64,000 bases of DNA from Mesorhizobium sp. AR10 (GTDB lineage: Bacteria; Pseudomonadota; Alphaproteobacteria; Rhizobiales; Rhizobiaceae). How positions within the stretch are numbered: position 1 is the first letter of the stretch; every line of letters starts with the position of its first letter. Below the pieces are notes generated by a model. It was not told the DNA's origin, ran no database searches, and was given only the letters and a program-made list of their open reading frames with translations. The DNA lies in assembly GCF_024746795.1 (NCBI RefSeq), contig NZ_CP080524.1, forward strand, positions 4,566,001 to 4,630,000. Reading direction: 5' to 3'. Both the position numbers and the translations under genes were made by a program. Below, piece by piece: positions 1 to 64,000 of this stretch.

Positions 1-665
1 ACGCCGGAGGGCACAACGGCGTTCTGGCGGGCGATCGCCGTCAGCACTTCGTCGAGGTTGAGCTTGAGATTGGCGAGCTTCTGGGGTGAGAAGCTGAGAT
101 AGATCTTCTCGTCCTGGTCGCCAAAAATCTCGACCTTGCCGACATCGGACGAACGCAGGAACTCGGTCCGCGCCGTCTCGGCGAAATCGCGGGCCTCTCG
201 CGGCGCGAAGCCGTCGTAGGTGATCCCGTAGATGACGCCGAAGACGTCGCCAAACTCGTCGTTGAAGAAGGGGCCGATCACGCCAGGGGGAAGCGTCGCC
301 TGAACGTCGCTGACCTTCTTGCGGACCTGGTACCAGATGTCGTCGAGCTCGCCCTTTGGCGTCGACTCCTTGAGGTAGACGAAAATCGTTGCCTGGCCGG
401 GTTTGGTGTAGCTCTTGAGGTAATCCAGCTTGGGAGTTTCTTCGAGCTTCTTCTCCAGCCTGTCGGTCACCTGCGTGAGCATATCGGCCGCGGTGGCCCC
501 GGGCCAGACCGCCTGGACCACCATGGTTTGCACGGTGAAGTCCGGATCCTCCTGCCGACCGAGTCGCTCATAGGCGCTGATGCCACCGATGACGCAGACG
601 AGCATGAGGAATACGACGATGGCCCGGTTGTGGACGGCCCATTCTGAAAGATTAAAGCGTGTCAT
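1..665 (-). CDS. RND efflux permease, N-terminal part (cut by window edge)
   Basis: The reading frame is open from an ATG at 665 to the window edge (221 codons). It begins MTRFNLSEWAVHNRAIVVF, a cytoplasmic segment leading into the first membrane helix, as in AcrB/MexB-type proton-driven exporters. It continues with the family-typical stretch ISAYERLGRQEDPDFTVQTM and the start of the porter domain (PGATAADMLTQVTDRLEKKL). Full proteins are about 1,030 residues, so roughly four fifths lies outside. The start codon overlaps the stop of the upstream adaptor gene by one base, so the two are translated as a pair and should form an inner-membrane efflux complex. No outer-membrane TolC-type gene is visible. 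The substrate cannot be read from this fragment. Confidence 0.93.
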   Translation of the reverse strand, partial: MTRFNLSEWAVHNRAIVVFLMLVCVIGGISAYERLGRQEDPDFTVQTMVVQAVWPGATAADMLTQVTDRLEKKLEETPKLDYLKSYTKPGQATIFVYLKESTPKGELDDIWYQVRKKVSDVQATLPPGVIGPFFNDEFGDVFGVIYGITYDGFAPREARDFAETARTEFLRSSDVGKVEIFGDQDEKIYLSFSPQKLANLKLNLDEVLTAIARQNAVVPSG

Positions 666-1747
666 CACTCCACCTCCGTCTCAGCGTTGACCAACTCACC
701 GTCTGCTAGCGAATTGACGCCGGCGGTCACGACCTTCTCTCCTGCCGAAAGCCCGTGGCTGACCACGACGGAGTCCGTATCGAATTGAAGCAGCTGGACG
801 TTCCGGCGCTGAACCTTGCCGTCACCGCCAATCACCCAGACCTGCGGCTCGTCTCCGGACTGCAGCAGTGCGGTCGGGGGTAGCGTGGTGACCTCCTGGC
901 CTCCTTCGCTTTCGACGCGGCCTACGACGACTGCCCCCAGCCGCATCTCTGGTGGCGGCGAAGCCAGCGCCACCTTCACCTGATAAGTGCCGGTCGTGCT
1001 ATCGGCCTCGGGGGAAATCTCGCGGATCGTGCCGGTGACTGCGATATCGGGCCGGCCCTGGATCGAAACGTTCACCGCCATGCCGAGCTTTGCCCCGGTG
1101 ATGTCTGCGCCGGCGACAGCGAACACCGCCTCGCGCGCGTCATTTCGGGAGACTTCGACAACCATCTGGCCCGCGACGACGACCTGACCGGGGTCCGCCG
1201 CCGTTGCCGTCACGATGCCGTCGTCGGGTGCAAGCAGCTGCGTGTAGCCGAGCTGGTTTTGAGCGATGCGGAGATTGGCTTCGGCCGCCTGGACCGCGGC
1301 TTGTGCGCTCTGCAGCGACTTCAGCGCCTCGTCGTACTGGGAACGGGTGGAAAAGCCCTTGCCGAGCAGAATGCGGAAGCGTTCCTCCTGGGCCACGACC
1401 TGGACGAGCGTGGCCTTGGCCGCCGTGAGGTCGGCCTCCGCGGCGGTCACCTTGTTGCGGTAATCGACGGCACTGAGCTCAGCGAGCTTCTGACCTTTCT
1501 TAACGATGGCGCCTATGTCGACATCGCGCGAGATGACTCGGCCGCCGACGTCGAAGCCGACGTCGCTGACATAACGCGACTGGACGCGACCGGCGCCCTC
1601 CGCCACCGTGGCGAGCTTGTGAGGCGTCACCACCACTGCCCGCGCCTGCCGCGGTGCTGCTGATGCTGTATTCTCTTCTTCGGAACAGCCAGCAAGACAA
1701 AGGCCGGCGACACAGACACAAAGGAATTTGCCGTACGATAGGCGCAT
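665..1747 (-). CDS. RND efflux periplasmic adaptor (HlyD/AcrA family lipoprotein)
   Basis: This is the adaptor linking the RND pump to an outer-membrane channel. The ATG at 1747 was chosen over an upstream ATG at 1837 because it gives a clean lipoprotein signal: a hydrophobic stretch ending LCLAGC, with the lipid-carrying cysteine at residue 21. Then follow the biotinyl-lipoyl half-motif (VGGRVISRDVDIGAIVKKGQKL), a long coiled-coil hairpin rich in alanine and glutamine (roughly residues 100-165), the second lipoyl half (LLAPDDGIVTATAADPGQVV) and beta-barrel/membrane-proximal domains. Length (360 aa) is normal. A promoter-operator lies upstream at 1831-1896, apart from the neighbouring ketone-body operon, so the pair probably has its own transcript under the same TetR-type control. 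Confidence 0.92.
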   Translation of the reverse strand: MRLSYGKFLCVCVAGLCLAGCSEEENTASAAPRQARAVVVTPHKLATVAEGAGRVQSRYVSDVGFDVGGRVISRDVDIGAIVKKGQKLAELSAVDYRNKVTAAEADLTAAKATLVQVVAQEERFRILLGKGFSTRSQYDEALKSLQSAQAAVQAAEANLRIAQNQLGYTQLLAPDDGIVTATAADPGQVVVAGQMVVEVSRNDAREAVFAVAGADITGAKLGMAVNVSIQGRPDIAVTGTIREISPEADSTTGTYQVKVALASPPPEMRLGAVVVGRVESEGGQEVTTLPPTALLQSGDEPQVWVIGGDGKVQRRNVQLLQFDTDSVVVSHGLSAGEKVVTAGVNSLADGELVNAETEVE

Positions 1748-1830
1748 GAAAGCCTCCGCTCGAAAGGATCGAGGTTGCAGGGAATGATTGATGAAGAAAC
1801 TCCGGCTTAGCGGCCGAGGTTCGATTTCAT

Positions 1831-1896
1831 TTTGCACTTATATGTCAAATCGACCATATAGTCAATATGAGAATCATACAATTGTGCTATGCAAAA
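1831..1896 (-). promoter_or_regulatory. Promoter-operator box A (copy of a five-member set)
   Basis: Read on the minus strand, a sigma-70-like TTGACT and TATAAG are separated by 17 bases, and the near-palindrome GACCATATAGTC fills the spacer. About 65 bases align with box B at 4929-5000, including the stretch that serves as ribosome binding site of the TetR gene there (GCAAAAAGG), although no regulator gene follows here. It should drive the efflux pair. Confidence 0.75.
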
Positions 1897-1970
1897 AGGT
1901 AAGACGAGTAGCGGAGATCGATCCTAGATAAGGACGGAGGCGCGCGATGAGACGCGCGTCTCCGAACCCG

Positions 1971-2801
1971 CTACTGCATGAACCATCCGTGGCTGACCAC
2001 CATCGACTGGCCGGTCAGCGCGTTCGATGGGAATGCCGCCAGGAACAGCGCTGCTTCCGCAACGTCCTGGACGGTCGTGAACTCGCCGTCGACCGTCTCC
2101 TTCAGCATCATGGTCTTGACCACGTCCGCCTCGGAGAGTCCCAGCTCGCGCGCCTGTTCGGGGATCTGCTTCTCGACGAGCGGCGTCAGCACAAACCCGG
2201 GGCATATCACGTTGGCGCGCACGCCGTGCGCGGCCCCCTCCTTCGCCACGACCTTCGCCAGGCCAACGAGGCCGTGCTTGGCGGTGACGTAAGGAGCCTT
2301 GAGCGGCGACGCCTCCTTGGAATGCACGGATCCCATATAGATGATGCAGCCGCTGTTCTGGCTGTACATCTGCCGCAATGCTGCACGGGTCGTCAGGAAG
2401 GCCCCATCGAGGTGGATGGAAAGCAGCTTCCGCCATTTCGCGAATTCGAACTCCACGATCGGCGCCACGATCTGGACGCCGGCGTTGCTGACCAGGATGT
2501 CGAGGCGCCCGAAGGTTTCGATCGCCTGCGCCATTCCGCTTTCCACCTGCTCCTCGCTGCTGACATCCATGCCAACCCCGAGCGAGCGTTTACCCATCGG
2601 ATCGATCTCGGACGCGGCTTTTTGCGCAGCGTTCTGATCAAGATCAGCGATGACCACCTTTGCGCCCTCGCGGGCGAAGCTAATCGCAATCTCTTTGCCG
2701 ATGCCGCTCGCGGCTCCGGTGATCACCGCCACCTTGTCGAGAAGCCGGCCACCGCCGCTACCGACCCGCTGGTTCGACAAGACTTCACTTTGCAAATTCA
2801 T
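1971..2801 (-). CDS. bdhA: 3-hydroxybutyrate dehydrogenase (short-chain dehydrogenase)
   Basis: This enzyme oxidises (R)-3-hydroxybutyrate to acetoacetate with NAD. The ATG at 2801 follows AGGAAG at good spacing and overlaps the end of the decarboxylase gene by 17 bases. The Rossmann signature [12 protein letters not shown] lies at about residues 26-37, NAG follows the fourth strand, and the catalytic serine and YxxxK (APYVTAKHG) are present. The C-terminus [14 protein letters not shown] is characteristic of the 3-hydroxybutyrate dehydrogenase branch and is the main reason for the specific call. At 276 aa it is slightly longer than the usual 260 because of the N-terminus. Its place directly after acetoacetate decarboxylase supports a ketone-body route from 3-hydroxybutyrate to acetoacetate to acetone. 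A different SDR substrate remains possible. Confidence 0.88.
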
Positions 2802-3570
2802 GGATTCTTCCTTTCTGATGGTGAGGCTCGGCTTCCGCGAGATAGTCATGCACGACCTTCCCGAGCGCCAGCGTGAGGTCGGCGACGATGTGTACGGCCG
2901 AGACAATTTCCAGAACCGGCAGCTCGGCAACCGGGGCCAGGGCGTGGGACCAGAGGTTCAGAGCTGCCGGGCCGGTCCAGGCGCCCTGCAGATTGATTTC
3001 CTCCAAGCGGTATTCCACGAGTTCGCAGATGCGCGGCGTGCCGTCGACATGCGGGATGATTTTGAGGAGGAAGTTCGGTTCGGCGAGCGAGGCCTTCACG
3101 CTCGCGAGGTCGGCGGCTCGGTGCTTGTAGCCCATCGTACCGGTCGCAACGCGGACCGGGCCGTAGTCGAGCGTGCCCACCAGGGTGTCCGTCTCCGTTC
3201 GGAGCGTCGGACTTGCGAGCTTCTTGGGAAAGCCCCAAAGCTCACGTCCGCCGGCAATCGGCGGGTGGTCGTTGAGAAACATGCAGTGGGTGTAGCTGCC
3301 CTTGCGTCCGCGAAACGAGACTGGGATGACTTGTCCGCTTTCCGTGTAGTCGCCGAAGCCCGTCGAGTCCGGCATGCGAATGAACTCGAATTTCACGAGC
3401 GGCTCGCGTACCTGAAGTGGCTCCGGCACCAGGTCGCGCAGCTTCTGCGGATCGGTCCGATATGTGATGATCAGATACTCCCGGTTTCGGAAGCGATATG
3501 GCCCGACCGGATAGGCCGGGCTGGTCAGGGGCATGGCGAAAGCTCTCGCCCGGACGGTGTCTTGGTGCAT
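2785..3570 (-). CDS. adc: Acetoacetate decarboxylase
   Basis: This enzyme decarboxylates acetoacetate to acetone and CO2 through a Schiff base on lysine. The family core [15 protein letters not shown] contains the paired lysines, the second supplying the pKa shift known from the clostridial enzyme. The downstream [25 protein letters not shown] stretch, in shortened form, also fits the family. The start at 3570 ([14 protein letters not shown]) gives 261 aa, a usual length; upstream in-frame sequence has no family character. The gene lies between the patatin gene (112 bases upstream) and bdhA (17-base overlap), so translation of the last two is probably coupled. Some family members act on other beta-keto acids, so acetoacetate is inferred from the neighbour. 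Confidence 0.92.
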
Positions 3571-3682
3571 GTCTGAAATTCCTTTGGGCTGGCTGGATCG
3601 AGCGGTTCGTTTGCGTTCAGGAGAAGCCAGGTCGCCTTCGCGACCGGCAGGGGACGTCAGTCGTCTTTGCGGTGGCTGACCT

Positions 3683-4855
3683 CTATTCCCGCCCGTCGAT
3701 GGCAAGGTCATAGGTGCTGACCCCGTCCAGATTGTCAGGCCGACTCAGTGCCTCAGGATGGCGCAATGTGCGAACGGCATCGAAGTAACCGGCCCGCCAA
3801 TGCTCCTCCATCGACAAGCGCGAGAACTCGTAGTCCTTCGAGTGGTCTTCATACTGTTTTGCGCGGTAGATGAGGTGCACGAGCTTGTAGACCTTGTGGT
3901 CTGCAATCCCGCCCAGCATTCTTGCCTCTTCGCTGGCGAGCAAGTCGGCCGGCAGCTTCGAAAGCAGGCTGGCGAGAGCGTGCCGGGCGCGCTGGTACTG
4001 CTTGAACTGGTCGGTATGGGCGCGCGTGCGGCTCGAATACTGGATGTCTTTTTGCCGCGCCGCGACGTCGGCCAGGTTGCGGGGAATCTCACCGCGCGCG
4101 CTCCACAGGTCGACCTGGAAGGCAATCGTGTCTTGCCGCGTCCCGTGCTCGACGACCCACTGCAGCGGCGTGTTGGAAACGAGGCCGCCGTCCCAGTAGA
4201 GCTCGCCCTCGATCTCGACCGCAGGGAAGCCAGGCGGAAGCGAGCCGCTGGCCATCACGTGCTCGGGCCGGATCGTATGCGTCTTATTGTCGAAGTAGAC
4301 GAGATTTCCTGTCCGCACGTTCACCGCGCCGACACTGAAACGCATGCCGCCCGCGTTGATCCGGTCGAAGTCCACAAGCCGCTCCAGAGTGCTCTTCAGG
4401 CGGCTGGTGTCGTAGAAGCTTGTACCTTGGAGCGAGCCATCCGAGTGCAGCCAAGGCGCGGGCTGCCGCAGGCTGAAGAAGCCTGGGGCGCCGGCGACGA
4501 GCGCGCAGGCTGCACTGAATTGATTGAAGAGCGCGCGCGGCAGATTGCCCTTCGGAGCAAGAGCGTCTGCGGCGGCAGTCCAGTCGAGAAGCGGATTGGC
4601 AGTGATCTCGCGCCAGAAGGTCCGCAGCTTCGCAACCCGTTCGGCCGGCTCGTTTCCAGCGATGATCGCGGAGTTGATGGCACCAATGGAGACGCCGGCA
4701 ACCCAATCTGGATGAATGTCGGCTTCCGCAAGGGCTTCGTAGACGCCAGCCTGGTAGACTCCAAGTGCCCCGCCGCCTTGCAGCACCAACGCAATGCATT
4801 CGAAAGGGAGACGCCGTTCCGCCGTTCGGAAATCCTTCTGGGACTGAAAGTTCAT
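3683..4855 (-). CDS. Patatin-like phospholipase with DUF3734 tail
   Basis: This is a serine-aspartate lipid acyl hydrolase. The N-terminal patatin domain shows the oxyanion loop [15 protein letters not shown], the nucleophile elbow GVSIG and the DGG carrying the catalytic aspartate ([12 protein letters not shown]). The C-terminal ~110 residues ([16 protein letters not shown] onward) match the DUF3734 extension common in rhizobial and actinobacterial patatins. The start at 4855 (MNFQSQKDF) was preferred over 4921 because the upstream residues lie inside the promoter region. No signal peptide is visible, so it probably acts in the cytoplasm or on the inner membrane face. It is the first gene of the operon with adc and bdhA and is transcribed from box B. 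Release of 3-hydroxyacyl chains for the following enzymes is plausible but inferred. Confidence 0.9.
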
Positions 4856-4928
4856 CGAATGCTTTCCTTCTAACCGAGCGTGACCTCGCGGCCCTTCGCC
4901 GTCCGCATCGCGACCGTTCAATTTTCAA

Positions 4929-5000
4929 TTTGCACTTATATGTCAAAACGACTATATGGTCAATATGAGAATTGCGTAATGGTGCAATGCAAAAAGGACA
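4929..5000. promoter_or_regulatory. Promoter-operator box B, divergent patatin operon / TetR
   Basis: On the minus strand TTGACC and TATAAG are spaced 17 bases apart, with GACTATATGGTC between them; this is the patatin operon promoter. On the plus strand the same block precedes the TetR gene at 5007 and ends in its ribosome binding site AAAAAGGA. The palindrome therefore sits where one bound repressor would block both directions. Homologous boxes lie at 1831, 6897, 8156 and 9594. Confidence 0.78.
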
Positions 5001-5006
5001 TGACGC

Positions 5007-5600
5007 ATGGCAAAAGTTGATGTGGCGCGCAGGGCGGAGATAGGGCGTGAGAAGCGGGCGCGGACGCGTGCGCAGATCATGGAAGCAGGCGCGACGCTCC
5101 TTGGGGGGCGTACGCACGAGGCGGTTACGGTGGATGCTGTGGTCGAGGCTGCGGGCGTTGCCAAGGGGACCTTCTACTGCCATTTCAAGAGCATCGGAGA
5201 TCTGGCCGCTGCGGTGGGGGCCGGGCTCAGTCAGAGCTTTGATGAGCTGCTGTCGCCTGCGAGGCTCGAGCGGCGGGATCCGATTGAGCGCCTCTCTTTC
5301 GCGTTCATGAAATTCCTGGAGAGAGCGAGCGCGGACACGGTCTGGGCCCGCCTTGTTATTCAGAGCTCGCAATCACCCATTGAGTTCGGCATAGGGGTTC
5401 GCGCGAACCTCAAGGCGGACATCGAGGAAGCGATCGCTCAGGGCCGAGTGAGCGTGCGCGACGTTGAGTTGGCAGCCGACATCGCAATTGGAATATGGCT
5501 GGAGGTGACGCGCGGAATTATTGCGCGAGGTCCCCGGCCCGAAACGACTAGCCAAGCGCTCGACGCAACGCTTCGAGCTCTCGGCCTCGGTCAGCGCTGA
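5007..5600 (+). CDS. TetR-family transcriptional regulator (A)
   Basis: This is a one-component repressor. The N-terminal helix-turn-helix is clear: AQIMEAGATLLGG, then VTVDAVVEAAGVAKGTFYCHF, ending in the usual recognition helix. The rest (197 aa in total) is a helical ligand domain with no recognisable pocket motif. The basic start MAKVDVARRAEIGREKRARTR is shared almost word for word with the second TetR at 7430-8131 (MANINPARRAEIGREKRARTR), so the two are recent paralogues and may read related operators. The gene is divergent from the patatin-adc-bdhA operon across box B, the standard layout for self-regulation plus control of the neighbour. The ligand may be a lipid or ketone-type compound; that is inference only. 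Confidence 0.92.
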   Translation: MAKVDVARRAEIGREKRARTRAQIMEAGATLLGGRTHEAVTVDAVVEAAGVAKGTFYCHFKSIGDLAAAVGAGLSQSFDELLSPARLERRDPIERLSFAFMKFLERASADTVWARLVIQSSQSPIEFGIGVRANLKADIEEAIAQGRVSVRDVELAADIAIGIWLEVTRGIIARGPRPETTSQALDATLRALGLGQR

Positions 5601-5676
5601 ATAGGGTTGGATAAAGCGTCCCGGCCGGACGCATGTTTTGATGAATAACGCACCGTCGCAACGTCTCGACTGTGTG

Positions 5677-6699
5677 TCAGGGCAGCAGCAGCACGCGCCC
5701 CGGCTGTCTTTTCCTGACGTGGTCGAAAGCCAAGCCTGCTGCGGCGAGCGGCTTGCACAGCCCGATCGGGAGGCTGACATGGTTGTGTTCAACGAACTGG
5801 CGCAAATCATCCAGTGCTGCCTTGTCCGGCTTGAAGAGGACCCATGCGTAATTGCTAACGCCCTTCGGCAGCGCGCGTCGGTGATCCTTCTTTTGCGAGA
5901 TTGTCCTTAGCATACCGCGTAGCCAGCCAAGCCGGTCGAAGTTCCCTAACATTGGGTGCACGGTGGTTGCGTGGCCGAGCGCACCGTCGCGCAGACAGCC
6001 GGTCAACGCGAGATCATCTTCCCAGGTGGCGAAGTTGAGCGTTGCGTCGAAAGAGCGCGACAGGGAGACGAACAGCTCCTCTGTTCGCTCGACCACCTCG
6101 GTGGCACCCGCCTCAAGACACACCTTGCTGTTTGACTTCCGGGCAATCGCCGTAACTCTCGCGCCCCATGAGGAGAGCATCTGCGTTGCTAACGTTCCTA
6201 GTGCGCCGGCCGCACCGTGGACCAGCACACTTTTTCTGACAGCGTTCTCGCGGGTAAGGCCCGCTCCGCGTACGGCGAGCCACATCGTCGTGAAGCTGTA
6301 GGGAATTGCGGCGAGCGCATGAAGGTCCCGATCCCCAGGGGCGGCCAGCATGTGGACAGCTTTGACCAACACGTGGCTGGCGTGGGCCCCTTCCGCGGAA
6401 GGGGGCTTCACTCCGTAAACCAGGTCGCCGGTCTTGAAGGTCGACACCCCTGAGCCCACGGCGGTCACGATGCCCGCGAGGTCGTTGCCGAGGATCAAAG
6501 GAAACTTGCCGGCTCCCAACAGCGACAGCAGCCTACGGCCGTAGCCTTCGGAGCGGCGCACATCAATCGGGTTGACCGAAGCTGCGGTCACCGCGACTTC
6601 GATTTCATCTGCGGCCGGCCTTCGCCTAGTAAATTGCCGAACCGTAAATCCGCCCGAGCCGCCAGGCCCGAGGCACAGAGCTGCAGCGCCTGTCGTCAT
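5677..6699 (-). CDS. Zinc-free medium-chain NAD(P)H oxidoreductase (quinone reductase-like)
   Basis: This is an MDR-superfamily enzyme of the quinone oxidoreductase / RTN4IP1-like branch. It has a GroES-like N-terminal domain (VNPIDVRRSEGYGR, LILGNDLAGIVTAVGSGV) without the zinc-binding cysteine cluster. The Rossmann domain shows VLVHGAAGALGTLATQML, and a basic residue follows the second strand (TAIARKSNSK), suggesting NADPH. Length (340 aa) is normal. The ATG at 6699 overlaps the stop of a short upstream frame (ATGA). The gene is transcribed from box C and so probably belongs to the TetR regulon; convergent with TetR A. The substrate could be an enone or quinone and is not defined by sequence. 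Confidence 0.88.
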   Translation of the reverse strand: MTTGAAALCLGPGGSGGFTVRQFTRRRPAADEIEVAVTAASVNPIDVRRSEGYGRRLLSLLGAGKFPLILGNDLAGIVTAVGSGVSTFKTGDLVYGVKPPSAEGAHASHVLVKAVHMLAAPGDRDLHALAAIPYSFTTMWLAVRGAGLTRENAVRKSVLVHGAAGALGTLATQMLSSWGARVTAIARKSNSKVCLEAGATEVVERTEELFVSLSRSFDATLNFATWEDDLALTGCLRDGALGHATTVHPMLGNFDRLGWLRGMLRTISQKKDHRRALPKGVSNYAWVLFKPDKAALDDLRQFVEHNHVSLPIGLCKPLAAAGLAFDHVRKRQPGRVLLLP

Positions 6700-6857
6700 G
6701 CCCTGGACCTCGCTGCCTTGCCGAGGTCGGCGCCGTCACACTCCAACACCTCCGATTTGAATGCACACCGTTCGAGGGCGCGCTGCAACTGAGATGCAAG
6801 CCCGTGGAACCGGGTGCGGAGCACGTGCGACCCTGGAGCTTCAATTACGATTGTCAC
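6696..6857 (-). CDS. Possible 53-aa leader protein upstream of the oxidoreductase
   Basis: A short frame starts at GTG 6857, eight bases after AGGAAG, and stops in an ATGA overlap with the oxidoreductase start. It begins VTIVIEAPGSHVLRTRFHG, contains two cysteines and ends basic. It lies between promoter box C and the oxidoreductase, so it must be in the transcript. I recognise no family. It could be a coupling peptide or the worn end of a former gene; the good ribosome site and four-base overlap favour translation. Confidence 0.45.
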   Translation of the reverse strand: MTIVIEAPGSHVLRTRFHGLASQLQRALERCAFKSEVLECDGADLGKAARSRA

Positions 6858-6896
6858 TAGCTTTTCTTCCTTCTGGCAAAGGCCACGGGATACGAT

Positions 6897-6936
6897 TTTG
6901 TACCTTATAGTCAAAACGACTAAATAGTCAATATTA
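6897..6936 (-). promoter_or_regulatory. Promoter-operator box C
   Basis: On the minus strand TTGACT and TATAAG are spaced 16 bases apart with GACTATTTAGTC in the spacer. This is the same arrangement as boxes A and B and lies about 40 bases before the GTG of the small frame and 200 before the oxidoreductase. Confidence 0.72.
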
Positions 6937-7429
6937 AATGAACAGTGGCGTGAATTCAATGGCTGCGTGGCAGCACACGTGGCGCTTCGAGAGAAAGGCG
7001 AAGCCGAATGGCGGCCAATCTCATTCGCGTTGAGACAGGGGCGGGTGCAAAGAAGCGTTTGTTCTGGGGTGTGTATTCGCGCCGCTTGTGGTGATAGCTC
7101 CAGCTCACAATCAAGGGGACGGTGTGACCGGGCGACAGAACTTGAGCTGTCGTATTCAAGCCTGCCGAGGCAATCTCGGAATTGTCCACCTTCGCCAACG
7201 TCGATCTCGGATGTACTCTTCACCGTCACGCCGAGCGGCTGCGCGCTGCGAGTGCCCCCCGCACTTGCGGCGCTTACTTTTTTACTTTGGCTACTGCTCG
7301 AGCGCCCGTTGGAACGGCGCCCGCCGCACTTTGATGACCGGATATACGCCCAGATCCGGAGTCGCGCCAAAGCACCCAATCTCGACGACAGATAACGGAA
7401 ATCGCCGCGGAAGGGGCGTCAGTCCAAAG
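6937..7429. other. Gene-free spacer
   Basis: About 490 bases between box C and the second TetR gene. Open frames on both strands here are arginine/serine rich, lack ribosome sites and resemble no family. A short minus-strand stretch near 7300-7400 reads VVEIGCFGATPDLGVYP and could be a worn gene end, but it is too short to call. Confidence 0.5.
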
Positions 7430-8131
7430 TCAGGCCCCGCTTCTTGCCGCACCTGGGCGCTGAGACTTCCGTTGCCGCGGCCCATCAGGCATTGCCCCGT
7501 CGGCAGATGTAGACAAGCGCGCAAGGACCGACTTCGCATCCCGGGCATTGAGGCCGATTGCGCGCAGGATGGCGCTTATGGCCGCGTCACGATCGAGCGA
7601 CGACAGCCTGCGCTCGCCGAGCGCGCGCATGAGCTGGAGCATGATCCCAACGACGATCTCCAGGTTCAGCTCAGCGGATGCCCCACTGCCCGGCAAGCTC
7701 TTCGAGAACTGTTGCAGGTCTTCGAAAATCCTGCTGCGGAGGAGCTCGCCACCCTTGGGGTCTGCCGCCGCCATCCTGGCGACAAGGCTGGCCCATCGAG
7801 GATCAATGAGCGCCTTGTCGATGAATGAGCTGCACCCGAACGCAATCCGAAGGGCAGGATCGTCGAGTGAGAGCCGGTCGGACTGCAGCATTTCGTCGAA
7901 AGATTGGACCAGTTCCTCCGCGACCGCCGCCGTCAAACCGTCTAGGCCATCGAAATGAACGTAGAACGTACCCTTGGCGACGCCGGCCTCCCTCACCACA
8001 TCGTCGACTGTTACCGATTCCACGGCCTGTCTGGCGAACAACGAGTTGGCCGCGGCAACGAGCTCTGCACGGGTTCGCGCGCGCTTTTCGCGCCCAATTT
8101 CAGCTCTACGCGCGGGATTAATGTTCGCCAT
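7430..8131 (-). CDS. TetR-family transcriptional regulator (B)
   Basis: This regulator is paralogous to TetR A. The basic leader and helix-turn-helix (VTVDDVVREAGVAKGTFYVHF) are nearly the same, then the ligand domains diverge. It is 233 aa, longer than its paralogue, because the last ~35 residues (SADGAMPDGPRQRKSQRPG onward) are low-complexity and basic; this may be a tail read into former non-coding sequence. The start at 8131 aligns exactly with the start of TetR A. The gene sits between boxes C and D, so it probably controls itself through D. The two proteins may compete for or share the five boxes; the sequence alone cannot decide. Confidence 0.9.
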   Translation of the reverse strand: MANINPARRAEIGREKRARTRAELVAAANSLFARQAVESVTVDDVVREAGVAKGTFYVHFDGLDGLTAAVAEELVQSFDEMLQSDRLSLDDPALRIAFGCSSFIDKALIDPRWASLVARMAAADPKGGELLRSRIFEDLQQFSKSLPGSGASAELNLEIVVGIMLQLMRALGERRLSSLDRDAAISAILRAIGLNARDAKSVLARLSTSADGAMPDGPRQRKSQRPGAARSGA

Positions 8132-8155
8132 CAGTGGCCCTATCTCCGGTTACGA

Positions 8156-8190
8156 ATTGCACATTAGGTCATATTGACCGCAACGACCAG
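8156..8190 (-). promoter_or_regulatory. Operator box D (diverged copy)
   Basis: The segment directly upstream of TetR B aligns with boxes A and B over TTGCAC, GTCA and GACC elements, with GGTCATATTGACC forming an inverted repeat. It is the most diverged of the five and lacks the clean promoter spacing, so it may act only as an operator for self-control. Confidence 0.5.
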
Positions 8191-8245
8191 GCGCAATTGT
8201 TAGCCCCTGTCGTTCGTTTGGTCGTAGCCAGTCTACACAGATATC

Positions 8246-9487
8246 TTAGTACGAGATCTGACCATCAACGATCTGTCCGGTCGACGTGACAGGCTCGCGT
8301 TTCAGCAATTTGCGTGCCTCGCTGCTGTCAACTGGGCCCTTAGCAGTTTTGCGCTTCGCCGGCCGGCCGAGACTGGCTGCTGCCGCAGTTACGCGATCCG
8401 AGAACTTAGCCTCGCCTGCCGTCACCGATCGACCGCCTAGACGGTGCGCCAGCAGCCGAACAATCTCCGGGCTTTCGGCATACGCATTGTGGCCGAGTGG
8501 ATCTCCCGATGCGATCGCGCTCGTGTCGATAACGGTAACTCCGAGCTCTTCAAGAACCGCCGTATATGGCGTGAGATCGGTACCGCCGACACGCGAAATT
8601 CCACCCGACAACAATCGCGAAAACTCAAGGGCCTTGTCCCGCGTCGACGTGAAGATTGTGAAATGCGGCTTATTTGGCCCCATTTCGACAAATTGACGGC
8701 GAAACACGTCGATGTCGATATCCGGAGACGCCAAGACGACATTCCTGACCTTAGCCGGGATCGAGTTTTTACGCATAGCAACACCGCGTAACGCTTCCGC
8801 GGCAAGCCACGTCCCCATCGAATGAGCGAGAATGGTGACGTCGTCGACGTCGGGACTCATGGAGGCCTGGAGGATCAAGTCTTCCAGGGCCCGGCGCGAA
8901 TAGTTGGCGCTCTCCTTGTCGTAAAGATAGTCGAAGACCTTGGCCCGCGATGGCCAAGCGAAGAGAATAGGCGCTGCGTCGGTTCCCGCGTCATGAACGA
9001 TCTGAGCGAAACGAAAGACGGCGTCGGCATAAGAGTTGTTGTAGCCGTGCACAAAAATGAGCACCTGACGCTTTGCATTTCGGTTCTTACGGAACCAATC
9101 GAAGACCCGCCTCTCCGTTGCGACTTTGTCAACCTCGACCATGGCGAACTCCCGAGTGGGATCAAGAGGACGGTGTGAAGGCCGCTGGATCTGACTGATC
9201 TTTCGGTTTCGATCCGGAGGTATGGTGACGGTGACGCTGTCCAAGGAGATCGCGGTCCCGCGCTCTCCTGAATAAAGTCGGTCAGGATCCGTTGACGGTT
9301 TGCGTGTTGTGGCGACAAGTAGGTTAACCCGCGCGGCCTCGCTCGCGGCGAGTGCAGGAGGTTGGAGCACGTTTCCTGCTCGGGTCGCGCAGCCGGTTGC
9401 GACCAAGCAAAGGATCACTAAAATCGAAAGCATCAAGCGAGAGCTTCCGAATTTCGCCGACTGACGTCGGCGGGCACAGGTTGGCAT
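8246..9487 (-). CDS. Lipoprotein alpha/beta hydrolase (DUF900 family)
   Basis: This is an envelope-anchored hydrolase of the DUF900 / esterase-lipase superfamily. A hydrophobic signal ends LVATGC, the lipid-modified cysteine being residue 33. The family segments follow in order: VNLLVATTRKP near the N-terminus, QVLIFVHGYNNSYADAVFRF (oxyanion region), LFAWPSRAKVFDYLYD, the nucleophile elbow LAHSMG, and VVLASPDIDIDVFRRQF. A late aspartate/histidine pair (GDPLGHN) could complete the triad. The C-terminal ~60 residues are basic and disordered-looking. Length (413 aa) is in range. Box E is upstream, making this the fourth transcription unit with the shared promoter-operator. The substrate is unknown; a lipid or ester is likely from the fold. 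Confidence 0.88.
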   Translation of the reverse strand: MPTCARRRQSAKFGSSRLMLSILVILCLVATGCATRAGNVLQPPALAASEAARVNLLVATTRKPSTDPDRLYSGERGTAISLDSVTVTIPPDRNRKISQIQRPSHRPLDPTREFAMVEVDKVATERRVFDWFRKNRNAKRQVLIFVHGYNNSYADAVFRFAQIVHDAGTDAAPILFAWPSRAKVFDYLYDKESANYSRRALEDLILQASMSPDVDDVTILAHSMGTWLAAEALRGVAMRKNSIPAKVRNVVLASPDIDIDVFRRQFVEMGPNKPHFTIFTSTRDKALEFSRLLSGGISRVGGTDLTPYTAVLEELGVTVIDTSAIASGDPLGHNAYAESPEIVRLLAHRLGGRSVTAGEAKFSDRVTAAAASLGRPAKRKTAKGPVDSSEARKLLKREPVTSTGQIVDGQISY

Positions 9488-9593
9488 TGTGGATCTGACC
9501 TATTTCTATACGCACGCAGCCGGGCCATTTCATCGCCAAGAAACGGTCAATCCCGCTACCCTGGATGACGCGGTGGTCGACGCACTGCATACA

Positions 9594-9630
9594 GCATAGT
9601 CAAAACGACCACCAAGTCAATATGAACTTA
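9594..9630 (-). promoter_or_regulatory. Promoter-operator box E
   Basis: On the minus strand TTGACT is followed 16 bases later by TATGCT, with GACTTGGTGGTC between them. The plus strand shares GTCAAAACGAC and GTCAATATGA with boxes B and C. It lies about 110 bases before the hydrolase start. Confidence 0.65.
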
Positions 9631-9651
9631 TGTTCTGTGACTAAGAGGCCC

Positions 9652-9965
9652 AACAGATCGGCAAACTGCCCGAAGCGTTGCGAGGTTCGCTAACGTGGGA
9701 CCAGGGAAAAGAGATGGCTCGGCACCAGAGCTTCACCGTTGCAACCGATGTACAGGTTTACTTCTGCGATCCGCGCAGCCCCTGGCAGCGCGGCAGCAAC
9801 GAAAATACCAACGGTCTGCTCAGGCAATACTTCCCGGGAGGAACCAACCTCTCCCATGTCTCGCAGGCCCAACTCAACGCCGTTGCCCTGCGGCTCAATC
9901 AGCGCCCCCGAAAAACCCTGGACTTCGAAACACCGGCCGATATGCTGCACAAGGTGTTGCGATGA
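9652..9965 (+). pseudogene. IS30-family transposase, C-terminal remnant
   Basis: The frame reads KLPEALRGSLTWDQGKEM, then FCDPRSPWQRGSNENTNGLLRQYFP and NQRPRKTLDFETPADML. These are the last two catalytic blocks of IS30 transposases: the second aspartate region (TWDQGKEM), the DPRSPWQRGSNEN block with the catalytic glutamate, and the C-terminal NxRPRKTL. About two thirds of the gene, including the helix-turn-helix and first aspartate, is missing upstream; the homology starts abruptly about 20 bases after box E. No inverted repeats were found, so it is a dead fragment marking an old insertion or deletion. Confidence 0.88.
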
Positions 9966-10351
9966 CCAGTTGAACTCACCGGCGCAAAGCTGCCATTCGT
10001 AGAAGACAAAAGCGATCGGCGAGTGGTTGGACCACCTCCTTGAATCGACTTTGGAGAACCGCTTCGTAACCTATTGCCAGACAACGATTATGTCAGTCGC
10101 TGAGGATGTACCTGAACCGTTGATTTCATTGACTTTTCCGTGAGCCAAAATCAAAATCTTCCCGTATCGTTCCGTATGGTCCCGCGGCAGCCAAACAGTC
10201 GAATTTAGGGACGATTCAAGCTTGCTAGCCAAGCTGTAGAGACGATCCAACTGCAGAGGCGACCACCGTCGTCGCTTGCTAAAGCGCCTTTTGTAGCTCC
10301 GGCAGGATAATGGCGCTTAGAGCCGGCTATCGCGAGCTCGGGCGGCGATGT
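9966..10351. other. Gene-free spacer after the IS30 remnant
   Basis: About 385 bases without a credible gene on either strand. Frames are short and have no ribosome sites. It is probably worn-down sequence from the insertion event. Confidence 0.5.
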
Positions 10352-10777
10352 TTAGGCCGAGATGGAAGGTGTGGTATTCGGGACCAACGCCTCCTCCGCC
10401 TCATGGTCCTCTGGAAGCGTTTCACCATGAAGGAGGAGCGGACTCCCTACCCAGATCGGGTCAATCAGATGGTCGCGCCGCGGGTTCGTGGTGTTCGGAT
10501 GAACGAGGATGCTAAGGCCGCGATGGTTCAGCATGAGCCATGGCACGAGGGTGGTGAAAACGTCATTTGCGAATGAGACCTGAAACATCGATTGGTCATG
10601 CGGCCCGACCTTCTCGTCATGCCAATTCCCAAGCCGAACCAGAAAGCGTTCGCCGATCGTGGTGCGCAGCCACTCCGCAACCGGACGGGTCCTAGTCCGA
10701 TCGTAATAAACATGTGCATGATAGCTGGCTATTTCTGAAAGGAGCCTAGGTTCATTTTTCGCGCTGGAAAGGTCCAT
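10352..10777 (-). CDS. DOPA 4,5-dioxygenase-family protein
   Basis: A small (141 aa) cytoplasmic protein of the DOPA dioxygenase family (Pfam DOPA_dioxygen), non-haem ring-cleaving or related enzymes. The family blocks are in order: SYHAHVYYD with two histidines near residue 20, WLRTTIGERFLVRLGNWHD, KVGPHDQSMFQVSF, VPWLMLNHRGLSILVHPNT and a late RRDH. Conserved histidines are candidate iron ligands. Length is slightly longer than the common ~115 aa because of a C-terminal extension rich in acidic residues. It is the last minus-strand gene after the DppB/DppC pair, 71 bases from it, and could be in the same transcript. Function in bacteria is rarely proven, so the reaction is not assigned. Confidence 0.8.
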   Translation of the reverse strand: MDLSSAKNEPRLLSEIASYHAHVYYDRTRTRPVAEWLRTTIGERFLVRLGNWHDEKVGPHDQSMFQVSFANDVFTTLVPWLMLNHRGLSILVHPNTTNPRRDHLIDPIWVGSPLLLHGETLPEDHEAEEALVPNTTPSISA

Positions 10778-10848
10778 TTCATATCTCCCGAATACGCTCG
10801 CTTACCCGGTATTCTATCAGCGAAGATCACATACTCGATGTACAGACA

Positions 10849-11742
10849 TTAGAGCCGCCGCCTTTCATCGTCACGAAGGCCGCTGGACATGTGAAGGATC
10901 CAGTCCACAACGAAATTGACTGCCACTGTGAGCAGGCCGATGGCAGCGGCCGGTATCAGCGGCGTGATGTCGGCGTAGGAAATCAGTGCGGCGCTTTCGC
11001 GGACCATAGATCCCCAGTCAGCAGTGGGCGGCTGTATCCCCAGGCCTAGGAAGGCCAGTGCCGAAATGCTGAGAAAGACGAAGCAGAAGCGGAGCCCGAA
11101 CTCCGCGACAAGAAGAGGTAGAATATTGGGCAGCACCTCGCGGAACATAATCCAACTCAATCCTTCACCGCGCAGCCGCGCCGCTTCCACGAAGTCGGTT
11201 GCGAGGACATTGGCCGATAGCGACCGTGTCAGACGAAAGATGCGGGTCATGTCCACCGCGGCAATAGCAACGATCAGACTTGGAATCGATGAGCCCGCAA
11301 TGGAAAGGAGTATCAGGGCGAAGATCAGCGGAGGGATTGCCATTAGCGCGTCAGTCAGACTCAGGAGCAGTCTATCGGTCCAGCCTCCCCTGATCACCGT
11401 GGCCATGCCCAATACGACTCCGACACCGAAAGAAAGGCAGACGGTCGCGATTGAAATACCCAAGGTATTGCGCGCGCCAAATAGCAAACGGGAAAACGTG
11501 TCTCGGCCGAGTTGGTCGGTTCCCAAGAGGAATTCATGGCTCCAAGGCGCGAAGGGAATTTTGGAGACCACTTCGGCTTCGCCATACGGTGCCAGCAATG
11601 GTCCAAAAATAGCGGCGGATAGATAGATTGCCACTACGACTAGCCCAAACAGCGCGCTGAGGGGCGCCGTCGAGAGAAGACGCCAGGCCTTTTGCAGCCA
11701 TAGAGGTTTCTTTACGGCTGGAACTGAAGCAGGGGCCATCAT
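10849..11742 (-). CDS. Peptide-type ABC transporter permease (DppC family)
   Basis: Second permease of a peptide/nickel-class importer. The N-terminal OppC-type segment precedes one helix (LFGLVVVAIYLSAAIFGPLL), then the periplasmic LLGTDQLGRDTFSRLLFGAR signature of DppC proteins and five further helices. The EAA loop, which contacts the ATPase, reads EAARLRGEGLSWIMFREVLPN. Length is 297 aa. The ATG at 11742 overlaps the stop of the DppB gene by four bases (ATGA), so the two are coupled. No ATP-binding subunit follows; the next gene is the DOPA-dioxygenase homologue. The transporter must therefore borrow an ATPase, or its genes are elsewhere. Confidence 0.93.
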   Translation of the reverse strand: MMAPASVPAVKKPLWLQKAWRLLSTAPLSALFGLVVVAIYLSAAIFGPLLAPYGEAEVVSKIPFAPWSHEFLLGTDQLGRDTFSRLLFGARNTLGISIATVCLSFGVGVVLGMATVIRGGWTDRLLLSLTDALMAIPPLIFALILLSIAGSSIPSLIVAIAAVDMTRIFRLTRSLSANVLATDFVEAARLRGEGLSWIMFREVLPNILPLLVAEFGLRFCFVFLSISALAFLGLGIQPPTADWGSMVRESAALISYADITPLIPAAAIGLLTVAVNFVVDWILHMSSGLRDDERRRL

Positions 11743-12731
11743 TTCGGGTGAGCCAGCCTCGGATTGGTAGCGATCGCGATCAGGTCAGCCAGTAGGTTCA
11801 GGATGACGAACGTTGCAGCAAAGATCAGCGTGCAGGCCTGAATTACCGGAACGTCGCGCAGACGAATGGCGTCCACCATGGTCTGGCCTATTCCCGGATA
11901 GACAAACACAACCTCCACCACCACCACGCCTACGACCAGATAGGCTAGGTTGAATGTGATCACGTTGGCTATGGGCGCCCAGGCGTTGGGCAACACGTGA
12001 CCCACAACGATTCGCCACTCGGGCAGCCCCTTGAGCCGAGCACACTCGACATAAGAGCTATCAAGCAGGCTGATGATCGCGGCTCGGGTCATCCGCATCA
12101 TGTGGGCGAGGATCACAAGCGTCAGCGTGAGGACTGGCAGAGCGATGCGTGACAATTTCTCAGTGATCGGCATGTCCGCACTCATGCTTGCCATCGAACT
12201 GAAAAGTGGAAACTTGACCGCCAAGAGCAGCATCAGCACGTAAGCGACGAAGAACTCCGGAAATGAAATGGTCGTCAAGGTGATGGCGTTGAGTAGCCGA
12301 TCGAGCAAGGTGTTCCGGGCAAGCGCCGTGAGCACGCCAAGAACGAGCGCTAGCGGGACCGCCAACAACGCCGTGACGCCGGCCAGCAGTAGAGTGTTTC
12401 GAAGCCTTGGAAACACGATGTCCGCAACGGCCCGCTGCTTCGCGCCACGCGCCGTAAACGAAACGCCGAAATCACCCTGCGCCGCGTGGGCGATCCATCG
12501 TAGATATCGTTCGGGTGCAGGACGGTCTAGTCCCAGGTCTTTCTCAAGCGCAGCCACAGTTTCCGGCGTGGCGGAGTGGCCAAGCGCCGCTCTGGCATAG
12601 TCACCGGGCAGGAAGGCTATGGCAGAGAATATAAGAACAGAGACAATGAAAAGCGTGTAAAGCCCCAGCAGCAGGCGATTGGCAATAGTCGCGCCGAGAG
12701 TTCCCTTCAGCATATTGGAGAGCTTCTTCAT
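11739..12731 (-). CDS. Peptide-type ABC transporter permease (DppB family)
   Basis: First permease of the same importer. After a short cytoplasmic start it has the first helix (LLLGLYTLFIVSVLIFSAIAFLPG, shortened), then the DppB-typical LGLDRPAPERYLRWIAHAAQGDFG segment and five more helices. The EAA loop reads ECARLKGLPEWRIVVGHVLPNA. The start at 12731 (MKKLSNMLKG) was chosen because it forms a four-base ATGA overlap with the hydrolase stop; the longer frame to 12809 would add 26 residues without homology. Length is 330 aa, close to normal. Order in the operon is binding protein, hydrolase, DppB, DppC, so import and substrate hydrolysis are presumably linked. Confidence 0.92.
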   Translation of the reverse strand: MKKLSNMLKGTLGATIANRLLLGLYTLFIVSVLIFSAIAFLPGDYARAALGHSATPETVAALEKDLGLDRPAPERYLRWIAHAAQGDFGVSFTARGAKQRAVADIVFPRLRNTLLLAGVTALLAVPLALVLGVLTALARNTLLDRLLNAITLTTISFPEFFVAYVLMLLLAVKFPLFSSMASMSADMPITEKLSRIALPVLTLTLVILAHMMRMTRAAIISLLDSSYVECARLKGLPEWRIVVGHVLPNAWAPIANVITFNLAYLVVGVVVVEVVFVYPGIGQTMVDAIRLRDVPVIQACTLIFAATFVILNLLADLIAIATNPRLAHPK

Positions 12732-14686
12732 TCCAACGCGGACCCGTGCATGCGGAGCCTGTGATGCACGCTGTTCCGTCGCTTTGGCGCAATCACTTCC
12801 TCTGGCCATCGCTTCCGGAAAATCTCTGATCCGTCGGCAAATGCGCGGATATCGCCGCTCAGCCGGTGACCGTTCGCGCTCGACGCCAGCGAAAAGGATC
12901 CACCCAACTTAATTGCCCAGCCGTCCCGCCGCGCGAGATGAAACTCATGTGTGACGGTGGATGTGCTCACGCCCCGGCGACCGAGACGATATTCTGTTGC
13001 GACCGTATGCTCGATCTCGGTTGCGATGTCGGGGAGCAGAGCACGCGTGTAGTCGCCAAATACACCCGCGTGCGATGATATCCGCAGCACACGCTCTCCA
13101 GTCGTGGGATATGCGCGCGATACCACCTTTTTTTTCGAAGGCGAGAGGACCACCAACTCGGATGCCCGCCGAGTTGCCATCAAGGCAAAAGGTTGGGATT
13201 GCACCATCTGTTGCCTGCCGACGGGCAATGCAAGCCGGACGTCGGAGAGATTTCGACCGTCGAACGTATGGCCGGGCTCGGGAGCGATCACCGGCCATAG
13301 TCCATCGGATATTACGACGCACAGGCGGCTGCCGGCTCGCAGCCGCCGTACGACCGTGTGGAAGCTAATGCGACGCTCGATGCCCCCTGGGGCGACCGAG
13401 TCACAAGGTTGCGACGCGCCACGAGCAATTTCGGCCGCCTTTTCGTATGGCGCTATTACATAGAGGCGGGCCACCAACTGACTTGCCGAGGCGTGCGAAC
13501 CGCATTGCAAAGACAGCTCAGGTGTTCCACATAGGTCGATGGATTTCGCGATAGGCTTCGCCCAGAACTGAACGTAGTTGTCTGCGGTACCCAGGTCTTC
13601 GCATCCCGATTCAGGCAGAATGACCCAGTTTACGTCCAGCGAGGGCTCCAAGGTGGCTACGCCCTCCGGGGTGTTGGCCGACAGGGCCAGGACCTCTTGG
13701 ACCGGGGGCTCGGCCGGCGTCACCCAGTACCCATGCCCGGCTGGACCACTCAACCACAACGCTGTTCGCGGCTCGCTCTCGACACCGGTATCTATGCCCT
13801 TCAACCAATGGTCCCACCAGCGCACGGCTTCCGCAGGGAAGTCGATCGCCTGGAACGCGGCCTCATGTGGATAACAATGGTCCCACGGCCCCATGGTAAG
13901 CTTCACGAAAGTGGTGCAGTTTTCCATGAGGCGAAACCCGGCATCTTTGTAGTGATCCGCGGTGCCCGCAAAAATGTAAACTGGGCAATCGATAAGACCG
14001 TAGTCTGGCGCGACCGATCCTTGCCGCCAGTAGGGATCGTAGCGATCGTGACGCATCCATTGGCCGGCCCAGAGTGGCTGGGCAGCCAGTCTGTTCAGCC
14101 ATTCCGTCAGCCACGTTTCTCCAACTACGTTTGGATTTGGCGGCAGCGCCGAGTACACCTGCATGAACGATGCCCAGACAAGATTGGACGCCAGCAGGCA
14201 GCCACCCTTGTAGTGAATGCACTCCCTGTAGCGGTCATCCGATCCCATAACCGGAATTATGGCCTTGAGCCGAGGAGGCCGCCTTTGCGCCACCAGAAGA
14301 GCGCTATATGCTCCCCAGGAATGGCCGAAAACACCGACGTCTCCTGAGCACCAGGATTGCCTGCCGACATAATCGATGACTTCCTCAAGATCGTCGATTT
14401 CACGCTCGCAATACTCATCGGTCAGCACCCCATCCGAGTCGCCCGTTCCTGAAATTTCTACCCGAAGGGAGACATAGCCGCGCTCGGCGAAGTAGCCGTG
14501 AGTGATGCTATCTCTGTCGCGCGTGATGTCGTGACAGCGGTACGGGTTATATTCCAGTACGGCAGGACACGGCTTGGCGACATCCGGCATGAATATCCTG
14601 GCAGCCAATCGCCTGCCGTCACGCAGTGGTATCCAAGCATGTTCGATGAGCCGAACTGCATTCAACTCAATCAAGAGAACCACCAA
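12728..14686 (-). CDS. CocE/NonD-family hydrolase (X-Pro dipeptidyl-peptidase-like)
   Basis: A large alpha/beta hydrolase of the cocaine esterase / X-prolyl dipeptidyl peptidase S15 type. The N-terminal domain opens with WIPLRDGRRLAARIFMP and CPAVLEYNPYRCHD; the nucleophile elbow is FGHSWGAYSAL. The aspartate region (IFAGTADHYKDAG) and histidine (MGPWDHCYPHEA) follow. The C-terminal jelly-roll domain includes GTPELSLQCGSHASASQLVARLYV. Length (652 aa) fits the family. No signal peptide is present. The gene overlaps the binding-protein gene upstream by 16 bases and the DppB gene by four, so it is an integral operon member. Imported amides, esters or N-blocked peptides are likely substrates; the exact one is unknown. 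Confidence 0.88.
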   Translation of the reverse strand: MVVLLIELNAVRLIEHAWIPLRDGRRLAARIFMPDVAKPCPAVLEYNPYRCHDITRDRDSITHGYFAERGYVSLRVEISGTGDSDGVLTDEYCEREIDDLEEVIDYVGRQSWCSGDVGVFGHSWGAYSALLVAQRRPPRLKAIIPVMGSDDRYRECIHYKGGCLLASNLVWASFMQVYSALPPNPNVVGETWLTEWLNRLAAQPLWAGQWMRHDRYDPYWRQGSVAPDYGLIDCPVYIFAGTADHYKDAGFRLMENCTTFVKLTMGPWDHCYPHEAAFQAIDFPAEAVRWWDHWLKGIDTGVESEPRTALWLSGPAGHGYWVTPAEPPVQEVLALSANTPEGVATLEPSLDVNWVILPESGCEDLGTADNYVQFWAKPIAKSIDLCGTPELSLQCGSHASASQLVARLYVIAPYEKAAEIARGASQPCDSVAPGGIERRISFHTVVRRLRAGSRLCVVISDGLWPVIAPEPGHTFDGRNLSDVRLALPVGRQQMVQSQPFALMATRRASELVVLSPSKKKVVSRAYPTTGERVLRISSHAGVFGDYTRALLPDIATEIEHTVATEYRLGRRGVSTSTVTHEFHLARRDGWAIKLGGSFSLASSANGHRLSGDIRAFADGSEIFRKRWPEEVIAPKRRNSVHHRLRMHGSALE

Positions 14687-16218
14687 CGCTCGGCGAACTT
14701 GTATCCGTCAAGGCGCCAGTTGCCGGCTAGAGGGCCGTGCCCGACATTGTCGCGCAGGCCCATGACGTAGCTGTTGTAGCTCAATACGACCACGCCGCCG
14801 TCGTCGCGGACAAGCCGCTGCATCTCCGCGTACATTTCGCGCCTTAAGTTGTCATTCTGCTCAGCCCGTGCCGCGACAAGCAACTGGTTGAACCGCTCAT
14901 TCTTCCAGAAGGTGTCGTTCCAGGCGGCGCCTTGGGCATAGGCGTTGGTGAATATCCAGTCTTCGCTTGCAGGGCCGACCCAACTTGCGGCGCACCACGG
15001 GCGCTGCATCCATACGTTCGACCAGTAGCCGTCGTCGACCTCCCGGATCACATTGACGTCGATGCCCACCGCCCGAGCCGCATCCTGCACCAACGAGCCG
15101 GTTTCTACGCCGCCCGGAAACGGCGCGGCGGCGACGCTGAGGTCGACCTTCAGCGAAGACAGTCCTGCTTGTTTGAGATACCACTTCGCCTTGTCGGGGT
15201 CGTACTTTCTCAATTCCAGGCTTGAGTCAAAATAGCGATAGGCGGAAGAAATGGGATTGTCATTGCCCGGTTCCGCATATCCAAACATGATCTTCTCGAC
15301 GACCGCGTCGCGATCGATTGCATGTTTGATCGCCATTCGCACATTGAGATCGTTGAATGGAGCGGTGTCCGTGCGCATGGGCAAGGTATAGTGCTCGGTA
15401 CCTGCCGTCTCCTCGATCTTGACCGTCGGGACTTGCTTCAGCCGCGACGCGATCTGCAGCGGAACCTGATCAATGACATCAACTTCGCCGGTAATAAGCG
15501 CGTTGTTCCGCGCGGCATCATCGATAACCGAGCGCAGTTCGACTTCGTCAAAAAAGGCGCGATCAGACTTGAAGTAGTTCGGGTTGCGCGAGAACACCGC
15601 ACCGACACCCGGATCGAGGTTCTGAAGGACGTAAGGACCAGTCCCCACCCCGGCCAGAGGGTCAACCTTGCCATCTGCCGAGGGCAAGATGACGAAGTGA
15701 TAGTCACTGATCGTCGAGGGGAAATCCACGTTCGGCGCCTTGAGCCGGATCTGGATCCGATCCGGTCCGTCCGCCTTCAATTCCTCCACCGCATCGAGGA
15801 ACGGCTTGGCAGCCGACTTTGAATCATCACCGCGATGGTAGTTGATGGAGGCGATGACGTCGTCGGCAGTCATCGTCTTGCCGTTGTGGAACTCAACGCC
15901 CTTCCTGAGCCGAAACGTCCATTCGGCAGGAGACTTTCCTGACGACCACTCATCAGCGAGTTCAGGAACGATGTTGCCGCTGCTGTCTATCTCAGTCAAA
16001 TGGTTGAAGGCTGTGTAGGCGATAGGAATTGTGAACGGGCTGTCCATCACAGCCGGGTCGACAGTGTCGGACGTCGCCCCACCGGCCAAAGCGACACGCA
16101 GCCGACCGCCCTTTTTCGGGGTCAGCGCCGCGGAACCCCCTGTCGAAGCCATCAGCATGCTAGCCGCCATGCCGGCCAACGCCTGTCGTCTATTCAAGGC
16201 GAGTTTGCGAGCTTTCAT
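14671..16218 (-). CDS. Peptide-type ABC transporter substrate-binding protein (SBP family 5)
   Basis: The periplasmic ligand-binding component of the importer encoded downstream. The start at 16218 follows GGAGGAAG and gives a signal with a twin arginine (LNRRQALAGMAASML) and an alanine-rich cleavage site, so Tat export is possible. The family-5 core appears as KKGGRLRVALAGGATSDTVDP, WTFRLRKGVEFHNGKTMTADDV and GTGPYVL. Length (515 aa in this start) is normal. It is the first gene of the operon with the CocE hydrolase and both permeases, and is divergent from a TetR gene across a 92-base region. It differs clearly from the two other SBPs in this window (17121 and 61699), which resemble each other. 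Confidence 0.92.
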   Translation of the reverse strand: MKARKLALNRRQALAGMAASMLMASTGGSAALTPKKGGRLRVALAGGATSDTVDPAVMDSPFTIPIAYTAFNHLTEIDSSGNIVPELADEWSSGKSPAEWTFRLRKGVEFHNGKTMTADDVIASINYHRGDDSKSAAKPFLDAVEELKADGPDRIQIRLKAPNVDFPSTISDYHFVILPSADGKVDPLAGVGTGPYVLQNLDPGVGAVFSRNPNYFKSDRAFFDEVELRSVIDDAARNNALITGEVDVIDQVPLQIASRLKQVPTVKIEETAGTEHYTLPMRTDTAPFNDLNVRMAIKHAIDRDAVVEKIMFGYAEPGNDNPISSAYRYFDSSLELRKYDPDKAKWYLKQAGLSSLKVDLSVAAAPFPGGVETGSLVQDAARAVGIDVNVIREVDDGYWSNVWMQRPWCAASWVGPASEDWIFTNAYAQGAAWNDTFWKNERFNQLLVAARAEQNDNLRREMYAEMQRLVRDDGGVVVLSYNSYVMGLRDNVGHGPLAGNWRLDGYKFAERWWFS

Positions 16219-16251
16219 ATTCGGCTTCCTCCCATTTTTGGCGACGGTAAC

Positions 16252-16278
16252 ATTTTTGCTGAACGGTGCAACAAAAAT
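16252..16278. promoter_or_regulatory. Inverted repeat in the SBP/TetR divergent region
   Basis: Perfect 7-base arms ATTTTTG and CAAAAAT are separated by 13 bases, between the divergent starts at 16218 and 16311. Size and position fit the operator of the adjacent TetR protein, controlling the transport operon and itself. A further ATTTTTG lies at 16234. Confidence 0.5.
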
Positions 16279-16310
16279 CCATATAAGAGGGTTTGCGGGA
16301 AGGCTCCTCA

Positions 16311-16976
16311 ATGGAAACCGTTGCGAACACCCCCTATGAGAAGCGACAACGTGAACTTGGAGTCGGTAGGGCACAGACCATGGGTCAGCACAAAACGTGG
16401 CCGGAACGCAGGGAACAACTTATCGAGGCGACGATCGTGTCGATCCATGAGGACGGCCTGGAAAAGACAAGCATTCAGCGCATCGCCAAGCGGGCCGGAT
16501 TAACTGCCGGAATCGTGGGCCACTACTTCGGAGATAAGGATGGTCTGCTGAATGCCACCTATGATGCGCTCTACGCCAAGATCCTGGCCAACGCGGAGCG
16601 CGCATCGCATTCGCAGACGTCCCCTACGGCGCGGGTAAAGAGCATCCTGTTGGGATATCTAAGCCCAGATCAGCTCACGCCCGAAATTGTCAGCGCTTGG
16701 TACGTGCTCGTAGCGAGGCTTCGGCAAAGCCCCGCATTGCAAGAGATCCAATCGAATGCCGAAATAACCGTCCGCGGCAAACTTCGTGCCCTGCTCGACG
16801 AAGAGCTTTCGAGTAACGACGCGGAAGCTCTCTCACGCGGCCTGTTCGCCATGGTTACCGGCTTTTGGGTTCTCATGGCGTCGGCTCCGGCTCCTCAAGA
16901 CTGCGACGAGCATCGGAAAAGCATCCTGTCCGTTGTCGACCGATTTCTTAAAGCCTACTCTCTTAGCGATACTTGA
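16311..16976 (+). CDS. TetR-family regulator, BetI-like
   Basis: A repressor with an N-terminal helix-turn-helix (RREQLIEATIVSIHEDGLEKTS, shortened; IQRIAKRAGLTAGIVGHYFGDKDGLL), which in the recognition helix resembles BetI-type regulators. The C-terminal part (PEIVSAWYVLVARLRQSP) also looks like the BetI-type ligand domain. The ATG at 16311 was chosen because GGAAGG lies seven bases upstream; a TTG at 16293 is the alternative. Length is 221 aa. It is divergent from the binding-protein operon and most likely controls it. BetI relatives sense choline; whether this one senses a quaternary amine is only a suggestion. Confidence 0.9.
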   Translation: METVANTPYEKRQRELGVGRAQTMGQHKTWPERREQLIEATIVSIHEDGLEKTSIQRIAKRAGLTAGIVGHYFGDKDGLLNATYDALYAKILANAERASHSQTSPTARVKSILLGYLSPDQLTPEIVSAWYVLVARLRQSPALQEIQSNAEITVRGKLRALLDEELSSNDAEALSRGLFAMVTGFWVLMASAPAPQDCDEHRKSILSVVDRFLKAYSLSDT

Positions 16977-17120
16977 AACGAGGATGAGAGCGGTACGGCC
17001 GCTCGAGATCGACAGTTGCCTCTCGCCCGCAAGATGGGCAACCCTTTTGCAGTCGCTTGCGGTCAGGGCGTCCATCATGACCTTGCGCCGCGGAGATTGC
17101 CCACGGTGCATCACCAGACC

Positions 17121-18770
17121 TCAGGTTTGAAGCCATGCCTTGTCGAAATAGGTCTCGCCTGTCGGGTGCATCCGGCGGCCCTGTACCGCCGTCGCCGCGT
17201 GGCAAAACAGCTTGCGCCAGAACGGCTGGATGATGACGCCCGAATCCTGGAGTATCGTTTCGGCCTTGCCGATCAGCTCGCGCCTCGCCGTGGGATCGGC
17301 AACCGACAGAGCCTTCGTCACAAGCTCGTCGAACGCCTTGTCGGAGAAGGAACTCTCGTTCCATGCCTCGCCCGTCCGGTAGGCTATGGCCAACGTCTGC
17401 ACGCCGAGCGGGCGCATGGACCACACCGTCAGCGAGAATGGATATTTGGTCCAGTCGTTCCAGAACGTCGACCCCGGCAGCACCGTGCGCTTGATCTTGA
17501 AGCCCGCTTCCCGCAGTTGTGCTGCGATCGCGTCGCCGGTGTTCTTGTGCCACTCCTCGTCGAGCGAGATGAGCTCGTGTTCGAAATCGGCCTGGCCGGC
17601 CTCGGCCATGAGTGCCTTGGCCTGCGCCAGGTCGCGGGCGATCGGCGGCAGTTTGGCGTAGTCCGGCTGGATGGGACAGACGTGATGGTTCTCGGCGGCT
17701 GAGCCCAGCCCGGCATAGCCGAGAAGCAGCACGGCCGAGTTGTCGACAGCCAGCTGCAAGGCCCTGCGCACCCGCGCGTCGTCATAGGGCTTGGCTTGCA
17801 CCGAGGTGCGCGCCACGATCGTGCCTGCGGTCAGAATCTCGGATTTCTGCAAGCCCAGCCCGTCCATCACCGCGACCATGTCGCCCGTCGTCTCGTAGTT
17901 GGTGTGGACTTCTTCCGCCTCGAAAGCGCTGACCAGCGCCGTGGGGTCCGAGCCGTAGTCTATGAACTCGACGCCATCGAGATAGACGTCGCCGCCCCAC
18001 CAGGATCCGTGCTCGCGGCGCTTGAAGACGGCTCGCTGCCCGACCTCGTAGGACACCAGCTCAAAGGGACCGGTGCCTACGGGATTGGCGATGAGATTGG
18101 CGCCTGATTTGTCGTAGTCACGGTGGACGATCAAGGCGGGGTAATCCGAAAGGCTGGGGATGATCGAGATGTCGGAAGAAGCCAGTTGCAGGCGGATCGT
18201 ATGGTCGTCGACCTTCGTGACGACGCCGTCACGCAGCTTGCCGGTCTTGTCGTCGATCAGCGCCCCCATACGCCCGGCCATCGAATTGCCGGAAGCATTC
18301 TTCTCGCACCAGCGCGCGATGTTGAACATCACGTCATCGGCGCTGAAATCGTCGCCATTGTTCCATTTCACGCTCTTGCGCAGATGCAGCACATACTCGG
18401 TCGCGTCGGCATTGACGTCCCATCGCTCCAGCAGCATCGGTTCGAAGGTGAAATCGGCGGTGTATTTCACCAGTGTTTCCAGAAACTGCCGGCCGGCATT
18501 GCCCAGTTCAGCCTCGTCGAATGTGCGCGGATCCTTCATTCCCTTGACCGCTGTGGCGACCTTCAGGACGCCGCCCTTCACCGGCTCCGCGGTATGCGCC
18601 GGTGTCGGAGCCGACAGGCCTATCATCGCATAGGCTGCAGCCGTGGACAGGCCGAAGGCGCTGGCGATTGCCAGGAACTCGCGACGGTCAAGTCGCCCGG
18701 CTTGCTTCTCATCAGCGAAGGCCGTCACCTTCGTCCTGGTCTGGCAGTTCATCTCTTCGCATGTCGACAT
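17121..18770 (-). CDS. Peptide-type ABC substrate-binding protein, Tat-exported (M24 partner 1)
   Basis: An SBP family 5 protein (549 aa). The N-terminus carries a twin-arginine motif [14 protein letters not shown], a hydrophobic stretch and an [10 protein letters not shown] cleavage region. The core begins [21 protein letters not shown]. That opening, and many later blocks such as [16 protein letters not shown] and [19 protein letters not shown], match the SBP at 61699-63339, so these two are paralogues. The gene follows the M24 metallohydrolase with a 37-base gap on the same strand, presumably one transcript. No permease or ATPase genes follow; the next gene downstream is the convergent TetR. 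The ligand is unknown. Confidence 0.9.
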
Positions 18771-18807
18771 CTGTTTCCTCCCTTAACCGCGGGCTATGGC
18801 CCGCCCC

Positions 18808-20040
18808 TTAGGCTGAGAGCCGGTCGCAGTATCCGTAGACCGACAGCCTCTCGACACCGGTTTCCGTAATCAGCACCTGCTCCTCGAGCTTGACACCCTC
18901 GCCTCCGTCCTCGTGGCCGATGAAACTCTCGACGCAGACCGTCATGCCGGGGACAAACACCTCGTTGTCGTCGTTACCGACATCGTCCCAGTCCGAGGCG
19001 TGCGCGATGATCGGGTATTCGCCGGTCATCCCGCAGCCATGCAACACGGAGAGGTACCGGTGCTTCTGGTAGGCGCCGGGGATCAGCCAGGCGCTCTCCG
19101 CGAACTCCCGGAAGGCGAGCCCCGGTCGCAGCAGGTTGACGTTCTTCTCGATCTGCTCCTGGGCAAGTCCGTAAAGCGTCCGTTGCGCTGCGGATGCCCT
19201 GCCGTCGCCGGTCAGAAAAGTGCGGGAGAAGTCGCTGTAATAGCCGTAGCAGCCGACCGCGTCGGTATCGAAAGCGACGAGGTCACCGTCCCGAATGATC
19301 TTGTCCGAGGTCTCCTGGAACCAGGGATTGGTGTGCGCGCCCGAGGTCAGAAGCCGCGTCTCGATATAGTCGCCGCCGCCAGCGATCAGTTTCCGATGCA
19401 GCACCGACCAGAGCTCGTTCTCGGTGACGCCCGGAACCAGCGCCGCCTCCATTTCGCGCACGGCAGCCTCAGTCAGTCGCAAGGAGGCGCGGATCATGTC
19501 GACCTCGCCCGCAACCTTGAGACCGCGGGCCTTTTCCACCGGGATCTGGGCGTCGATGATGTCGAAGCCTGCCGCGGCGAGCGCCAGCATCGCTCCAGTC
19601 GTCGTCGCTTCGACACCGATACGGCGGCCGTTGACGCCATGCCTGGCGACCAGTTCCTCGATGTCGGCGACGAATTCTCTGATGTGACCGACATGCTTGT
19701 GGCCGGAGTGCAGCGGCATGATCGGCCGCGCCGGCCGGATCTCGTCGACGGTCGGGCGGTTCTCGGCCAGATGCTCACAGGCGCGGTACTCGAACAGAAC
19801 CACCGGTCCGACCACCGGAATGAACACGTAGCGCGCCGGATTGCGCGCCGAATAGATCTGCATGTTGCGCACACCGGTGGCGTAGCGGATGTTCACGGGA
19901 TCGAAGAGCAGCACGGCCGAGAGATTGTGGGCAGCGGCCTGCTGGCGAACGCGGTCGAGCCGAAGCATCTCGACGCTGCGCACCGCGTCAAGCGACAGCG
20001 TGGCGAACTTCTCGGCGGCGTCGTGAACCAGGCTCGACAT
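18808..20040 (-). CDS. M24-family metallohydrolase, DddP/creatinase-like (copy 1)
   Basis: A pita-bread-fold enzyme. The N-terminal domain (FDPVNIRYATGVRNMQIYS) and catalytic domain (IETRLLTSGAHTNPWFQET) are recognisable. Metal ligands can be placed: two aspartates in FDTDAVGCYGYYSDFSRTF, histidine in LHGCGMTGEYP, glutamates in CVESFIGH and KLEEQVLITETG. The spacing around the histidine (HGxGMxGExP) is one residue shorter than in prolidase-type M24 enzymes, lacks their second histidine, and resembles the DMSP lyase DddP. At the position where, from memory, DddP has a catalytic aspartate, this protein has glycine. A different reaction is therefore likely. Length is 410 aa. It precedes a Tat-exported binding protein and is divergent from a LysR gene. 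Confidence 0.85.
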   Translation of the reverse strand: MSSLVHDAAEKFATLSLDAVRSVEMLRLDRVRQQAAAHNLSAVLLFDPVNIRYATGVRNMQIYSARNPARYVFIPVVGPVVLFEYRACEHLAENRPTVDEIRPARPIMPLHSGHKHVGHIREFVADIEELVARHGVNGRRIGVEATTTGAMLALAAAGFDIIDAQIPVEKARGLKVAGEVDMIRASLRLTEAAVREMEAALVPGVTENELWSVLHRKLIAGGGDYIETRLLTSGAHTNPWFQETSDKIIRDGDLVAFDTDAVGCYGYYSDFSRTFLTGDGRASAAQRTLYGLAQEQIEKNVNLLRPGLAFREFAESAWLIPGAYQKHRYLSVLHGCGMTGEYPIIAHASDWDDVGNDDNEVFVPGMTVCVESFIGHEDGGEGVKLEEQVLITETGVERLSVYGYCDRLSA

Positions 20041-20194
20041 GCAATAAGTCCCTCTGGCAGGGCTGCGCCCGCCTCGGTAAAATTCTGATCAGATGATTTG
20101 ACGTGACATCCGGGACGCCGTCCTGGATAAGTCGGGCTCAAACGCGAGGCGCTGCGCCGGGGAAAATTGCGCCTGGGGCCGAGCGAATTCCAAT

Positions 20195-20215
20195 TGATTA
20201 TTCCTCGGCAAATCA
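20195..20215 (+). promoter_or_regulatory. Candidate LysR box (T-N11-A)
   Basis: TGATT and AATCA arms are separated by exactly 11 bases, 15 bases before the LysR start at 20230 and between it and the divergent M24 gene. This is the classic LysR-type recognition geometry. Confidence 0.55.
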
Positions 20216-20229
20216 TTCTAAATTCTCAT

Positions 20230-21117
20230 ATGACTTACCTTGATCGCAGGCACTACCAGCTGCTGATTGCCGTACGCCGGCACGGCCAACTCAGTGCGGC
20301 CGCCACATCGCTTGGCCTGACGCAGCCGGCCGCCAGCCATCAGGTCCGGGAGGCCGAGCGCCGGCTCGGCATTCGCCTGTTCGACCGGGTGGGTAGGGGG
20401 ATCAGGCTGACGGAAGCAGCCGAGCGGCTGCTGGAAGCCGCTCTTTATGCCGAGGATACGCTGAAGACCGCGGAGGCTGACGCCATTCAGCTGCATCGCA
20501 CATCGCCTGTGTTGCGGATCGCTGTCGGCCACTACGATCATGTCCATTGGCTACCGGCAGCGGCGGCTGCATTGAGCAAGGAGCATGGCGCGCTCAAGCT
20601 CGAGCTTGTCAGGCTGGCAAACCACGATCTGCAATCCGCGATCAACGCCGGAAGCGCCGACCTGTTCCTGTCGCCGCGCAGCCCGGAACTCGAAAACCTG
20701 CCGTCGATACCGCTGTTCCAGGACAGGCTGGTGGGCGTAGTGCCGCTTTCCGGTCAGACCGACACGCCTCTGCAAGCCGAATTCTTTGGCAGACAAAGGT
20801 ATCTCGCCTTCTCATACCATCCGGCACACGGCTTCGAATACGAGCGGTTCTTCAGCCCCGCGGGCGTCTGGCCGAGAGAGATTGTTCGCATCGAGTCGAC
20901 GAGCGCGATCATCGAACTGGTTGCTGCAGGTTTCGGGGCAAGCATCCTGCCGGCCTGGTGTGTCACGCAAGACGCGGCGTTACGGCGTGTCGCGCTCGGC
21001 GAACTCGCCCCTGAGCCGATACACATCACATGGCATGTTTTCGGCAGGTCGAAACTTATGGAGGGCAATGCGAGCATTCTGAATACGCTTGCCTCAGCCA
21101 TCAGGTCAGAAGCTTAG
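20230..21117 (+). CDS. LysR-family regulator of the first M24/SBP pair
   Basis: The helix-turn-helix is HYQLLIAVRRHGQLSAAATS followed by LGLTQPAASHQVREAERRLG. The C-terminal effector domain has the usual mixed alpha/beta pattern (VLRIAVGHYDHVHWLPAA, VAAGFGASILPAWC). The residues LTQPAASHQVREAE and CVTQDAALRRVALGEL resemble the MetR-type branch, but this is not enough to name it. The start at 20230 was preferred over 20167, since the upstream residues lie in the operator. It is divergent from the M24-SBP unit and is its probable activator. Length is 295 aa. The inducer is unknown. Confidence 0.9.
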   Translation: MTYLDRRHYQLLIAVRRHGQLSAAATSLGLTQPAASHQVREAERRLGIRLFDRVGRGIRLTEAAERLLEAALYAEDTLKTAEADAIQLHRTSPVLRIAVGHYDHVHWLPAAAAALSKEHGALKLELVRLANHDLQSAINAGSADLFLSPRSPELENLPSIPLFQDRLVGVVPLSGQTDTPLQAEFFGRQRYLAFSYHPAHGFEYERFFSPAGVWPREIVRIESTSAIIELVAAGFGASILPAWCVTQDAALRRVALGELAPEPIHITWHVFGRSKLMEGNASILNTLASAIRSEA

Positions 21118-21217
21118 GGAAGAAGCCGATGGTATCGTTGGCGCCGCGCCGAGCTGACCGCCTCTTGGCCAAAACTAAAGGCAATGCCGACCGATGAAGC
21201 TACTAGTCTAGTGCAGG

Positions 21218-21297
21218 TCAGGCGAGAGAAATACCCTCTTTCAGTCTGTCCAGAAGCCTCTCCAGCATCTCGGCTTCGTCGGGGATTTCATAACCCA
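21218..21297 (-). pseudogene. Possible gene-end fragment
   Basis: A minus-strand frame reads LGYEIPDEAEMLERLLDRLK and ends in a stop. Amino acid composition looks like real protein, but there is a stop immediately upstream and no start. It may be the worn C-terminus of a lost gene; too short to name. Confidence 0.3.
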
Positions 21298-21366
21298 GGG
21301 GTTAATGAAACACCGTAAAATATCATTTTACCGAACCAAAGCCCTAGTGCACTGTGGCGAACGAGG

Positions 21367-21525
21367 ATCAACATCACCAAGGTCGGGCGCGCCGGCATTT
21401 CGGGCGACATCGCGCCTGTCGTGCTGTTCTTGTGTTCGGACGGAGCATGCTGGGTCAACGGCGCCAATGTGCCGGTTGACGGTGGCCTCGAGGCCTCGAT
21501 CAATGCCGAGATACTCGGCTTCTAA
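21367..21525 (+). pseudogene. Short-chain dehydrogenase, C-terminal remnant
   Basis: The frame reads RINITKVGRAGISGDIAPVV, LFLCSDGACWVNGANVPVDG and GLEASINAEILGF then a stop. WVNGANVPVDGGLEAS is the conserved end of an SDR (final strand and cofactor region). Roughly the first 200 residues are missing. The ending resembles 3-alpha-hydroxysteroid / coniferyl-alcohol-type SDRs, which would suit the aldehyde dehydrogenase 28 bases downstream, but the specific activity cannot be told from the end alone. Confidence 0.7.
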
Positions 21526-21553
21526 GGCTCTATCCAGAGCGGGGGAAAGAACA

Positions 21554-22999
21554 ATGGATATCGGACTTCTGATCGACGGCGACGAAAGGGCGGCGACAGG
21601 GAAGGCTTACTACGAACGCCTGGACCCGTTCACCGGCAGACTGGCGACGCGCGCCGCCGCGGCCAGTGTCGCGGACGCCAATGCCGCGGTCGACGCCGCA
21701 GCGGCCGCTTTTCCAGCGTGGTCGAACACGGGCCCCGGCGAGCGCCGCGCCCTGCTGTCCAAGGCGGCCGACGTGATGGCTTCCAAAGTTGGCGAATTCA
21801 CAACGCTGATGATTGAAGAGACAGGCGCTACCGGACCCTGGGCTGGTTTCAACGTCATGCTGGCGGCCAACATGCTGCGCGAGGCGGCGGCGATGACGAC
21901 GCAGATCTCCGGCGAGATCATCCCGTCCGACAAGCCGGCCACGCTCGCCATGGCGATCCGTCAGCCGGCCGGCGTGTGCCTCGGCATCGCACCATGGAAT
22001 GCGCCGGTCATTCTCGGCACCCGCGCCGTGGCGATGCCGATCGCCTGTGGCAACACGGTAGTGCTCAAGGCTTCCGAAATGTGTCCCGGCACGCACCGGC
22101 TGATCGGCCAGGTGCTGGTCGAGGCCGGCTTGCCCAAGGGTGTCATCAATGTCGTTACCAACGACCCGAAGGACGCTGCTGGCATCGTCGAAACGCTCGT
22201 CGCGCATCCAGCGGTCAAGCGCGTCAACTTCACCGGCTCGACCAAGGTCGGCAGGATCATCGCCGAACTCGCCGGCCGGCACCTGAAGCCGGCGCTGCTC
22301 GAACTCGGCGGCAAGGCGCCGTTGCTGGTGCTGGACGACGCCGACATCGACGCGGCGGTCAACGCCGCCACTTTCGGCGCCTTCATGCATCAGGGCCAGA
22401 TCTGCATGTCGACCGAACGACTGATCGTCGACGAGAAGGTCGCCGACGAGTTCGTAACGAAACTCGCGGCCCGCGCCTCGAAACTGCCGGCCGGCGACCC
22501 GCGCGGCCATGTCGTGCTGGGCTCGCTGATCAGCAGCCAGGCGGCCGAAAAGATGGAGGAATTCGTCGCCGACGCGCTCGCCAAGGGCGCGAAGCTGGTC
22601 GCCGGCGGCAAGCGCAGCGGAACCGTGGTGGAGGCAACGCTGCTCGATCACGTGACACCGGCAATGCGCGTGTATGCCGAAGAGTCCTTCGGACCGGTCA
22701 AGCCGGTGATCCGGGTAAAGGGTGAGGACGAGGCCGTGCGTGTCGCCAACGACACCGAATACGGCCTGTCCTCGGCCGTCTTCAGCCGCAACATCCAGCG
22801 CGCGCTGGCGGTCGCCACCCGCATCGAATCCGGCATATGCCACATCAACGGCCCGACCGTCGGCGACGAGGCACAGATGCCGTTCGGCGGCGTCAAGGGC
22901 TCGGGCTATGGCCGTTTCGGCGGCAAGGCCTCGATCGCCGAGTTCACCGATTTGCGCTGGGTGACGATTGAGGACCCGAACCAGCATTATCCGTTCTGA
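21554..22999 (+). CDS. Aldehyde dehydrogenase, vanillin/salicylaldehyde dehydrogenase type
   Basis: An NAD(P)-dependent aldehyde dehydrogenase of 481 aa. It has GIAPWNAPVILGTRAVAMPI, the cofactor block NFTGSTKVGRIIAELAGRH, catalytic glutamate in LELGGKAPLLVLDDAD, and the catalytic cysteine in FMHQGQICMSTERLIV. The C-terminal block HINGPTVGDEAQMPFGGVKG with SGYGRFGGKASIAEFT is typical of the aromatic-aldehyde branch (vanillin and salicylaldehyde dehydrogenases). The ATG at 21554 follows GGGGAAAG; the open frame extends upstream through the SDR remnant without homology. It would convert an aromatic aldehyde to the acid. Flanking gene fragments suggest a reduced aromatic catabolic cluster. Confidence 0.88.
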   Translation: MDIGLLIDGDERAATGKAYYERLDPFTGRLATRAAAASVADANAAVDAAAAAFPAWSNTGPGERRALLSKAADVMASKVGEFTTLMIEETGATGPWAGFNVMLAANMLREAAAMTTQISGEIIPSDKPATLAMAIRQPAGVCLGIAPWNAPVILGTRAVAMPIACGNTVVLKASEMCPGTHRLIGQVLVEAGLPKGVINVVTNDPKDAAGIVETLVAHPAVKRVNFTGSTKVGRIIAELAGRHLKPALLELGGKAPLLVLDDADIDAAVNAATFGAFMHQGQICMSTERLIVDEKVADEFVTKLAARASKLPAGDPRGHVVLGSLISSQAAEKMEEFVADALAKGAKLVAGGKRSGTVVEATLLDHVTPAMRVYAEESFGPVKPVIRVKGEDEAVRVANDTEYGLSSAVFSRNIQRALAVATRIESGICHINGPTVGDEAQMPFGGVKGSGYGRFGGKASIAEFTDLRWVTIEDPNQHYPF

Positions 23000-23010
23000 T
23001 CAAATCGACA

Positions 23011-23091
23011 TGGTCGCACCCCGAGCTGATCGCCAGGCTCAAGGGTCAGGCGGACCGGGAAGCCGATCGCTTCGCCGATGGAATATTTTGA
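23011..23091 (+). pseudogene. Possible gene-end fragment downstream of the aldehyde dehydrogenase
   Basis: A frame reads WSHPELIARLKGQADREADR and FADGIF before a stop, with protein-like composition, but runs back only into the end of the dehydrogenase gene. It could be the tail of a deleted catabolic gene. No family is assigned. Confidence 0.35.
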
Positions 23092-23241
23092 TTTTGGACA
23101 TGTCCAAATGCTTCACGTGGCACCGGTCACTGGCGTTTCGTCCATTGAGCTGACCTGTCGACCCTTGCGCAAAATGGCGCAGGACTCGGCCGGCCACCCT
23201 TTCCCCCTATTTCGGGATTCGCCGAAAATGTGGACTTCGTA

Positions 23242-23329
23242 GTTTTCGCCTGGATGGGCGAAAACCGAAGGGCGGCCGCCCGGCCAAGGAATACGGCCCC
23301 CCGATTTCCCGCTCCCCAGTTTTGGGGAG
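23242..23329. repeat. Two strong hairpins in a gene-free stretch (23092-23585)
   Basis: GTTTTCGCC and GGCGAAAAC (9-base arms, 23242-23265) and CTCCCCA and TGGGGAG (23312-23329, four-base loop) form stable hairpins. Neither is followed by a T-run. The surrounding 500 bases hold no credible gene; base composition becomes AT-rich from about 23430 on. Confidence 0.55.
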
Positions 23330-23440
23330 TGGGCTCGCGCAGGCTTGCTCGTCACTGGCAACGTTGACAGTGATCGCCCGACGCTCGCCGATGCCGGCAT
23401 GGCCGCGTTCGAACCGAAATGGTTCCTATTTCGCGCTACA

Positions 23441-23500
23441 GTAACCAATCTGGTTACGTAGAAGTATTATGTAACCACTTTGGCGACAAAATAACCATTT
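23441..23500 (+). promoter_or_regulatory. Repeated TAACCA sites before the small-gene operon
   Basis: A perfect palindrome GTAACCAATCTGGTTAC (23441-23457) is followed by GTAACCACTT (23471) and ATAACCATTT (23491), giving one inverted and two further direct half-sites within 60 AT-rich bases. They lie about 90 bases before the ATG at 23586. The layout suggests a cooperative repressor or initiator site; the cognate protein is not obvious in this window. Confidence 0.55.
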
Positions 23501-23585
23501 TGGGTCAATTACATTAGGTGAAAAATCTAGTTATACTCTATTTGTTGGATCAAATAATCAAATCTAGCAATGGAGAATAGAAGTC

Positions 23586-23750
23586 ATGAAGATACACATC
23601 CCCCTTTCGAAAGTCGCACGTGACCCAGCAGTCGCTTCGTTCCTGGAGCGAGGTGAACGGGACGTTGGGCCTGAACCGGTAGTCGCATGGCTGCCGAGGG
23701 CTCCAGTGCTCACAGACGGCGAAGCCGTCAAAGTGCTGGAGGTGGCGTGA
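23586..23750 (+). CDS. Small hypothetical protein (54 aa)
   Basis: The frame starts at ATG 23586 after GGAG and encodes MKIHIPLSKVARDPAVASFL, then a proline/valine-rich C-terminus ending VKVLEVA. Its stop overlaps the ATG of the next small gene by one base, which is good evidence that it is translated. No family is recognised. It begins a cluster of three short genes behind the TAACCA sites; their size and packing recall phage or plasmid accessory genes. Confidence 0.6.
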   Translation: MKIHIPLSKVARDPAVASFLERGERDVGPEPVVAWLPRAPVLTDGEAVKVLEVA

Positions 23751-23998
23751 TGGATGCGAACCAGGAAGCGATCTGGACTGCCATGGCCGAACTCGGGCAT
23801 CTGGAAAATAGCACAAGCCGGGACGAGGCGATCCGGATCGCCATCGCCCAGATGTGCGCCGGCGCGCTGTTCCTCGAGGCGCACGCCGGCAAGCAGAGAG
23901 CCGACCAGGTCGTCAGGGAGCTTTACACGGCCCAGCTCGGAGATAGGCTCGTGCACGTACGTTGCGATCCGTCACCGGGTTTTTCTGAAACCCCGTGA
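23750..23998 (+). CDS. Small hypothetical protein (82 aa)
   Basis: Begins MDANQEAIWTAMAELGHLEN with its ATG overlapping the stop of the preceding gene. Mostly helical and acidic in the first 60 residues (TSRDEAIRIAIAQMCAGALF, QRADQVVRELYTAQLGD), then a short irregular tail. No family is recognised. The helical repeats could form a small dimer. It belongs to the same transcript as the 54-aa gene. Confidence 0.6.
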   Translation: MDANQEAIWTAMAELGHLENSTSRDEAIRIAIAQMCAGALFLEAHAGKQRADQVVRELYTAQLGDRLVHVRCDPSPGFSETP

Positions 23999-24113
23999 GC
24001 CCATCTCTCCAGAGGGAGCAGGTGCTCGGTCGCCACGGCGGCCGGGCACATCGCCGGTTAAGTCATTGAGTTTTATCGGTCGAAATTTCAGATGCGCGCG
24101 AGGCGCGGTGCCC

Positions 24114-24542
24114 ATGCAGATCGTCACCAGCTCATTCTTCACCAGGCTCCCGCCGCAGTTCGCGCGGATCGGTATCGCACGCCGAGCGCCGAAGGCTGAT
24201 TACGACCTGCCGGCGGTCCGTGAACTGTCGCCTGGTCCATGGTTTCGGACCGCCACCGTCGACGAATACGCGGACCTTTACGTCACGCAGCTCGCCGCCC
24301 TCGATCCGCGCGCCATCGTGCGGAAGATCGAGGATCTGGCGGGCGGCCGGACGGCGGCGCTGCTGTGCTGGGAGCGGCCTCGCGACGGCGTGTTCTGCCA
24401 TCGTGGCTTCGTGGCCTGGTGGCTCAAGGAAGAATTGAGCCTCGACGTCTACGAGGTCGGCCTCGAGCACGAGGGCCCAGGGCCGTTCCATCCCAAGCTG
24501 CCCGACGGTTACCGCCTCACCCTCGAGCCCACTCTGCTTTGA
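24114..24542 (+). CDS. DUF488-like protein (142 aa)
   Basis: Begins MQIVTSSFFTRLPPQFARIG at ATG 24114. The core ALLCWERPRDGVFCHRGFVAWWL matches the pattern of DUF488 proteins, where a cysteine-aromatic-glutamate block is followed by CHR before the last helix. Family members are common on phages, plasmids and defence-associated loci, mostly without proven function. The C-terminus ends EPTLL, and the last 20 bases of the gene are repeated 107 bases further on. An overlapping longer frame from 23754 is out-of-frame reading of the preceding gene. Confidence 0.65.
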   Translation: MQIVTSSFFTRLPPQFARIGIARRAPKADYDLPAVRELSPGPWFRTATVDEYADLYVTQLAALDPRAIVRKIEDLAGGRTAALLCWERPRDGVFCHRGFVAWWLKEELSLDVYEVGLEHEGPGPFHPKLPDGYRLTLEPTLL

Positions 24543-24653
24543 AAGCTGCCGGCCTCTCTGGGAATTTTCCCCGATTTCGGGGAAAACGCGTTTTTTTCCG
24601 AAACCGGAAACAACCCTCACGGTGGCCGCGCAGGCCCACTCTGCTTTGAAAGC
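24527..24653 (+). repeat. Exact 20-base direct repeat at the DUF488 gene end
   Basis: GCCCACTCTGCTTTGAAAGC occurs at 24527-24546, spanning the stop codon of the DUF488-like gene, and again at 24634-24653 in non-coding DNA. Between the copies lies a terminator-like hairpin. A duplicated gene end is what integration or a slipped duplication leaves behind. Confidence 0.7.
24565..24597 (+). terminator. Intrinsic terminator of the small-gene operon
   Basis: TTTTCCCCGA and TCGGGGAAAA form a 10-base stem with a two-base loop (24565-24586), followed by CGCG and seven Ts (24591-24597). It lies 23 bases after the DUF488 stop. Confidence 0.75.
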
Positions 24654-24781
24654 CGTTCCCGACGAGAATCGGTTATTTTGGGTGCTTTTCCATCGAAAAT
24701 GCTGATTATCCGCTGACACACGTGGAACGCCATTGATCAGATCGGCGTAACCACCTCAATTAAAACGACAATTTCTTGAGA

Positions 24782-26284
24782 TCAGAGGCCACCGGGATAA
24801 TTCGGGCTTTCGCGGGTAATCGTGACGTCATGGGCGTGGCTTTCACGAAGTCCGGCATTGGATATACGCACAAAAGTGGCGCGTTCGCGGAAATCGACAA
24901 GGTCGCGGCCACCGACATAACCCATAGCGGCTTTCAGGCCGCCTGCAAGCTGGTGTAGCACACCGGACACAGGTCCTTTGTAAGGCACCTGCCCTTCGAT
25001 GCCTTCCGGAACCAGCTTCAGCGTGTCGCGAACCTCGGCCTGGAAGTAGCGATCGGCCGAGCCGCGGGCCATGGCGCCGACCGATCCCATGCCGCGATAG
25101 GCCTTGAAAGAGCGGCCCTGGTGCAGATAGACCTCGCCTGGGCTCTCGTCGGTTCCGGCCAGCAGCGAACCGATCATGGCGGCGCTGGCGCCTGCGGCGA
25201 GCGCCTTGGCGAGATCGCCGGAATATTTGATGCCGCCATCGGCGATGACCGATACACCCGATTTATGCGCCGTCTCGACCGCCGACATGATCGCCGAGAG
25301 CTGCGGCATGCCGACACCGGCGACGATTCGGGTGGTGCAGATGGAGCCGGGGCCGATGCCAACCTTGACGGCGTCGGCGCCGGCATCGATCAGTGCCTGC
25401 GTGCCCTCCGCCGTGGCGACATTGCCGGCCAGGATGCGCACCGAGTTGGAGAGTTTCTTGGCCCGAGCCACAGCGTCGAGCACGCGCTGCGAATGGCCAT
25501 GCGCGGTGTCGATGACCAGAAGGTCGACGCCAGCATCGATGAGACGCTCGGCGCGCTCGAAACCGTCATCGCCGACGCTGGTGGCGGCGGCGGCGCGCAA
25601 GCGCCCCTGCGCATCCTTTGTGGCGTGCGGGTTGAGCTGCGACTTCTCGATGTCCTTGACGGTGATCAGCCCGACGCAATTGCCTGATTTGTCGACCACG
25701 ACCAGCTTTTCGATGCGGTGCTGGTGCAGTAGCCGCTTGGCCTCGTCCTGGTCGACATTCTCCTTGACCGTGATCAGGTTCTCACGGGTCATCAACTCGT
25801 AGACCTTCTGCGCCGGATCAGAGGCGAAACGCACGTCGCGATTGGTCAGGATGCCGACCAGCCGGCCGACCTTCTGGCCGCCGGTGCCGCCATTCTCGAC
25901 CACCGGAATGCCCGAGATCGAGTAGGTGCGCATCAGACCCAGCGCGTCGGCGAGCGTCGCGTCGGGGCCGATGGTGACGGGGTTGACCACCATGCCGGAT
26001 TCGAACTTCTTCACCTGTCGCACCTGCTCGGCCTGCTCGGCCGGCGAGAAATTGCGGTGGATGACGCCGATGCCGCCGGCCTGGGCCATGGCGATGGCAA
26101 GCCGTGCCTCGGTGACGGTGTCCATGGCGGCGGAGAGAATCGGCACGTTGAGGTCGATGTCGCCGGCAATGCGGGTGCGGATGTCGGTCTCGCCCGGCAT
26201 GACCTCGGAATGACCCGGCTGCAACAGCACGTCGTCAAAGGTCAGCGCCAGTGCGCCGGTGGACGTTTCGATGATTTTTGCCAT
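24782..26284 (-). CDS. guaB: Inosine-5'-monophosphate dehydrogenase
   Basis: Catalyses IMP to XMP with NAD, the committed step of guanine nucleotide synthesis. The (beta/alpha)8 barrel is interrupted by two CBS domains (roughly residues 100-210, [19 protein letters not shown] within). The catalytic loop [20 protein letters not shown] carries the thioimidate cysteine; the IMP-binding [18 protein letters not shown] and the flap [10 protein letters not shown] are intact. The start at 26284 ([14 protein letters not shown]) gives 500 aa, the normal length; an upstream frame to 26449 has no homology. Divergent from an MFS exporter. Core gene, high confidence. Confidence 0.98.
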
Positions 26285-26586
26285 GGCCAGCCCTCGGAAT
26301 ACAGAAAAAGCGCTTGACCAGAATGGACAGCGCCGACTCGTCTTCTTCCCTTTCAGGATTGGCGCTGGCTCGTAACACGTCGCGGCGCCGATGAAAAGCC
26401 GATGATTGCACACTCCCGGAAAGGTGACATTTTGCCGAAAAGACACCACCTGTGGTTGCTGGTCGCATAAAAGTGACAGTAAATTAATGCGACATCCGGG
26501 CCAAGCCGTGATACCCGCCCTTCGTGTCGGCTTGCCCCCAAGGCCGGCAAAACAATTGAGACGAATATTCAGTCCGGACGCGTTTC

Positions 26587-28008
26587 GTGAACCGCACCAT
26601 CCCGCTCATCCTGGCGGTCGCTCTTTTCATGGAGAACATGGATTCGACCGTCATCGCGACGTCGCTGCCGGCGATCGCCATCGACATCCAGACCAACCCG
26701 ATCGCGCTGAAGCTGGCGCTGACCGCCTATCTGGTGTCGCTGGCGATCTTCATTCCGATCAGCGGCTGGATGGCCGACCGCTTCGGCGCCAAAAATGTGT
26801 TTCGCGCCGCGATCGGCGTTTTCATCGTCGGCTCGGTCGCTTGCGCCCTGTCCAATTCGCTGCCGGCTTTCGTGGTGTCGCGCTTCCTGCAAGGCATAGG
26901 CGGCGCCATGATGACGCCGGTCGGACGACTGGTGCTGGTGCGCGCCACGCCGAAAAGCGAGCTTGTCGCCGCCATGTCCTGGCTGACCGTTCCGGCCTTG
27001 GTCGGACCCCTGGTCGGGCCGCCGGTTGGGGGCTTCATCACCACCTATTTCACCTGGCACTGGATCTTCCTGATCAATGTGCCGATCGGTCTGGTCGGCA
27101 TATGGCTTGCCACGCGCTTTCTGCCCGAAACCGAATCGACCGAGACGCCACCGCTCGATTTCATCGGTTTCGTGCTGAGCGGCCTTGCCGCCTCCGGCGT
27201 GGTGTTCGGGCTGTCGGTGGTCAGCCTGCCTGCCTTGCCGCCGATGGCCGGCTTCATCACCGTGGCCGTCGGACTGGCCTCGGGCGCGCTTTACCTGGTG
27301 CATGCGCGCCATGCGAAAAATCCGCTGCTGGCACTGGAGCTGTTCCGCAACCAGGTGTTCCGCTCCTCGGTGCTGGGTGGTGGGCTGTTTCGCATCGGCA
27401 TCGGCGCGGTGCCCTTCCTGTTGCCGCTGATGTTCCAGATCGGCTTCGGGCTGACGCCATTCCAGTCGGGCATGATCACCTTCGTCTCGGCGGTCGGCGC
27501 CATCGGCATGAAATTCGTCACCGCGCTGATCTTCCGGGTGGCCGGCTTCCGCCGTGTGCTGATTTCCGGGTCGCTGGTCGCGGCAGCCTCAATCGCCATC
27601 AACGGCCTGTTCACGCCCGAGACGCCCTATGCGCTGATCCTGGCCATGCTTCTGACTGGCGGCTTCATCCGCTCGATGTTCTTCACCGGCATCAACGCGC
27701 TGGCCTATGCCGAGATCTCGGCTGCCGACACGAGCAAGGCGACGCCGATCACCGCGGTGTTCCAGCAATTGGCAATTGCGCTTGGCGTGGCGCTGGCCGG
27801 TGGCATCCTGGAAGTGTCGACCAGCATCCATGGCGGCCCGCTGACGCTGGCCGACTTCCACATCGCCTTCTTCATCGTGGCAGCGGTATCGGCGGCAGCT
27901 TCGCTGTCGTTCGTCCGGCTGGCGCCCGATGCCGGCAATGCGGTGTCTGGACACGGCCGGCTGACAGCGCCGAAGGACCTGGAGCCCGTTAGTCCGCCCG
28001 GGAGCTGA
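26587..28008 (+). CDS. MFS multidrug exporter, 14-helix EmrB/QacA type
   Basis: Inner-membrane proton antiporter. The first helix contains the DHA2 motif MENMDSTVIATSLPAIA with its membrane aspartate. Motif A is GWMADRFGAKNVFRA, and the antiporter motif C region is TVPALVGPLVGPPVGGFI with LINVPIG after it. About 14 hydrophobic segments occur over 473 aa. The start codon is GTG at 26587; a longer frame on the same strand from 26406 is an overlapping shadow. Convergent with rlmE (15 bases between stops). Substrate unknown; no regulator gene is adjacent. Confidence 0.93.
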   Translation: MNRTIPLILAVALFMENMDSTVIATSLPAIAIDIQTNPIALKLALTAYLVSLAIFIPISGWMADRFGAKNVFRAAIGVFIVGSVACALSNSLPAFVVSRFLQGIGGAMMTPVGRLVLVRATPKSELVAAMSWLTVPALVGPLVGPPVGGFITTYFTWHWIFLINVPIGLVGIWLATRFLPETESTETPPLDFIGFVLSGLAASGVVFGLSVVSLPALPPMAGFITVAVGLASGALYLVHARHAKNPLLALELFRNQVFRSSVLGGGLFRIGIGAVPFLLPLMFQIGFGLTPFQSGMITFVSAVGAIGMKFVTALIFRVAGFRRVLISGSLVAAASIAINGLFTPETPYALILAMLLTGGFIRSMFFTGINALAYAEISAADTSKATPITAVFQQLAIALGVALAGGILEVSTSIHGGPLTLADFHIAFFIVAAVSAAASLSFVRLAPDAGNAVSGHGRLTAPKDLEPVSPPGS

Positions 28009-28023
28009 CCACCCGTCGGCCCG

Positions 28024-28737
28024 TCAGGCCTCGGTGGGTGTGCGCCCTTTGAAGTCCTTTGCCAGCAGATAAAGCTCGACCGATTCGTCACGCGAGGCCG
28101 GCGGCTTGACGTGATGGACCGAGCGGAAATTCTGCTTGAGCATGGAAAGCAGTTCGTTCTCGGCGCCGCCCTGAAAGGTCTTGGCGAGGAAATGGCCGCC
28201 GGGCTTCAGCACGGCGAGCGCGAAATCGGCCGCCACTTCGCACAGATACATGGTGCGGATGTGATCGGTTCTCTTGTGGCCGGTGGTGGGAGCGGCCATG
28301 TCGGAGAGCACGATATCGGGTGGACCGCCCAGCGTCTCGGCGAGCTTTTGCGGCGCCTGCGGGTCGAGAAAATCCATCAGCAGCACCGGCGCGCCGGGCA
28401 CGGCATCCATTTCGAGATAGTCGATGCCGACGACATGCGGGTGTTCGGCCGTCGATTTGGTCCGCGCCGCGGCGACTTGGCACCAGCCGCCCGGGGCAGC
28501 ACCGAGGTCGATGACCTTCATGCCGGGCTTGAGCAGATGATGCTTGTCGTCGATCTCGATCAGCTTGTAGGCCGCGCGCGAGCGGTAACCGTCGGCCTTG
28601 GAGCGCTGGACATAGGGATCGTTGATGTGGCGCTGCAGCCAGCGGCGCGACGATTCCTTGAGGCCACTCTTCTTCTTGATCCGCGTCTTCAAGACGCGAA
28701 TGCTGGCAGAGCCTGGTTTTTCCGGTTTCTTGGTCAT
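28024..28737 (-). CDS. rlmE: 23S rRNA 2'-O-methyltransferase RlmE (FtsJ)
   Basis: Methylates the ribose of U2552 in the 23S A-loop (E. coli numbering). The basic N-terminus ([20 protein letters not shown]) precedes [13 protein letters not shown], where the catalytic lysine lies. The SAM motif is [16 protein letters not shown], and the later motifs [17 protein letters not shown] and [15 protein letters not shown] complete the K-D-K-E set. The start at 28737 gives 237 aa, about normal for alphaproteobacteria. It sits downstream of a Ppx/GppA gene on the same strand with a palindromic repeat between, an arrangement I associate with rhizobial genomes. Confidence 0.96.
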
Positions 28738-28754
28738 TGCTTGATTTCTTGTTT

Positions 28755-28803
28755 GAGCATGATCTTTTCCGAGAACCGGCCGCCACTTCCCGGGATCATG
28801 CTC
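28755..28803. repeat. Rhizobial intergenic palindromic repeat
   Basis: GAGCATGATC (28755-28764) and GATCATGCTC (28794-28803) form a 10-base stem around a CCGAGAACCGG-containing loop. The same body pattern (TTTTCCGAGAACCGG...CCACTTCCCGGGA) recurs at 39220-39268 with different outer arms. It overlaps the last eight bases of the Ppx/GppA gene. Confidence 0.8.
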
Positions 28804-30154
28804 TGGCCCGGCCATTGTTGCGCCAGACACCGTCGTCGGCCATCAGTTCACTCAATATGCCCTCGCGCAGGCCACGGTCGGCCACGCGCAGCCGCTCGGA
28901 CGGCCATACCGCGCGGATCGCCTCGAGGATGGCGCAGCCGGCCAGCACGAGGTCGGCGCGGTCGGCGCCGATGCAAGGGTTGGCGACGCGTTGCTGGAAA
29001 TCCCAGCCGACCAGCTTTTCGACCATGCGGTCGACGCTGTCGCGGTCCATCCACAGCCCGTCGACGCGGCGACGGTCGTAGCGTTCGAGGTCGAGGTGAA
29101 CGCCGGCCAGCGTCGTCACCGTGCCCGAGGTGCCGAGCAGATGGAATTTCGGGCTGGACAACACATGGCTCAGCCGGTCGCGGCCATCGAAGGCGCGCAG
29201 GCGCACGGCGACATCCTCGACCATGGCGGCGAAGATCTCGCGCGTCACCGTGCGGCCGCCAAAACGCTCGGCCAGCGAGACGACGCCGACCGGCAGTGAG
29301 GTCCAGGAGACGATGTGGTTGGCGAGCCGTGGCGAGCGATGACCGGTGAGATCGATCAGCGCGATTTCGGACGAGCCGCCGCCGATGTCGAATAGCACGA
29401 CGCCTTGCGTGTCGCGCTCGACCAGCGAGCCGCAGCCCGACACCGCCAACCGCGCTTCGGTCTGGCGGTCGATGATCTCGAGCTTCAGGCCAGCCTCGCG
29501 CTCGACGCGGTCAAGGAATTCGACGCCGTTTGCGGCGGTGCGGCAGGCCTCGGTGGCGATCAGCCTGGCCTTCCTGATCTTGCGGTTGCGCAATTTGTCG
29601 CCGCAGATTTTCAGCGCTTCGACCGCACGGTCCATCGCCGGCTGCCCAAGCCGGCCATTGGCCGTGAGCCCCTCGCCCAGCCTGACAATGCGTGAGAAGG
29701 CATCGATGACGCGGAACTGGCCATGGCGCGTCGGCACGGCGACCAGCAGCCGGCAGTTGTTGGTGCCGAGATCGAGAGCTGCAAACACCGGCAGTTCCTG
29801 CATCGGCGGCCGGTAGCCGCCCTGCTCCGGTCTTGCCTGCGGAGTCGAAGGCAAAGGCACGGGCGAGGCCACGGGAGATTGGCTGGCGGGAGTTGGGCTG
29901 GCGGCCGGCGTCGATGGTGCCGTGATGGCATGATTGTCATCGCGCGCAAAAACCTTGCGCCCGCGCCGACGCTTGCGCCGTTTCCGGGGCTTGCCCTTCT
30001 GATGCTGGGCGTCTCCTGCCTGCCCGTCGCCGGACCAAGGCTGCACCGGGCGGCCTTGCTGCCGGCCGGTGGATGGGCTTGCCGGGCCTGACGGCGGCGA
30101 AGCCCTGGACACGCCCACTTCCGGCGCGCCAACGCCGGTGTCGTGGTCTTCCAC
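28796..30154 (-). CDS. Ppx/GppA-family phosphatase
   Basis: A hydrolase of exopolyphosphate and/or pppGpp, of the ASKHA fold. After a disordered, proline- and lysine-rich N-terminus of about 125 residues ([17 protein letters not shown] and repeated PASP), the catalytic domain starts [19 protein letters not shown], the phosphate-1 loop. Later motifs are [17 protein letters not shown] and [16 protein letters not shown]. Length is 452 aa, the extra being the N-terminal tail; a later start is possible, but the first well-supported residues lie near [11 protein letters not shown]. It is followed by rlmE. The polyphosphate versus pppGpp choice cannot be made from sequence. Confidence 0.92.
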
Positions 30155-30420
30155 TTCAGTTCCTTCCGGCGCCGCGCGAACCGGGGAGCGGACGCAGCAG
30201 GCGCTTTCATGTGTTTTAAGTTGCCGCCAGAGTAGCAGCGCCGGGCCGGATCACCAAGAGCGGACGGGCCGAATTTTGCCGGCAACAAGAAGAGCGGGTC
30301 TTGGCAGTTGAATAGCCGGCTTCAATGAGGCATTTCTGAAATGAAGCGGTGGACAGGCTGAATCGTGGGGCGTTCCGCCCCGACTCCTAACAATGAGCTG
30401 CAACGCATGACGACACCGCC

Positions 30421-31380
30421 ATGAACTGGGGGGCCATGAACTGGAAGGCCATGAACTGGAGGCGCTATCTCTGGCCGGTCATCGGCATTGCGGCGGTGGT
30501 GTTCTCGCTGTGGCTGTTGCTGCACGAATTGCGCGGCATCTCGCTCGACGATGTCTGGGCCGGCATCGTCGCCATCCCTACCCGCGGCTGGGTGCTGGCA
30601 GCCTTGAGCTCCGTCGTCGCCTATGCCTCGCTGGCCGGCTACGACCACATCGCGCTGCTGCATATCGGCAAAAAAGTGTCGTGGCTGTTCGTCACCTTCT
30701 GCTCCTTCACCACCTATGCGCTGTCGCACAATATCGGCGGCTCGGTGTTTTCAGGCGCGGTGATCCGCTACCGCGCCTACGGCACCAGGGGCCTGAGCGG
30801 ACAGGACGTCGGCATTCTGGTGGCGATCTGCTGGATCACCTTCATGCTGTCGACGCTGTTGGTCTCCGGCATCGTGCTGGTGCTGGAGCCCGAGATCATC
30901 GACCGCTTTTCCGGCGCCCCGCACCATGGATTGGCGATCGCCGCGGGCGTCGCCATGTTGATCCTGGTCGGCGCCTATATCTTCGGCAGCTGGCTGCATC
31001 TCAAGCCGTTGAAAATCGGCCGCTTCCAGCTGCACTACCCGGCCCTGCCGATCGTGGCGCGGCAATTGCTGATCGGCCCGATCGAGCTGCTGGCAGCGGC
31101 GGCGATCATCTTCTTCGCGCTGCCCGCAGGCAATCCGGGCTATTTCGTCGTGCTCGGCGTCTTCCTGGTATCGTTCTCGATCGCTCAAATCTCGCATGCG
31201 CCGGGCGGGCTCGGCGTGTTCGAGGTCGTGTTCCTCGCCGGCCTGTCGCATATGGACCCGGTCGGCGTGCTGGCGGCACTCCTGGTGTTCCGGCTGTTCT
31301 ACCTGATCATCCCGCTGCTGATCGCGCTCGGCGTCGTGCTGTTCTTCGAGCACTCGCAATACAGTCGCAGCGAGAGTTGA
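30421..31380 (+). CDS. Lysylphosphatidylglycerol-synthetase-like membrane protein (UPF0104)
   Basis: An integral membrane protein with about eight helices, of the UPF0104 / MprF flippase-domain family. The conserved segments are HIGKKVSWLFVTFCSFTTYA, LSHNIGGSVFSGAVIRYRAY and the C-terminal SHAPGGLGVFEVVFLAGLS. There is no C-terminal aminoacyl transferase domain, so it cannot itself aminoacylate lipids. The N-terminus contains a five-residue repeat (MNWGAMNWKAMNWRR), which creates three in-frame start codons at 30421, 30436 and 30451; only the last is next to the first helix. It is followed by tRNA-Gln. Function in this lineage is not known. Confidence 0.88.
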   Translation: MNWGAMNWKAMNWRRYLWPVIGIAAVVFSLWLLLHELRGISLDDVWAGIVAIPTRGWVLAALSSVVAYASLAGYDHIALLHIGKKVSWLFVTFCSFTTYALSHNIGGSVFSGAVIRYRAYGTRGLSGQDVGILVAICWITFMLSTLLVSGIVLVLEPEIIDRFSGAPHHGLAIAAGVAMLILVGAYIFGSWLHLKPLKIGRFQLHYPALPIVARQLLIGPIELLAAAAIIFFALPAGNPGYFVVLGVFLVSFSIAQISHAPGGLGVFEVVFLAGLSHMDPVGVLAALLVFRLFYLIIPLLIALGVVLFFEHSQYSRSES

Positions 31381-31531
31381 GGCGCGGCGACTTAGCGCGG
31401 TGATCGAAGCGTGGTGTTGAAACCCGATGATTGAAGCGCTCGGCAGGCTTGACTATTTTCCGTCGGCGGCTACAAGGCACGCGCGGCCAGTTGGCTGCCA
31501 CTCCTGCGTGGTTTGTGAGAACCTCGCCTGC

Positions 31532-31605
31532 TGGGGAATAGGTTAACGGTAGACCCACGGACTCTGACTCCGTTAGTCCTGGTTCGAATCCAGGTTCCCC
31601 AGCCA
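31532..31605 (+). tRNA. tRNA-Gln (anticodon CUG)
   Basis: A complete cloverleaf: acceptor arms TGGGGAA and TTCCCCA, D arm GGTTAACGGTAGACC, anticodon stem ACGGA/TCCGT around loop CTCTGAC (anticodon CTG at 31564-31566), T arm CCTGG-TTCGAAT-CCAGG, discriminator G and encoded CCA. Glutamine tRNAs begin with U as seen here. The 3' side opens directly into accessory DNA. Confidence 0.96.
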
Positions 31606-32230
31606 ATAAATTATCAAATAAAAACAGTTAGTTAAGCGACACGATGCCAGCGGAATCGTGTTGCATGGATTTTCCCGCTATATCGCTCAAACCCTTGTTT
31701 TCCGGACATGTCCCACACCGTCCATAACTGTCCGTGCAACACGACTGCAACACGCATTAGCTCATTTGTTCCCGTCATGTTCGTGTGAAAAGCGCGACGC
31801 TAGAGGCACCGGTCTTTAAATTCGCTTACGGCCATAGCGCCTTACCCTGACCAGTTGTTTCTCATCCTTTGTTTTCATGCTGTCTCGCGAAAAGCTGGGC
31901 TTTCGTCCCGGCTTGTCATGCGCCGTGCTACTCCGCTGTCTTTGCCATCGCTTTCGCGGGCCAGCGTCCCGCAGTGCTTCAGCGGCTGCTTTGAGCTAGG
32001 TCGCGCGAATGCTGTCGTGATGGCTGCCAAGGCACTTTGTGAAGCTCCGCTTCCGAGCCTCTTGGACAATGTTTCGCGGGCATTTGGTGGTGGAAGCTGC
32101 TCTCGAATATCTCCATTCGTATACAGTTCTTGAAACGATGCCTATACTGAACCGTGGGTGTGTTCGACCCGTGGCATAAGGGGCACGCTCCGGTCGCAAA
32201 ACACCAACGGCGTTGAGGCTATCAAGGCGA
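31606..32230. other. Gene-free spacer downstream of tRNA-Gln with arm-like repeats
   Basis: No credible gene in about 620 bases. TGCAACACG occurs twice as a direct repeat 11 bases apart (31735 and 31746) and once inverted (CGTGTTGCA, 31657). Such short repeats beside a tRNA 3' end are what integrase arm sites look like; no integrase gene remains in the window and no second copy of the tRNA end was found. Confidence 0.45.
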
Positions 32231-33210
32231 ATGCTGACGCGAATTCGAAACCTCAGCTCTGCACTTTTCTTCCTATTGGCTTCTGCATACGGGTTGTCGC
32301 GCTGCAGTGCGCCCGCGCCGCTCGACGAGGTTGCCGTTGACGCTCTTTATGCATCGCCACTCGCTCGACCTGCCGGCGCGATGAGCGTCTTCCATCTGGG
32401 CCACAGCCTTGTTGGCCGGGATATGCCGGCGATGCTGCAGCAGCTGGCGGACGACGGTCATCGGTATGAAAGCCAGCTTGGATGGGAACGACGTTGAAAG
32501 CGCATTGGGGGGACGCGCCCATCAACGGCTTCGAGACGGAAAACGCCCACCCGCGTTATCGGGCCGCAGACGAAGCTGCCGAGAGCGGCGAGTATGACGC
32601 TTTCGTCATGACTGAGATGGTCGAGATTCGTGATGCCATCAAATACTACGATAGCTGGGACTACGTCAGCCGATGGGCCCGGCGCGCCTGGGGAGGCCAC
32701 GCCGCGACACGCGTCTACCTGTATGAAACATGGCATGCAATCGACAGCCCCGAGGGATGGCTCGAACGGCTTGATCTGGACCTTTCCAGGTATTGGGAAA
32801 ATGAGATCCTGCGGCGTGCGCTGGCCGTGAGAGGAATGGAGCAACCCATCTACGTCATTCCAGCGGGGCAGGTTCTGGCGCGGTTCGTCCGAACTGTCGA
32901 GGCGCGCGCGGGTGTTGACGGGCTTGCAAGCAAGGAGGACCTTTTTGCGTTGAACGAGAATGGCGAGCAGGACATGATCCACCTCAACGACATCGGCGCC
33001 TATCTCGTCGCGCTGACCCACTACGCCGTGCTCTACCACCGCAGCCCGGTCGGGCTCCCCCACCAACTCCGGCTGGCCGACGGGAGCATGGCCGACCCGC
33101 CTGGCCAGAACGCCGCACGTCTTATGCAAGAGGTGGTCTGGCAAGTCGTAACGACCTATCCTAAGACTGGGTTGAAACAGTATGCCGGGACGGAGCCCAT
33201 ATCTGATTGA
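32231..33210 (+). pseudogene. SGNH-type hydrolase, split by one frameshift
   Basis: The first part, from ATG 32231, has a signal-like hydrophobic start (NLSSALFFLLASAYGLS) and the block VFHLGHSLVGRDMPAMLQQL, where GHSL is the serine block of an SGNH/GDSL-like enzyme. Its frame stops at about 32497. The continuation is in the neighbouring frame from about 32485 (GTTLKAHWGDAPINGFETEN) and ends at 33210, including DDF-like acidic motifs and MIHLNDIGAYLVALTHYAVL, the D..H-type last block. A single base lost in the GGG at 32484-32486 explains the break. Protein continuity on both sides argues for a recent event or a sequencing error. Exported esterase; substrate unknown. Confidence 0.75.
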
Positions 33211-33593
33211 CTAAGTGCGTCGTTGTCGGGATAGCTATCTCGGTATTAAGCCTCGTGGTCTTCACGAAAATTTCGCGAGGGCAGGATGATCCGGTCGCTG
33301 AGCAGACGCCCATCAGCGCGCAAAGCGTTGGTCGAGAGAATACGGTTGGAGCGCTTCGGGGTCTGTCCAGCCCACCTCTTGGCATGGGGCTGAATGGTAT
33401 AGTGGACTGGTCCTCGGAACAGCCGTTCATCGACATCATGAAAACTGCGCGCCCATGGACAGGCCACCTTCCGCACCAGTGGGGCGGCTGGAACCTGGAG
33501 GATTTCGCCTCGCGCGGTTATCTCGATAAGGACGGATGGCTGACTTCGATTCCAAAGGATCTCGAGATGCTTCACTTGCCCGACCAGCCTTAG
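33207..33593 (+). CDS. Secreted protein, N-terminal fragment
   Basis: The frame starts at TTG 33207, overlapping the previous stop, with a hydrophobic signal (CVVVGIAISVLSLVVFTK). A conserved-looking block follows: GLNGIVDWSSEQPFIDIMKT, ARPWTGHLPHQWGGWNLEDF and a YLDKDGW segment. I associate this block with the N-terminus of much longer exported or calcium-binding proteins of marine and soil alphaproteobacteria. It stops after 128 aa, shortly after SIPKDLE, and no further homologous frame follows, so it is probably truncated. It is transcribed with the split SGNH gene. Confidence 0.5.
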   Translation: MTKCVVVGIAISVLSLVVFTKISRGQDDPVAEQTPISAQSVGRENTVGALRGLSSPPLGMGLNGIVDWSSEQPFIDIMKTARPWTGHLPHQWGGWNLEDFASRGYLDKDGWLTSIPKDLEMLHLPDQP

Positions 33594-33673
33594 CTTGAGC
33601 CACTCAGCCCCAATCGCGGCCTCATGCCCACGGGTCGCGGCCCAAAATTGGCATCCACAGAAGGCCATAGACG

Positions 33674-34258
33674 CTATCGCTCTGCGCCTCCGAACCTAAC
33701 GACTGCGCCACCGAAGGCGGCTCGCTGGGCCTGCTCCATAAGAGTAACAATTTCGTCCCGACGCCTCCAATAAGCGTCCCATAGCTCGCTGCCAACAGCG
33801 GCGCGCAAGGCGTCTTCGGGCACCGCATCTTTGACGCCGGCAATTTCCTCGAAACGTTCTAGTTGGCGATACCGTTCATCAATGTCGACAGTGCCTCGCC
33901 TAGCCGGCGATCCTTTGGCAGTCTTGCTATTGATCCATGCTCTCCAATCCAAGCCGGATTTAGATTGATTGCAGGGACCACAAGCAGGCACCAAGTTTCC
34001 AGTCACATGGAAGAAGCCCGACGGCCGACCTCCCTTTACAATCGGGCGAAGATGGTCAGTGTCCGTCTTGCGTGCGCCGCAATAGATGCACTCATCCGGA
34101 TTGATGCCGGCGCGCTTGTAGAGGTTGGCCAAGTCTTCCAGCTTGACCTTTCTGGGGATGTGAAGCCAATCGTTCTCTCCCTCAAGATTACATCGCCTTA
34201 TGTCAGTTACGCACAATACCGGGCTTTTATTAGGGGCGTTACCCGCAGTTACCCGCAT
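33674..34258 (-). CDS. HNH endonuclease
   Basis: The beta-beta-alpha metal nuclease core is clear: CIYCGARKTDTDHLRPIVKG, then NLVPACGPCNQSKSG. The two CxxC pairs hold a structural zinc and the DH histidine is the catalytic base; the final N of CNQSKSG matches the HNH asparagine. The N-terminal half (NLEGENDWLHIPRKVKLEDL) is specific to a subgroup of free-standing HNH proteins, and the C-terminal ~80 residues are helical. Length is 194 aa. It is divergent, with a 90-base gap, from the tandem-domain protein at 34348, so they may be a functional pair. Restriction or mobile-element use cannot be told apart. Confidence 0.85.
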   Translation of the reverse strand: MRVTAGNAPNKSPVLCVTDIRRCNLEGENDWLHIPRKVKLEDLANLYKRAGINPDECIYCGARKTDTDHLRPIVKGGRPSGFFHVTGNLVPACGPCNQSKSGLDWRAWINSKTAKGSPARRGTVDIDERYRQLERFEEIAGVKDAVPEDALRAAVGSELWDAYWRRRDEIVTLMEQAQRAAFGGAVVRFGGAER

Positions 34259-34347
34259 TCGAGGCAGGCGAGATTCCCGGAGCGAAAAGATTGTGGCCGC
34301 TGGTGCGTGCCACTGGCTAAGCTAAGGTTCCTGCATGAGGCCGCATA

Positions 34348-34980
34348 ATGCCCACCGATAGCCAGTACATTCTCGAAAGCATCAGCCAAGGCTGCGTGAT
34401 GCTTACCGATGACGAGTTCTTCATCGACAGGCTGGTGAAGTATTTTGGCAATGGGAGGATCCGGTGGCACGTCGAATTCCGTGGGCATCGCATCGAGCTG
34501 ACGACCGGCCAGATCAAGAAGCAGCCTACCTTCCGCAGGAAGATGCTCGAACAGGCTGGTGTGCTGCCGCCCGAGCGTACCGGGGCCAACTACAGGCGAT
34601 GGGCACTCGACCTGAGGAAGAATGCCACTGAGCTTCCCTGGCGGGATAGACCAGTCGATGTCGGTTTCGCCATCGACAGGCTCACCAGCCACGGGGATGG
34701 GCGCTGGACGGTTGAATACCAAGGCAAGGCAATCAAGTTCACGACGACCAAACTCCGCAGGCAAGTCAGTTTCCGTAAACGCATGCTGGCCAAGGCCAAG
34801 GTGCTGCCGCCCCAACTGGACCCGGTTGCCTATCGGAAGTGGGTGGACTGGCTCATTCAAAACGCCACCGAGGCTGCGCCGCAGGCCGGCGGTGCCTTGG
34901 TGACAGAGAAAAGTTGGCTTGACGACCTGCCAGAGCTGGCCGGCTGGCAAAATGAAGCGCCACTCCAAGAGACCAACTAG
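34348..34980 (+). CDS. Protein of two tandem unrecognised domains (210 aa)
   Basis: Two copies of a ~70-residue unit are visible. Copy one: FFIDRLVKYFGNGRIRWHVE, FRGHRIELTTGQIKKQPTFR, RKMLEQAGVLPPERTG and YRRWALDLRKNATE. Copy two: FAIDRLTSHGDGRWTVEYQG, KAIKFTTTKLRRQVSFRKRM, LAKAKVLPPQLDPVAYRKW and VDWLIQNATE. Each has a short beta region followed by a basic helical part, which looks like nucleic-acid binding. No family is recognised. A C-terminal tail of about 35 residues lacks the repeat. Divergent from the HNH gene, inside the accessory patch after tRNA-Gln. The start MPTDSQYILESISQG is likely; no strong ribosome site was seen. Confidence 0.7.
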   Translation: MPTDSQYILESISQGCVMLTDDEFFIDRLVKYFGNGRIRWHVEFRGHRIELTTGQIKKQPTFRRKMLEQAGVLPPERTGANYRRWALDLRKNATELPWRDRPVDVGFAIDRLTSHGDGRWTVEYQGKAIKFTTTKLRRQVSFRKRMLAKAKVLPPQLDPVAYRKWVDWLIQNATEAAPQAGGALVTEKSWLDDLPELAGWQNEAPLQETN

Positions 34981-35007
34981 GGCGACGGCAGGGAGCTTCC
35001 AATTCGG

Positions 35008-35328
35008 TCAGACGTCGACTCTAAACTCGTCTGCAAGTTCATAGTGTTCGACACTCGCCGACTCGATGAACAGGCGGGCCTCCTCGGGCAGTTTGAGCGG
35101 CTGGCGCCATTCGGTGCCGATAGCGGCTTGGATCGCAGCTACGCTTTCCCAGATTTGGACCATGCAACGGCCGCGGTCGCCGCTTTCAGGAAGCGGCCTC
35201 CCAGCATAGAAAGCGATCAGACCCGTCTGCGCGCGCAACCACGGATGACTCTTGGTGAAAGCGAATTCCCTGAATTCCGCCTCCTTGCCTGCAACGACAG
35301 TGCAGCGATAGACGCGCATTATCATCAT
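35008..35328 (-). CDS. ABM-superfamily (dimeric alpha-beta barrel) protein
   Basis: A 106-aa protein with the antibiotic-biosynthesis-monooxygenase-like fold pattern: MRVYRCTVVAGKEAEFREFA, then LRAQTGLIAFYAGRPLPE and RCMVQIWESVAAIQAAIG. The start at 35328 was chosen because GGAGG lies five bases upstream; the upstream frame up to 35475 contains a nasA-like remnant out of frame. Proteins of this fold act as cofactor-free oxygenases or small dimer enzymes; the reaction is not inferred. It stands alone on the minus strand between two plus-strand orphans. Confidence 0.75.
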   Translation of the reverse strand: MMIMRVYRCTVVAGKEAEFREFAFTKSHPWLRAQTGLIAFYAGRPLPESGDRGRCMVQIWESVAAIQAAIGTEWRQPLKLPEEARLFIESASVEHYELADEFRVDV

Positions 35329-35387
35329 ACGTGCCTCCATCTCCCACCGCGCCTCGAACGCCACGATGCTCGTTTTCGGACTCGCAT

Positions 35388-35411
35388 GCAATTGGTGCCA
35401 GCTTTCAGCGC
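35388..35411 (-). repeat. Short copy of the nasA 3'-end ferredoxin motif
   Basis: 24 bases match the nasA segment at 36058-36081 at 22 positions. Read on the minus strand in one frame it encodes LKAGTNC, the cysteine motif of the BFD-like [2Fe-2S] domain, then loses homology. A third, more diverged copy lies at 53938-53961. Confidence 0.5.
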
Positions 35412-35600
35412 CAATGGCCGCAACACTGCGTAGCCCGCCCCGACCGCCGCCGCAGCAAGCGGCCGTGGAGGGCATATATTAGCAATCAACGATATGTTAA
35501 CAGCTGTGATGCAGCCTTTCGGTCTCGGGGACGGGAACCCCGATCGACGTTCCAGCGCCTTCTATGTGCCGGGACGTGCGACCGATGCGGAGCTAAACGC

Positions 35601-35891
35601 ATGAGTGTCGAAACAGCACTGGCACAGCTGCTGCGGATGATTTATCGCCGCGCCCTGAAATTGGCAGCGTTGCCAGAGGATGAGAGAGATCTGCATTACG
35701 ATCGGATCCGCTTGTCGTGTTGCGGAGCCGCTGAACGGATCGGGCAAAATCCCGACGAGGCAGCCGCCACGGCAAACAGCATGGTTGAGTTTACGCGTGC
35801 AATGGTCGGGATCATTGAGGTAGGCGGTGAGCCAGACGCAGGGCCAACCCCCAATTGGCCGCAGAGCAACAGTTCGACAATTTGGTACTGA
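35601..35891 (+). CDS. Small hypothetical protein (96 aa)
   Basis: Begins MSVETALAQLLRMIYRRALK at ATG 35601. The first 75 residues are amphipathic helices with two adjacent cysteines (IRLSCCGAAERIGQ), then a proline/serine tail. No family is recognised. A longer frame to 35331 has no protein-like composition before this ATG. It lies between the ABM gene and the end of nasA, convergent with nasA (104 bases apart). Confidence 0.5.
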   Translation: MSVETALAQLLRMIYRRALKLAALPEDERDLHYDRIRLSCCGAAERIGQNPDEAAATANSMVEFTRAMVGIIEVGGEPDAGPTPNWPQSNSSTIWY

Positions 35892-35994
35892 GCGATCGCA
35901 ACAGGCGTGGTCGCTGGCCATTTCATCCCCCACACCTGTCAGCCTGCAAAAGGTCAACGCTTCACGAAAGCCTGGCAGCCTGCGCTCCGCGCCC

Positions 35995-38871
35995 TCACTC
36001 CGCCGCCTGCACCCTGCCCGCCTGGATGATCGCGCGGATTTCGGCGCGGCAGGAGCCGCAATTGGTGCCTGCCTTCAGCGCGCTGCCGATGGCCTCGACG
36101 CTCGTGCAGCCTGCCCCTACTGCTACCGCGATCTGGTTGGCGCCAATACTGAAGCAGGAACACACGACCGCGCCGGCATCGGGCCGTTCGGCACCGGCGC
36201 GGCCGGCGACGATGCGGAAGCGTTCGCGCTGGCCGGCGTGGGTCTCGTCAAGCTGTTCCGCTGCCCAGCCGCGCGACACGGCGACCGGGCCGGGTGCGAC
36301 GAACAAGGCTCCTGACAAATGATCGCCGTAGAAAGCGGCGATGCGATGCTGGCCGGCGTCGCGGTCGTGGTAGGCGAGGATGTCGGCGCCAGGCGGCGTG
36401 CCGAACAGCGAGCCGGCGAAACCGGCCCAGTCGATATCGTCATCGGCAAAGGCCAGTTCGACCCGCCAGCCGCCCCGGCATTTGGCAACGGCCCAGTAGC
36501 TTGCGGCAACCGCTGCCGGCCGCTGGCGCGTCACGGCAAAGCCGAAGGCTTTTGCCGCGAATTTCTCGATGCGGGCCGCGACATGTTTTAGCGCCGGCTG
36601 GCCGGAAACCGGGTCGGTGAGCGGTGCGGTCAGCGCGTCGAGCCGGCCCTTGGCGGCGAACTGATCGGTCCAGTGCATCGGTGCAAACAGGCTGCCCTGG
36701 CGCTGGCGCGGCGTGACCAGTGCGCGGACCAGCACGTCGCCGCGCAGGCTGGAGACGCGCACGATATCGGCGTCGCCGATGCCGAAGCGCTGCGCATCCA
36801 CCGGGTGGATTTCGACGAATGGCTCGGCCATGTGCTGGGACAGGCGCGGGCTTTTGCCGGTCCGTGTCATGGTGTGCCAATGGTCGCGGACGCGGCCGGT
36901 GTTGAGGATCAGCGGATAGGCCGGGCTGGTGCGGATTTCCGTGGTGGGACGGATGGCGATGAAGCGCGCCTTGCGGTCGGGCGTGTAGAAGTTGCCGTTG
37001 GCGAAGAAGCGGGTGCTTTCACCCTCCGGTTTGCGTCCAGCCTGAACACCCGCCTCTTGCGAACGTTCAGCTTGAACACCCCCCTCTGGCCTGCCGGCCA
37101 TCTCCCCCTCAAGGGGGGAGATCGGCAGCTCTTTCGGCGGCGCCTTTTCGGCAACGTCGGTGATTGGCGAAAACGACGGTGACATCCAATCTCCCCCCTT
37201 GAGGGGGAGATGGCCGGCAGGCCAGAGGGGGGTGTCTTGGCTCGGCGCCGGCCATTGGAATGGAGCAATATCTTCATACCCCTCCCGGTCGACACCGGCG
37301 TAGGCGCCGATGTCAAAATCCCGCGCGCCGTCATTCTCGAACCCCGACAAAGCGGCGTGTTCGGCGAAAACCTCCGCCGGCGAGGCATGCGCAAACGCCT
37401 CGGCAAACCCCATGCGCTTGCCGACTTCGGCAATGATCTGCCAGTCGGGTCGCGCCTCACCGGGCATGGCCAGAAAGCTGCGCTGGCGTGAGATGCGGCG
37501 TTCCGAATTGGTGACGGTGCCGTCCTTCTCGCCCCATGCGGCGGCGGGCAGCCGGACATGGGCGTGGCGGACCGTGTCGGTCTCGGCCAGAACGTCCGAC
37601 ACCACGACGAAGGGGCAAGCCTTGATCGCGGCTTCGACGGCGTCGGCATCCGGCATCGAATCGACCGGGTTGGTGGCCATGATCCACAGCGCCTTGACGC
37701 GCCCGTCGGCCACGCCTTGAAACATCTCGACCGCCTTCAGGCCGGCTTTTTCGGCGACCGTCGGCGCGTTCCAGAAGCGCTGCACGCGCTCGCGATGATC
37801 GGGGTTTTCAATCTCCATATGGGCGGCCAGCATGTTGGCCATGCCGCCGACCTCACGGCCGCCCATGGCGTTGGGCTGGCCGGTCACCGAAAACGGCCCT
37901 GCCCCCGGCCTGCCGATGCGGCCGGTGGCGAGATGGCAGTTGATGATGGCGTTGACCTTGTCGGTGCCCGACGACGACTGGTTCACCCCCTGGCTATAGA
38001 CGGTCACGGTCTTCGCGGTCGCGGCAAACAGGCTGTAGAAGCGCCCAAGCTCGTCCTCGCTGAGGCCCGTGGCGGCGGCGACGCCGGCAAGGTCGAGCGC
38101 AGAGGCGGCAAAAAGCGCTTGCCCGAAGCCGCTCGTGTGCGCGGTGATGTAGGCGCGGTCCAGCGCGTTGTGCTGGCCGAGATAGGTGAGCAGCCCAGTG
38201 AACAACGCGACGTCGCCATCCGGCGCGATCGCCAGATGCATGTCGGCGATGTCAGCCGTCATGGTGCGGCGCGGATCGACCAGCACGATCTTCATTTCGG
38301 GCCGCTTTTCCCGGGCCGCGGCAATGCGCTGGTAGAGCACGGGGTGGCACCAGGCGAGATTGGAGCCGACCAACACGATCAGGTCGGCAAGCTCAAGATC
38401 CTCGTAGGTGCCCGGCACGGTATCGGAGCCAAAGGCGCGTCGATGGCCGGCCACGGAGGAGGCCATGCACAGGCGCGAATTGGTATCGATGTTGGCCGAG
38501 CCGATAAAACCTTTCATCAGCTTGTTGGCGACGTAGTAGTCCTCGGTCAGCAACTGGCCGGAGACGTAGAAGGCGACTGAATCCGGGCCGTGCTCGGCGA
38601 TGGTTTGCGAGAAGGTCGAGGCGACGAGGTCTAGCGCCTCGTCCCAGCCGGCGCGGCGGCCGTGAATTTCCGGGTGAAGAAGCCGGCCGTCGAGGTCGAT
38701 GGTTTCGGCAAGCGCCGAACCCTTGGAGCAGAGCCGGCCGAAATTCGCGGGATGGTCGGGGTCGCCGCGGACGCTGACTTCGCCGTCCGCGGCGACCTTC
38801 GCCAGCACGCCGCAGCCTACCCCGCAATAGGGGCAGGTGGTCCTCACCTCGCGCGCTTCCTCAATCTCCAT
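35995..38871 (-). CDS. nasA: Assimilatory nitrate reductase, catalytic subunit
   Basis: Reduces nitrate to nitrite in the cytoplasm using a molybdopterin-guanine-dinucleotide cofactor. The N-terminal [4Fe-4S] site is TCPYCGVGCGV with a later LCSKGSAL. The molybdopterin oxidoreductase domain follows (YVSGQLLTEDYYVANKLMKG, SQGVNQSSSGTDKVNAI, LPAAAWGEKDGTVTNSERR), then the dinucleotide-binding domain (LILNTGRVRDHWHTMTRTGK). The C-terminal BFD-like [2Fe-2S] domain is VVCSCFSIGANQIAVAVGAG and ALKAGTNCGSCRAEIRAII. Between the two cofactor domains, residues ~546-617 are encoded by an inverted repeat pair and neighbouring short direct repeats, an in-frame insertion that makes the protein 958 aa instead of roughly 885. 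It ends the nirBD-nasA gene order. Confidence 0.96.
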   Translation of the reverse strand: MEIEEAREVRTTCPYCGVGCGVLAKVAADGEVSVRGDPDHPANFGRLCSKGSALAETIDLDGRLLHPEIHGRRAGWDEALDLVASTFSQTIAEHGPDSVAFYVSGQLLTEDYYVANKLMKGFIGSANIDTNSRLCMASSVAGHRRAFGSDTVPGTYEDLELADLIVLVGSNLAWCHPVLYQRIAAAREKRPEMKIVLVDPRRTMTADIADMHLAIAPDGDVALFTGLLTYLGQHNALDRAYITAHTSGFGQALFAASALDLAGVAAATGLSEDELGRFYSLFAATAKTVTVYSQGVNQSSSGTDKVNAIINCHLATGRIGRPGAGPFSVTGQPNAMGGREVGGMANMLAAHMEIENPDHRERVQRFWNAPTVAEKAGLKAVEMFQGVADGRVKALWIMATNPVDSMPDADAVEAAIKACPFVVVSDVLAETDTVRHAHVRLPAAAWGEKDGTVTNSERRISRQRSFLAMPGEARPDWQIIAEVGKRMGFAEAFAHASPAEVFAEHAALSGFENDGARDFDIGAYAGVDREGYEDIAPFQWPAPSQDTPLWPAGHLPLKGGDWMSPSFSPITDVAEKAPPKELPISPLEGEMAGRPEGGVQAERSQEAGVQAGRKPEGESTRFFANGNFYTPDRKARFIAIRPTTEIRTSPAYPLILNTGRVRDHWHTMTRTGKSPRLSQHMAEPFVEIHPVDAQRFGIGDADIVRVSSLRGDVLVRALVTPRQRQGSLFAPMHWTDQFAAKGRLDALTAPLTDPVSGQPALKHVAARIEKFAAKAFGFAVTRQRPAAVAASYWAVAKCRGGWRVELAFADDDIDWAGFAGSLFGTPPGADILAYHDRDAGQHRIAAFYGDHLSGALFVAPGPVAVSRGWAAEQLDETHAGQRERFRIVAGRAGAERPDAGAVVCSCFSIGANQIAVAVGAGCTSVEAIGSALKAGTNCGSCRAEIRAIIQAGRVQAAE
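37076..37235. repeat. Perfect 47-base inverted repeat pair inside nasA
   Basis: The segments 37076-37122 and 37189-37235 are exact reverse complements of each other, 66 bases apart, with cores CTCCCCCTCAAGGGGGGAG and GGCCTGCCGGCC. Both lie in the nasA frame, which stays open through them and reads LWPAGHLPLKGG and SPLEGEMAGRPEGG. A degenerate direct repeat of CAGC[CT]TGAACACCC lies beside it (37040 and 37070). The same family of repeat is frequent between genes in Mesorhizobium, to my knowledge. Confidence 0.95.
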
Positions 38872-38874
38872 GTT

Positions 38875-39204
38875 TCAGGCCGCGCGGCTGGCCAGCGCTT
38901 CCAGCGCAATGAACAGACGCTCGCCCTCGATCCTGACCGGAATGGTGCGCACCGCGCCCTCGTCGGCGCCGAGCGCCTTGCCCGTCTCCAGCGAAATGAC
39001 CCAATTGTGCAAGGGACAGGTCACTGCCGTGCCGTGAACGATGCCCTGGCTGAGCGGCCCGCCCTTGTGCGGGCAATGGTCGTCGATGGCATAGACCTGG
39101 TCGTCGGCGGTGCGGAAAACGGCGACCTTGCCCTCCGGCGTGGCGACGCAACGGGCGCCGCGGCGCGGAATGTCCGATAGGGAGCCGATGGCGATCCAGT
39201 TCAT
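38875..39204 (-). CDS. nirD: Nitrite reductase small subunit (Rieske protein)
   Basis: The NirD partner of assimilatory NADH nitrite reductase. It has a Rieske-type fold with CPHKGGPLSQG and CPLHNW, which carry the cluster ligands; some NirD proteins lack them, here they are all present. Length is 109 aa. It starts MNWIAIGSLSDIPRRG at 39204 and ends three bases before the nasA start, so translation is probably coupled. The upstream neighbour nirB is separated by a 64-base gap holding a palindromic repeat. Confidence 0.96.
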   Translation of the reverse strand: MNWIAIGSLSDIPRRGARCVATPEGKVAVFRTADDQVYAIDDHCPHKGGPLSQGIVHGTAVTCPLHNWVISLETGKALGADEGAVRTIPVRIEGERLFIALEALASRAA

Positions 39205-39219
39205 CTAGATTTCCTTTTT

Positions 39220-39268
39220 GCGCGTGTTCTTGACCGAAAACCGGTTTCCACTTTTCGGGAACACGCGC
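39220..39268. repeat. Palindromic repeat between nirB and nirD
   Basis: GCGCGTGTTC (39220-39229) and GAACACGCGC (39259-39268) form a 10-base stem around a CCGAAAACCGG-containing loop. The loop body resembles that of the repeat at 28755-28803. It ends right at the nirB stop codon, inside the operon, so it could reduce read-through or protect the upstream mRNA. Confidence 0.8.
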
Positions 39269-41719
39269 TCACTCCGCAGCCTGCGCGAAGTCCACCGATG
39301 CCATCGGCTGGAATTCGTGCTTGTCCTTGCCGGAAACGCGTTCCGACCACGGGTCGACCTGAGCGAATTTCTGGCTGAAGACGAAGCGGTCGAAGAACGC
39401 CTTGCGCTTGCCGGCATCGTCCATGATCTGGCGCTTGATCTCCGGGATGCCGATGCGCTTGGCCCATTTGTAGATGCGCTCGAGATAGCGGCCCTGCTCG
39501 CGGTACATCTGCGTCAGCGCCACGATATGCTCCAGCGCCTCGTCCTCGGTCTTGACCAGGCCGAGCACCTCAGTGCCCTTGATGTCGAGGCCGGCGGCCC
39601 CGGCGAAGTGGATCTCGTAGCCACTGTCGACGCAGATGACGCCGACATCCTTGCAGGTCGCCTCGGCGCAGTTCCTCGGGCAACCCGACACCGCCATCTT
39701 GACCTTGGCCGGGGTCCACGAGCCCCACATGAACTTCTCGATGCGGACGCCCAGACCCGTCGAATCCTGCGTGCCGAAGCGGCACCAGTCCGAACCGACG
39801 CAGGTCTTCACGGTGCGCAAGCCCTTGGCATAAGCATGGCCGGAGACGAAGCCGGCCTGGCCGAGATCGGCCCACACCGCCGGCAGGTCTTCCTTGCGGA
39901 TGCCGAGCATGTCGATGCGCTGGCCGCCGGTGACCTTGACCATCGGGATCTCGAACTTGTCGACGACATCGGCGATGGCGCGCAGCTCGGCGGCATTGGT
40001 GACGCCACCCCACATGCGCGGCACCACCGAATAGGTGCCGTCCTTCTGGATGTTGGCGTGGACGCGCTCGTTGATGAAGCGCGACTGGTAGTCGTCGGCA
40101 TAGTCGTTCGGCCAGTCGCAGACGAGATAGTAGTTGAGCGCCGGCCGGCATTTGGCGCAGCCGCAGGAGGTCGTCCATTCCAGTTCCTGCATGACGGCTG
40201 GAATGGTCTTCAGGCTCTTGGCCATGATCAGCCGGCGGACCTCGTCATGGCCGAGCGTGGTGCAGCCGCACATCGGCTGGACCGCGGCCGGGTTGTATTT
40301 GTCGCCGATGGTCAGCACCATCAGCTTCTCGACCAGCCCGGTGCAGGAGCCGCAGGAGGCCGACGCCTTGGTGTGGGCACGCACGTCGTCAAGCGAGGTC
40401 AGGCCTTTCCCTGAAATCGCGCCGGTGATCTTTCCCTTGCAAACGCCGTTACAGCCGCAGATTTCCGCATCATCCGGCAAGGCTGCAACGGCCGCCATAG
40501 GGTCCAGGGGGGCGCCTCCCTGGTAGGACTGGCCGAAGATGAGCGTGTCGCGCATTTCGGAAATGTCGGTCTGCTTCTTCTTGAGGTCGTTGAACCAGGC
40601 GCCATCGGCCGTCTCGCCATAGAGCACGGTGCCGATGATGCGGTCGTTCTTGAGCACCAGGCGCTTGTAGACGCCGGCCGCCGCATCGCGCAGCACGATC
40701 TCCTGGCGGTCCTCGCCTTCGGCGAAGTCGCCGAGCGAGAACAGGTCGATGCCGGTGACCTTGAGCTTGGTCGGCGTATCCATGTGGACAAAGGCTGCCG
40801 CGTCGTTGCCGGCAAGTTGGCTGGCGGCAACGCGTGCCATCTCGTAGAGGGGTGCGACGAGACCGTAGACCTGGCCGCTGACCTCGGCGCATTCGCCGAC
40901 CGCGTAGATGTCGGGGTCGTTGCTGCGCATGCCAGCGTCGACGACGATGCCTCTGTTAACGGCGATGCCGGCCTGCTTGGCCAGCGCCGAATTCGGCCTG
41001 ATGCCCACCGCCATGACGACGAGCGTCGCCGGGATGATGGTTCCGTCGGCGAGTTCCACCTGCCCGACCTTGCCGTTGCCCGTGATCGCCTGGGTGTTGG
41101 CCTTGGTGATGACCTTGATGCCGCGCTGTTCGACGGCGCGCTGCAGGAGATAGCCGGCGGCCGGATCGAGCTGGCGCTCCATCAGCGTCGGCATGACATG
41201 CAGCACGGTGACGTCCATGCCTTGCGCGTTCAGGCCCGCAGCCGCTTCCAACCCGAGCAGGCCGCCGCCGATGACCACGGCCTTGGCCCGCGACTGGGCG
41301 GCGAGCATCATGGCCTGGACGTCGTCGAGGTCGCGATAGGTGAGCACACCCGGCAGATCATGGCCGGGCACCGGAATGATGAACGGCACCGAGCCCGTGG
41401 CGATGACCAGCTTGTCGTAGGGTTCGGTGACGCCATGATCGGAGGTGACGGTCTTTGCCTCCCGGTCGATGGCGACGATCTTGTGGCCCTTGTAGAGGGT
41501 GATGCCGTTGGCGATGTACCAGCCGTCGCCGTGGATGATGATTTCCTCAAAGGCCTTTTCGCCCGACAGCACCGGCGACAGCATGATGCGGTCGTAGTTG
41601 ACCCGCGGCTCGGCGTTGAAGATGGTGACGGTGTAGCGGCCCGGCGCCTGCTCCAGCAGGTGCTCCAGCATCCGCCCGGGAGCCATGCCGTTGCCGATGA
41701 TGACGAGTTTTTCGCTCAT
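39269..41719 (-). CDS. nirB: Assimilatory nitrite reductase [NAD(P)H], large subunit
   Basis: Reduces nitrite to ammonium. The N-terminal FAD part begins KLVIIGNGMAPGRMLEHLLE; the NAD-binding loop is AVVIGGGLLGLEAAAGL. Two BFD-like cysteine regions follow (ICGCNGVCKGKITGAI, ASCGSCTGLVEKLM) and the siroheme / [4Fe-4S] half-domains: TCVGSDWCRFGTQDSTGLG and VSGCPRNCAEATCKDVG. Length (816 aa) is normal. Start ATG at 41719 lies four bases after the stop of the ABC ATPase gene, so it follows nrtABD directly. Core of the assimilation route with nirD and nasA. Confidence 0.97.
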   Translation of the reverse strand: MSEKLVIIGNGMAPGRMLEHLLEQAPGRYTVTIFNAEPRVNYDRIMLSPVLSGEKAFEEIIIHGDGWYIANGITLYKGHKIVAIDREAKTVTSDHGVTEPYDKLVIATGSVPFIIPVPGHDLPGVLTYRDLDDVQAMMLAAQSRAKAVVIGGGLLGLEAAAGLNAQGMDVTVLHVMPTLMERQLDPAAGYLLQRAVEQRGIKVITKANTQAITGNGKVGQVELADGTIIPATLVVMAVGIRPNSALAKQAGIAVNRGIVVDAGMRSNDPDIYAVGECAEVSGQVYGLVAPLYEMARVAASQLAGNDAAAFVHMDTPTKLKVTGIDLFSLGDFAEGEDRQEIVLRDAAAGVYKRLVLKNDRIIGTVLYGETADGAWFNDLKKKQTDISEMRDTLIFGQSYQGGAPLDPMAAVAALPDDAEICGCNGVCKGKITGAISGKGLTSLDDVRAHTKASASCGSCTGLVEKLMVLTIGDKYNPAAVQPMCGCTTLGHDEVRRLIMAKSLKTIPAVMQELEWTTSCGCAKCRPALNYYLVCDWPNDYADDYQSRFINERVHANIQKDGTYSVVPRMWGGVTNAAELRAIADVVDKFEIPMVKVTGGQRIDMLGIRKEDLPAVWADLGQAGFVSGHAYAKGLRTVKTCVGSDWCRFGTQDSTGLGVRIEKFMWGSWTPAKVKMAVSGCPRNCAEATCKDVGVICVDSGYEIHFAGAAGLDIKGTEVLGLVKTEDEALEHIVALTQMYREQGRYLERIYKWAKRIGIPEIKRQIMDDAGKRKAFFDRFVFSQKFAQVDPWSERVSGKDKHEFQPMASVDFAQAAE

Positions 41720-41723
41720 GGCG

Positions 41724-42521
41724 CTACTCCGCGGCTTCGACGAAGCGGTGGCGTTCGTAGAGGAACTTCAGCACCGCCTCGCGGCAGCGCAGGAAGGTGC
41801 GGTCGGAAGACAGCTCGACGCGCCGGCGCGGCCGGGCCAGCGGCACGGGAAGCACTTCGCCGATGGTCGCCGCCGGACCGTTGGTCATCATGACGATGCG
41901 GTCGGACAACAGCACCGCCTCGTCGACATCATGGGTGATCATGATCGTCGTCGAGCCGAGCCGCGAATGGATGTCCATGACCGCGTCCTGCAGATGCGCG
42001 CGCGTCAACGCGTCGAGCGCGCCGAAGGGCTCGTCGAGCAGCAGGATCTTCGGCTCCATCGCCAGCGCCCGGGCGATGCCGACGCGCTGCTTCATGCCGC
42101 CCGATATCTCGGCCGGCCGCTTGTCCTTGGCATGCGCCATCTGCACGAGGTCGAGATTGCGCATGATCCAGTCATGCCGCTCGGCCCGACTCCTGGTGCC
42201 GCCGAAGACTTTCGCTACCGCCAGATTGATGTTTTCATAGACGGTCAGCCACGGCAGCAGGCTGTGGTTCTGGAACACCACGGCGCGTTCGGGTCCGGGG
42301 CTGTCGACCTCCTTGTCTTCAAGCAGCACGGCGCCGGCAGAGACCTTGGTCAGCCCGGCAATCAGGTTGAGCAAGGTCGACTTGCCGCAGCCGGAATGAC
42401 CGATGATCGAGACGAATTCGCCCTTGTCGATGGTCAGCCGGATATCCCTCAGCACCTCGCTGACCTGACCGCCGCGGGTGAAGGTTTTGTCGATATGGTC
42501 GAGTTTCAGATAGGCCGTCAT
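41724..42521 (-). CDS. nrtD: Nitrate ABC transporter ATP-binding protein
   Basis: ATPase of the nitrate/nitrite importer. Walker A is IIGHSGCGKSTLLNL, the Q-loop lies in VVFQNHSLLPWLTVYENINL, the signature is ISGGMKQRVGIARALAM, and Walker B is ILLLDEPFGALDALTR. The C-terminal part carries the H-loop (TMIMITHDVDEAVLLSDR shortened). The start at 42521 (MTAYLKLDHIDKTF) gives 265 aa; the long upstream frame overlaps the permease gene and is spurious. It lies 10 bases from the permease stop and four from nirB. Confidence 0.96.
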   Translation of the reverse strand: MTAYLKLDHIDKTFTRGGQVSEVLRDIRLTIDKGEFVSIIGHSGCGKSTLLNLIAGLTKVSAGAVLLEDKEVDSPGPERAVVFQNHSLLPWLTVYENINLAVAKVFGGTRSRAERHDWIMRNLDLVQMAHAKDKRPAEISGGMKQRVGIARALAMEPKILLLDEPFGALDALTRAHLQDAVMDIHSRLGSTTIMITHDVDEAVLLSDRIVMMTNGPAATIGEVLPVPLARPRRRVELSSDRTFLRCREAVLKFLYERHRFVEAAE

Positions 42522-42531
42522 GGCGCTTTCC

Positions 42532-43428
42532 TCACTTTGCCGTTGTGCCGCGGGTGACGAAGGCGCCGACTGCCGCGACCAGACGGTCGAGGCAGAAGCC
42601 GGTGACGCCGATATAGGCGAGCGCGACGATGATGTCGGGCAGCCGCGACGAGTTCCAGGCGTCCCAGATGAAGAAGCCGATGCCAACGCCGCCGGTCAGC
42701 ATTTCGGCGGCGACGATGGCGAGCCAGGACAGGCCGATGCCGATCCTCAGGCCGGTGAAAATGTAGGGTGCGGCGGCCGGCACCATGATCTTCACGAAAA
42801 ACTCGAACTGGTTGAGCCTGAGGATGCGCGAGACGTTGCGGTAGTCCTCGGGGATGTTGCGGACGCCGACGGCGGTGTTGATGATGACCGGCCAGATCGA
42901 GGTGATGAAGATGACGAAGATCGCCGACGGGCTGGAATCGCGGAACGCCGCCAGCGACAGCGGCAGCCAGGCCAGCGGCGGCACCGTGCGCAGGATCTGG
43001 AACACCGGATCGAGGCCGCGCATCGCCCACACCGACTGGCCGACCAGCGCGCCGAGCGCGACGCCGACGACTGCCGCGAGGCCAAAGCCGATGGCGACAC
43101 GCTGCAGCGAGATCAGCACCCGCCAGGCCAGGCCGATATCCTGCGGGCCATTGTCGAAGAATGGATGGGCGATCAGGTCATAGGCCTCGGTCCATACCTG
43201 GCTGGGCGGCGGCAGGCTGGCGGTGGGCGACGAACAAGCGACCTGCCAGACGACGAGCATGAGGGCGATGACGATCGCCGGCGGCACCAGCGCGCTCGCC
43301 AGCTTTCCGGCGATGACGACCGGGTCGAAGCGGCGTCTCGTCTTGGCGGTGAAGGCAATGACCTCAGCCGGCTTGGCCGGCGCGGGAAACGCCTTCACTG
43401 TGGTGTCCTCGATGGCTTGGATGGACAT
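42532..43428 (-). CDS. nrtB: Nitrate ABC transporter permease
   Basis: Inner-membrane permease of the NrtABD system, of the NitT/TauT class. After about 60 cytoplasmic residues, six helices are seen; the first is LVPPAIVIALMLVVWQVA. The family block TVPPLAWLPLSLAAFRDSSP and the EAA-loop-like region NVSRILRLNQFEFFVKIMVP are present. The start at 43428 (MSIQAIEDTT) was chosen because AAGGAG lies 12 bases upstream; 43455 is the alternative and lacks a ribosome site. The gene is between nrtA and nrtD with small gaps. Confidence 0.94.
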   Translation of the reverse strand: MSIQAIEDTTVKAFPAPAKPAEVIAFTAKTRRRFDPVVIAGKLASALVPPAIVIALMLVVWQVACSSPTASLPPPSQVWTEAYDLIAHPFFDNGPQDIGLAWRVLISLQRVAIGFGLAAVVGVALGALVGQSVWAMRGLDPVFQILRTVPPLAWLPLSLAAFRDSSPSAIFVIFITSIWPVIINTAVGVRNIPEDYRNVSRILRLNQFEFFVKIMVPAAAPYIFTGLRIGIGLSWLAIVAAEMLTGGVGIGFFIWDAWNSSRLPDIIVALAYIGVTGFCLDRLVAAVGAFVTRGTTAK

Positions 43429-43494
43429 TTTTTCGAAAAGCTCCTTGGGCAGCATTTGGCGAAAAAGCGGCGCCGGTGGCGCCGCTTGCGCCGT

Positions 43495-44811
43495 TCAGGC
43501 CGATGCCTTGATCTTCAGGCTGTCGAGATAGGCGGACGGGTTGGCCGGATCGAAGGTCTTGCCGTCGAAGAAGGTCTCGACGCCGCGCGACGACGAGGCC
43601 GGAATGTCGGCGGCCGCAACACCGAGGTCCTTGGCCGCCTCGCGCCAGAGATCCTCGCGGTTGACCTGATCGACCAGCGCCTTGATGTCGGTGGTCGGCG
43701 CGAACTTGCCCCAGCGGATGTTCTCGGCGAGGAACCAGCTGTCATGGCTCTTATAGGGATAGGACACGCCGCCGTTCCAGAACTTCATGTAGAGGTCGGT
43801 GCCGGCGGCGACACGGCCATTGCCGTAGTTGATGTCGCCCTTGAGGCGGCCGATGATGTCGGCGGTCGGCACGTTCATCCACTGCCGCTTGCCGATGATG
43901 GCGGCCATCTCGTCCTTGTTTTCCTTGGCCTCGCACCATTGCTGGGCGGCCATGACGGCCATCAGGATCGCCTTGGTGGCATTCGGGTTCTTGTCGATGA
44001 ATTCGGCGCGCAGGCCGAGCGCCTTTTCAGGATGGCCCTTCCACAACTCGCCGGTGGTGGCGGCGGTGAAGCCGACGCCCTGGTGGACGAGCTGCTCGTT
44101 CCACGGCTCGCCGACGCAGAACACGTCCATGTTGCCGACCTTCATGTTGGCGACCATCTGCGGCGGCGGCACGACGATGGTCGAGACATCCTTGTCGGGA
44201 TCGATGCCGCCGGCGGCCAGCCAGTAGCGCAGCCAGAGATCATGGGTACCGCCCGGGAAGGTCATGGCGGCTTTGACGTCCTTGCCCGCGGCCTTCTTGG
44301 CGGCGAAGGCGTCCTTCAGCTTGGAGGCATCGAGGCCGACGCCGGTGGCGGCATATTCCTGGGCGACGGAAATGGCCTGGCAGTCGTAGTTGAGCCGCGC
44401 CACGAGCGCCATCGGCATCGGCTGGTTGTTCTGCGTCACCTTGCCGGTGTGCATGAGGTAGGGCAGCGGCGTCAGGATATGGGCGCCGTCGATGCCGTTG
44501 GCCTCGCCGCCGAGCATCAGATTGTCGCGCGTCGCGCCCCAGGAGGCCTGCTTGAGCACCTCGACATCGGGCATGCCGAACTTTTCGAACAGCCCCTTCT
44601 CCTTGGCGATCATCAGGGGAGCCGCATCGGTCAACGCGATGAAGCCCAGCTTGGCGCCGGTCACTTCCGGCGTCGCCGGCGCCGCATGGGCGCCGGACGG
44701 CAGCAGCGCACGCGCCGCCGCCAGGGTAGCCGCGGCGGCAGCACTGGCCATCAGGAAATTGCGGCGGGTCATGCCCTCGAGAGGGGCGTCAGTCTTGATG
44801 CGTTTCGTCAT
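43495..44811 (-). CDS. nrtA: Nitrate ABC transporter substrate-binding protein
   Basis: Binds nitrate/nitrite in the periplasm. The N-terminus has a Tat motif MTRRNFLMASAAAAATL and an alanine-rich cleavage site GAHAA. The NrtA/NasF core is VTGAKLGFIALTDAAPLMIA, HILTPLPYLMHTGKV, FPGGTHDLWLRYWLAAGGID and DVFCVGEPWNEQLVHQGVGF. Length is 438 aa. It is the first gene of nrtA-nrtB-nrtD-nirB-nirD-nasA. A 180-base leader with a terminator precedes it, and NasS encoded upstream is its regulatory paralogue (same GEPWN block). Confidence 0.96.
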   Translation of the reverse strand: MTKRIKTDAPLEGMTRRNFLMASAAAAATLAAARALLPSGAHAAPATPEVTGAKLGFIALTDAAPLMIAKEKGLFEKFGMPDVEVLKQASWGATRDNLMLGGEANGIDGAHILTPLPYLMHTGKVTQNNQPMPMALVARLNYDCQAISVAQEYAATGVGLDASKLKDAFAAKKAAGKDVKAAMTFPGGTHDLWLRYWLAAGGIDPDKDVSTIVVPPPQMVANMKVGNMDVFCVGEPWNEQLVHQGVGFTAATTGELWKGHPEKALGLRAEFIDKNPNATKAILMAVMAAQQWCEAKENKDEMAAIIGKRQWMNVPTADIIGRLKGDINYGNGRVAAGTDLYMKFWNGGVSYPYKSHDSWFLAENIRWGKFAPTTDIKALVDQVNREDLWREAAKDLGVAAADIPASSSRGVETFFDGKTFDPANPSAYLDSLKIKASA

Positions 44812-44867
44812 CGTCGTCTCCGGTTGGGCGCGGCTTGGGATCAGCGCCGTCGATTGCGTATTCGATC

Positions 44868-44940
44868 AAAACAAAAAAGCCGCCGGCCAGGCCTTCGCGT
44901 CCGGATGACCGGGAGCACGTGTGGACCTGAGCGGCAGCTT
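44868..44940 (-). terminator. Leader terminator before nrtA (antitermination site)
   Basis: On the minus strand AAGCTGCCG (44932-44940) pairs with CGGCGGCTT (44877-44885), with one G-U pair, and a TTTTTTGTTTT run follows. A smaller stem CCGG-TCAT-CCGG (44901-44912) lies in the large loop. It sits about 60 bases before the nrtA ATG, in its own leader, so it would cut off the operon unless antiterminated, the role expected for the ANTAR protein NasT. Confidence 0.7.
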
Positions 44941-45000
44941 TGCCTGTGGCGCCCGCCATTGGACGCCTGTTGCGTGGCCCGAGACGGACCCTGATTATTC

Positions 45001-45019
45001 CAAAGCAGGAACCGTGCCA
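45001..45019 (-). promoter_or_regulatory. Sigma-54 promoter of the nrtA operon
   Basis: The minus strand reads TGGCACGGTTCCTGCTTTG: GG and GC are separated by exactly 10 bases, and TGGCACG is the consensus -24 element. Transcription should begin near 44993, giving a leader of about 180 bases that contains the terminator. RpoN/NtrC control of nitrogen assimilation fits. Confidence 0.78.
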
Positions 45020-45138
45020 GTTTCGAAAGGCGTTGGATTTCTCAATGAAATCAGCGGTGCGGCCCGGTCACCGCCCCGTCCGGCCATAGACCAGGCAGAT
45101 CAAAGATTGATCAGCCTGGTGGGCACTGCGCATAAATT

Positions 45139-45153
45139 TTGTGCAATGCACAA
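45139..45153. promoter_or_regulatory. Inverted repeat upstream of the sigma-54 promoter
   Basis: TTGTGC-AAT-GCACAA lies about 120 bases upstream of the -24 element and is a candidate enhancer site for NtrC. The 11-base TTGTGCAATGC half also occurs before nasT (47034-47044) and in the broken nasT copy (54161-54171). Confidence 0.45.
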
Positions 45154-45170
45154 GAATGGCGCGTAATTGA

Positions 45171-46409
45171 TCAGGCCTGCAATCGAATTGAATTCTGGCT
45201 CGCAATGTAGGGGTCGACCTCATCGGGATCGAAGATCTGGCCGTCGAAGAAGCCATCGGGACCGAGCACCAGGCCGGCGCCTGTCGCGCCGACCGCCGTG
45301 GCCGCGCTGAGCGCACCCTCGACCTTCGAATTGGCGCCCGGCAGTGCTACGCCCAACGGCTTCAGGGCCGACCGGTAGAGGTCGGGACGGTAGCAGTCGC
45401 GGGCGATGGCGAGGTTTTCAGGCGTATGCGCCACATGCCCCCAGCGAACCATCTGCGTATAAAACCACAGCGCATGGCTCTTCCACGGAAAGTTCGCCGC
45501 CTTGTCGAAGGGGAGGAAGAAATCATCGATGGTGCGCTCCGCGCCACCGCCCAGCTTGAGCTGTCCGGTGAGGATCGGCATCTGCATCGCCGGCGGCAGA
45601 CCGAGGAAGCCGGGCTGAGCCATCACAGCCGCCAATTCGCCGTGGTTCGCTGGGTCCTGGCACCAGCGGGCCGAATGATGCAAGGCGCGCAGCAGCGCCG
45701 CCAACGCGTCGGGATTTTCCTGCGCCCACGCCTTGCGCACGCCGAGCACCTTCTCCGGGCTGTTCTTCCACAGCAGCGCCTTGACGGTGACGATGTGGCC
45801 GGTGCCGGCCGCCACCGAGGCGCTGTTCCAGGGTTCGCCGACGCAGTAGCCGTCGATGCGGCCAGCGGCCAGCGCGTCGGCCATGAAGGGTGGCGGTATG
45901 ATGACGATCTCGATCTCGCGCTCGGGATCGATGCCGCAGGCGGCGAGCCAGTAACGCAATTCGTAATTGTGCCCGGAATGCGGATGGACGACGGCGAAGC
46001 GAAGCGGATCGCGGCCGGCAGCGGCACGCTGGCGAAGGAGCGCGCGAAGTGCAGCACCCGCGCGCGCCGGATCGAGATCTGGCTCGGCCCCATGCGCCAC
46101 TATCCCTGCCCAGACGGCGTTGGAGACGGTGACGCAATTGCCGCCGAGCCCGAGCGAGAACGGCACGATCGTCTCGGAAGCCAGCGGGGTCAGCCCGAGA
46201 TTGCAGGCGAGCGGCATCGGCCCCAGCATATGCGCGAGATGGAAATGGCCGATGGCAATACGGTCGCGGATGTTGGCCCAGGAGGTCTCGCGGTGCAGCG
46301 TGAGATCAATGCCCTCGCGCGCGGCAAAGCCCAATTCGGCGGCTGCGACCAGCACGGCGCTGTCGAACAGCGGCATGAAGCCGGCGGTGATCTGGTGGCT
46401 CGCGTTCAT
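45171..46409 (-). CDS. nasS: Nitrate/nitrite sensor NasS
   Basis: A cytoplasmic relative of NrtA without signal peptide, which in the known NasS-NasT system binds nitrate or nitrite and holds NasT when ligand is absent. It begins MNASHQITAGFMPLFDSAVL; core blocks are HLAHMLGPMPLACNLGL, HPHSGHNYELRYWLAACGID and GYCVGEPWNSASVAAGTGHI. Length is 412 aa. The start overlaps the nasT stop by four bases (ATGA), so the two are made together. Signal absence and linkage to nasT separate it from a transport component. Confidence 0.93.
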   Translation of the reverse strand: MNASHQITAGFMPLFDSAVLVAAAELGFAAREGIDLTLHRETSWANIRDRIAIGHFHLAHMLGPMPLACNLGLTPLASETIVPFSLGLGGNCVTVSNAVWAGIVAHGAEPDLDPARAGAALRALLRQRAAAGRDPLRFAVVHPHSGHNYELRYWLAACGIDPEREIEIVIIPPPFMADALAAGRIDGYCVGEPWNSASVAAGTGHIVTVKALLWKNSPEKVLGVRKAWAQENPDALAALLRALHHSARWCQDPANHGELAAVMAQPGFLGLPPAMQMPILTGQLKLGGGAERTIDDFFLPFDKAANFPWKSHALWFYTQMVRWGHVAHTPENLAIARDCYRPDLYRSALKPLGVALPGANSKVEGALSAATAVGATGAGLVLGPDGFFDGQIFDPDEVDPYIASQNSIRLQA

Positions 46410-47008
46410 TCGTCCTCCGACGGTCCCAGCAGCCCGGCGGCGGTCACCAGGCTCTGGGCAATGTCGCTGATCTTGCGGTTCTGGTTCATCGCCGTCTTGC
46501 GCAGCAGCGTGTAGGCGGCCTCTTCGCTCAGGCCGCGCGACTTCATCAATATGCCCTTGGCGCGGTCGATCACCTTGCGGCTCTCAAGTTCGCTGCGCGC
46601 CTCTTCCAGCTCGCGCGCCATGCGCGAGAAGGCATTGAAACGGCTGACGGCCATGTCGAGGATCGGCTTGACCCGCTCTTGCCTGAGACCGTCGACGACA
46701 TAGGCCGACACGCCGGCATCGACCGCCGCCTCGATCGAGGCCTGGTCGGAGCGGTCGACGAACATGGCGATCGGCCGCTTCACCGCACGCGACAGCTGGA
46801 ACATGTTTTCGAGCATGTCGCGGTTCGGATTTTCGAGATCGATGACGATGACGTCGGGCTCGATCTCGGCGATGCGCCGCGCAATGCCGGTGACGTCATG
46901 AATGACGGTGACCCGCTCATGGCCGGCCTCGCGCAACCCCGCCTCGATGATGGCGGCGCGGATGCGGTTTTCGTCGATCACCAGAACGGCGAGTGAGGAG
47001 CGGACCAT
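46406..47008 (-). CDS. nasT: ANTAR-type antiterminator NasT
   Basis: The N-terminal receiver-like domain (SLAVLVIDENRIRAAIIEAG, VIVIDLENPNRDMLENMFQL) is followed by a coiled-coil and the C-terminal ANTAR RNA-binding domain at about residues 140-195: KVIDRAKGILMKSRGLSEEA and YTLLRKTAMNQNRKISDIAQ. In the established NasST systems of alpha- and gammaproteobacteria, freed NasT binds the nas leader RNA and prevents termination. The terminator before nrtA supplies the target here. Length is 200 aa. It comes before nasS and is transcribed in the same direction as the nrt operon. A broken copy of its 5' end lies at 54004-54180. Confidence 0.95.
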   Translation of the reverse strand: MVRSSLAVLVIDENRIRAAIIEAGLREAGHERVTVIHDVTGIARRIAEIEPDVIVIDLENPNRDMLENMFQLSRAVKRPIAMFVDRSDQASIEAAVDAGVSAYVVDGLRQERVKPILDMAVSRFNAFSRMARELEEARSELESRKVIDRAKGILMKSRGLSEEAAYTLLRKTAMNQNRKISDIAQSLVTAAGLLGPSEDE

Positions 47009-47135
47009 GCCTCAATATCCCCAAGCGGAGAAATTGTGCAATGCGGGATGGTGACTGACGGCCGCACGTCACTCGGAAATCAGATCCTTTCTGACCCACG
47101 GGCATGCCAAGGACGACACTGGTTGGGTGAAGTGG

Positions 47136-47522
47136 TCAAACAGCTTCCGCCATGACCGCAACGAATTCGCATTGCACCAGAGAGGGGCTATCCTGCGGCA
47201 ATGGCCGAACGTGCCGGGCCGGGCGCGACTGCGGATCGGGAAACATCCGCAACCATTCTTCATTCACGGCGTTCCTGTCGCTGCTGTCGCGGAGATAGAT
47301 TTCCACCTTGATAATGTCCTCCGCGCTGCCGCCGGCGGCTTCGATGATGGCAAGCATGTTGGCAAAAACATTGGCGGACTGATCGGCCATGCCGGACGGC
47401 AGCTCGTGCGTGATCGGGCTCACCCCGTGAACCGCGCCTGAGAACACCATATTGCCGATCCGACAGGCATTGGGAACCGGATGCCTGTGGCTCAGTCCTT
47501 TCACCGAAATGCTCTTGCGCAT
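47136..47522 (-). CDS. RidA-family protein
   Basis: A 128-aa member of the YjgF/YER057c/UK114 family, enzymes that deaminate reactive enamines and imines or act in amino/keto acid catabolism. Conserved blocks are GNMVFSGAVHGVSP, QSANVFANMLAIIEAAGGSA and IIKVEIYLRDSSDRNAVNEE; the arginine of ARHVRP corresponds to the carboxylate-binding position, and a late glutamate lies in CEFVAV. It closes the LysR-controlled operon (gap 90 bases after the transporter), suggesting an amino- or imino-acid intermediate in the pathway. Confidence 0.85.
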   Translation of the reverse strand: MRKSISVKGLSHRHPVPNACRIGNMVFSGAVHGVSPITHELPSGMADQSANVFANMLAIIEAAGGSAEDIIKVEIYLRDSSDRNAVNEEWLRMFPDPQSRPARHVRPLPQDSPSLVQCEFVAVMAEAV

Positions 47523-47612
47523 GGTCTGATGATCCTCCGAGAGATCTGGTTCGTGGGGCGCTGGTGCCGAGCATAGGAATCAAGGTTGCTGCAAGAGCAA
47601 AACCGAAGCCGG

Positions 47613-48928
47613 CTATCGTCTCGCGCGCACAACGGCGGCCTCGGCAGGCGGGGAAGAAACGCCGCTGTCGGGACGCGGCGCGAGAGGCTCATAACCCGGA
47701 GTGAGTTGAATTCCACGCGTCTCGGGCAGCATGAGGGTTGCGACAAAGGCGATGCTGTAGCCCAGCAGCGCAACCAGGCCGATCGCCTCCGCCAGAGTGA
47801 TGTATTGCGCCAGTATTCCAATGGTGGACACGGCTATCGCGCCTGCCGCCTTGCCGAAATTATAGGCAAAACTCTGGCCGCTGGCGCGAATGGCGGAGGG
47901 GAACAGCTCGGTGAAGAACGGCCCTAGCGCCGCATAGTTTCCGATCGTGAAGAAACCGAACGGCGCTCCCAGGACAACCAGCGGCCAGCCGGAGAGCGGC
48001 AAAAACATGTAGGCGATGGTGATCAGCCAGGAACACAGCAGAAACAGTTGGAACGTGCGACGCCGTCCCAGACGATCGGACAGGTATGCGCTCGCCAGAA
48101 ATCCGAAAAACGAGCCACCGGTCACCACGAACACGTAGTATCCCGAAGTGCTCGGCGACAGTTCGCGCACGGTCTTCATGAAGGTGGGCAGCCAGTTGAC
48201 GATCGCACCGCCGACACCAATCACGCCGAATGCAAGCAATGATGACAGGATCGTTATCCGCAAGGTTTCCGGCTGAAATATCGCGCCCAATCCCGGACGA
48301 GTCCCGGTCTTCTCGACATGCGCGCGCGTTTTGAGGAAAATCTCCGGCTCCTCGATCTGCGGCGCAAATAGAGAACCAGAAGGCCGGGGAGGACACCGAT
48401 CATCAACAGGACGCGCCATCCATACTCCTGGGGCAGATGCGCCAGCACCAGGCCTGCCAGGATGGCGGCCGCACTCCATCCAACGCCGAAGCCGCTCTGG
48501 ACGGTGCCCACGGCCTTGCCGCGATGTTCGGCGCGAATGATCTCGCCCATGAGAACCGCGCCGGCGGCCCACTCACCGCCGAAGCCCAGCCCTTGCATGA
48601 TGCGCAGGACCATCAGTTGCTGGAAGTCCTGTGCAAAACCGGCAAGGAAGGTGAAGGCGCAGAACCACAGGATCGTGAACTGCATGATGCGGGCACGGCC
48701 GAAACGGTCGGCGAGATATCCGCAGGCCCATCCGCCGATCGCCGCGGAGAGCAGCGTTGCCGTGGCCAGATAGCCGGCCTGCGCCGTCGTCATCCCCCAG
48801 GCCGCAATGAGAATTGGCAGCACGAAGCTGAAGAGCTGCGCGTCCATTGCATCGACTGCCCAGCCAGCGAAGCAACCCCAGAAGGTGTTCCGCTCCCGCT
48901 CCGTCAACTGCTTGTACCAAGCGAACAT
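47613..48928 (-). pseudogene. MFS organic-acid transporter, split by one frameshift
   Basis: A 12-helix MFS carrier of the aromatic/carboxylic acid or sialate symporter type, in two frames. The first frame runs from ATG 48928 (MFAWYKQLTERERNTFWGCF; motif GYLADRFGRARIMQ) to about 48360 and then reads arginine/serine nonsense. The second frame takes over at IEEPEIFLKTRAHVEKTG and continues through YLSDRLGRRRTFQLF to a stop at 47613. One base in the CGCCGCAGATCGAGG region separates them, within the central loop between helices 6 and 7. All other features are intact. Real inactivation, or an assembly error. Confidence 0.85.
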
Positions 48929-48965
48929 CTTTTCCTCCCGTGGTTTTCTTTGCTGTAAGGCTGGG

Positions 48966-49754
48966 TCAAACGACCAATGGAGTGAGACCTCCGTCCATGG
49001 TCAGTGACGCCCCTGTCACGTAAGAGGACCTTGCGCTGGCGAGAAAAAGCGCGGCGTCGGCCACTTCTTCAGGAGTTGCGTAGCGCCGCAGCGGAATGCG
49101 CTGCTCGTTCAATCGCAGCAGTTCCTCCGGCGTCTTGCCCGTCATTTTGGATTCTACCTCAAGCGACAACTGCAGACGCTCGGTCATGGTTGCGGCGGGA
49201 TTGATGACGTTGACCCTTACCCCGGCGTGCCCCCAGGCAGCCGCCAGCCCCGCCGAGGCGAGCATCAGCGCCGCGTTCGCGGCCCCTCCCGGCAAATGCA
49301 TGGGTGATGCGATTTTGCCGCCGGTGCCAACGATATTGACGATCGTGCCGGCGCGCCGTGCCACCATCAGGGGCAGGACGTAGTCCGTGACGTTCATGTA
49401 GGTGAAGAATTTCGCGTCCATCGCAATACGCCACTTGTCTGGCGTCAGTTCGTCCGGAGGAACTCTCCTTGCGCCGCCAGCTGAATTGACCAGGGACGCG
49501 ATCGGACCCACCTGATCCTCGAGTGCGGCGACCATTTCCTTTGCCGCAAGCTCGTCCGACAGGTCGGCGGCGAAGCTCGCTACCGACAGGCCCTCGGCAG
49601 CGAGTGCTGTTTTCGCGGCGTCCAGGTTCTGCTGGCTGCGCGAGACAATCACCACGCGCGCTCCTTCCTTGCCGAAGGCCCGCGCGCAAGCCAGCCCTAT
49701 GCCCTTGCTGCCGCCTGTTATCAGGACGACTTTGCCGTCGAGTTCGAGGTTCAT
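48966..49754 (-). CDS. Short-chain dehydrogenase/reductase
   Basis: An NAD(P)-dependent oxidoreductase of 262 aa. The nucleotide motif [19 protein letters not shown] and the NSAGGARRV region are present. In place of the usual S...YxxxK, the stretch reads [20 protein letters not shown], with no tyrosine four before a lysine. The active tyrosine-lysine pair therefore appears replaced ([11 protein letters not shown]), which is known for a subset of SDRs acting on other substrates. The gene is one base from the hydroxyacid dehydrogenase stop. It probably handles a step after that enzyme in the same pathway. Confidence 0.85.
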
Positions 49755-49755
49755 A

Positions 49756-50739
49756 TCAGTGATCCTGTTTTAAGCCGTCGGCGTTGTGCAAATTGATCGG
49801 GCGGCCCTTTGCAAACGCGACGATCTGGTCGAACGCGTTGCCGTAGGCGAACTCGTAATTGTCGCGTTCGACGTAGCCGAGATGCGGCGTGCAAAGTGCG
49901 TTGGGGAGCCTGAGCAAGGCGTCGTCCGGATTGGTGAGCGGCTCGCGTTCGAACACGTCGACGGCCGCCTTGCCGGGGCGGCCACGCTCCAGCGCGGCCA
50001 CCAAAGCCCCCGGCTCAATCAACTCGGCACGGCTGGTGTTCACAAGCAGTGCGGTTGCCTTCATCAAGGCCAGGTCATCAGGACCAATCACACCGGTGGT
50101 CTCGCCATTCAGCCGCAGATGCAAACTGAGGACATCCGACAGCCTGAAAAGCGAATCCTTGTCCGCGGCGGTGTCAAACCCCTCGGACCTGGCACGCACC
50201 AGCGAACCCTCGCGACCCCACACCAGCACGTCCATACCAAAGGCCTTGCCGATGCGCGCCACCATCGAGCCCAGCCGGCCGAAACCATAGATGCCCAGGA
50301 CACGGCCTCTCAAGCCGAGCCCTATGGTCGTCTGCCAATGGCCTTGCCGAAGCGATGCGCTCTCGAACGGAATGTTGCGCATCGCTGCAAGGATCAGCCC
50401 CCAGGTGAATTCCACCGTCGAATAGGATGGGCGCGACGTGAGAGCGGACGAAACGACGACGCCATGCCTCTCGCACGCCGCCAGATCGATGTGGGGGATG
50501 TGACCGTTCTGGCTGATGAGCTTCAGATTGGGCAGGCGGCTGAGCAGGCTTTCATCGATCCTGGTGCGCTCACGCATCAGTACAAGGACATCTGCATCGA
50601 ACAGACGATTTGCTAGGACGTCGATGTCCTCAACGATATCGGTCCAGATGGCAACGTCGTGGACTTCCAGTTTGGAAAAGCAGTCCAGCGTGCGAACGAC
50701 GTCCTGGTAATCATTGATGATGGCGACGCGGAGCTTCAT
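49756..50739 (-). CDS. D-2-hydroxyacid dehydrogenase
   Basis: A D-isomer-specific 2-hydroxyacid dehydrogenase (327 aa). It has the cofactor loop [40 protein letters not shown] (catalytic arginine and surrounding loop), VDVFEREPL (glutamate), and [11 protein letters not shown] (histidine). The catalytic histidine is present. The start at 50739 ([12 protein letters not shown]) was preferred; the longer frame reaches into the RraA-like gene. Gap to that gene is 19 bases. It oxidises or reduces a hydroxy/keto acid; the RraA-like neighbour would supply or split such a compound. Confidence 0.93.
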
Positions 50740-50758
50740 CACTGGATGACCTATCGCT

Positions 50759-51505
50759 TTATGCATTGCCCGGCAGGTCCGCAACGGAGGTACCGGCGTC
50801 GATTGCTTCGCACTTCGCCCATTCAAAAGCTGACTTCTTCAGCGCCTTTGCGAGGACCTCGGCGGCCCGGGCGATCGGAATGAAGCAGACGCCGGTTTCG
50901 TCTGCGACGACAATATCGCCGGGAGCAACCCGGACGCCGGCGATCTGGACATCGCCATTGATCTCCACGGTCTCGATCCGCCATTTGCCGGTGACGGGCG
51001 TGATCTCGGTGGCCCAAAGCGGGTAGCCGACCCGTCGCGAATGTCCGAGGTCGCGGATGCCTCCGGAGACGATTGCGCCGGCCTCCCCCTGTCTTTTTCC
51101 CGTCTGGGCCGAGATCCCGCCCATGTTCGAAACGCCGGCGACGCCGTCGATGACCACCACGTCGCCCGGCAGTGCCAAATTGTGGGCTTCGAACTCCGCC
51201 ATCCGGTTGACGTGGTTTCGCGCCGTCTCGTAGACATGCTCGCGCTGCAGGATGTTGCGCACCGTAAGCGCGGGACCGACAATCGACGTGGAAGGCAGGG
51301 TCGGCTTCAGAACCGAGGCGCCAATCGCGCCGGTGATGCCGAGCTCATCCATAATATCCGAGATAACGCTCGTCGCGTCGCCGATCCGCTTGAACCCGTC
51401 GATCAGTTCCTTCGGCGGACGCGGAGTTCGCATCAACCGGATTCGGTCGGCGCTGATCTTGCCGGTCAGTTTCGGCAACTCGTCCGCGAAAGCGAGATCA
51501 TTCAT
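50759..51505 (-). CDS. RraA / 4-hydroxy-4-methyl-2-oxoglutarate aldolase-family protein
   Basis: A class II pyruvate aldolase-like fold (248 aa). Core blocks are GDATSVISDIMDELGITGAI, IVGPALTVRNILQREH, ALPGDVVVIDGVAGVSNMGG, AGAIVSGGIRDLGHSRRVGY and VAPGDIVVADETGVCFIP. The IRD motif carries the metal-linked arginine and aspartate, so it may be an active aldolase/decarboxylase rather than the ribonuclease-inhibitor type. The start at 51505 follows GAGGATACGCC. First gene of the operon, divergent from a LysR gene. Substrate not established. Confidence 0.9.
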   Translation of the reverse strand: MNDLAFADELPKLTGKISADRIRLMRTPRPPKELIDGFKRIGDATSVISDIMDELGITGAIGASVLKPTLPSTSIVGPALTVRNILQREHVYETARNHVNRMAEFEAHNLALPGDVVVIDGVAGVSNMGGISAQTGKRQGEAGAIVSGGIRDLGHSRRVGYPLWATEITPVTGKWRIETVEINGDVQIAGVRVAPGDIVVADETGVCFIPIARAAEVLAKALKKSAFEWAKCEAIDAGTSVADLPGNA

Positions 51506-51655
51506 GGCGTATCCTCTATTTTTGCACGGAGCTTTTATCACCGGTTGCGAGGTGCGCGCATTCACTCGCACGTGTTCGGTTGCTCGTTCGAAACAGGATT
51601 GCTTACCGGGTTCAGTGCGTCCAATTTAGAATCAGACTCAAGCGTCATTTCCTGG

Positions 51656-52612
51656 GTGAATAACGTGCGCCTCGATCTGAATCTGATCGCTGTCCTTGAG
51701 GCCATCATGCTGGAAAGGAACGTAACGCGTGCGGCTGCGAGCCTGGCGATGAGCCAGCCGGCCGTCAGCAATGCGTTGCGTCGCGCCCGCAAGCTGACGA
51801 AAGACCAGCTCTTCCTCAAGACAGCGACGGGCGTCCAACCGACGTCACGCATGGTCGCGATGTGGCCCGAGCTTCATCGCTCGCTTACGGCAATCCGTGC
51901 CTCTTTCGCGCCGGACGATTTCGATCCCGCATCGGATGCGACCAGTTTTCGAATTGCCGTCACTGACAGTCTCGCGATGGAAGGTGTCAGCGCAATCACG
52001 CTGAAGTTACAGGCCGCATCCCCGCGTGCCCGTGTTTCTTTTGCGGTTCATACCCATGAGGGCTCGCTGGACGGGATCGACCGCGGCACACTAGACTGCG
52101 CCGTAGGCATGTTTGCCTCCCTGCCAAGAGAGGTCCATGTGCAAAGCCTGCGAACGGATCGCTATGTCTGCGTCATGCGCAGCGGGCACGAACTGGCCGA
52201 ATGCCTGACACTCGATCAGTTCACCGCAGCGGCGCATGTTTTGGTAACCCCATCCGGCCTGGAACTGGGGCTTGTGGATGGCTGGCTCAGCCTGACGGGA
52301 CGGACAAGGACGATCGTCGCCGTGGTCAATCATTTTGCCGATGCGCTGAGGATTGTGGCGCGGAGCGACCTTCTTACCTGCGTCCCGCTTGGCTTCTTCA
52401 ACGGACCGTGGCGCGCCATCGCCGATGAGCGTGAGTTGGTGGTGCGCGACCTGCCGTTCGAGACAGAGAAATTGCTCTACAAGCTGATCTGGCACGAACG
52501 ATTGCACACTCACCCTGCCCACCAATGGTTTCGTTCGCTGGTGGGAGATGTCTGCGGATCGCCCTTCGATGGCCCGTCGATTGGAGATGCTGCCCCAGCC
52601 AAGCAAACATAG
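51656..52612 (+). CDS. LysR-family regulator of the hydroxyacid operon
   Basis: The helix-turn-helix is LNLIAVLEAIMLERNVTRAA followed by SLAMSQPAVSNALRRARKLT. The effector domain is SFRIAVTDSLAMEGVSAITL to the C-terminus, resembling NodD/NahR-type regulators in its first part. The start is GTG at 51656 (or 51665); the open frame extends upstream to 51041 over the RraA gene on the other strand and is not credible there. Length is about 318 aa. Divergent from the RraA-DHDH-SDR-MFS-RidA operon, so likely its activator. Confidence 0.9.
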   Translation: MNNVRLDLNLIAVLEAIMLERNVTRAAASLAMSQPAVSNALRRARKLTKDQLFLKTATGVQPTSRMVAMWPELHRSLTAIRASFAPDDFDPASDATSFRIAVTDSLAMEGVSAITLKLQAASPRARVSFAVHTHEGSLDGIDRGTLDCAVGMFASLPREVHVQSLRTDRYVCVMRSGHELAECLTLDQFTAAAHVLVTPSGLELGLVDGWLSLTGRTRTIVAVVNHFADALRIVARSDLLTCVPLGFFNGPWRAIADERELVVRDLPFETEKLLYKLIWHERLHTHPAHQWFRSLVGDVCGSPFDGPSIGDAAPAKQT

Positions 52613-52628
52613 TCTGGCTTATGGAGGC

Positions 52629-53672
52629 CTATCCCTGACTGTAGTCCAGGGGCACATAGGTGTAGGCGTTCTCGGCGTCGCGTCGCACATGGCCCAACCC
52701 AGGAAACGATATGTGCGCACCGCCCACGATATAGCCATTCTGTGCCGCATCTGCGAATGCGAGCTCGTGCACGTGTTCGGCCTCCGATGCGTTCTCATCG
52801 TACTGGATCGTGACGGAAGGGGCTTTGAATTGCACTGCGGCCACATGCACGACATCGCCCCACAGCACTATCTTCTCGCCCCTGCTCTCGACCACGTACA
52901 TGGTGTGTCCGGGCGTGTGGCCATAGGCAGTTTGCGCGCGCACACCAGGCACGAGATCGGTGTTGCCTTCGAAAACGGCGAGCTTGCCGGCTCGCGTGTA
53001 TGGCGTGATCGATGCTATGGCGGCCTGAAAGAATCGCTTCGCTTCAGCGGGAGCAGCGCGCATGTTTGCCTCGCTTAGCCAGTAGTCGGTGTCCCGCTTG
53101 TCGACACGCACAATTGCATTGGGGAAAGCTCTCTGGCCCTCGGCCATGAGACCGCCAACGTGATCAGTGTGCAAATGTGTGAGGTAAAGCTCATCGATCT
53201 GCTCCGGCTGATACCCTGAGGCGCGCAGATTGCTTAGCAGATGGCCCGTGGTTGCCCCCAACAGTGAGCCTGCACCAGCGTCGATCAAGACCAGCTTGGC
53301 TCCGGTATTCACGAGAAAGGAATTGTGCGAGGTCTCGACGAAGTCGCCGAGGTAATTGCGTTTCAGCGCTTCTTCGATCCGAGCCGGGTCGCCCTGCAGC
53401 AACTTCGTAGCAGGGAGCATATTGCTGCCATCCGATAACGCCGTTATCTCAAAATCACCAAGCGGCAGGCGATAGAAACCGGGGGCTTGGCTTTTCGCCA
53501 TCGGCGCATCAGCGAACAGAGGGGGCGCGAAACTGCAGGCCAGGCAAAAACAGCCAGCGGCCAGAAAAGCGCGACGCGTGGGATTGATGACGTCACTCTT
53601 GCTCACCCCGGGCTGAAATGAGCCTTTGGTGCCGTTGAACAAGCGATCAAGCGTTTTGCGGGGGTTGACCAT
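52629..53672 (-). CDS. Tat-exported metallo-beta-lactamase-fold hydrolase
   Basis: The N-terminus has a long lead to the Tat motif PTRRAFLAAGCFCLA and a cleavage site near FADAP. The metal motif is LTHLHTDHVGGL (HxHxDH); GHTPGHTMYVV and WGDVVHVAAVQ add further metal ligands, and a late histidine lies in GGAHISFPGLGH. Such periplasmic members include lactonases and organophosphate hydrolases; no specific substrate is implied. Length is 347 aa. Convergent with the LysR gene (16 bases apart), otherwise isolated. The upstream 250 bases hold no gene. Confidence 0.9.
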   Translation of the reverse strand: MVNPRKTLDRLFNGTKGSFQPGVSKSDVINPTRRAFLAAGCFCLACSFAPPLFADAPMAKSQAPGFYRLPLGDFEITALSDGSNMLPATKLLQGDPARIEEALKRNYLGDFVETSHNSFLVNTGAKLVLIDAGAGSLLGATTGHLLSNLRASGYQPEQIDELYLTHLHTDHVGGLMAEGQRAFPNAIVRVDKRDTDYWLSEANMRAAPAEAKRFFQAAIASITPYTRAGKLAVFEGNTDLVPGVRAQTAYGHTPGHTMYVVESRGEKIVLWGDVVHVAAVQFKAPSVTIQYDENASEAEHVHELAFADAAQNGYIVGGAHISFPGLGHVRRDAENAYTYVPLDYSQG

Positions 53673-53926
53673 TTCGGACCTCTATTTGCTTCTGTCGGAG
53701 CCTCGCTGCTCGTGCGCCGAAGTTCTGCACGCCTCGGCCGGGGCTCTTGCGCGTACCGTTCCGAAGATGGCCAACCCCGTCCAATTCAGAGTTTTAGGGA
53801 AGCATCATAATTTCGTTGAATAACGTGCCGTTTGCCACTGCCGGGGGCGGTAGCAAGGCAGCGCACGGCGAGTTGCCATCGGTCTGCGCGGTCCGCGCCG
53901 CCCGATGCAGGCTGCTCAACCCGACC

Positions 53927-53975
53927 CGACAGGAGCTGCAATTGGTAGCGGCCTTTAGCGCACCCCTAACACCCG
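53927..53975 (-). pseudogene. Broken copy of the nasA C-terminal ferredoxin motif
   Basis: The minus strand reads GALKAATNCSSCRVGLSSLH, which aligns with SALKAGTNCGSCRAEIRAII in nasA. Sequence on either side does not continue as nasA. It lies 30 bases before a broken nasT copy, so both pieces probably came from the nas locus together. Confidence 0.6.
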
Positions 53976-54003
53976 ACGGTTGCCCCAACCCGCCCCACAA
54001 TTG

Positions 54004-54180
54004 ACGTCGGGTCGATCTCGGCGATGCGCCGCGCAATGCCGGTCACGTCATGGATGACGGTGACCCGCTCATGGCCGGCCTCGATGATGGCGGCGCGGAT
54101 GCGGTTTTCGTCGATCACCAGAACGGCGAGTGAGGAGCGGACCATCCCCAAGCGGAGAAATTGTGCAATGCGGGATGGGG
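54004..54180 (-). pseudogene. Broken copy of the nasT 5' end
   Basis: These ~175 bases match nasT and its leader at 46852-47050 closely. Three deletions have occurred: one base in the GGGCTCG segment, 15 bases (removing a repeat in EAGLREAGHERV, giving EAGHERV) and 10 bases directly after the ATG. The protein begins SLAVLVIDENRIRAAIIEAG then stops at about 54004. The promoter-proximal TTGTGCAATGC is kept. It is not functional. Confidence 0.88.
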
Positions 54181-54407
54181 AGAGCTTCGCCCGCCATACC
54201 GCCAGACCTTCCGCGTCATCCGTTCATTCGTCCAGCGATTGACCTCTTCGAGGACATTGCCGATCCGCGCGACCAGGAGGCAGGAATGTCGGCTTCCGCC
54301 ACCCACCGCATCAGCGGAAGCTCGGGGACCTGACGTTACGTCATGGATTCGTTGACAAGGAACACGTCCTGCTGTTGATTCTCAATGGGTCAACTTGGGG
54401 ATTGAAC

Positions 54408-54911
54408 ATGGCACGCCTCGCTCATGTCGTTGCTTTCGCATTTCCGTTGGTTCTACCTAGCGCCACCACCTTTGCTGCGAGCAATACGCCCGCGGCGGCA
54501 AGCCCGGACGTTTTGACTGGCGTAACCGTGGAAAATGTCAGGGACGCCGTGCAGGATGGCGGCTATCGCGCGCAGATCAAGGAAGACAGCACCGGCACCT
54601 ATGTTGCCAGCGCATCAGGTGGCCAGAGTTTTTTCGTGAGCCTGGGCGGATGCGACGACAAAAAGGTCTGCAAGTCTATCCTTTTTGAATCAGGAGGATG
54701 GACGCCCAAGACGCCGCTGACCGTGGATGCACTGGACAAATTCCACTACGACAACAGCGGCTGGGGCAATGTGGCCAAATACAATGATGGAAAATACTAC
54801 GCCAACTATCGGGTCACCATAGTGGGCGGCGTGACGAAAGCATGGCTGCAGTCCAACGTAGAAGCATTTGCCACGACGATGGAAAGCTTCGTCGCCTTCA
54901 TGCGGAAGTGA
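54408..54911 (+). CDS. Secreted YbjN-domain protein
   Basis: Starts MARLAHVVAFAFPLVLPSAT with a Sec signal ending near TTFAAS. The mature ~145 residues show the YbjN-like pattern: GVTVENVRDAVQDGGYRAQI, YVASASGGQSFFVSLGGCDD and WGNVAKYNDGKYYANYRVTI. A cysteine pair (CDDKKVC) may form a disulfide in the periplasm. The start at 54408 follows GGGGA; the frame extends to 54375 without effect. No gene neighbours on the same strand. Function of this domain is unproven; some relatives act as type III secretion chaperone-like proteins. Confidence 0.75.
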   Translation: MARLAHVVAFAFPLVLPSATTFAASNTPAAASPDVLTGVTVENVRDAVQDGGYRAQIKEDSTGTYVASASGGQSFFVSLGGCDDKKVCKSILFESGGWTPKTPLTVDALDKFHYDNSGWGNVAKYNDGKYYANYRVTIVGGVTKAWLQSNVEAFATTMESFVAFMRK

Positions 54912-55312
54912 CTGCCACCGGCTGCTGCGAGGGCGGCGTGAAGCTGCCGAGTTGGGAAGAACCCAATGGCGGCATTGACGGCGCCAGTGTGGGGGCCGGC
55001 GCCGCTCGTTGGGAGATTGCCTGAATAGACGCCGGCCTGGCGGGCATGTTGCGCTACCCGCCGAGGGTTACATTAGCAGAAGCGCACAGAGCCGTTATTA
55101 CGCGAACGCGGAAGGCGGCGCGCGGCCCACCATGCGATTTTCTAAAGATCACTCATGTAGCGGCCTTTGCCATGGCGGCGAAATATGCGGTCCTGTCGGC
55201 CGCAGTTGGCATAGTCAGTGCCGATGGCGCCGTATTTGGCGTCAACGGCACGTTGCGATGTCTCCGAAGAACTTTCCTGCAGAGAGGCGCCCGTTTCTTG
55301 GCCAGCCGCCGC
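54912..55312. other. Gene-free spacer
   Basis: About 400 bases between the YbjN-type gene and the aldehyde dehydrogenase end. Open frames here have no ribosome site and no protein-like composition; I see no repeats or hairpins of note. Confidence 0.5.
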
Positions 55313-56745
55313 CTACTCCGCCGCCTCATACCCCGCGATACCCTTGATCTCAAGAAAATCCTCAAGCCCATACTCGGCGTATTCGCGGCCGTTGCCGGAT
55401 TGCTTGTAGCCGCCGAAGGGCAGGCTGGCGTCCCACTGGGGATAGTTGATGTAGACGTTGCCGGTGCGCATGCGGGCGGCGACTTCGCGGGCTTTCTGGA
55501 TGTCCTTGGCCTGGATGTAGGAGGCCAGGCCATAGACCGTGTCGTTGGCGGTGTGGATCACCTCGTCGACGCTGTCATAGGGCATGATCGCCAGCACCGG
55601 CCCGAAGATTTCCTCGCGGGCGATGCGCATGTCGTGGGTGACGTCGGCGAACACGGTCGGCCTGACATAGTAGCCGCGGTTGAGTTCGGCGGGCCGGCCT
55701 GGCCCGCCGGTCACCAGCGTGGCGCCTTCGTCGATGCCGCTCTGGATCAGGTCCTGGATCTTGTCGAACTGGATCTGGCTGACAACCGGGCCAAGCTTCG
55801 AGCCTGGCGCGTCGGCGGGCCGACGGTGAATTTTTCCGCCGCCGCCTTGGCATGGGCGGCCGCCTCGTCGTGGCGGTCGCGCGGTACGAACATGCGGGTC
55901 GGCGCGTTGCAAGACTGACCGCTGTTGCCGAAACAGCCGGCGACGCCCTTGCTGACGGCTTTTGCGAGGTCGACATCCGAGAAGAGGATGTTGGCCAACT
56001 TGCCGCCAAGCTCCTGGTGCACGCGCTTGACTGTATCGGCAGCGGCCTTGGCAACCAGGATGCCGGCTCGGGTCGAGCCGGTGAACGACATCATGTCGAC
56101 ATCGGGATGGCTGGAGAGCGCCTGGCCGACGCCCGGCCCATCGCCATTGACGAGGTTGAAGACGCCGTTGGGCACGCCGGCCTCGTCGAGGATCTCGGCA
56201 AAGATGATGGCGTCGAGCGGCGCGATCTCGCTCGGCTTCAGCACCATGGTGCAGCCGGCGGCAAGTGCCGGGCCGACCTTGCAGGTGATCTGGTTCAGCG
56301 GCCAGTTCCACGGCGTGATCAGGCCGACGACGCCGATCGGCTCCTTGACCACGAGATGATTGCCTTTCACGTGGCGGAACTCGAAGGTCTTGAGCACGTC
56401 CGCCATCTTCTGCAGATGCGCAAGGCCAATGCCGACCTGGCTGTCCAGCTCCATCTGGCGCGGCGCGCCCATTTCGCGCGACACCGCCAGCGCCAGATCG
56501 GCGCTACGCTTCTTGTAGACGGCGATGATGCGGTTCAACAGGTCGAGCCGCTCGGCGACTTCCGTGAACCCAAATGTGTTGAAGGCGCGCCTGGCGGCGG
56601 CCACCGCCTTGTCTACATCGGCCTTGGAGCCGAGCGAAATCTGCGCGAAAGCATCCTCGTTCGAGGGATCGATGACATCGAAGGTGTTCGGCACAACCGG
56701 ATCGACCCAGGCGCCATCGATGTAGAACTGCAGATTATGGGACAT
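55313..56745 (-). pseudogene. Aldehyde dehydrogenase, split by one frameshift
   Basis: An NAD-dependent aldehyde dehydrogenase in two frames. The first runs from ATG 56745 (MSHNLQFYIDGAWVDPVVPN, after GGAGGAAACC) through GLITPWNWPLNQITCKVGPA, the cofactor block SFTGSTRAGILVAKAA, the glutamate ELGGKLANILF and the cysteine FGNSGQSCNAPTRMFV. It then loses sense after EKFTVGPP at about 55815. The second frame takes up at ADAPGSKLGPVVSQIQFDKI and ends FLEIKGIAGYEAAE at 55313. One base is missing in the GGCCCG-CCGAC region. All catalytic residues lie in the first part, but the C-terminal half needed for folding is lost if the shift is real. Confidence 0.88.
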
Positions 56746-56876
56746 GGTTTCCTCCGCGGGTCCGCCGATAGCTGGTCTTGGCGGGGTTAGATCGTCGTAT
56801 TTGCCTAGAAATAACGATGCGCAAACGGCGCTGTCAAACGCAAGGGCCAGCGATTGAGCCAGACGTGCCGGCGCGT

Positions 56877-57374
56877 TCAATCCTCGAAGGAGCTCGCCGC
56901 GACATAGATCGCCGCAAGCTGCTCGATGCCGGCCTGATCCTCCTCGTCGAAGCGCCCGGGCAGCGGGCTGTCGAGATCGAGCACGCCGAAAACACCGTCG
57001 TCATCCCTGAGCAGCACGACCAGCTCCGAGCGCGAGGCGGCATCGCAGGCGATGTGGCCGGGAAAATCGTGCACGTCCTTGACCAGCATCGACATGTCGA
57101 GCTCGACCGCGGTTCCACACACGCCTTTGCCGACCGCGATGCGCACGCAGGCCGGCCTGCCCTGGAATGGTCCCAGCACCAGCTCTTCGTCGGATGCCAG
57201 GAAGTAGAAGCCGGCCCAGTTGAGATCGGGCACCATCTGGTAGATCAGCGCTGATGTGTTGGCGGCGTTGGCGATCGAGTCGCTCTCGCCGTCCAGCAGC
57301 GCCTTCAGCTGCGCGGCGAGATCGCGGTAGAATGCGGTCTTGTCGGTTTTGTCGATGGCCGTCGCCGCAAACAT
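56877..57374 (-). CDS. msrC: Free methionine-(R)-sulfoxide reductase (GAF domain)
   Basis: A GAF-fold reductase of 165 aa that reduces free methionine-(R)-sulfoxide. Sequence blocks include NTSALIYQMVPDLNWAGFYF, LVLGPFQGRPACVRIAVGKG, VCGTAVE and HIACDAASRSELVVLL. The three cysteines, in PACVRI, GVCGTA and IACDA, are the redox set of the fRMsr family (the last one catalytic). No signal peptide, so it is cytoplasmic. It is on the minus strand, upstream of the split aldehyde dehydrogenase with a 131-base gap, and divergent from the GlxA-type regulator. Confidence 0.93.
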   Translation of the reverse strand: MFAATAIDKTDKTAFYRDLAAQLKALLDGESDSIANAANTSALIYQMVPDLNWAGFYFLASDEELVLGPFQGRPACVRIAVGKGVCGTAVELDMSMLVKDVHDFPGHIACDAASRSELVVLLRDDDGVFGVLDLDSPLPGRFDEEDQAGIEQLAAIYVAASSFED

Positions 57375-57454
57375 CGTGGCCGGTCTCCGTTGTCAGCTGC
57401 TAGAAACGCCCGCTACTCTCTGCCACCAAAGAAGCGGCCAGGAAAGTAACTATT

Positions 57455-58450
57455 GTGAGCTCCATCCCTGCCAACCGAAAACGCGACCGCGCGCCGCCGG
57501 CGGCAGATGACAGCCCCCTCACCTTTGCCGTTCTGGTCTTCCCCGGCTTTCCGATGATGGCGTTCAGTTCGGTGATCGAGCCGCTGCGCGCGGCGAACGT
57601 GCTGGCGAAGAAAGAATGCTATCGCTGGGTGATCGTCGGCGCCGACAAGGGACCGATCGAGGCCTCGAACGGCGTCGTCATCCAGCCCGGGTTCTTCGCC
57701 GGCGATGCGCTGAAGGTCGACCGCATCGTCGTCTGCTCCGGCGGCGATGCCGATCATGTCGTCGCCGACGACGCCATGAGCTGGATCCGCAAGAGCCTGC
57801 GCAATGGCGCCCATATCGGTGCGGTGGCGGATGCCGCCTTCTTCCTGGCGCGAGCCGGACTGCTCGACGGCCATGCCTGCACCTTGCACTGGACCAGCCA
57901 GGCGGCCTTCACCGAGGCGTTTCCGGACATCGAGCTTCGGCGCGATCTCTACGTCATCGACCGCAAGCGCTTCACCTCGGCCGGCGGCGTCGGCAGCCTC
58001 GACATGATGCTGGAGATCATCGCATCGGACTATGGCGCCGAGCTTGCGGCCGGCGTCGCCGAATGGTTCGTCCATAGCCCGCTGCGCTCCAGCGTCGACC
58101 GCAAGCTGATGCCGTTGCGGCTGCGCACCGGCGTCCAGAACGAGCTGGTGCTGTCGGCCATCGCCATCATGGAGGACGCTGTGGAGGAGCGGCTGGGCAT
58201 GACGGAGCTGGCGACAAGACTCGGCGTGTCGTCCGACAAGCTCGAACGCAATTTCCGCTCCGAGCTCAGCATCTCGCCCAACGGTTACTACCGGCGGCTC
58301 AGGCTGAAGCGCGCCGCCGACCTCTTGGCGCATTCGACGCTGATGGTGCGCGACGTGGCGCTGGCCTGCGGCTTTGCCTCGATGTCGAGCTTTGCCCGGG
58401 CTTTTCGCGAGGAGCATGGGCACGCGCCGAAGGTGGCGCGGAGGCATTAG
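57455..58450 (+). CDS. GlxA-family transcriptional regulator (DJ-1/PfpI plus AraC HTH)
   Basis: The N-terminal DJ-1/PfpI-like amidotransferase-type domain covers about residues 25-195 (FAVLVFPGFPMMAFSSVIEP; SGGDADHVVADDAMSWIRKS), without a clear nucleophile cysteine in the usual position. The C-terminal AraC domain has two helix-turn-helices: TELATRLGVSSDKLERNFRS and VRDVALACGFASMSSFARAF. Start is GTG 57455 after AGGAAAG. Length 331 aa. In rhizobia such regulators commonly control catabolism of small quaternary or sarcosine-type nitrogen compounds. It is 88 bases upstream of the M24 operon and is probably its activator. Confidence 0.92.
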   Translation: MSSIPANRKRDRAPPAADDSPLTFAVLVFPGFPMMAFSSVIEPLRAANVLAKKECYRWVIVGADKGPIEASNGVVIQPGFFAGDALKVDRIVVCSGGDADHVVADDAMSWIRKSLRNGAHIGAVADAAFFLARAGLLDGHACTLHWTSQAAFTEAFPDIELRRDLYVIDRKRFTSAGGVGSLDMMLEIIASDYGAELAAGVAEWFVHSPLRSSVDRKLMPLRLRTGVQNELVLSAIAIMEDAVEERLGMTELATRLGVSSDKLERNFRSELSISPNGYYRRLRLKRAADLLAHSTLMVRDVALACGFASMSSFARAFREEHGHAPKVARRH

Positions 58451-58537
58451 GTCAGCGGCATCCTGCACAACATTTGCGGTATTCCGCACAGCCCTCGCAC
58501 CAAGCATGGCGCATCTTCGCCGCTTCAGGAGGCACCC

Positions 58538-59833
58538 ATGAGCATCGTCGTATTCGACCCCGACAGCACCGAAGATGTGGACTTCAAAGACCGCATGCGC
58601 CACCCGGCCACGGCGGACCCGGCCGGCGGCATGTGGCTGTCCGATACCGAGCCGTCCTTCATCGATGCGGATGCGCTGCGCAAGGGGCGGCTGGCCAAGC
58701 TGCGCGCCTGGATGCGCGAGGCCGGCTATGGCGGCGTCGTGTTGTTCGACCCCTACAACCAGCGCTACGCAACCGGCTCGCGCAACATGTTCGGCTATTT
58801 CCTGCGCAACTCAACGCGCTACTTCTTCATCCCGACGTCAGGGCCGATCGTGCTGTTCGAATATCCGCAGAGCTACCATGTCTCGATGGTGCTCGACACG
58901 ATCGACGAGGCGCGGCCTTCCAGGCTGGTGTGGTCCTCCGTCTCGGGCCGCGACGACGAAACCGTTGGTCCCTTCGCCGACGAGATCACCGAATTGCTGA
59001 AGACGCATGGGGGCGGCTCGATGAAGCTCGGCCTCGACCGCTGCGGCCACCTGCAGGCGGTGGCGCTGGAAAAGCGCGGCTGCGAGGTCAGGGATTGCCA
59101 GGGCGAAATCCTGGCGGTGCGCGCGGTGAAGACGCCGGAAGAGGTCAAGTGCCTGCAGGTGTCGATGGCTGGTGCGGAAGCCGCCGTCTATGCCGTGCGC
59201 GAAGCGATCAAGCCCGGCGTATCCGAAAACGAGCTGTTCGCCATCATGTATCACGAGGTGATCCGGCAAGGCGGCGAGTTCATCGAAACCCGGCTCTTGA
59301 CCTCGGGACAGCGCACCAATCCATGGTTCAACGAGGCCAGCGGCCGCAAGATCAGGCCGGGCGAACTTTTGGCGCTCGATACCGACACGATCGGCTGCTA
59401 CGGCTATTATTCTGACTTCTCGCGCACCTTCCGCTGCGGGCCGGGCAAGCCGACCGATTATCAGAAGTCGCTCTACCGCATGGCGCACGACCAGGTTCAG
59501 CATAATATCTCGATCGTCAGGCCGGGCATGGCATTTCGCGAGATCGCCGAAAAGGCGTGGAAGATACCGGACCGTTTCGTCGACCAGCGCTATACCTCGG
59601 TCATGCACGGCGTCGGCATGCATGGCGAGACGCCGTTCATTGCGCATGCCATGGACTATGAGACCTACGGCCGCGACGGTCATATCGTGCCCGGCATGGT
59701 GGTCAGTGTGGAAAGCTATATTGGTGAGAAAGGCGGGCGCGAGGGTGTCAAGCTGGAGGACGAGATCGTGGTCACCGAGACCGGCACCGAGCTTCTGTCG
59801 CGCTTTCCCTACGAGGACGAATTTCTTGCATGA
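58538..59833 (+). CDS. M24-family metallohydrolase, DddP/creatinase-like (copy 2)
   Basis: A paralogue of the M24 protein at 18808-20040, sharing YATGSRNM, RYFFIPTSGPIVLFEY, IETRLLTSGQRTNPWFNEAS and DTDTIGCYGYYSDFSRTFRC. Metal ligands (two aspartates, HGVGMHGETP histidine, glutamates in VESYIG and KLEDEIVVTE) are all present. The HGxGMxGExP region again has glycine where DddP has its catalytic aspartate, so the two copies agree on a changed active site. Length is 431 aa. The ATG at 58538 follows GGAGG. It opens the operon with a cysteine hydrolase, an HSL-type esterase and an SBP. Confidence 0.86.
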   Translation: MSIVVFDPDSTEDVDFKDRMRHPATADPAGGMWLSDTEPSFIDADALRKGRLAKLRAWMREAGYGGVVLFDPYNQRYATGSRNMFGYFLRNSTRYFFIPTSGPIVLFEYPQSYHVSMVLDTIDEARPSRLVWSSVSGRDDETVGPFADEITELLKTHGGGSMKLGLDRCGHLQAVALEKRGCEVRDCQGEILAVRAVKTPEEVKCLQVSMAGAEAAVYAVREAIKPGVSENELFAIMYHEVIRQGGEFIETRLLTSGQRTNPWFNEASGRKIRPGELLALDTDTIGCYGYYSDFSRTFRCGPGKPTDYQKSLYRMAHDQVQHNISIVRPGMAFREIAEKAWKIPDRFVDQRYTSVMHGVGMHGETPFIAHAMDYETYGRDGHIVPGMVVSVESYIGEKGGREGVKLEDEIVVTETGTELLSRFPYEDEFLA

Positions 59834-59845
59834 CAGGCAGCTTTG

Positions 59846-60526
59846 ATGAAGAGCCCGATCTCGATCAGCAGAGGCAAGGTGGCCGCGGTGTTCATCGATC
59901 TCCAGGAGGAGCATCGGCAGGACGCGCGCTATCTGGTCGAAGGTTTTGCCGGTATCCTGGCCAACGTCCAGCGACTGCAGGCGGCTGCGCGGGCCAACCA
60001 TGTGCCGCTCTATCACTGGGCCTATATCGTCGATCTCGACAAGCAGGAGCGGCCCTTTCATCCGGTCGGCGCCGATGGCAAGTCGGCCTTCTCCGACAAG
60101 AGCGATCCGCTAACGGAAATCTGCCGCGAGGTCGCGCCGGCCGAGGGCGAGGCCTTCATGATAAAGGCCGAGGCCAGCGCCTTCCGCACCGGTCCGACGG
60201 CCAATGAGATCAAGGCGCGCGGCATCGAATGGCTTGTCGTCGCCGGCGTGTGGACCGAGGCCTGCATCGATGCCACCGTCAGGGATGCGGTGGCGCTGGG
60301 CTTTCGTGTTCTTCTGGTCAAGGATGCCTGCGGCAGCGGCAGTGCAGCGATGCACCAGACCGCCATCCTCAACCTTGCCAACCGGCTTTATGGCGGCGCC
60401 GTCACCGACACCCTGGACGCCTGCCGCCTAGTGGCAGGCGACACGGTCATCGCATGGCAGGTCGAGGGCTCGGTGCCGCTGCGTTTCACCTATGAAAACG
60501 CGGCGGAGCTCTATAGCGGGCTTTGA
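59846..60526 (+). CDS. Isochorismatase-family cysteine hydrolase
   Basis: An amidase-type hydrolase (226 aa). The catalytic triad is visible: aspartate in AAVFIDLQEEH, lysine in FMIKAEASAF and cysteine in VWTEACIDATVRDA. The later residues (VKDACGSGSAAMHQTAI) belong to the family's last helix. Members with this layout include N-carbamoylsarcosine amidase and nicotinamidase. ATG 59846 lies 12 bases after the M24 stop. The operon position between an M24 enzyme and an esterase suggests it breaks an amide or carbamoyl bond in a two- or three-step breakdown. Confidence 0.88.
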   Translation: MKSPISISRGKVAAVFIDLQEEHRQDARYLVEGFAGILANVQRLQAAARANHVPLYHWAYIVDLDKQERPFHPVGADGKSAFSDKSDPLTEICREVAPAEGEAFMIKAEASAFRTGPTANEIKARGIEWLVVAGVWTEACIDATVRDAVALGFRVLLVKDACGSGSAAMHQTAILNLANRLYGGAVTDTLDACRLVAGDTVIAWQVEGSVPLRFTYENAAELYSGL

Positions 60527-60540
60527 CGCGCCCGGAGCGG

Positions 60541-61515
60541 ATGGCGATGGGCACGATCCACCAGATGACGAAGCGCGGCAAATACGGCAGGCTGCTCGAT
60601 CCGGCGCTGTGGGCGTATATCGACCGCGTCAACGACTGGTATCCACCTGAGATCGCCGAACTGCCTATCGACAAGCAGCGCGACGTCTATGACGCGATGT
60701 GCCGAGCCTTCCACGCTGGCACCCCGGCCGGCGTCGAGACCAACGACAGCACGGTTCCCGCGGGCGACCATGCGATCCCCATCCGGCGCTACGAGATGGT
60801 CGGCAAGGCGCCGCAAGCCATCGTGGTCTACTACCACGGCGGCGGCTTCGTGCTTGGCGGGCTCGACAGCCATGACGACATCTGCGCCGAAATCTGCGCC
60901 GGCACCGGCTTTGCGGTCGTGTCCGCCGACTACCGGCTGGCGCCGGAACATCTGCATCCGGCCGCCTTCGACGATGCCCTGGCGGTGTTCGAATGGGCAG
61001 CGGTGACAAGCGACCTGCCGATCGTTCTGTGTGGAGAGAGTGCTGGCGGCAACCTTGCAGCAGCGGTTGCGCAGAGGACGCGCCAACACCCTCGCGCTGC
61101 GGTCGGCCAGGTGCTGATCTATCCTGGCCTCGGCGGCGACGAGAGCTCCGGCTCCTATGTCGAGCACGCCGAGGCGCCACTGCTGGCGCTGCGCGACATT
61201 GCGTTCTATCGCGATATCAGGTCAGGCCCGGCGCAGCCGCCGGACGATCCGACGTTTTCGCCGCTGCGCGACAGCGATTTCTCCGGCCTGCCGCCAACGA
61301 TCATCATCACCGCCGAGTGCGATCCGCTGTCCTCGGACGGCGAGGCCTATCGCGACCGCATCGTTGCCGCCGGCGGCAAAGCGAGGTGGTGCGAGGAGCC
61401 GCGGCTGGTGCACAGTTTCCTGCGCGCCCGCACCACGGTACCAGCCGCCGCCGAAGCCTTCGCGCGCATCATCGCGGCGGTTGCGGCGCTGGGCCGGGGC
61501 GAATGGCCGTACTGA
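60541..61515 (+). CDS. Alpha/beta hydrolase, HSL (hormone-sensitive lipase-like) family
   Basis: A cytoplasmic carboxylesterase. The oxyanion motif is VVYYHGGGFVLGGLDSHDDI, then SADYRLAPEHLHPAAFDDAL. The nucleophile elbow is VLCGESAGGNLAAAV. The acid is in TAECDPLSSDGE and the histidine in RLVHSFLRAR. Length about 325 aa. The start is ATG 60541 or 60547; GGAG at 60535 suits 60547 better, and a TTG at 60523 overlapping the previous stop is also possible. It follows the cysteine hydrolase directly. Likely removes an ester or amide group before or after it. Confidence 0.9.
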   Translation: MAMGTIHQMTKRGKYGRLLDPALWAYIDRVNDWYPPEIAELPIDKQRDVYDAMCRAFHAGTPAGVETNDSTVPAGDHAIPIRRYEMVGKAPQAIVVYYHGGGFVLGGLDSHDDICAEICAGTGFAVVSADYRLAPEHLHPAAFDDALAVFEWAAVTSDLPIVLCGESAGGNLAAAVAQRTRQHPRAAVGQVLIYPGLGGDESSGSYVEHAEAPLLALRDIAFYRDIRSGPAQPPDDPTFSPLRDSDFSGLPPTIIITAECDPLSSDGEAYRDRIVAAGGKARWCEEPRLVHSFLRARTTVPAAAEAFARIIAAVAALGRGEWPY

Positions 61516-61698
61516 GGCCGCTTCGTTCCGCGCCGTTCCTGACGTTTGCCACTGCGGAGCACCGCACAAGAACTGCGGAAAAGCGAACATTTCGCCGCTT
61601 AGGCCCGCACTATCATCTGATGTGGCCAAGGGCGCTCCGACGATCGCATCCTCCCCCGCAAACGTGATCGGCCGGGCGCCCGCAAGGAGGGAACGACG

Positions 61699-63339
61699 AT
61701 GAAGTTCATGCTGACCGACAGGAAACTGCACCCAAAGGCCAAGCCCATCGCCGATGATTTCAAAAAGGGCGGCATGAACCGGCGCGAATATCTCGCCACC
61801 ATGGCCGCATTCGGCGTTACTGCCGCCGGCGCACTGGCGCTCGGCGGTCTTGCGCCCTCGCCGGCCAGAGCCGAGGAACCGAAGCGTGGCGGCACCTTGC
61901 GCGTCGCCATGAACGTCAAGGGTTTCAAGGATCCCCGCACCTTCGACGGCGTCGAGATGTCCAATGTCGCGCGCCACTGCAACGAGTATCTGGTGCGCTG
62001 GAACACCGACTTCACCTTCGAGCCCTGGCTACTCGAAAGCTGGGAGACCAGCGACGATGCCAAAGTGCTGACGCTGCATGTGCGTAAGGGCATCACCTGG
62101 TCGAATGGCGACACGTTCAACGCCGACGATGTCATCCACAATCTGACGCGTTGGTGCGATGCTTCCGTCGCCGGCAATTCGGTCGCTGCGCGCATGGGCG
62201 CGCTGGTCAATGCCGAAACCAAGAAGCCGGTCGACGGTGGCATCCAGAAGGTCGACGACTTCACCGTCAAGCTTAATTTGCCGAAGCCCGACATTTCGCT
62301 GATTGCCGGCATGGCCGATTATCCGGCGCTGATCATGCATCGCAGCTACGAAGGCGACGGTGACCCGATGAAGGCGCTGGCTATCACCACCGGCCCTTGC
62401 GAACTGGTGAAATGGGACGCCGAGACCAGCGCCGAGGTACGCCGCAAGGACAAGCCTTGGTGGAAGGGCGAGTTCCATCTCGACGGCATCACATGGGTCG
62501 ACTACGGCTCTGACCCCAACGCCATGCTGTCGGCCTTCGAATCCGGCGAGATCGACACCGACCACGAGACCGCTTCCGATGCCGTGTCGCAGACCGAGCA
62601 GATGGGGCTCGAAAACTCCGAGATCGCCACCGGCTCGACCATTGTAGCCCGCTTCAATGTCGGCAATGCGCCCTATGACGACGTCAAGGTGCGCCGCGCC
62701 GCCCAACTCTCCGTCGACAATTCAGCCGTGCTGAAACTCGGGATCGACGGTCGCGGCAAACCTGCAGACAACCACCATGTCGGCCCCATGCACCCCGAAT
62801 ATGCCGATATCGGCCCGGCCAAGCGTGATGTGGATGGAGCGAAGAAACTGCTCACCGAGGCCGGCAAGGCCGACCACGAATTCGACCTCATCTCCGTCGA
62901 CGTCGAATGGCAGAAGAGCACCGGCGATGCGATTGCCGCGCAGATGCGCGAGGCCGGGCTGAAGATCAAGCGCACCGTACTGCCGGCCGCTACCTTCTGG
63001 AACGACTGGAGCAAATACCCCTTCTCCTGCACCGAGTGGCTCGGCCGGCCGCTGGGCGTCCAGGTGCTGGCGCTGGCGTATAAATCGGGTGCTGCCTGGA
63101 ACGAAAGTGCCTATGCAAACAAGGAGTTCGACGAACTGCTTGACAAGGCGCTGGCGACGCCGGACGCCAAGGCGCGCAAGGAGATCATGGCCAAGGTCGA
63201 ACAGAATTTGCGCGACTCCGGCATCATCATCCAGCCCTACTGGCGCTCGGTGTACCGCACCTACCGCAAGGGCGTGCATGGCTGCGAGCAGCACCAGTCG
63301 CTCGAGCAGCATTTCGAGAAGGTCTGGCTGGACGCCTGA
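61699..63339 (+). CDS. Peptide-type ABC substrate-binding protein, Tat-exported (M24 partner 2)
   Basis: An SBP family 5 protein of 546 aa, paralogous to the one at 17121-18770. It has the Tat motif [17 protein letters not shown] and an ARAEEP cleavage region, then [36 protein letters not shown] and the closing [21 protein letters not shown] 61699 follows GGAGGGA. The gap to the esterase is 183 bases without a terminator seen. The next gene is on the opposite strand, so permeases and ATPase for this binding protein are not in the window. The ligand is presumably the substrate of the three upstream enzymes. Confidence 0.92.
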
Positions 63340-63374
63340 CCTGTCCGATCGGCCCCTTGGCCACGAATTGCGCG

Positions 63375-64000
63375 TCAGGCAGTGGCCTGCCTGATGACGT
63401 TTGGCGCCTGTCCGACCGACATCCGCTCGATGATGGTTGTCGGCAGGATGATCCTTTCGGGCGGCCTGTCATCGCCTTTCAGGCGGCGGATCAGCAGCTC
63501 CGCCACACATTTTCCGAGTGCATAGACCGGCTGGTCGATGACAGTGATGGGAGGCGTCGTCACGCTGGTCCAGTCGGCATCGTGGAAGGTGATCAGTGAA
63601 ATGTCCTGCGGAATGCGCAGGCCGCATTCCCGGATCGCCTTGAATATCTCGAGCGCCACAACGCTATCGGATGCGAGAATCGCCGTCGGCCGGTCGGGGC
63701 TCTGGAACAACCCGTGCATTGCGGCCCGCGATGTTTCCGACCGTCCGGTTCCGAAATGGATGTTGCGCTCGGCTCCCTCTATGCCGACTTCCCGGCAAGC
63801 ATCGAGAAAGCCAAGTATACGCTCACGCACGCTGGACGTGTTGATCCTCGACGCGTCGCCGCGAAAATCCCCCGACAACACCGCAGCGGTGACATAGGCG
63901 ATCCTGGTGTGCCCCGCCTGCGTCAGGATGCGCGTGGCGCGCAGGGCGGCGTGCCGGTCATCGACCGTGACAGTGTCGACATCGAGGTCCGGCAAGGCGC
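63375..64000 (-). CDS. LacI/GalR-family regulator, C-terminal part (cut by window edge)
   Basis: The frame is open to the window edge; the missing N-terminus would hold the helix-turn-helix. Visible is the periplasmic-binding-protein-like effector domain: VDDRHAALRATRILTQAGHT, RIAYVTAAVLSGDF, RPTAILASDSVVALEIFKAI, ISLITFHDADWTSVTTPPIT and VIDQPVYALGKCVAELLIRR, ending LPTTIIERMSVG and a short tail. The call as LacI type rests on these blocks. Convergent with the SBP gene (35 bases apart); it may regulate a sugar-type operon outside the window. Confidence 0.9.
   Translation of the reverse strand, partial: ALPDLDVDTVTVDDRHAALRATRILTQAGHTRIAYVTAAVLSGDFRGDASRINTSSVRERILGFLDACREVGIEGAERNIHFGTGRSETSRAAMHGLFQSPDRPTAILASDSVVALEIFKAIRECGLRIPQDISLITFHDADWTSVTTPPITVIDQPVYALGKCVAELLIRRLKGDDRPPERIILPTTIIERMSVGQAPNVIRQATA

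Follow-up and report, generated by a model that had tools for sequence, protein, structure and literature searches.

Palindromic repeats inside coding genes

Palindromes that lie in protein-coding sequence are known chiefly from Rickettsia and Wolbachia, and there are a few scattered examples in other organisms; those of Wolbachia were reportedly described by Ogata in 2005. Rickettsia palindromic elements (RPE) measure 105-146 bp (PMC2229807) and occur both in intergenic regions and in frame inside conserved enzymes, where the protein tolerates them (Ogata 2000, 2002, via PMC2229807 and PMC10969869). The element considered here, located in the nitrate reductase gene nasA of Mesorhizobium sp. 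AR10, is likened to the Rickettsia and Wolbachia repeats by description, all being palindromes of 100-200 bp that lie between genes as well as in frame in conserved enzymes. By analogy it would work as the RPE do. It differs from the RPE in being slightly longer (~158 bp against the published range cited above), in its hosts, which are rhizobia with genomes of 4-9 Mb (the relatives of nasA mark the present host as Mesorhizobium-like), and in that the same linker sites were followed over 91 nasA rows and several genera, with neutrality and arm covariation measured.

Other comparisons are more distant. According to PMC6649704, palindromes of Nematomorpha mitochondria are likewise inverted repeats in coding genes, with arms that evolve in a concerted way, and template switching was proposed for them; their arms encode conserved protein regions, whereas the rhizobial arms are part of a dispersed, losable repeat that sits in a linker. 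The ERIC/RU repeats of enterobacteria and the Correia repeats of Neisseria, fused to reading frames (Delihas, PMC2229807), are also small and dispersed and can be in frame, but occur in other bacterial groups and are likened by description. Bru-RS of Brucella (103-118 bp), as summarized in PMC2267715 and PMC10800456, are palindromic repeats of related bacteria but are classed as intergenic; this too is a comparison by description. The same applies to the RIME elements of Rhizobium, palindromic repeats of related bacteria, as far as the available descriptions go. Corynebacterium diphtheriae belongs to another phylum than the rhizobia. Its Cod-2 repeat, compared by description from PMC2267715, is a small structured repeat in various coding sequences and was there likened to the Rickettsia repeats, but the same source gives it a very small size and more than one reading frame. 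A literature search with thin coverage of subscription papers found no report of a rhizobial palindrome family in coding genes, and a text search gave no match to the element's sequence string.

The initial annotation had read the locus as an in-frame palindromic repeat of rhizobial type in a core metabolic enzyme, comparable to the Rickettsia case. That much of it stands, and the enzyme looks functional. With a probability of roughly 0.8, we regard the element as a repeat of mobile type, carried as a protein-neutral passenger in the NasA linker, with arms held by hairpin pairing and with recurrent loss and turnover.

Structure of the element in nasA

The analysed window is a stretch of 64,000 nucleotides (NZ_CP080524.1, positions 4,566,001 to 4,630,000), and nasA occupies positions 35995-38871 on its minus strand, an open reading frame of 958 amino acids for the catalytic subunit of assimilatory nitrate reductase with Pfam Fe4S4, Molybdopterin, Molydop_binding and BFD matches. 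The neighbouring gene (39269-41719, minus strand; Pfam Pyr_redox_2, BFD, NIR_SIR_ferr and NIR_SIR) encodes a nitrite-reductase-type large subunit, which we take to be NirB, and provides a nitrate assimilation context. As originally placed, the insert falls between the Molybdopterin (72-486) and Molydop_binding (654-765) domains, in a linker for which a surface position is suggested solely by sequence alignment to NapA.

The palindromic core spans 159 nt (37077-37235, minus strand), as delimited by alignment with 30 other copies from the same genome and by BLAST matches in that genome; the family as a whole, with 31 genomic copies aligned, is a palindromic repeat of ~158 bp. In reading order, the first arm (37186-37235, minus strand) reads TPLWPAGHLPLKGGD and the second (37076-37125, minus strand) reads ISPLEGEMAGRPEGG. 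A repeat search gives these 50-nt arms 98% complementarity, and the claim of two exact 47-nt reverse-complement copies 66 nt apart was confirmed for their outer parts (37076-37122 and 37189-37235). Each arm holds two small palindromes, and the arms are mutually inverted. One inner palindrome, TGGCCTGCCGGCCA (37087-37100, no strand assigned), holds a covarying pair that is T-A, G-C or C-G in other copies according to the within-arm pair table, and the repeat search finds the same palindrome in the other arm (37211-37224, no strand assigned). The short direct repeats noted earlier are present (37034-37060 and 37064-37090, 85%) and seem to derive from the right end of the element itself, repeated in units of ~30 bp; the tail (37022-37075, minus strand) reads VQAERSQEAGVQAGRKPEG, apparently decayed repeats of that end, and similar VQAG/PEGG tails are seen in relatives' linkers.

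Having terminal inverted repeats and no transposase gene of its own, for which ~158 bp is too short, the element shares the basic layout of MITEs. The two short palindromes in inverted order are shared with REPIN/RAYT-linked REP sequences, but the RAYT transposase was not found in the AR10 genome: Y1 transposase (PF01797) gave 0 matches there, while the control matched in 5 of 14 genomes.

Reading frame and protein neutrality

The nasA frame on the minus strand is open across both arms, as first described, and the insert is probably translated. The estimate of about 70 added codons was about right, with 97 codons here between fixed anchors against 25-37 in 32 element-free rows. Among 92 distinct nasA linkers, 90 have a length that is a multiple of three and contain no stop; one of the two exceptions breaks in G/C runs and the other holds Ns. 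A single frame class accounts for all 39 measurable nasA elements but for 18 of the 24 copies elsewhere in the genome (p 0.002 by Fisher's test), and for 5/5 nasA against 1/7 genomic copies of non-modal length (p 0.015), p values that serve only as a guide because the copies share ancestry. Four of 43 nasA and four of 28 genomic copies were not measurable in these tests, and the cobN and ABC copies were left out.

The protein sequence encoded by the element is hardly constrained. Across the same 12 hand-chosen pairs of near relatives, pN/pS is 0.97 within the element and 0.15 for the core of nasA, the latter indicating purifying selection, and it is 1.07 across 28 genomic copies read in the nasA frame. 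The element is thus protein-neutral within nasA. The suggestion that such repeats can make protein linkers holds weakly, in that the element is carried as a linker, but not in the sense of encoded residues under protein-level constraint. A protein function for the added segment, for instance in spacing or in binding a partner, is very unlikely: the element occurs in many species, nearly always in frame, and its second arm is read in one identical frame at five family sites (among genomic copies a second frame is open with similar frequency, 18 and 21 of 27), but this neutrality, repeated losses, nested other repeats and large length variation all speak against it.

Less probable again is that the hairpin is skipped or excised, by translational bypassing or RNA processing, leaving the enzyme without the segment. 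Mitochondrial genes of a yeast are reported in PMC6649704 with palindromic elements bypassed untranslated; here, however, frame and the stop-free state are kept inside the element, needlessly if it were skipped, and the nasA-type frame is interrupted by a stop in 6 of 30 genomic copies.

Inactivity of the gene, a caveat of the initial annotation, is not what the sequence suggests: nasA looks intact, with a core pN/pS of 0.13 against the sister genome G083, and a pseudogene reading is ruled out by the core value of 0.15. A pseudogene or assembly artefact is the least probable account of all. One genome (G029) does have frame breaks in its nasA, cobG and cobN elements, but these appear to sit in runs of G or C, the pattern expected of homopolymer sequencing errors, and the element is present in dozens of separately listed genomes.

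Pairing and covariation of the arms

Over 11 pairs, the arms diverge by 0.047 (47/990 differences), the spacer between them (37126-37185, minus strand) by 0.323 (245/759) and nasA core third positions by 0.176. Residues ~31 positions apart covary in 41 of 45 nasA elements, L with E and R with A in NasA; in CobG and CobN the couples are S with E, T with V and A with A. Position 32 is matched between the arms, in three matched states, in 43/46 nasA and 56/60 genomic copies from all genera sampled. Out of 10 independent pairs on the tree, 9 typically support this covariation and 0 oppose it; exchanged alleles would inflate the number of independent pairs. The inner pair is G-C, T-A or C-G in 84/84 zero-mismatch arms among the matches listed; in the first arm of nasA, 44 of 46 copies have G-C there and the other 2 an unpaired T-C, so the coupling is not absolute. 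Pairing also extends outward into host codons, with 7 of 43 rows scoring at least 10 against 5.1% of 2000 random pairings.

Slow arms are not explained by neutral arm-to-arm conversion alone, and hairpin selection or re-seeding from genomic copies would be needed in addition. A hairpin kept for an RNA- or DNA-level role in host genes (mRNA stability, RNase III processing or pausing), merely tolerated by the protein, is the most serious rival, though an improbable one. When identical pairs are compared, nasA third positions have diverged 3.7 times as much as the arms, while the element's protein sequence is unconstrained, and the RNA of the element region folds very stably and well beyond chance (-142.9 kcal/mol, where shuffled sequences average -77.6; z -13.6; 0/200 shuffles as good); an Rfam scan of 36500-37800 found no RNA family at gathering score. 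On the other hand, near relatives without the element keep an otherwise intact nasA, and the same element sits in other genes and in stretches without a recognised gene. The arms of genomic copies change about as slowly as those in nasA, so nothing about this is nasA-specific.

Distribution and turnover at the nasA site

The full element occurs in 43 of 91 nasA rows at nearly the same nucleotide (38 of class F, 4 of class FB, and L149, assigned to FB by hand); where no second repeat family lies upstream, as in 38 rows, its start falls at anchor +31 to +35. The remaining rows hold scars or nothing, 32 being classed as element-free. The element is also found in Xaviernesmea and three other genera; in addition to the 91 rows, six loci in three further genera carry it at this site. 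A unique recent insertion is ruled out by these relatives, and the original notion of one event falls with it. Ancestry of the repeat in the gene had been named as a refutation; copies do share the site in relatives, but near sisters lack the element or keep only scars (for example L092 versus L162 and L108 versus L141), so it is still a tolerated insertion. Short collapsed palindromes of the arm ends remain in L017, L129, L137, L138 and L160, and in other linkers further repeats are nested and length varies widely; the nitrate reductase P0063 of M. japonicum MAFF 303099, for one, has a nested form.

A single insertion inherited strictly vertically was also considered and is not enough. The AR10 element is closer to those of L115 (93%) and L116 (92%) than to that of the gene-tree sister L090, which is not among the best 40 listed, and spacers outpace core third positions. 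A separate insertion in each genus may also have occurred. By mean identities, nasA copies are not cleanly sorted by host genus. Element length, by comparison, tends to follow the host: in Xaviernesmea it is 173-174 in 8 of 11 genome copies and 176 in nasA, and in g51 it is 159 in 6 of 7 genome copies and 160 in 3 of 4 nasA copies. This comparison used 40 copies from other genera, minus 7 without a recognisable motif and 3 that were the nasA copies themselves, with nasA of L108 and L128 left out.

The repeat family across genes

In the AR10 genome the arm pattern is matched 104 times, and its reversed control 0 times. A search for further coding copies, proposed at the outset, was successful: of 20 long open frames that overlap or adjoin other copies and were scanned with Pfam, three have the element inside the gene and in frame, namely cobG, cobN and an ABC ATPase. 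No Pfam match was obtained in 15 of the 20. One of the scanned frames is a Memo/PGA_cap-type protein whose start the element may precede, and another is DoxX, with the element ahead of the DoxX domain. In cobG and cobN, 28 of 29 loci are in frame at each of two main sites, and the arms are coupled in 24/27 and 20/23, respectively. No clear target-site duplication was visible by eye in the flanks, and the element ends are not sharp.

Proposed mechanism and significance

In the mechanism that we propose, a ~158-bp palindromic repeat of mobile type sits in frame in the NasA linker, flanked by the molybdopterin and dinucleotide-binding domains. Since this linker accepts very different sequences, the repeat travels along as a passenger that adds some 60-70 residues and is neutral for the protein, while frame-breaking changes are purged by selection. 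Arm nucleotides, and hence the encoded residues, would be held by base pairing, both inside each arm, where small hairpins form, and from one arm to the other; hairpin-templated correction or conversion is the likeliest agent. The site turns over through deletion, several events leaving a short arm-end palindrome, and through nesting by other repeats, probably also through exchange between species and perhaps through re-insertion.

It is about an even bet that, in several rhizobial core enzymes, ~50 residues are written by a DNA hairpin and not by protein selection, with pairing making residues ~31 apart change together and arm copying able to enter host codons. Residues written in this way would covary strongly with no need for protein contact, a warning against inferring contacts from covarying residues in linkers of this kind. 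The rhizobial family, present in several enzymes and in enough relatives to trace losses and changes, offers a natural test of hairpin evolution within a gene whose protein product is indifferent to it, and of whether templated arm correction operates in bacterial chromosomes. Such linkers would be entry points for mobile DNA.

The palindromic element in nasA

The nasA gene of the window (minus strand, 958 aa) contains the two inverted arms that the initial annotation had described; they are 50 nt long and 98% complementary, with exact outer 47-nt portions lying 66 nt apart. The resulting element (37077..37235) also sits where it had been placed, after the end of one predicted domain (molybdopterin) and before the start of the next (dinucleotide-binding), and the expected long RNA stem is supported by the predicted fold (-142.9 kcal/mol, z -13.6). 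Sequence alignment to the periplasmic nitrate reductase entries 2jio and 2jim, NapA of Desulfovibrio, positions the insert within an alignment gap, because the aligned blocks stop at query 548/chain 560 and restart at query 619/chain 579.

The element is spread through the 6.9-Mb genome in both orientations, with at least 87 BLAST matches (40 of 117 candidates scored). An arm pattern leaving two inner-palindrome positions unconstrained returned 104 genomic matches at up to 2 mismatches, versus 0 for a reversed control pattern, and the free positions were G-C, T-A or C-G in all 84 zero-mismatch arms listed. Aligning 31 copies from this genome, the nasA copy among them, gave a consensus of two inverted arms, two small palindromes per arm and a variable spacer. 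Assignment to the REPINs was rejected on the transposase test in the window's genome. Elsewhere in the window lie a tRNA-Gln (31532-31605) and, 2 kb past it, an open reading frame (33674-34258) that we take to resemble an HNH-type nuclease; together they form a possible island border.

Distribution and probable exchange among relatives

All 146 genomes in the genus search had some match, and 90 loci (30 plus 60) from 89 of them were examined, two coming from genome G083. Among the 57 other genomes, 38 had as their best listed match a form that is roughly 70% identical and in most cases 890 aa long, represented by seven examples from other genomes; 19 had distant matches only. Nine named loci brought the set to 99, of which 97 contained both anchors delimiting the interdomain linker; once five duplicate records are set aside, 92 distinct linkers remain. 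Ninety keep an open reading frame free of stops; L127 (genome G029) and L130, which contains a run of N, do not.

The 91 rows of the nasA tree were sorted into five classes: a full element (38 rows), a full element that has a second palindromic family upstream of it (4), that second family (4), remnants (13, including L127 with its broken arm motif) and no element (32). On reading, the second-family linker L149 also has a full element. The alignment with relatives proposed in the initial annotation found the insert missing in some near sisters and not unique to the window: a full element occurs in 43 of the 91 rows, L149 included. Collapsed palindromes represent part of the remnants (L017, L129, L137, L138, L160), although L017 was placed in the ‘without’ class by length. 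No fewer than 33 changes on the tree are required to account for the five linker states, and near sisters differ.

The second family (L131, L140, L149, L167, L170, L125, L126, L153) reads SPLRGGS...ALSEAKQA.RGG and similar, in frame, and lies directly upstream of the first element or replaces it. L171, the divergent second nasA of G083, has an apparent decayed copy of the first element at the same site.

Several results speak against simple descent of the nasA element. The window's copy is more like L115 and L116 than its sister L090, spacers differ more than third positions of the nasA core, and, by reading, linker alleles of non-sister species (L119, L121, L149, L169) have like spacers or tails. 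Exchange between species, or replacement, of linker alleles must, judging from these sequences, be common, which makes tree pairs less independent.

Beyond the genus, 394 evenly drawn family genomes searched with a composite linker peptide yielded 20 loci. Six of them are nasA genes from three further genera (L274; L275-278; L282), whose copies of the element match the site to within a codon. The nasA of Xaviernesmea oryzae (L014) also contains it, and it is seen at the same place in proteins from Chelativorans xinjiangense, from Brucella sp. IR073 and from one further source. The insertion may predate the split of these genera, or else the site has been entered repeatedly.

Frame keeping in nasA and other genes

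Across 12 hand-chosen pairs of near relatives, some not strict sisters, the nasA core has a pN/pS of 0.15, whereas the element reaches 0.97. Translating genomic copies in this frame yields a ratio of 1.06 for 30 copies and of 1.07 for the 28 that remain when those in cobN and the ABC gene are excluded. All 39 measurable nasA elements share one length class modulo 3, to which 18/24 genomic copies belong (p 0.002); copies of non-modal length stay in the frame-keeping class in 5/5 nasA versus 1/7 genomic cases (p 0.015), these p-values being a guide only because copies share ancestry. Since the element appears neutral in pN/pS yet keeps the frame, we infer from sequence that the insert is a translated, unconstrained linker.

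A genome scan, suggested in the initial annotation, did recover other coding copies. Three further genes carry the family in frame: cobN, whose Pfam CobN match falls into three stretches, cobG, and an ABC ATPase of oligopeptide type with ABC_tran split in two. We assigned the first two gene names from Pfam domains. Relatives were the 29 best-matching available as loci, of 39 (cobG) and 40 (cobN) with a match, a sample therefore biased to carriers; linkers are in frame without stops in 28/29 for cobG, 28/29 for cobN site 2 and 28/28 measurable for cobN site 1. Both exceptions come from G029, and the breaks in its nasA, cobG and cobN elements (L127, L360, L388) appear within G/C runs, which suggests reading errors. 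For many cobG matches the aligned region contains one stop or two; the query was a stop-to-stop frame that may start ahead of the start codon. Element length is 1 modulo 3, the frame-keeping class at these sites, in 26/27 measurable cobG and 24/24 measurable cobN copies, versus 6/27 genomic copies, a set that includes the cobN and ABC copies themselves.

The cobN site 1 linker (L364-L392) holds differing repeat families by species, or is nearly empty, and is a permissive entry point. Another repeat, a foreign segment of largely similar sequence (GGEEWSAQRTE.QLLGFPNDER.ERQRRA), is nested in frame within the second arm both in nasA (L108 and L128) and in cobN (L385). The second arm reads SPLxGEMxGRxEGG at 5/5 sites (nasA, cobG, cobN sites 1 and 2, ABC ATPase), a small sample, and the alternative frame is open about equally often in genomic copies.

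Probable hairpin control of arm sequence

In 11 pairs, differences numbered 47/990 sites in arms, 245/759 in spacers and 1665/9439 at core third positions, so that the arms change slowly despite the unconstrained protein. Position 32 is equal in both arms, with three matched states, in 43/46 nasA and 56/60 genomic copies (all genera sampled), and in 24/27 cobG and 20/23 cobN copies. On the nasA tree, independent pairs typically agree with the arm match in 9/10 cases and oppose it in 0 (median p 0.004), and the second arm's inner pair agrees in 7/7 (p 0.016). Coupling is incomplete, the first arm's inner pair being G-C in 44/46 and unpaired T-C in 2/46. The coupled residues, 31 positions apart in the window's NasA, are, among rows with both motifs recognised, LE 32, RA 9 and others 4 in nasA; TV 11, SE 8, AA 3 and others 4 in cobG; and SE 9, AA 5, TV 5 and SA 3 in cobN.

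In L113, L106, L099 and L138, host bases preceding the element recur inverted after it, with copying seemingly in the opposite direction in L104 and L109; a score of at least 10 is reached in 7/43 rows versus 5.1% of random pairings. Such inverted copies may arise by template switching, which these observations fit.

Relation to known in-frame repeats

In-frame repeats are a known kind, since passages of PMC2229807, PMC10969869 and PMC2267715 describe cases in other bacteria; passages of PMC6649704, PMC10800456, PMC5082802 and PMC554113, and Ogata's work as cited in these sources, were also consulted. The present element resembles the Rickettsia palindromic elements in mode of working but has a different host, and is not classed among them. 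Our literature searches listed no report of this family inside rhizobial coding genes. That the nasA palindromic element is real and a new variant of in-frame repeats, not a new kind of system, is well supported. The case is strongest where the element measures as neutral for the protein while the frame is kept, and where covarying residues track the pairing of the DNA.
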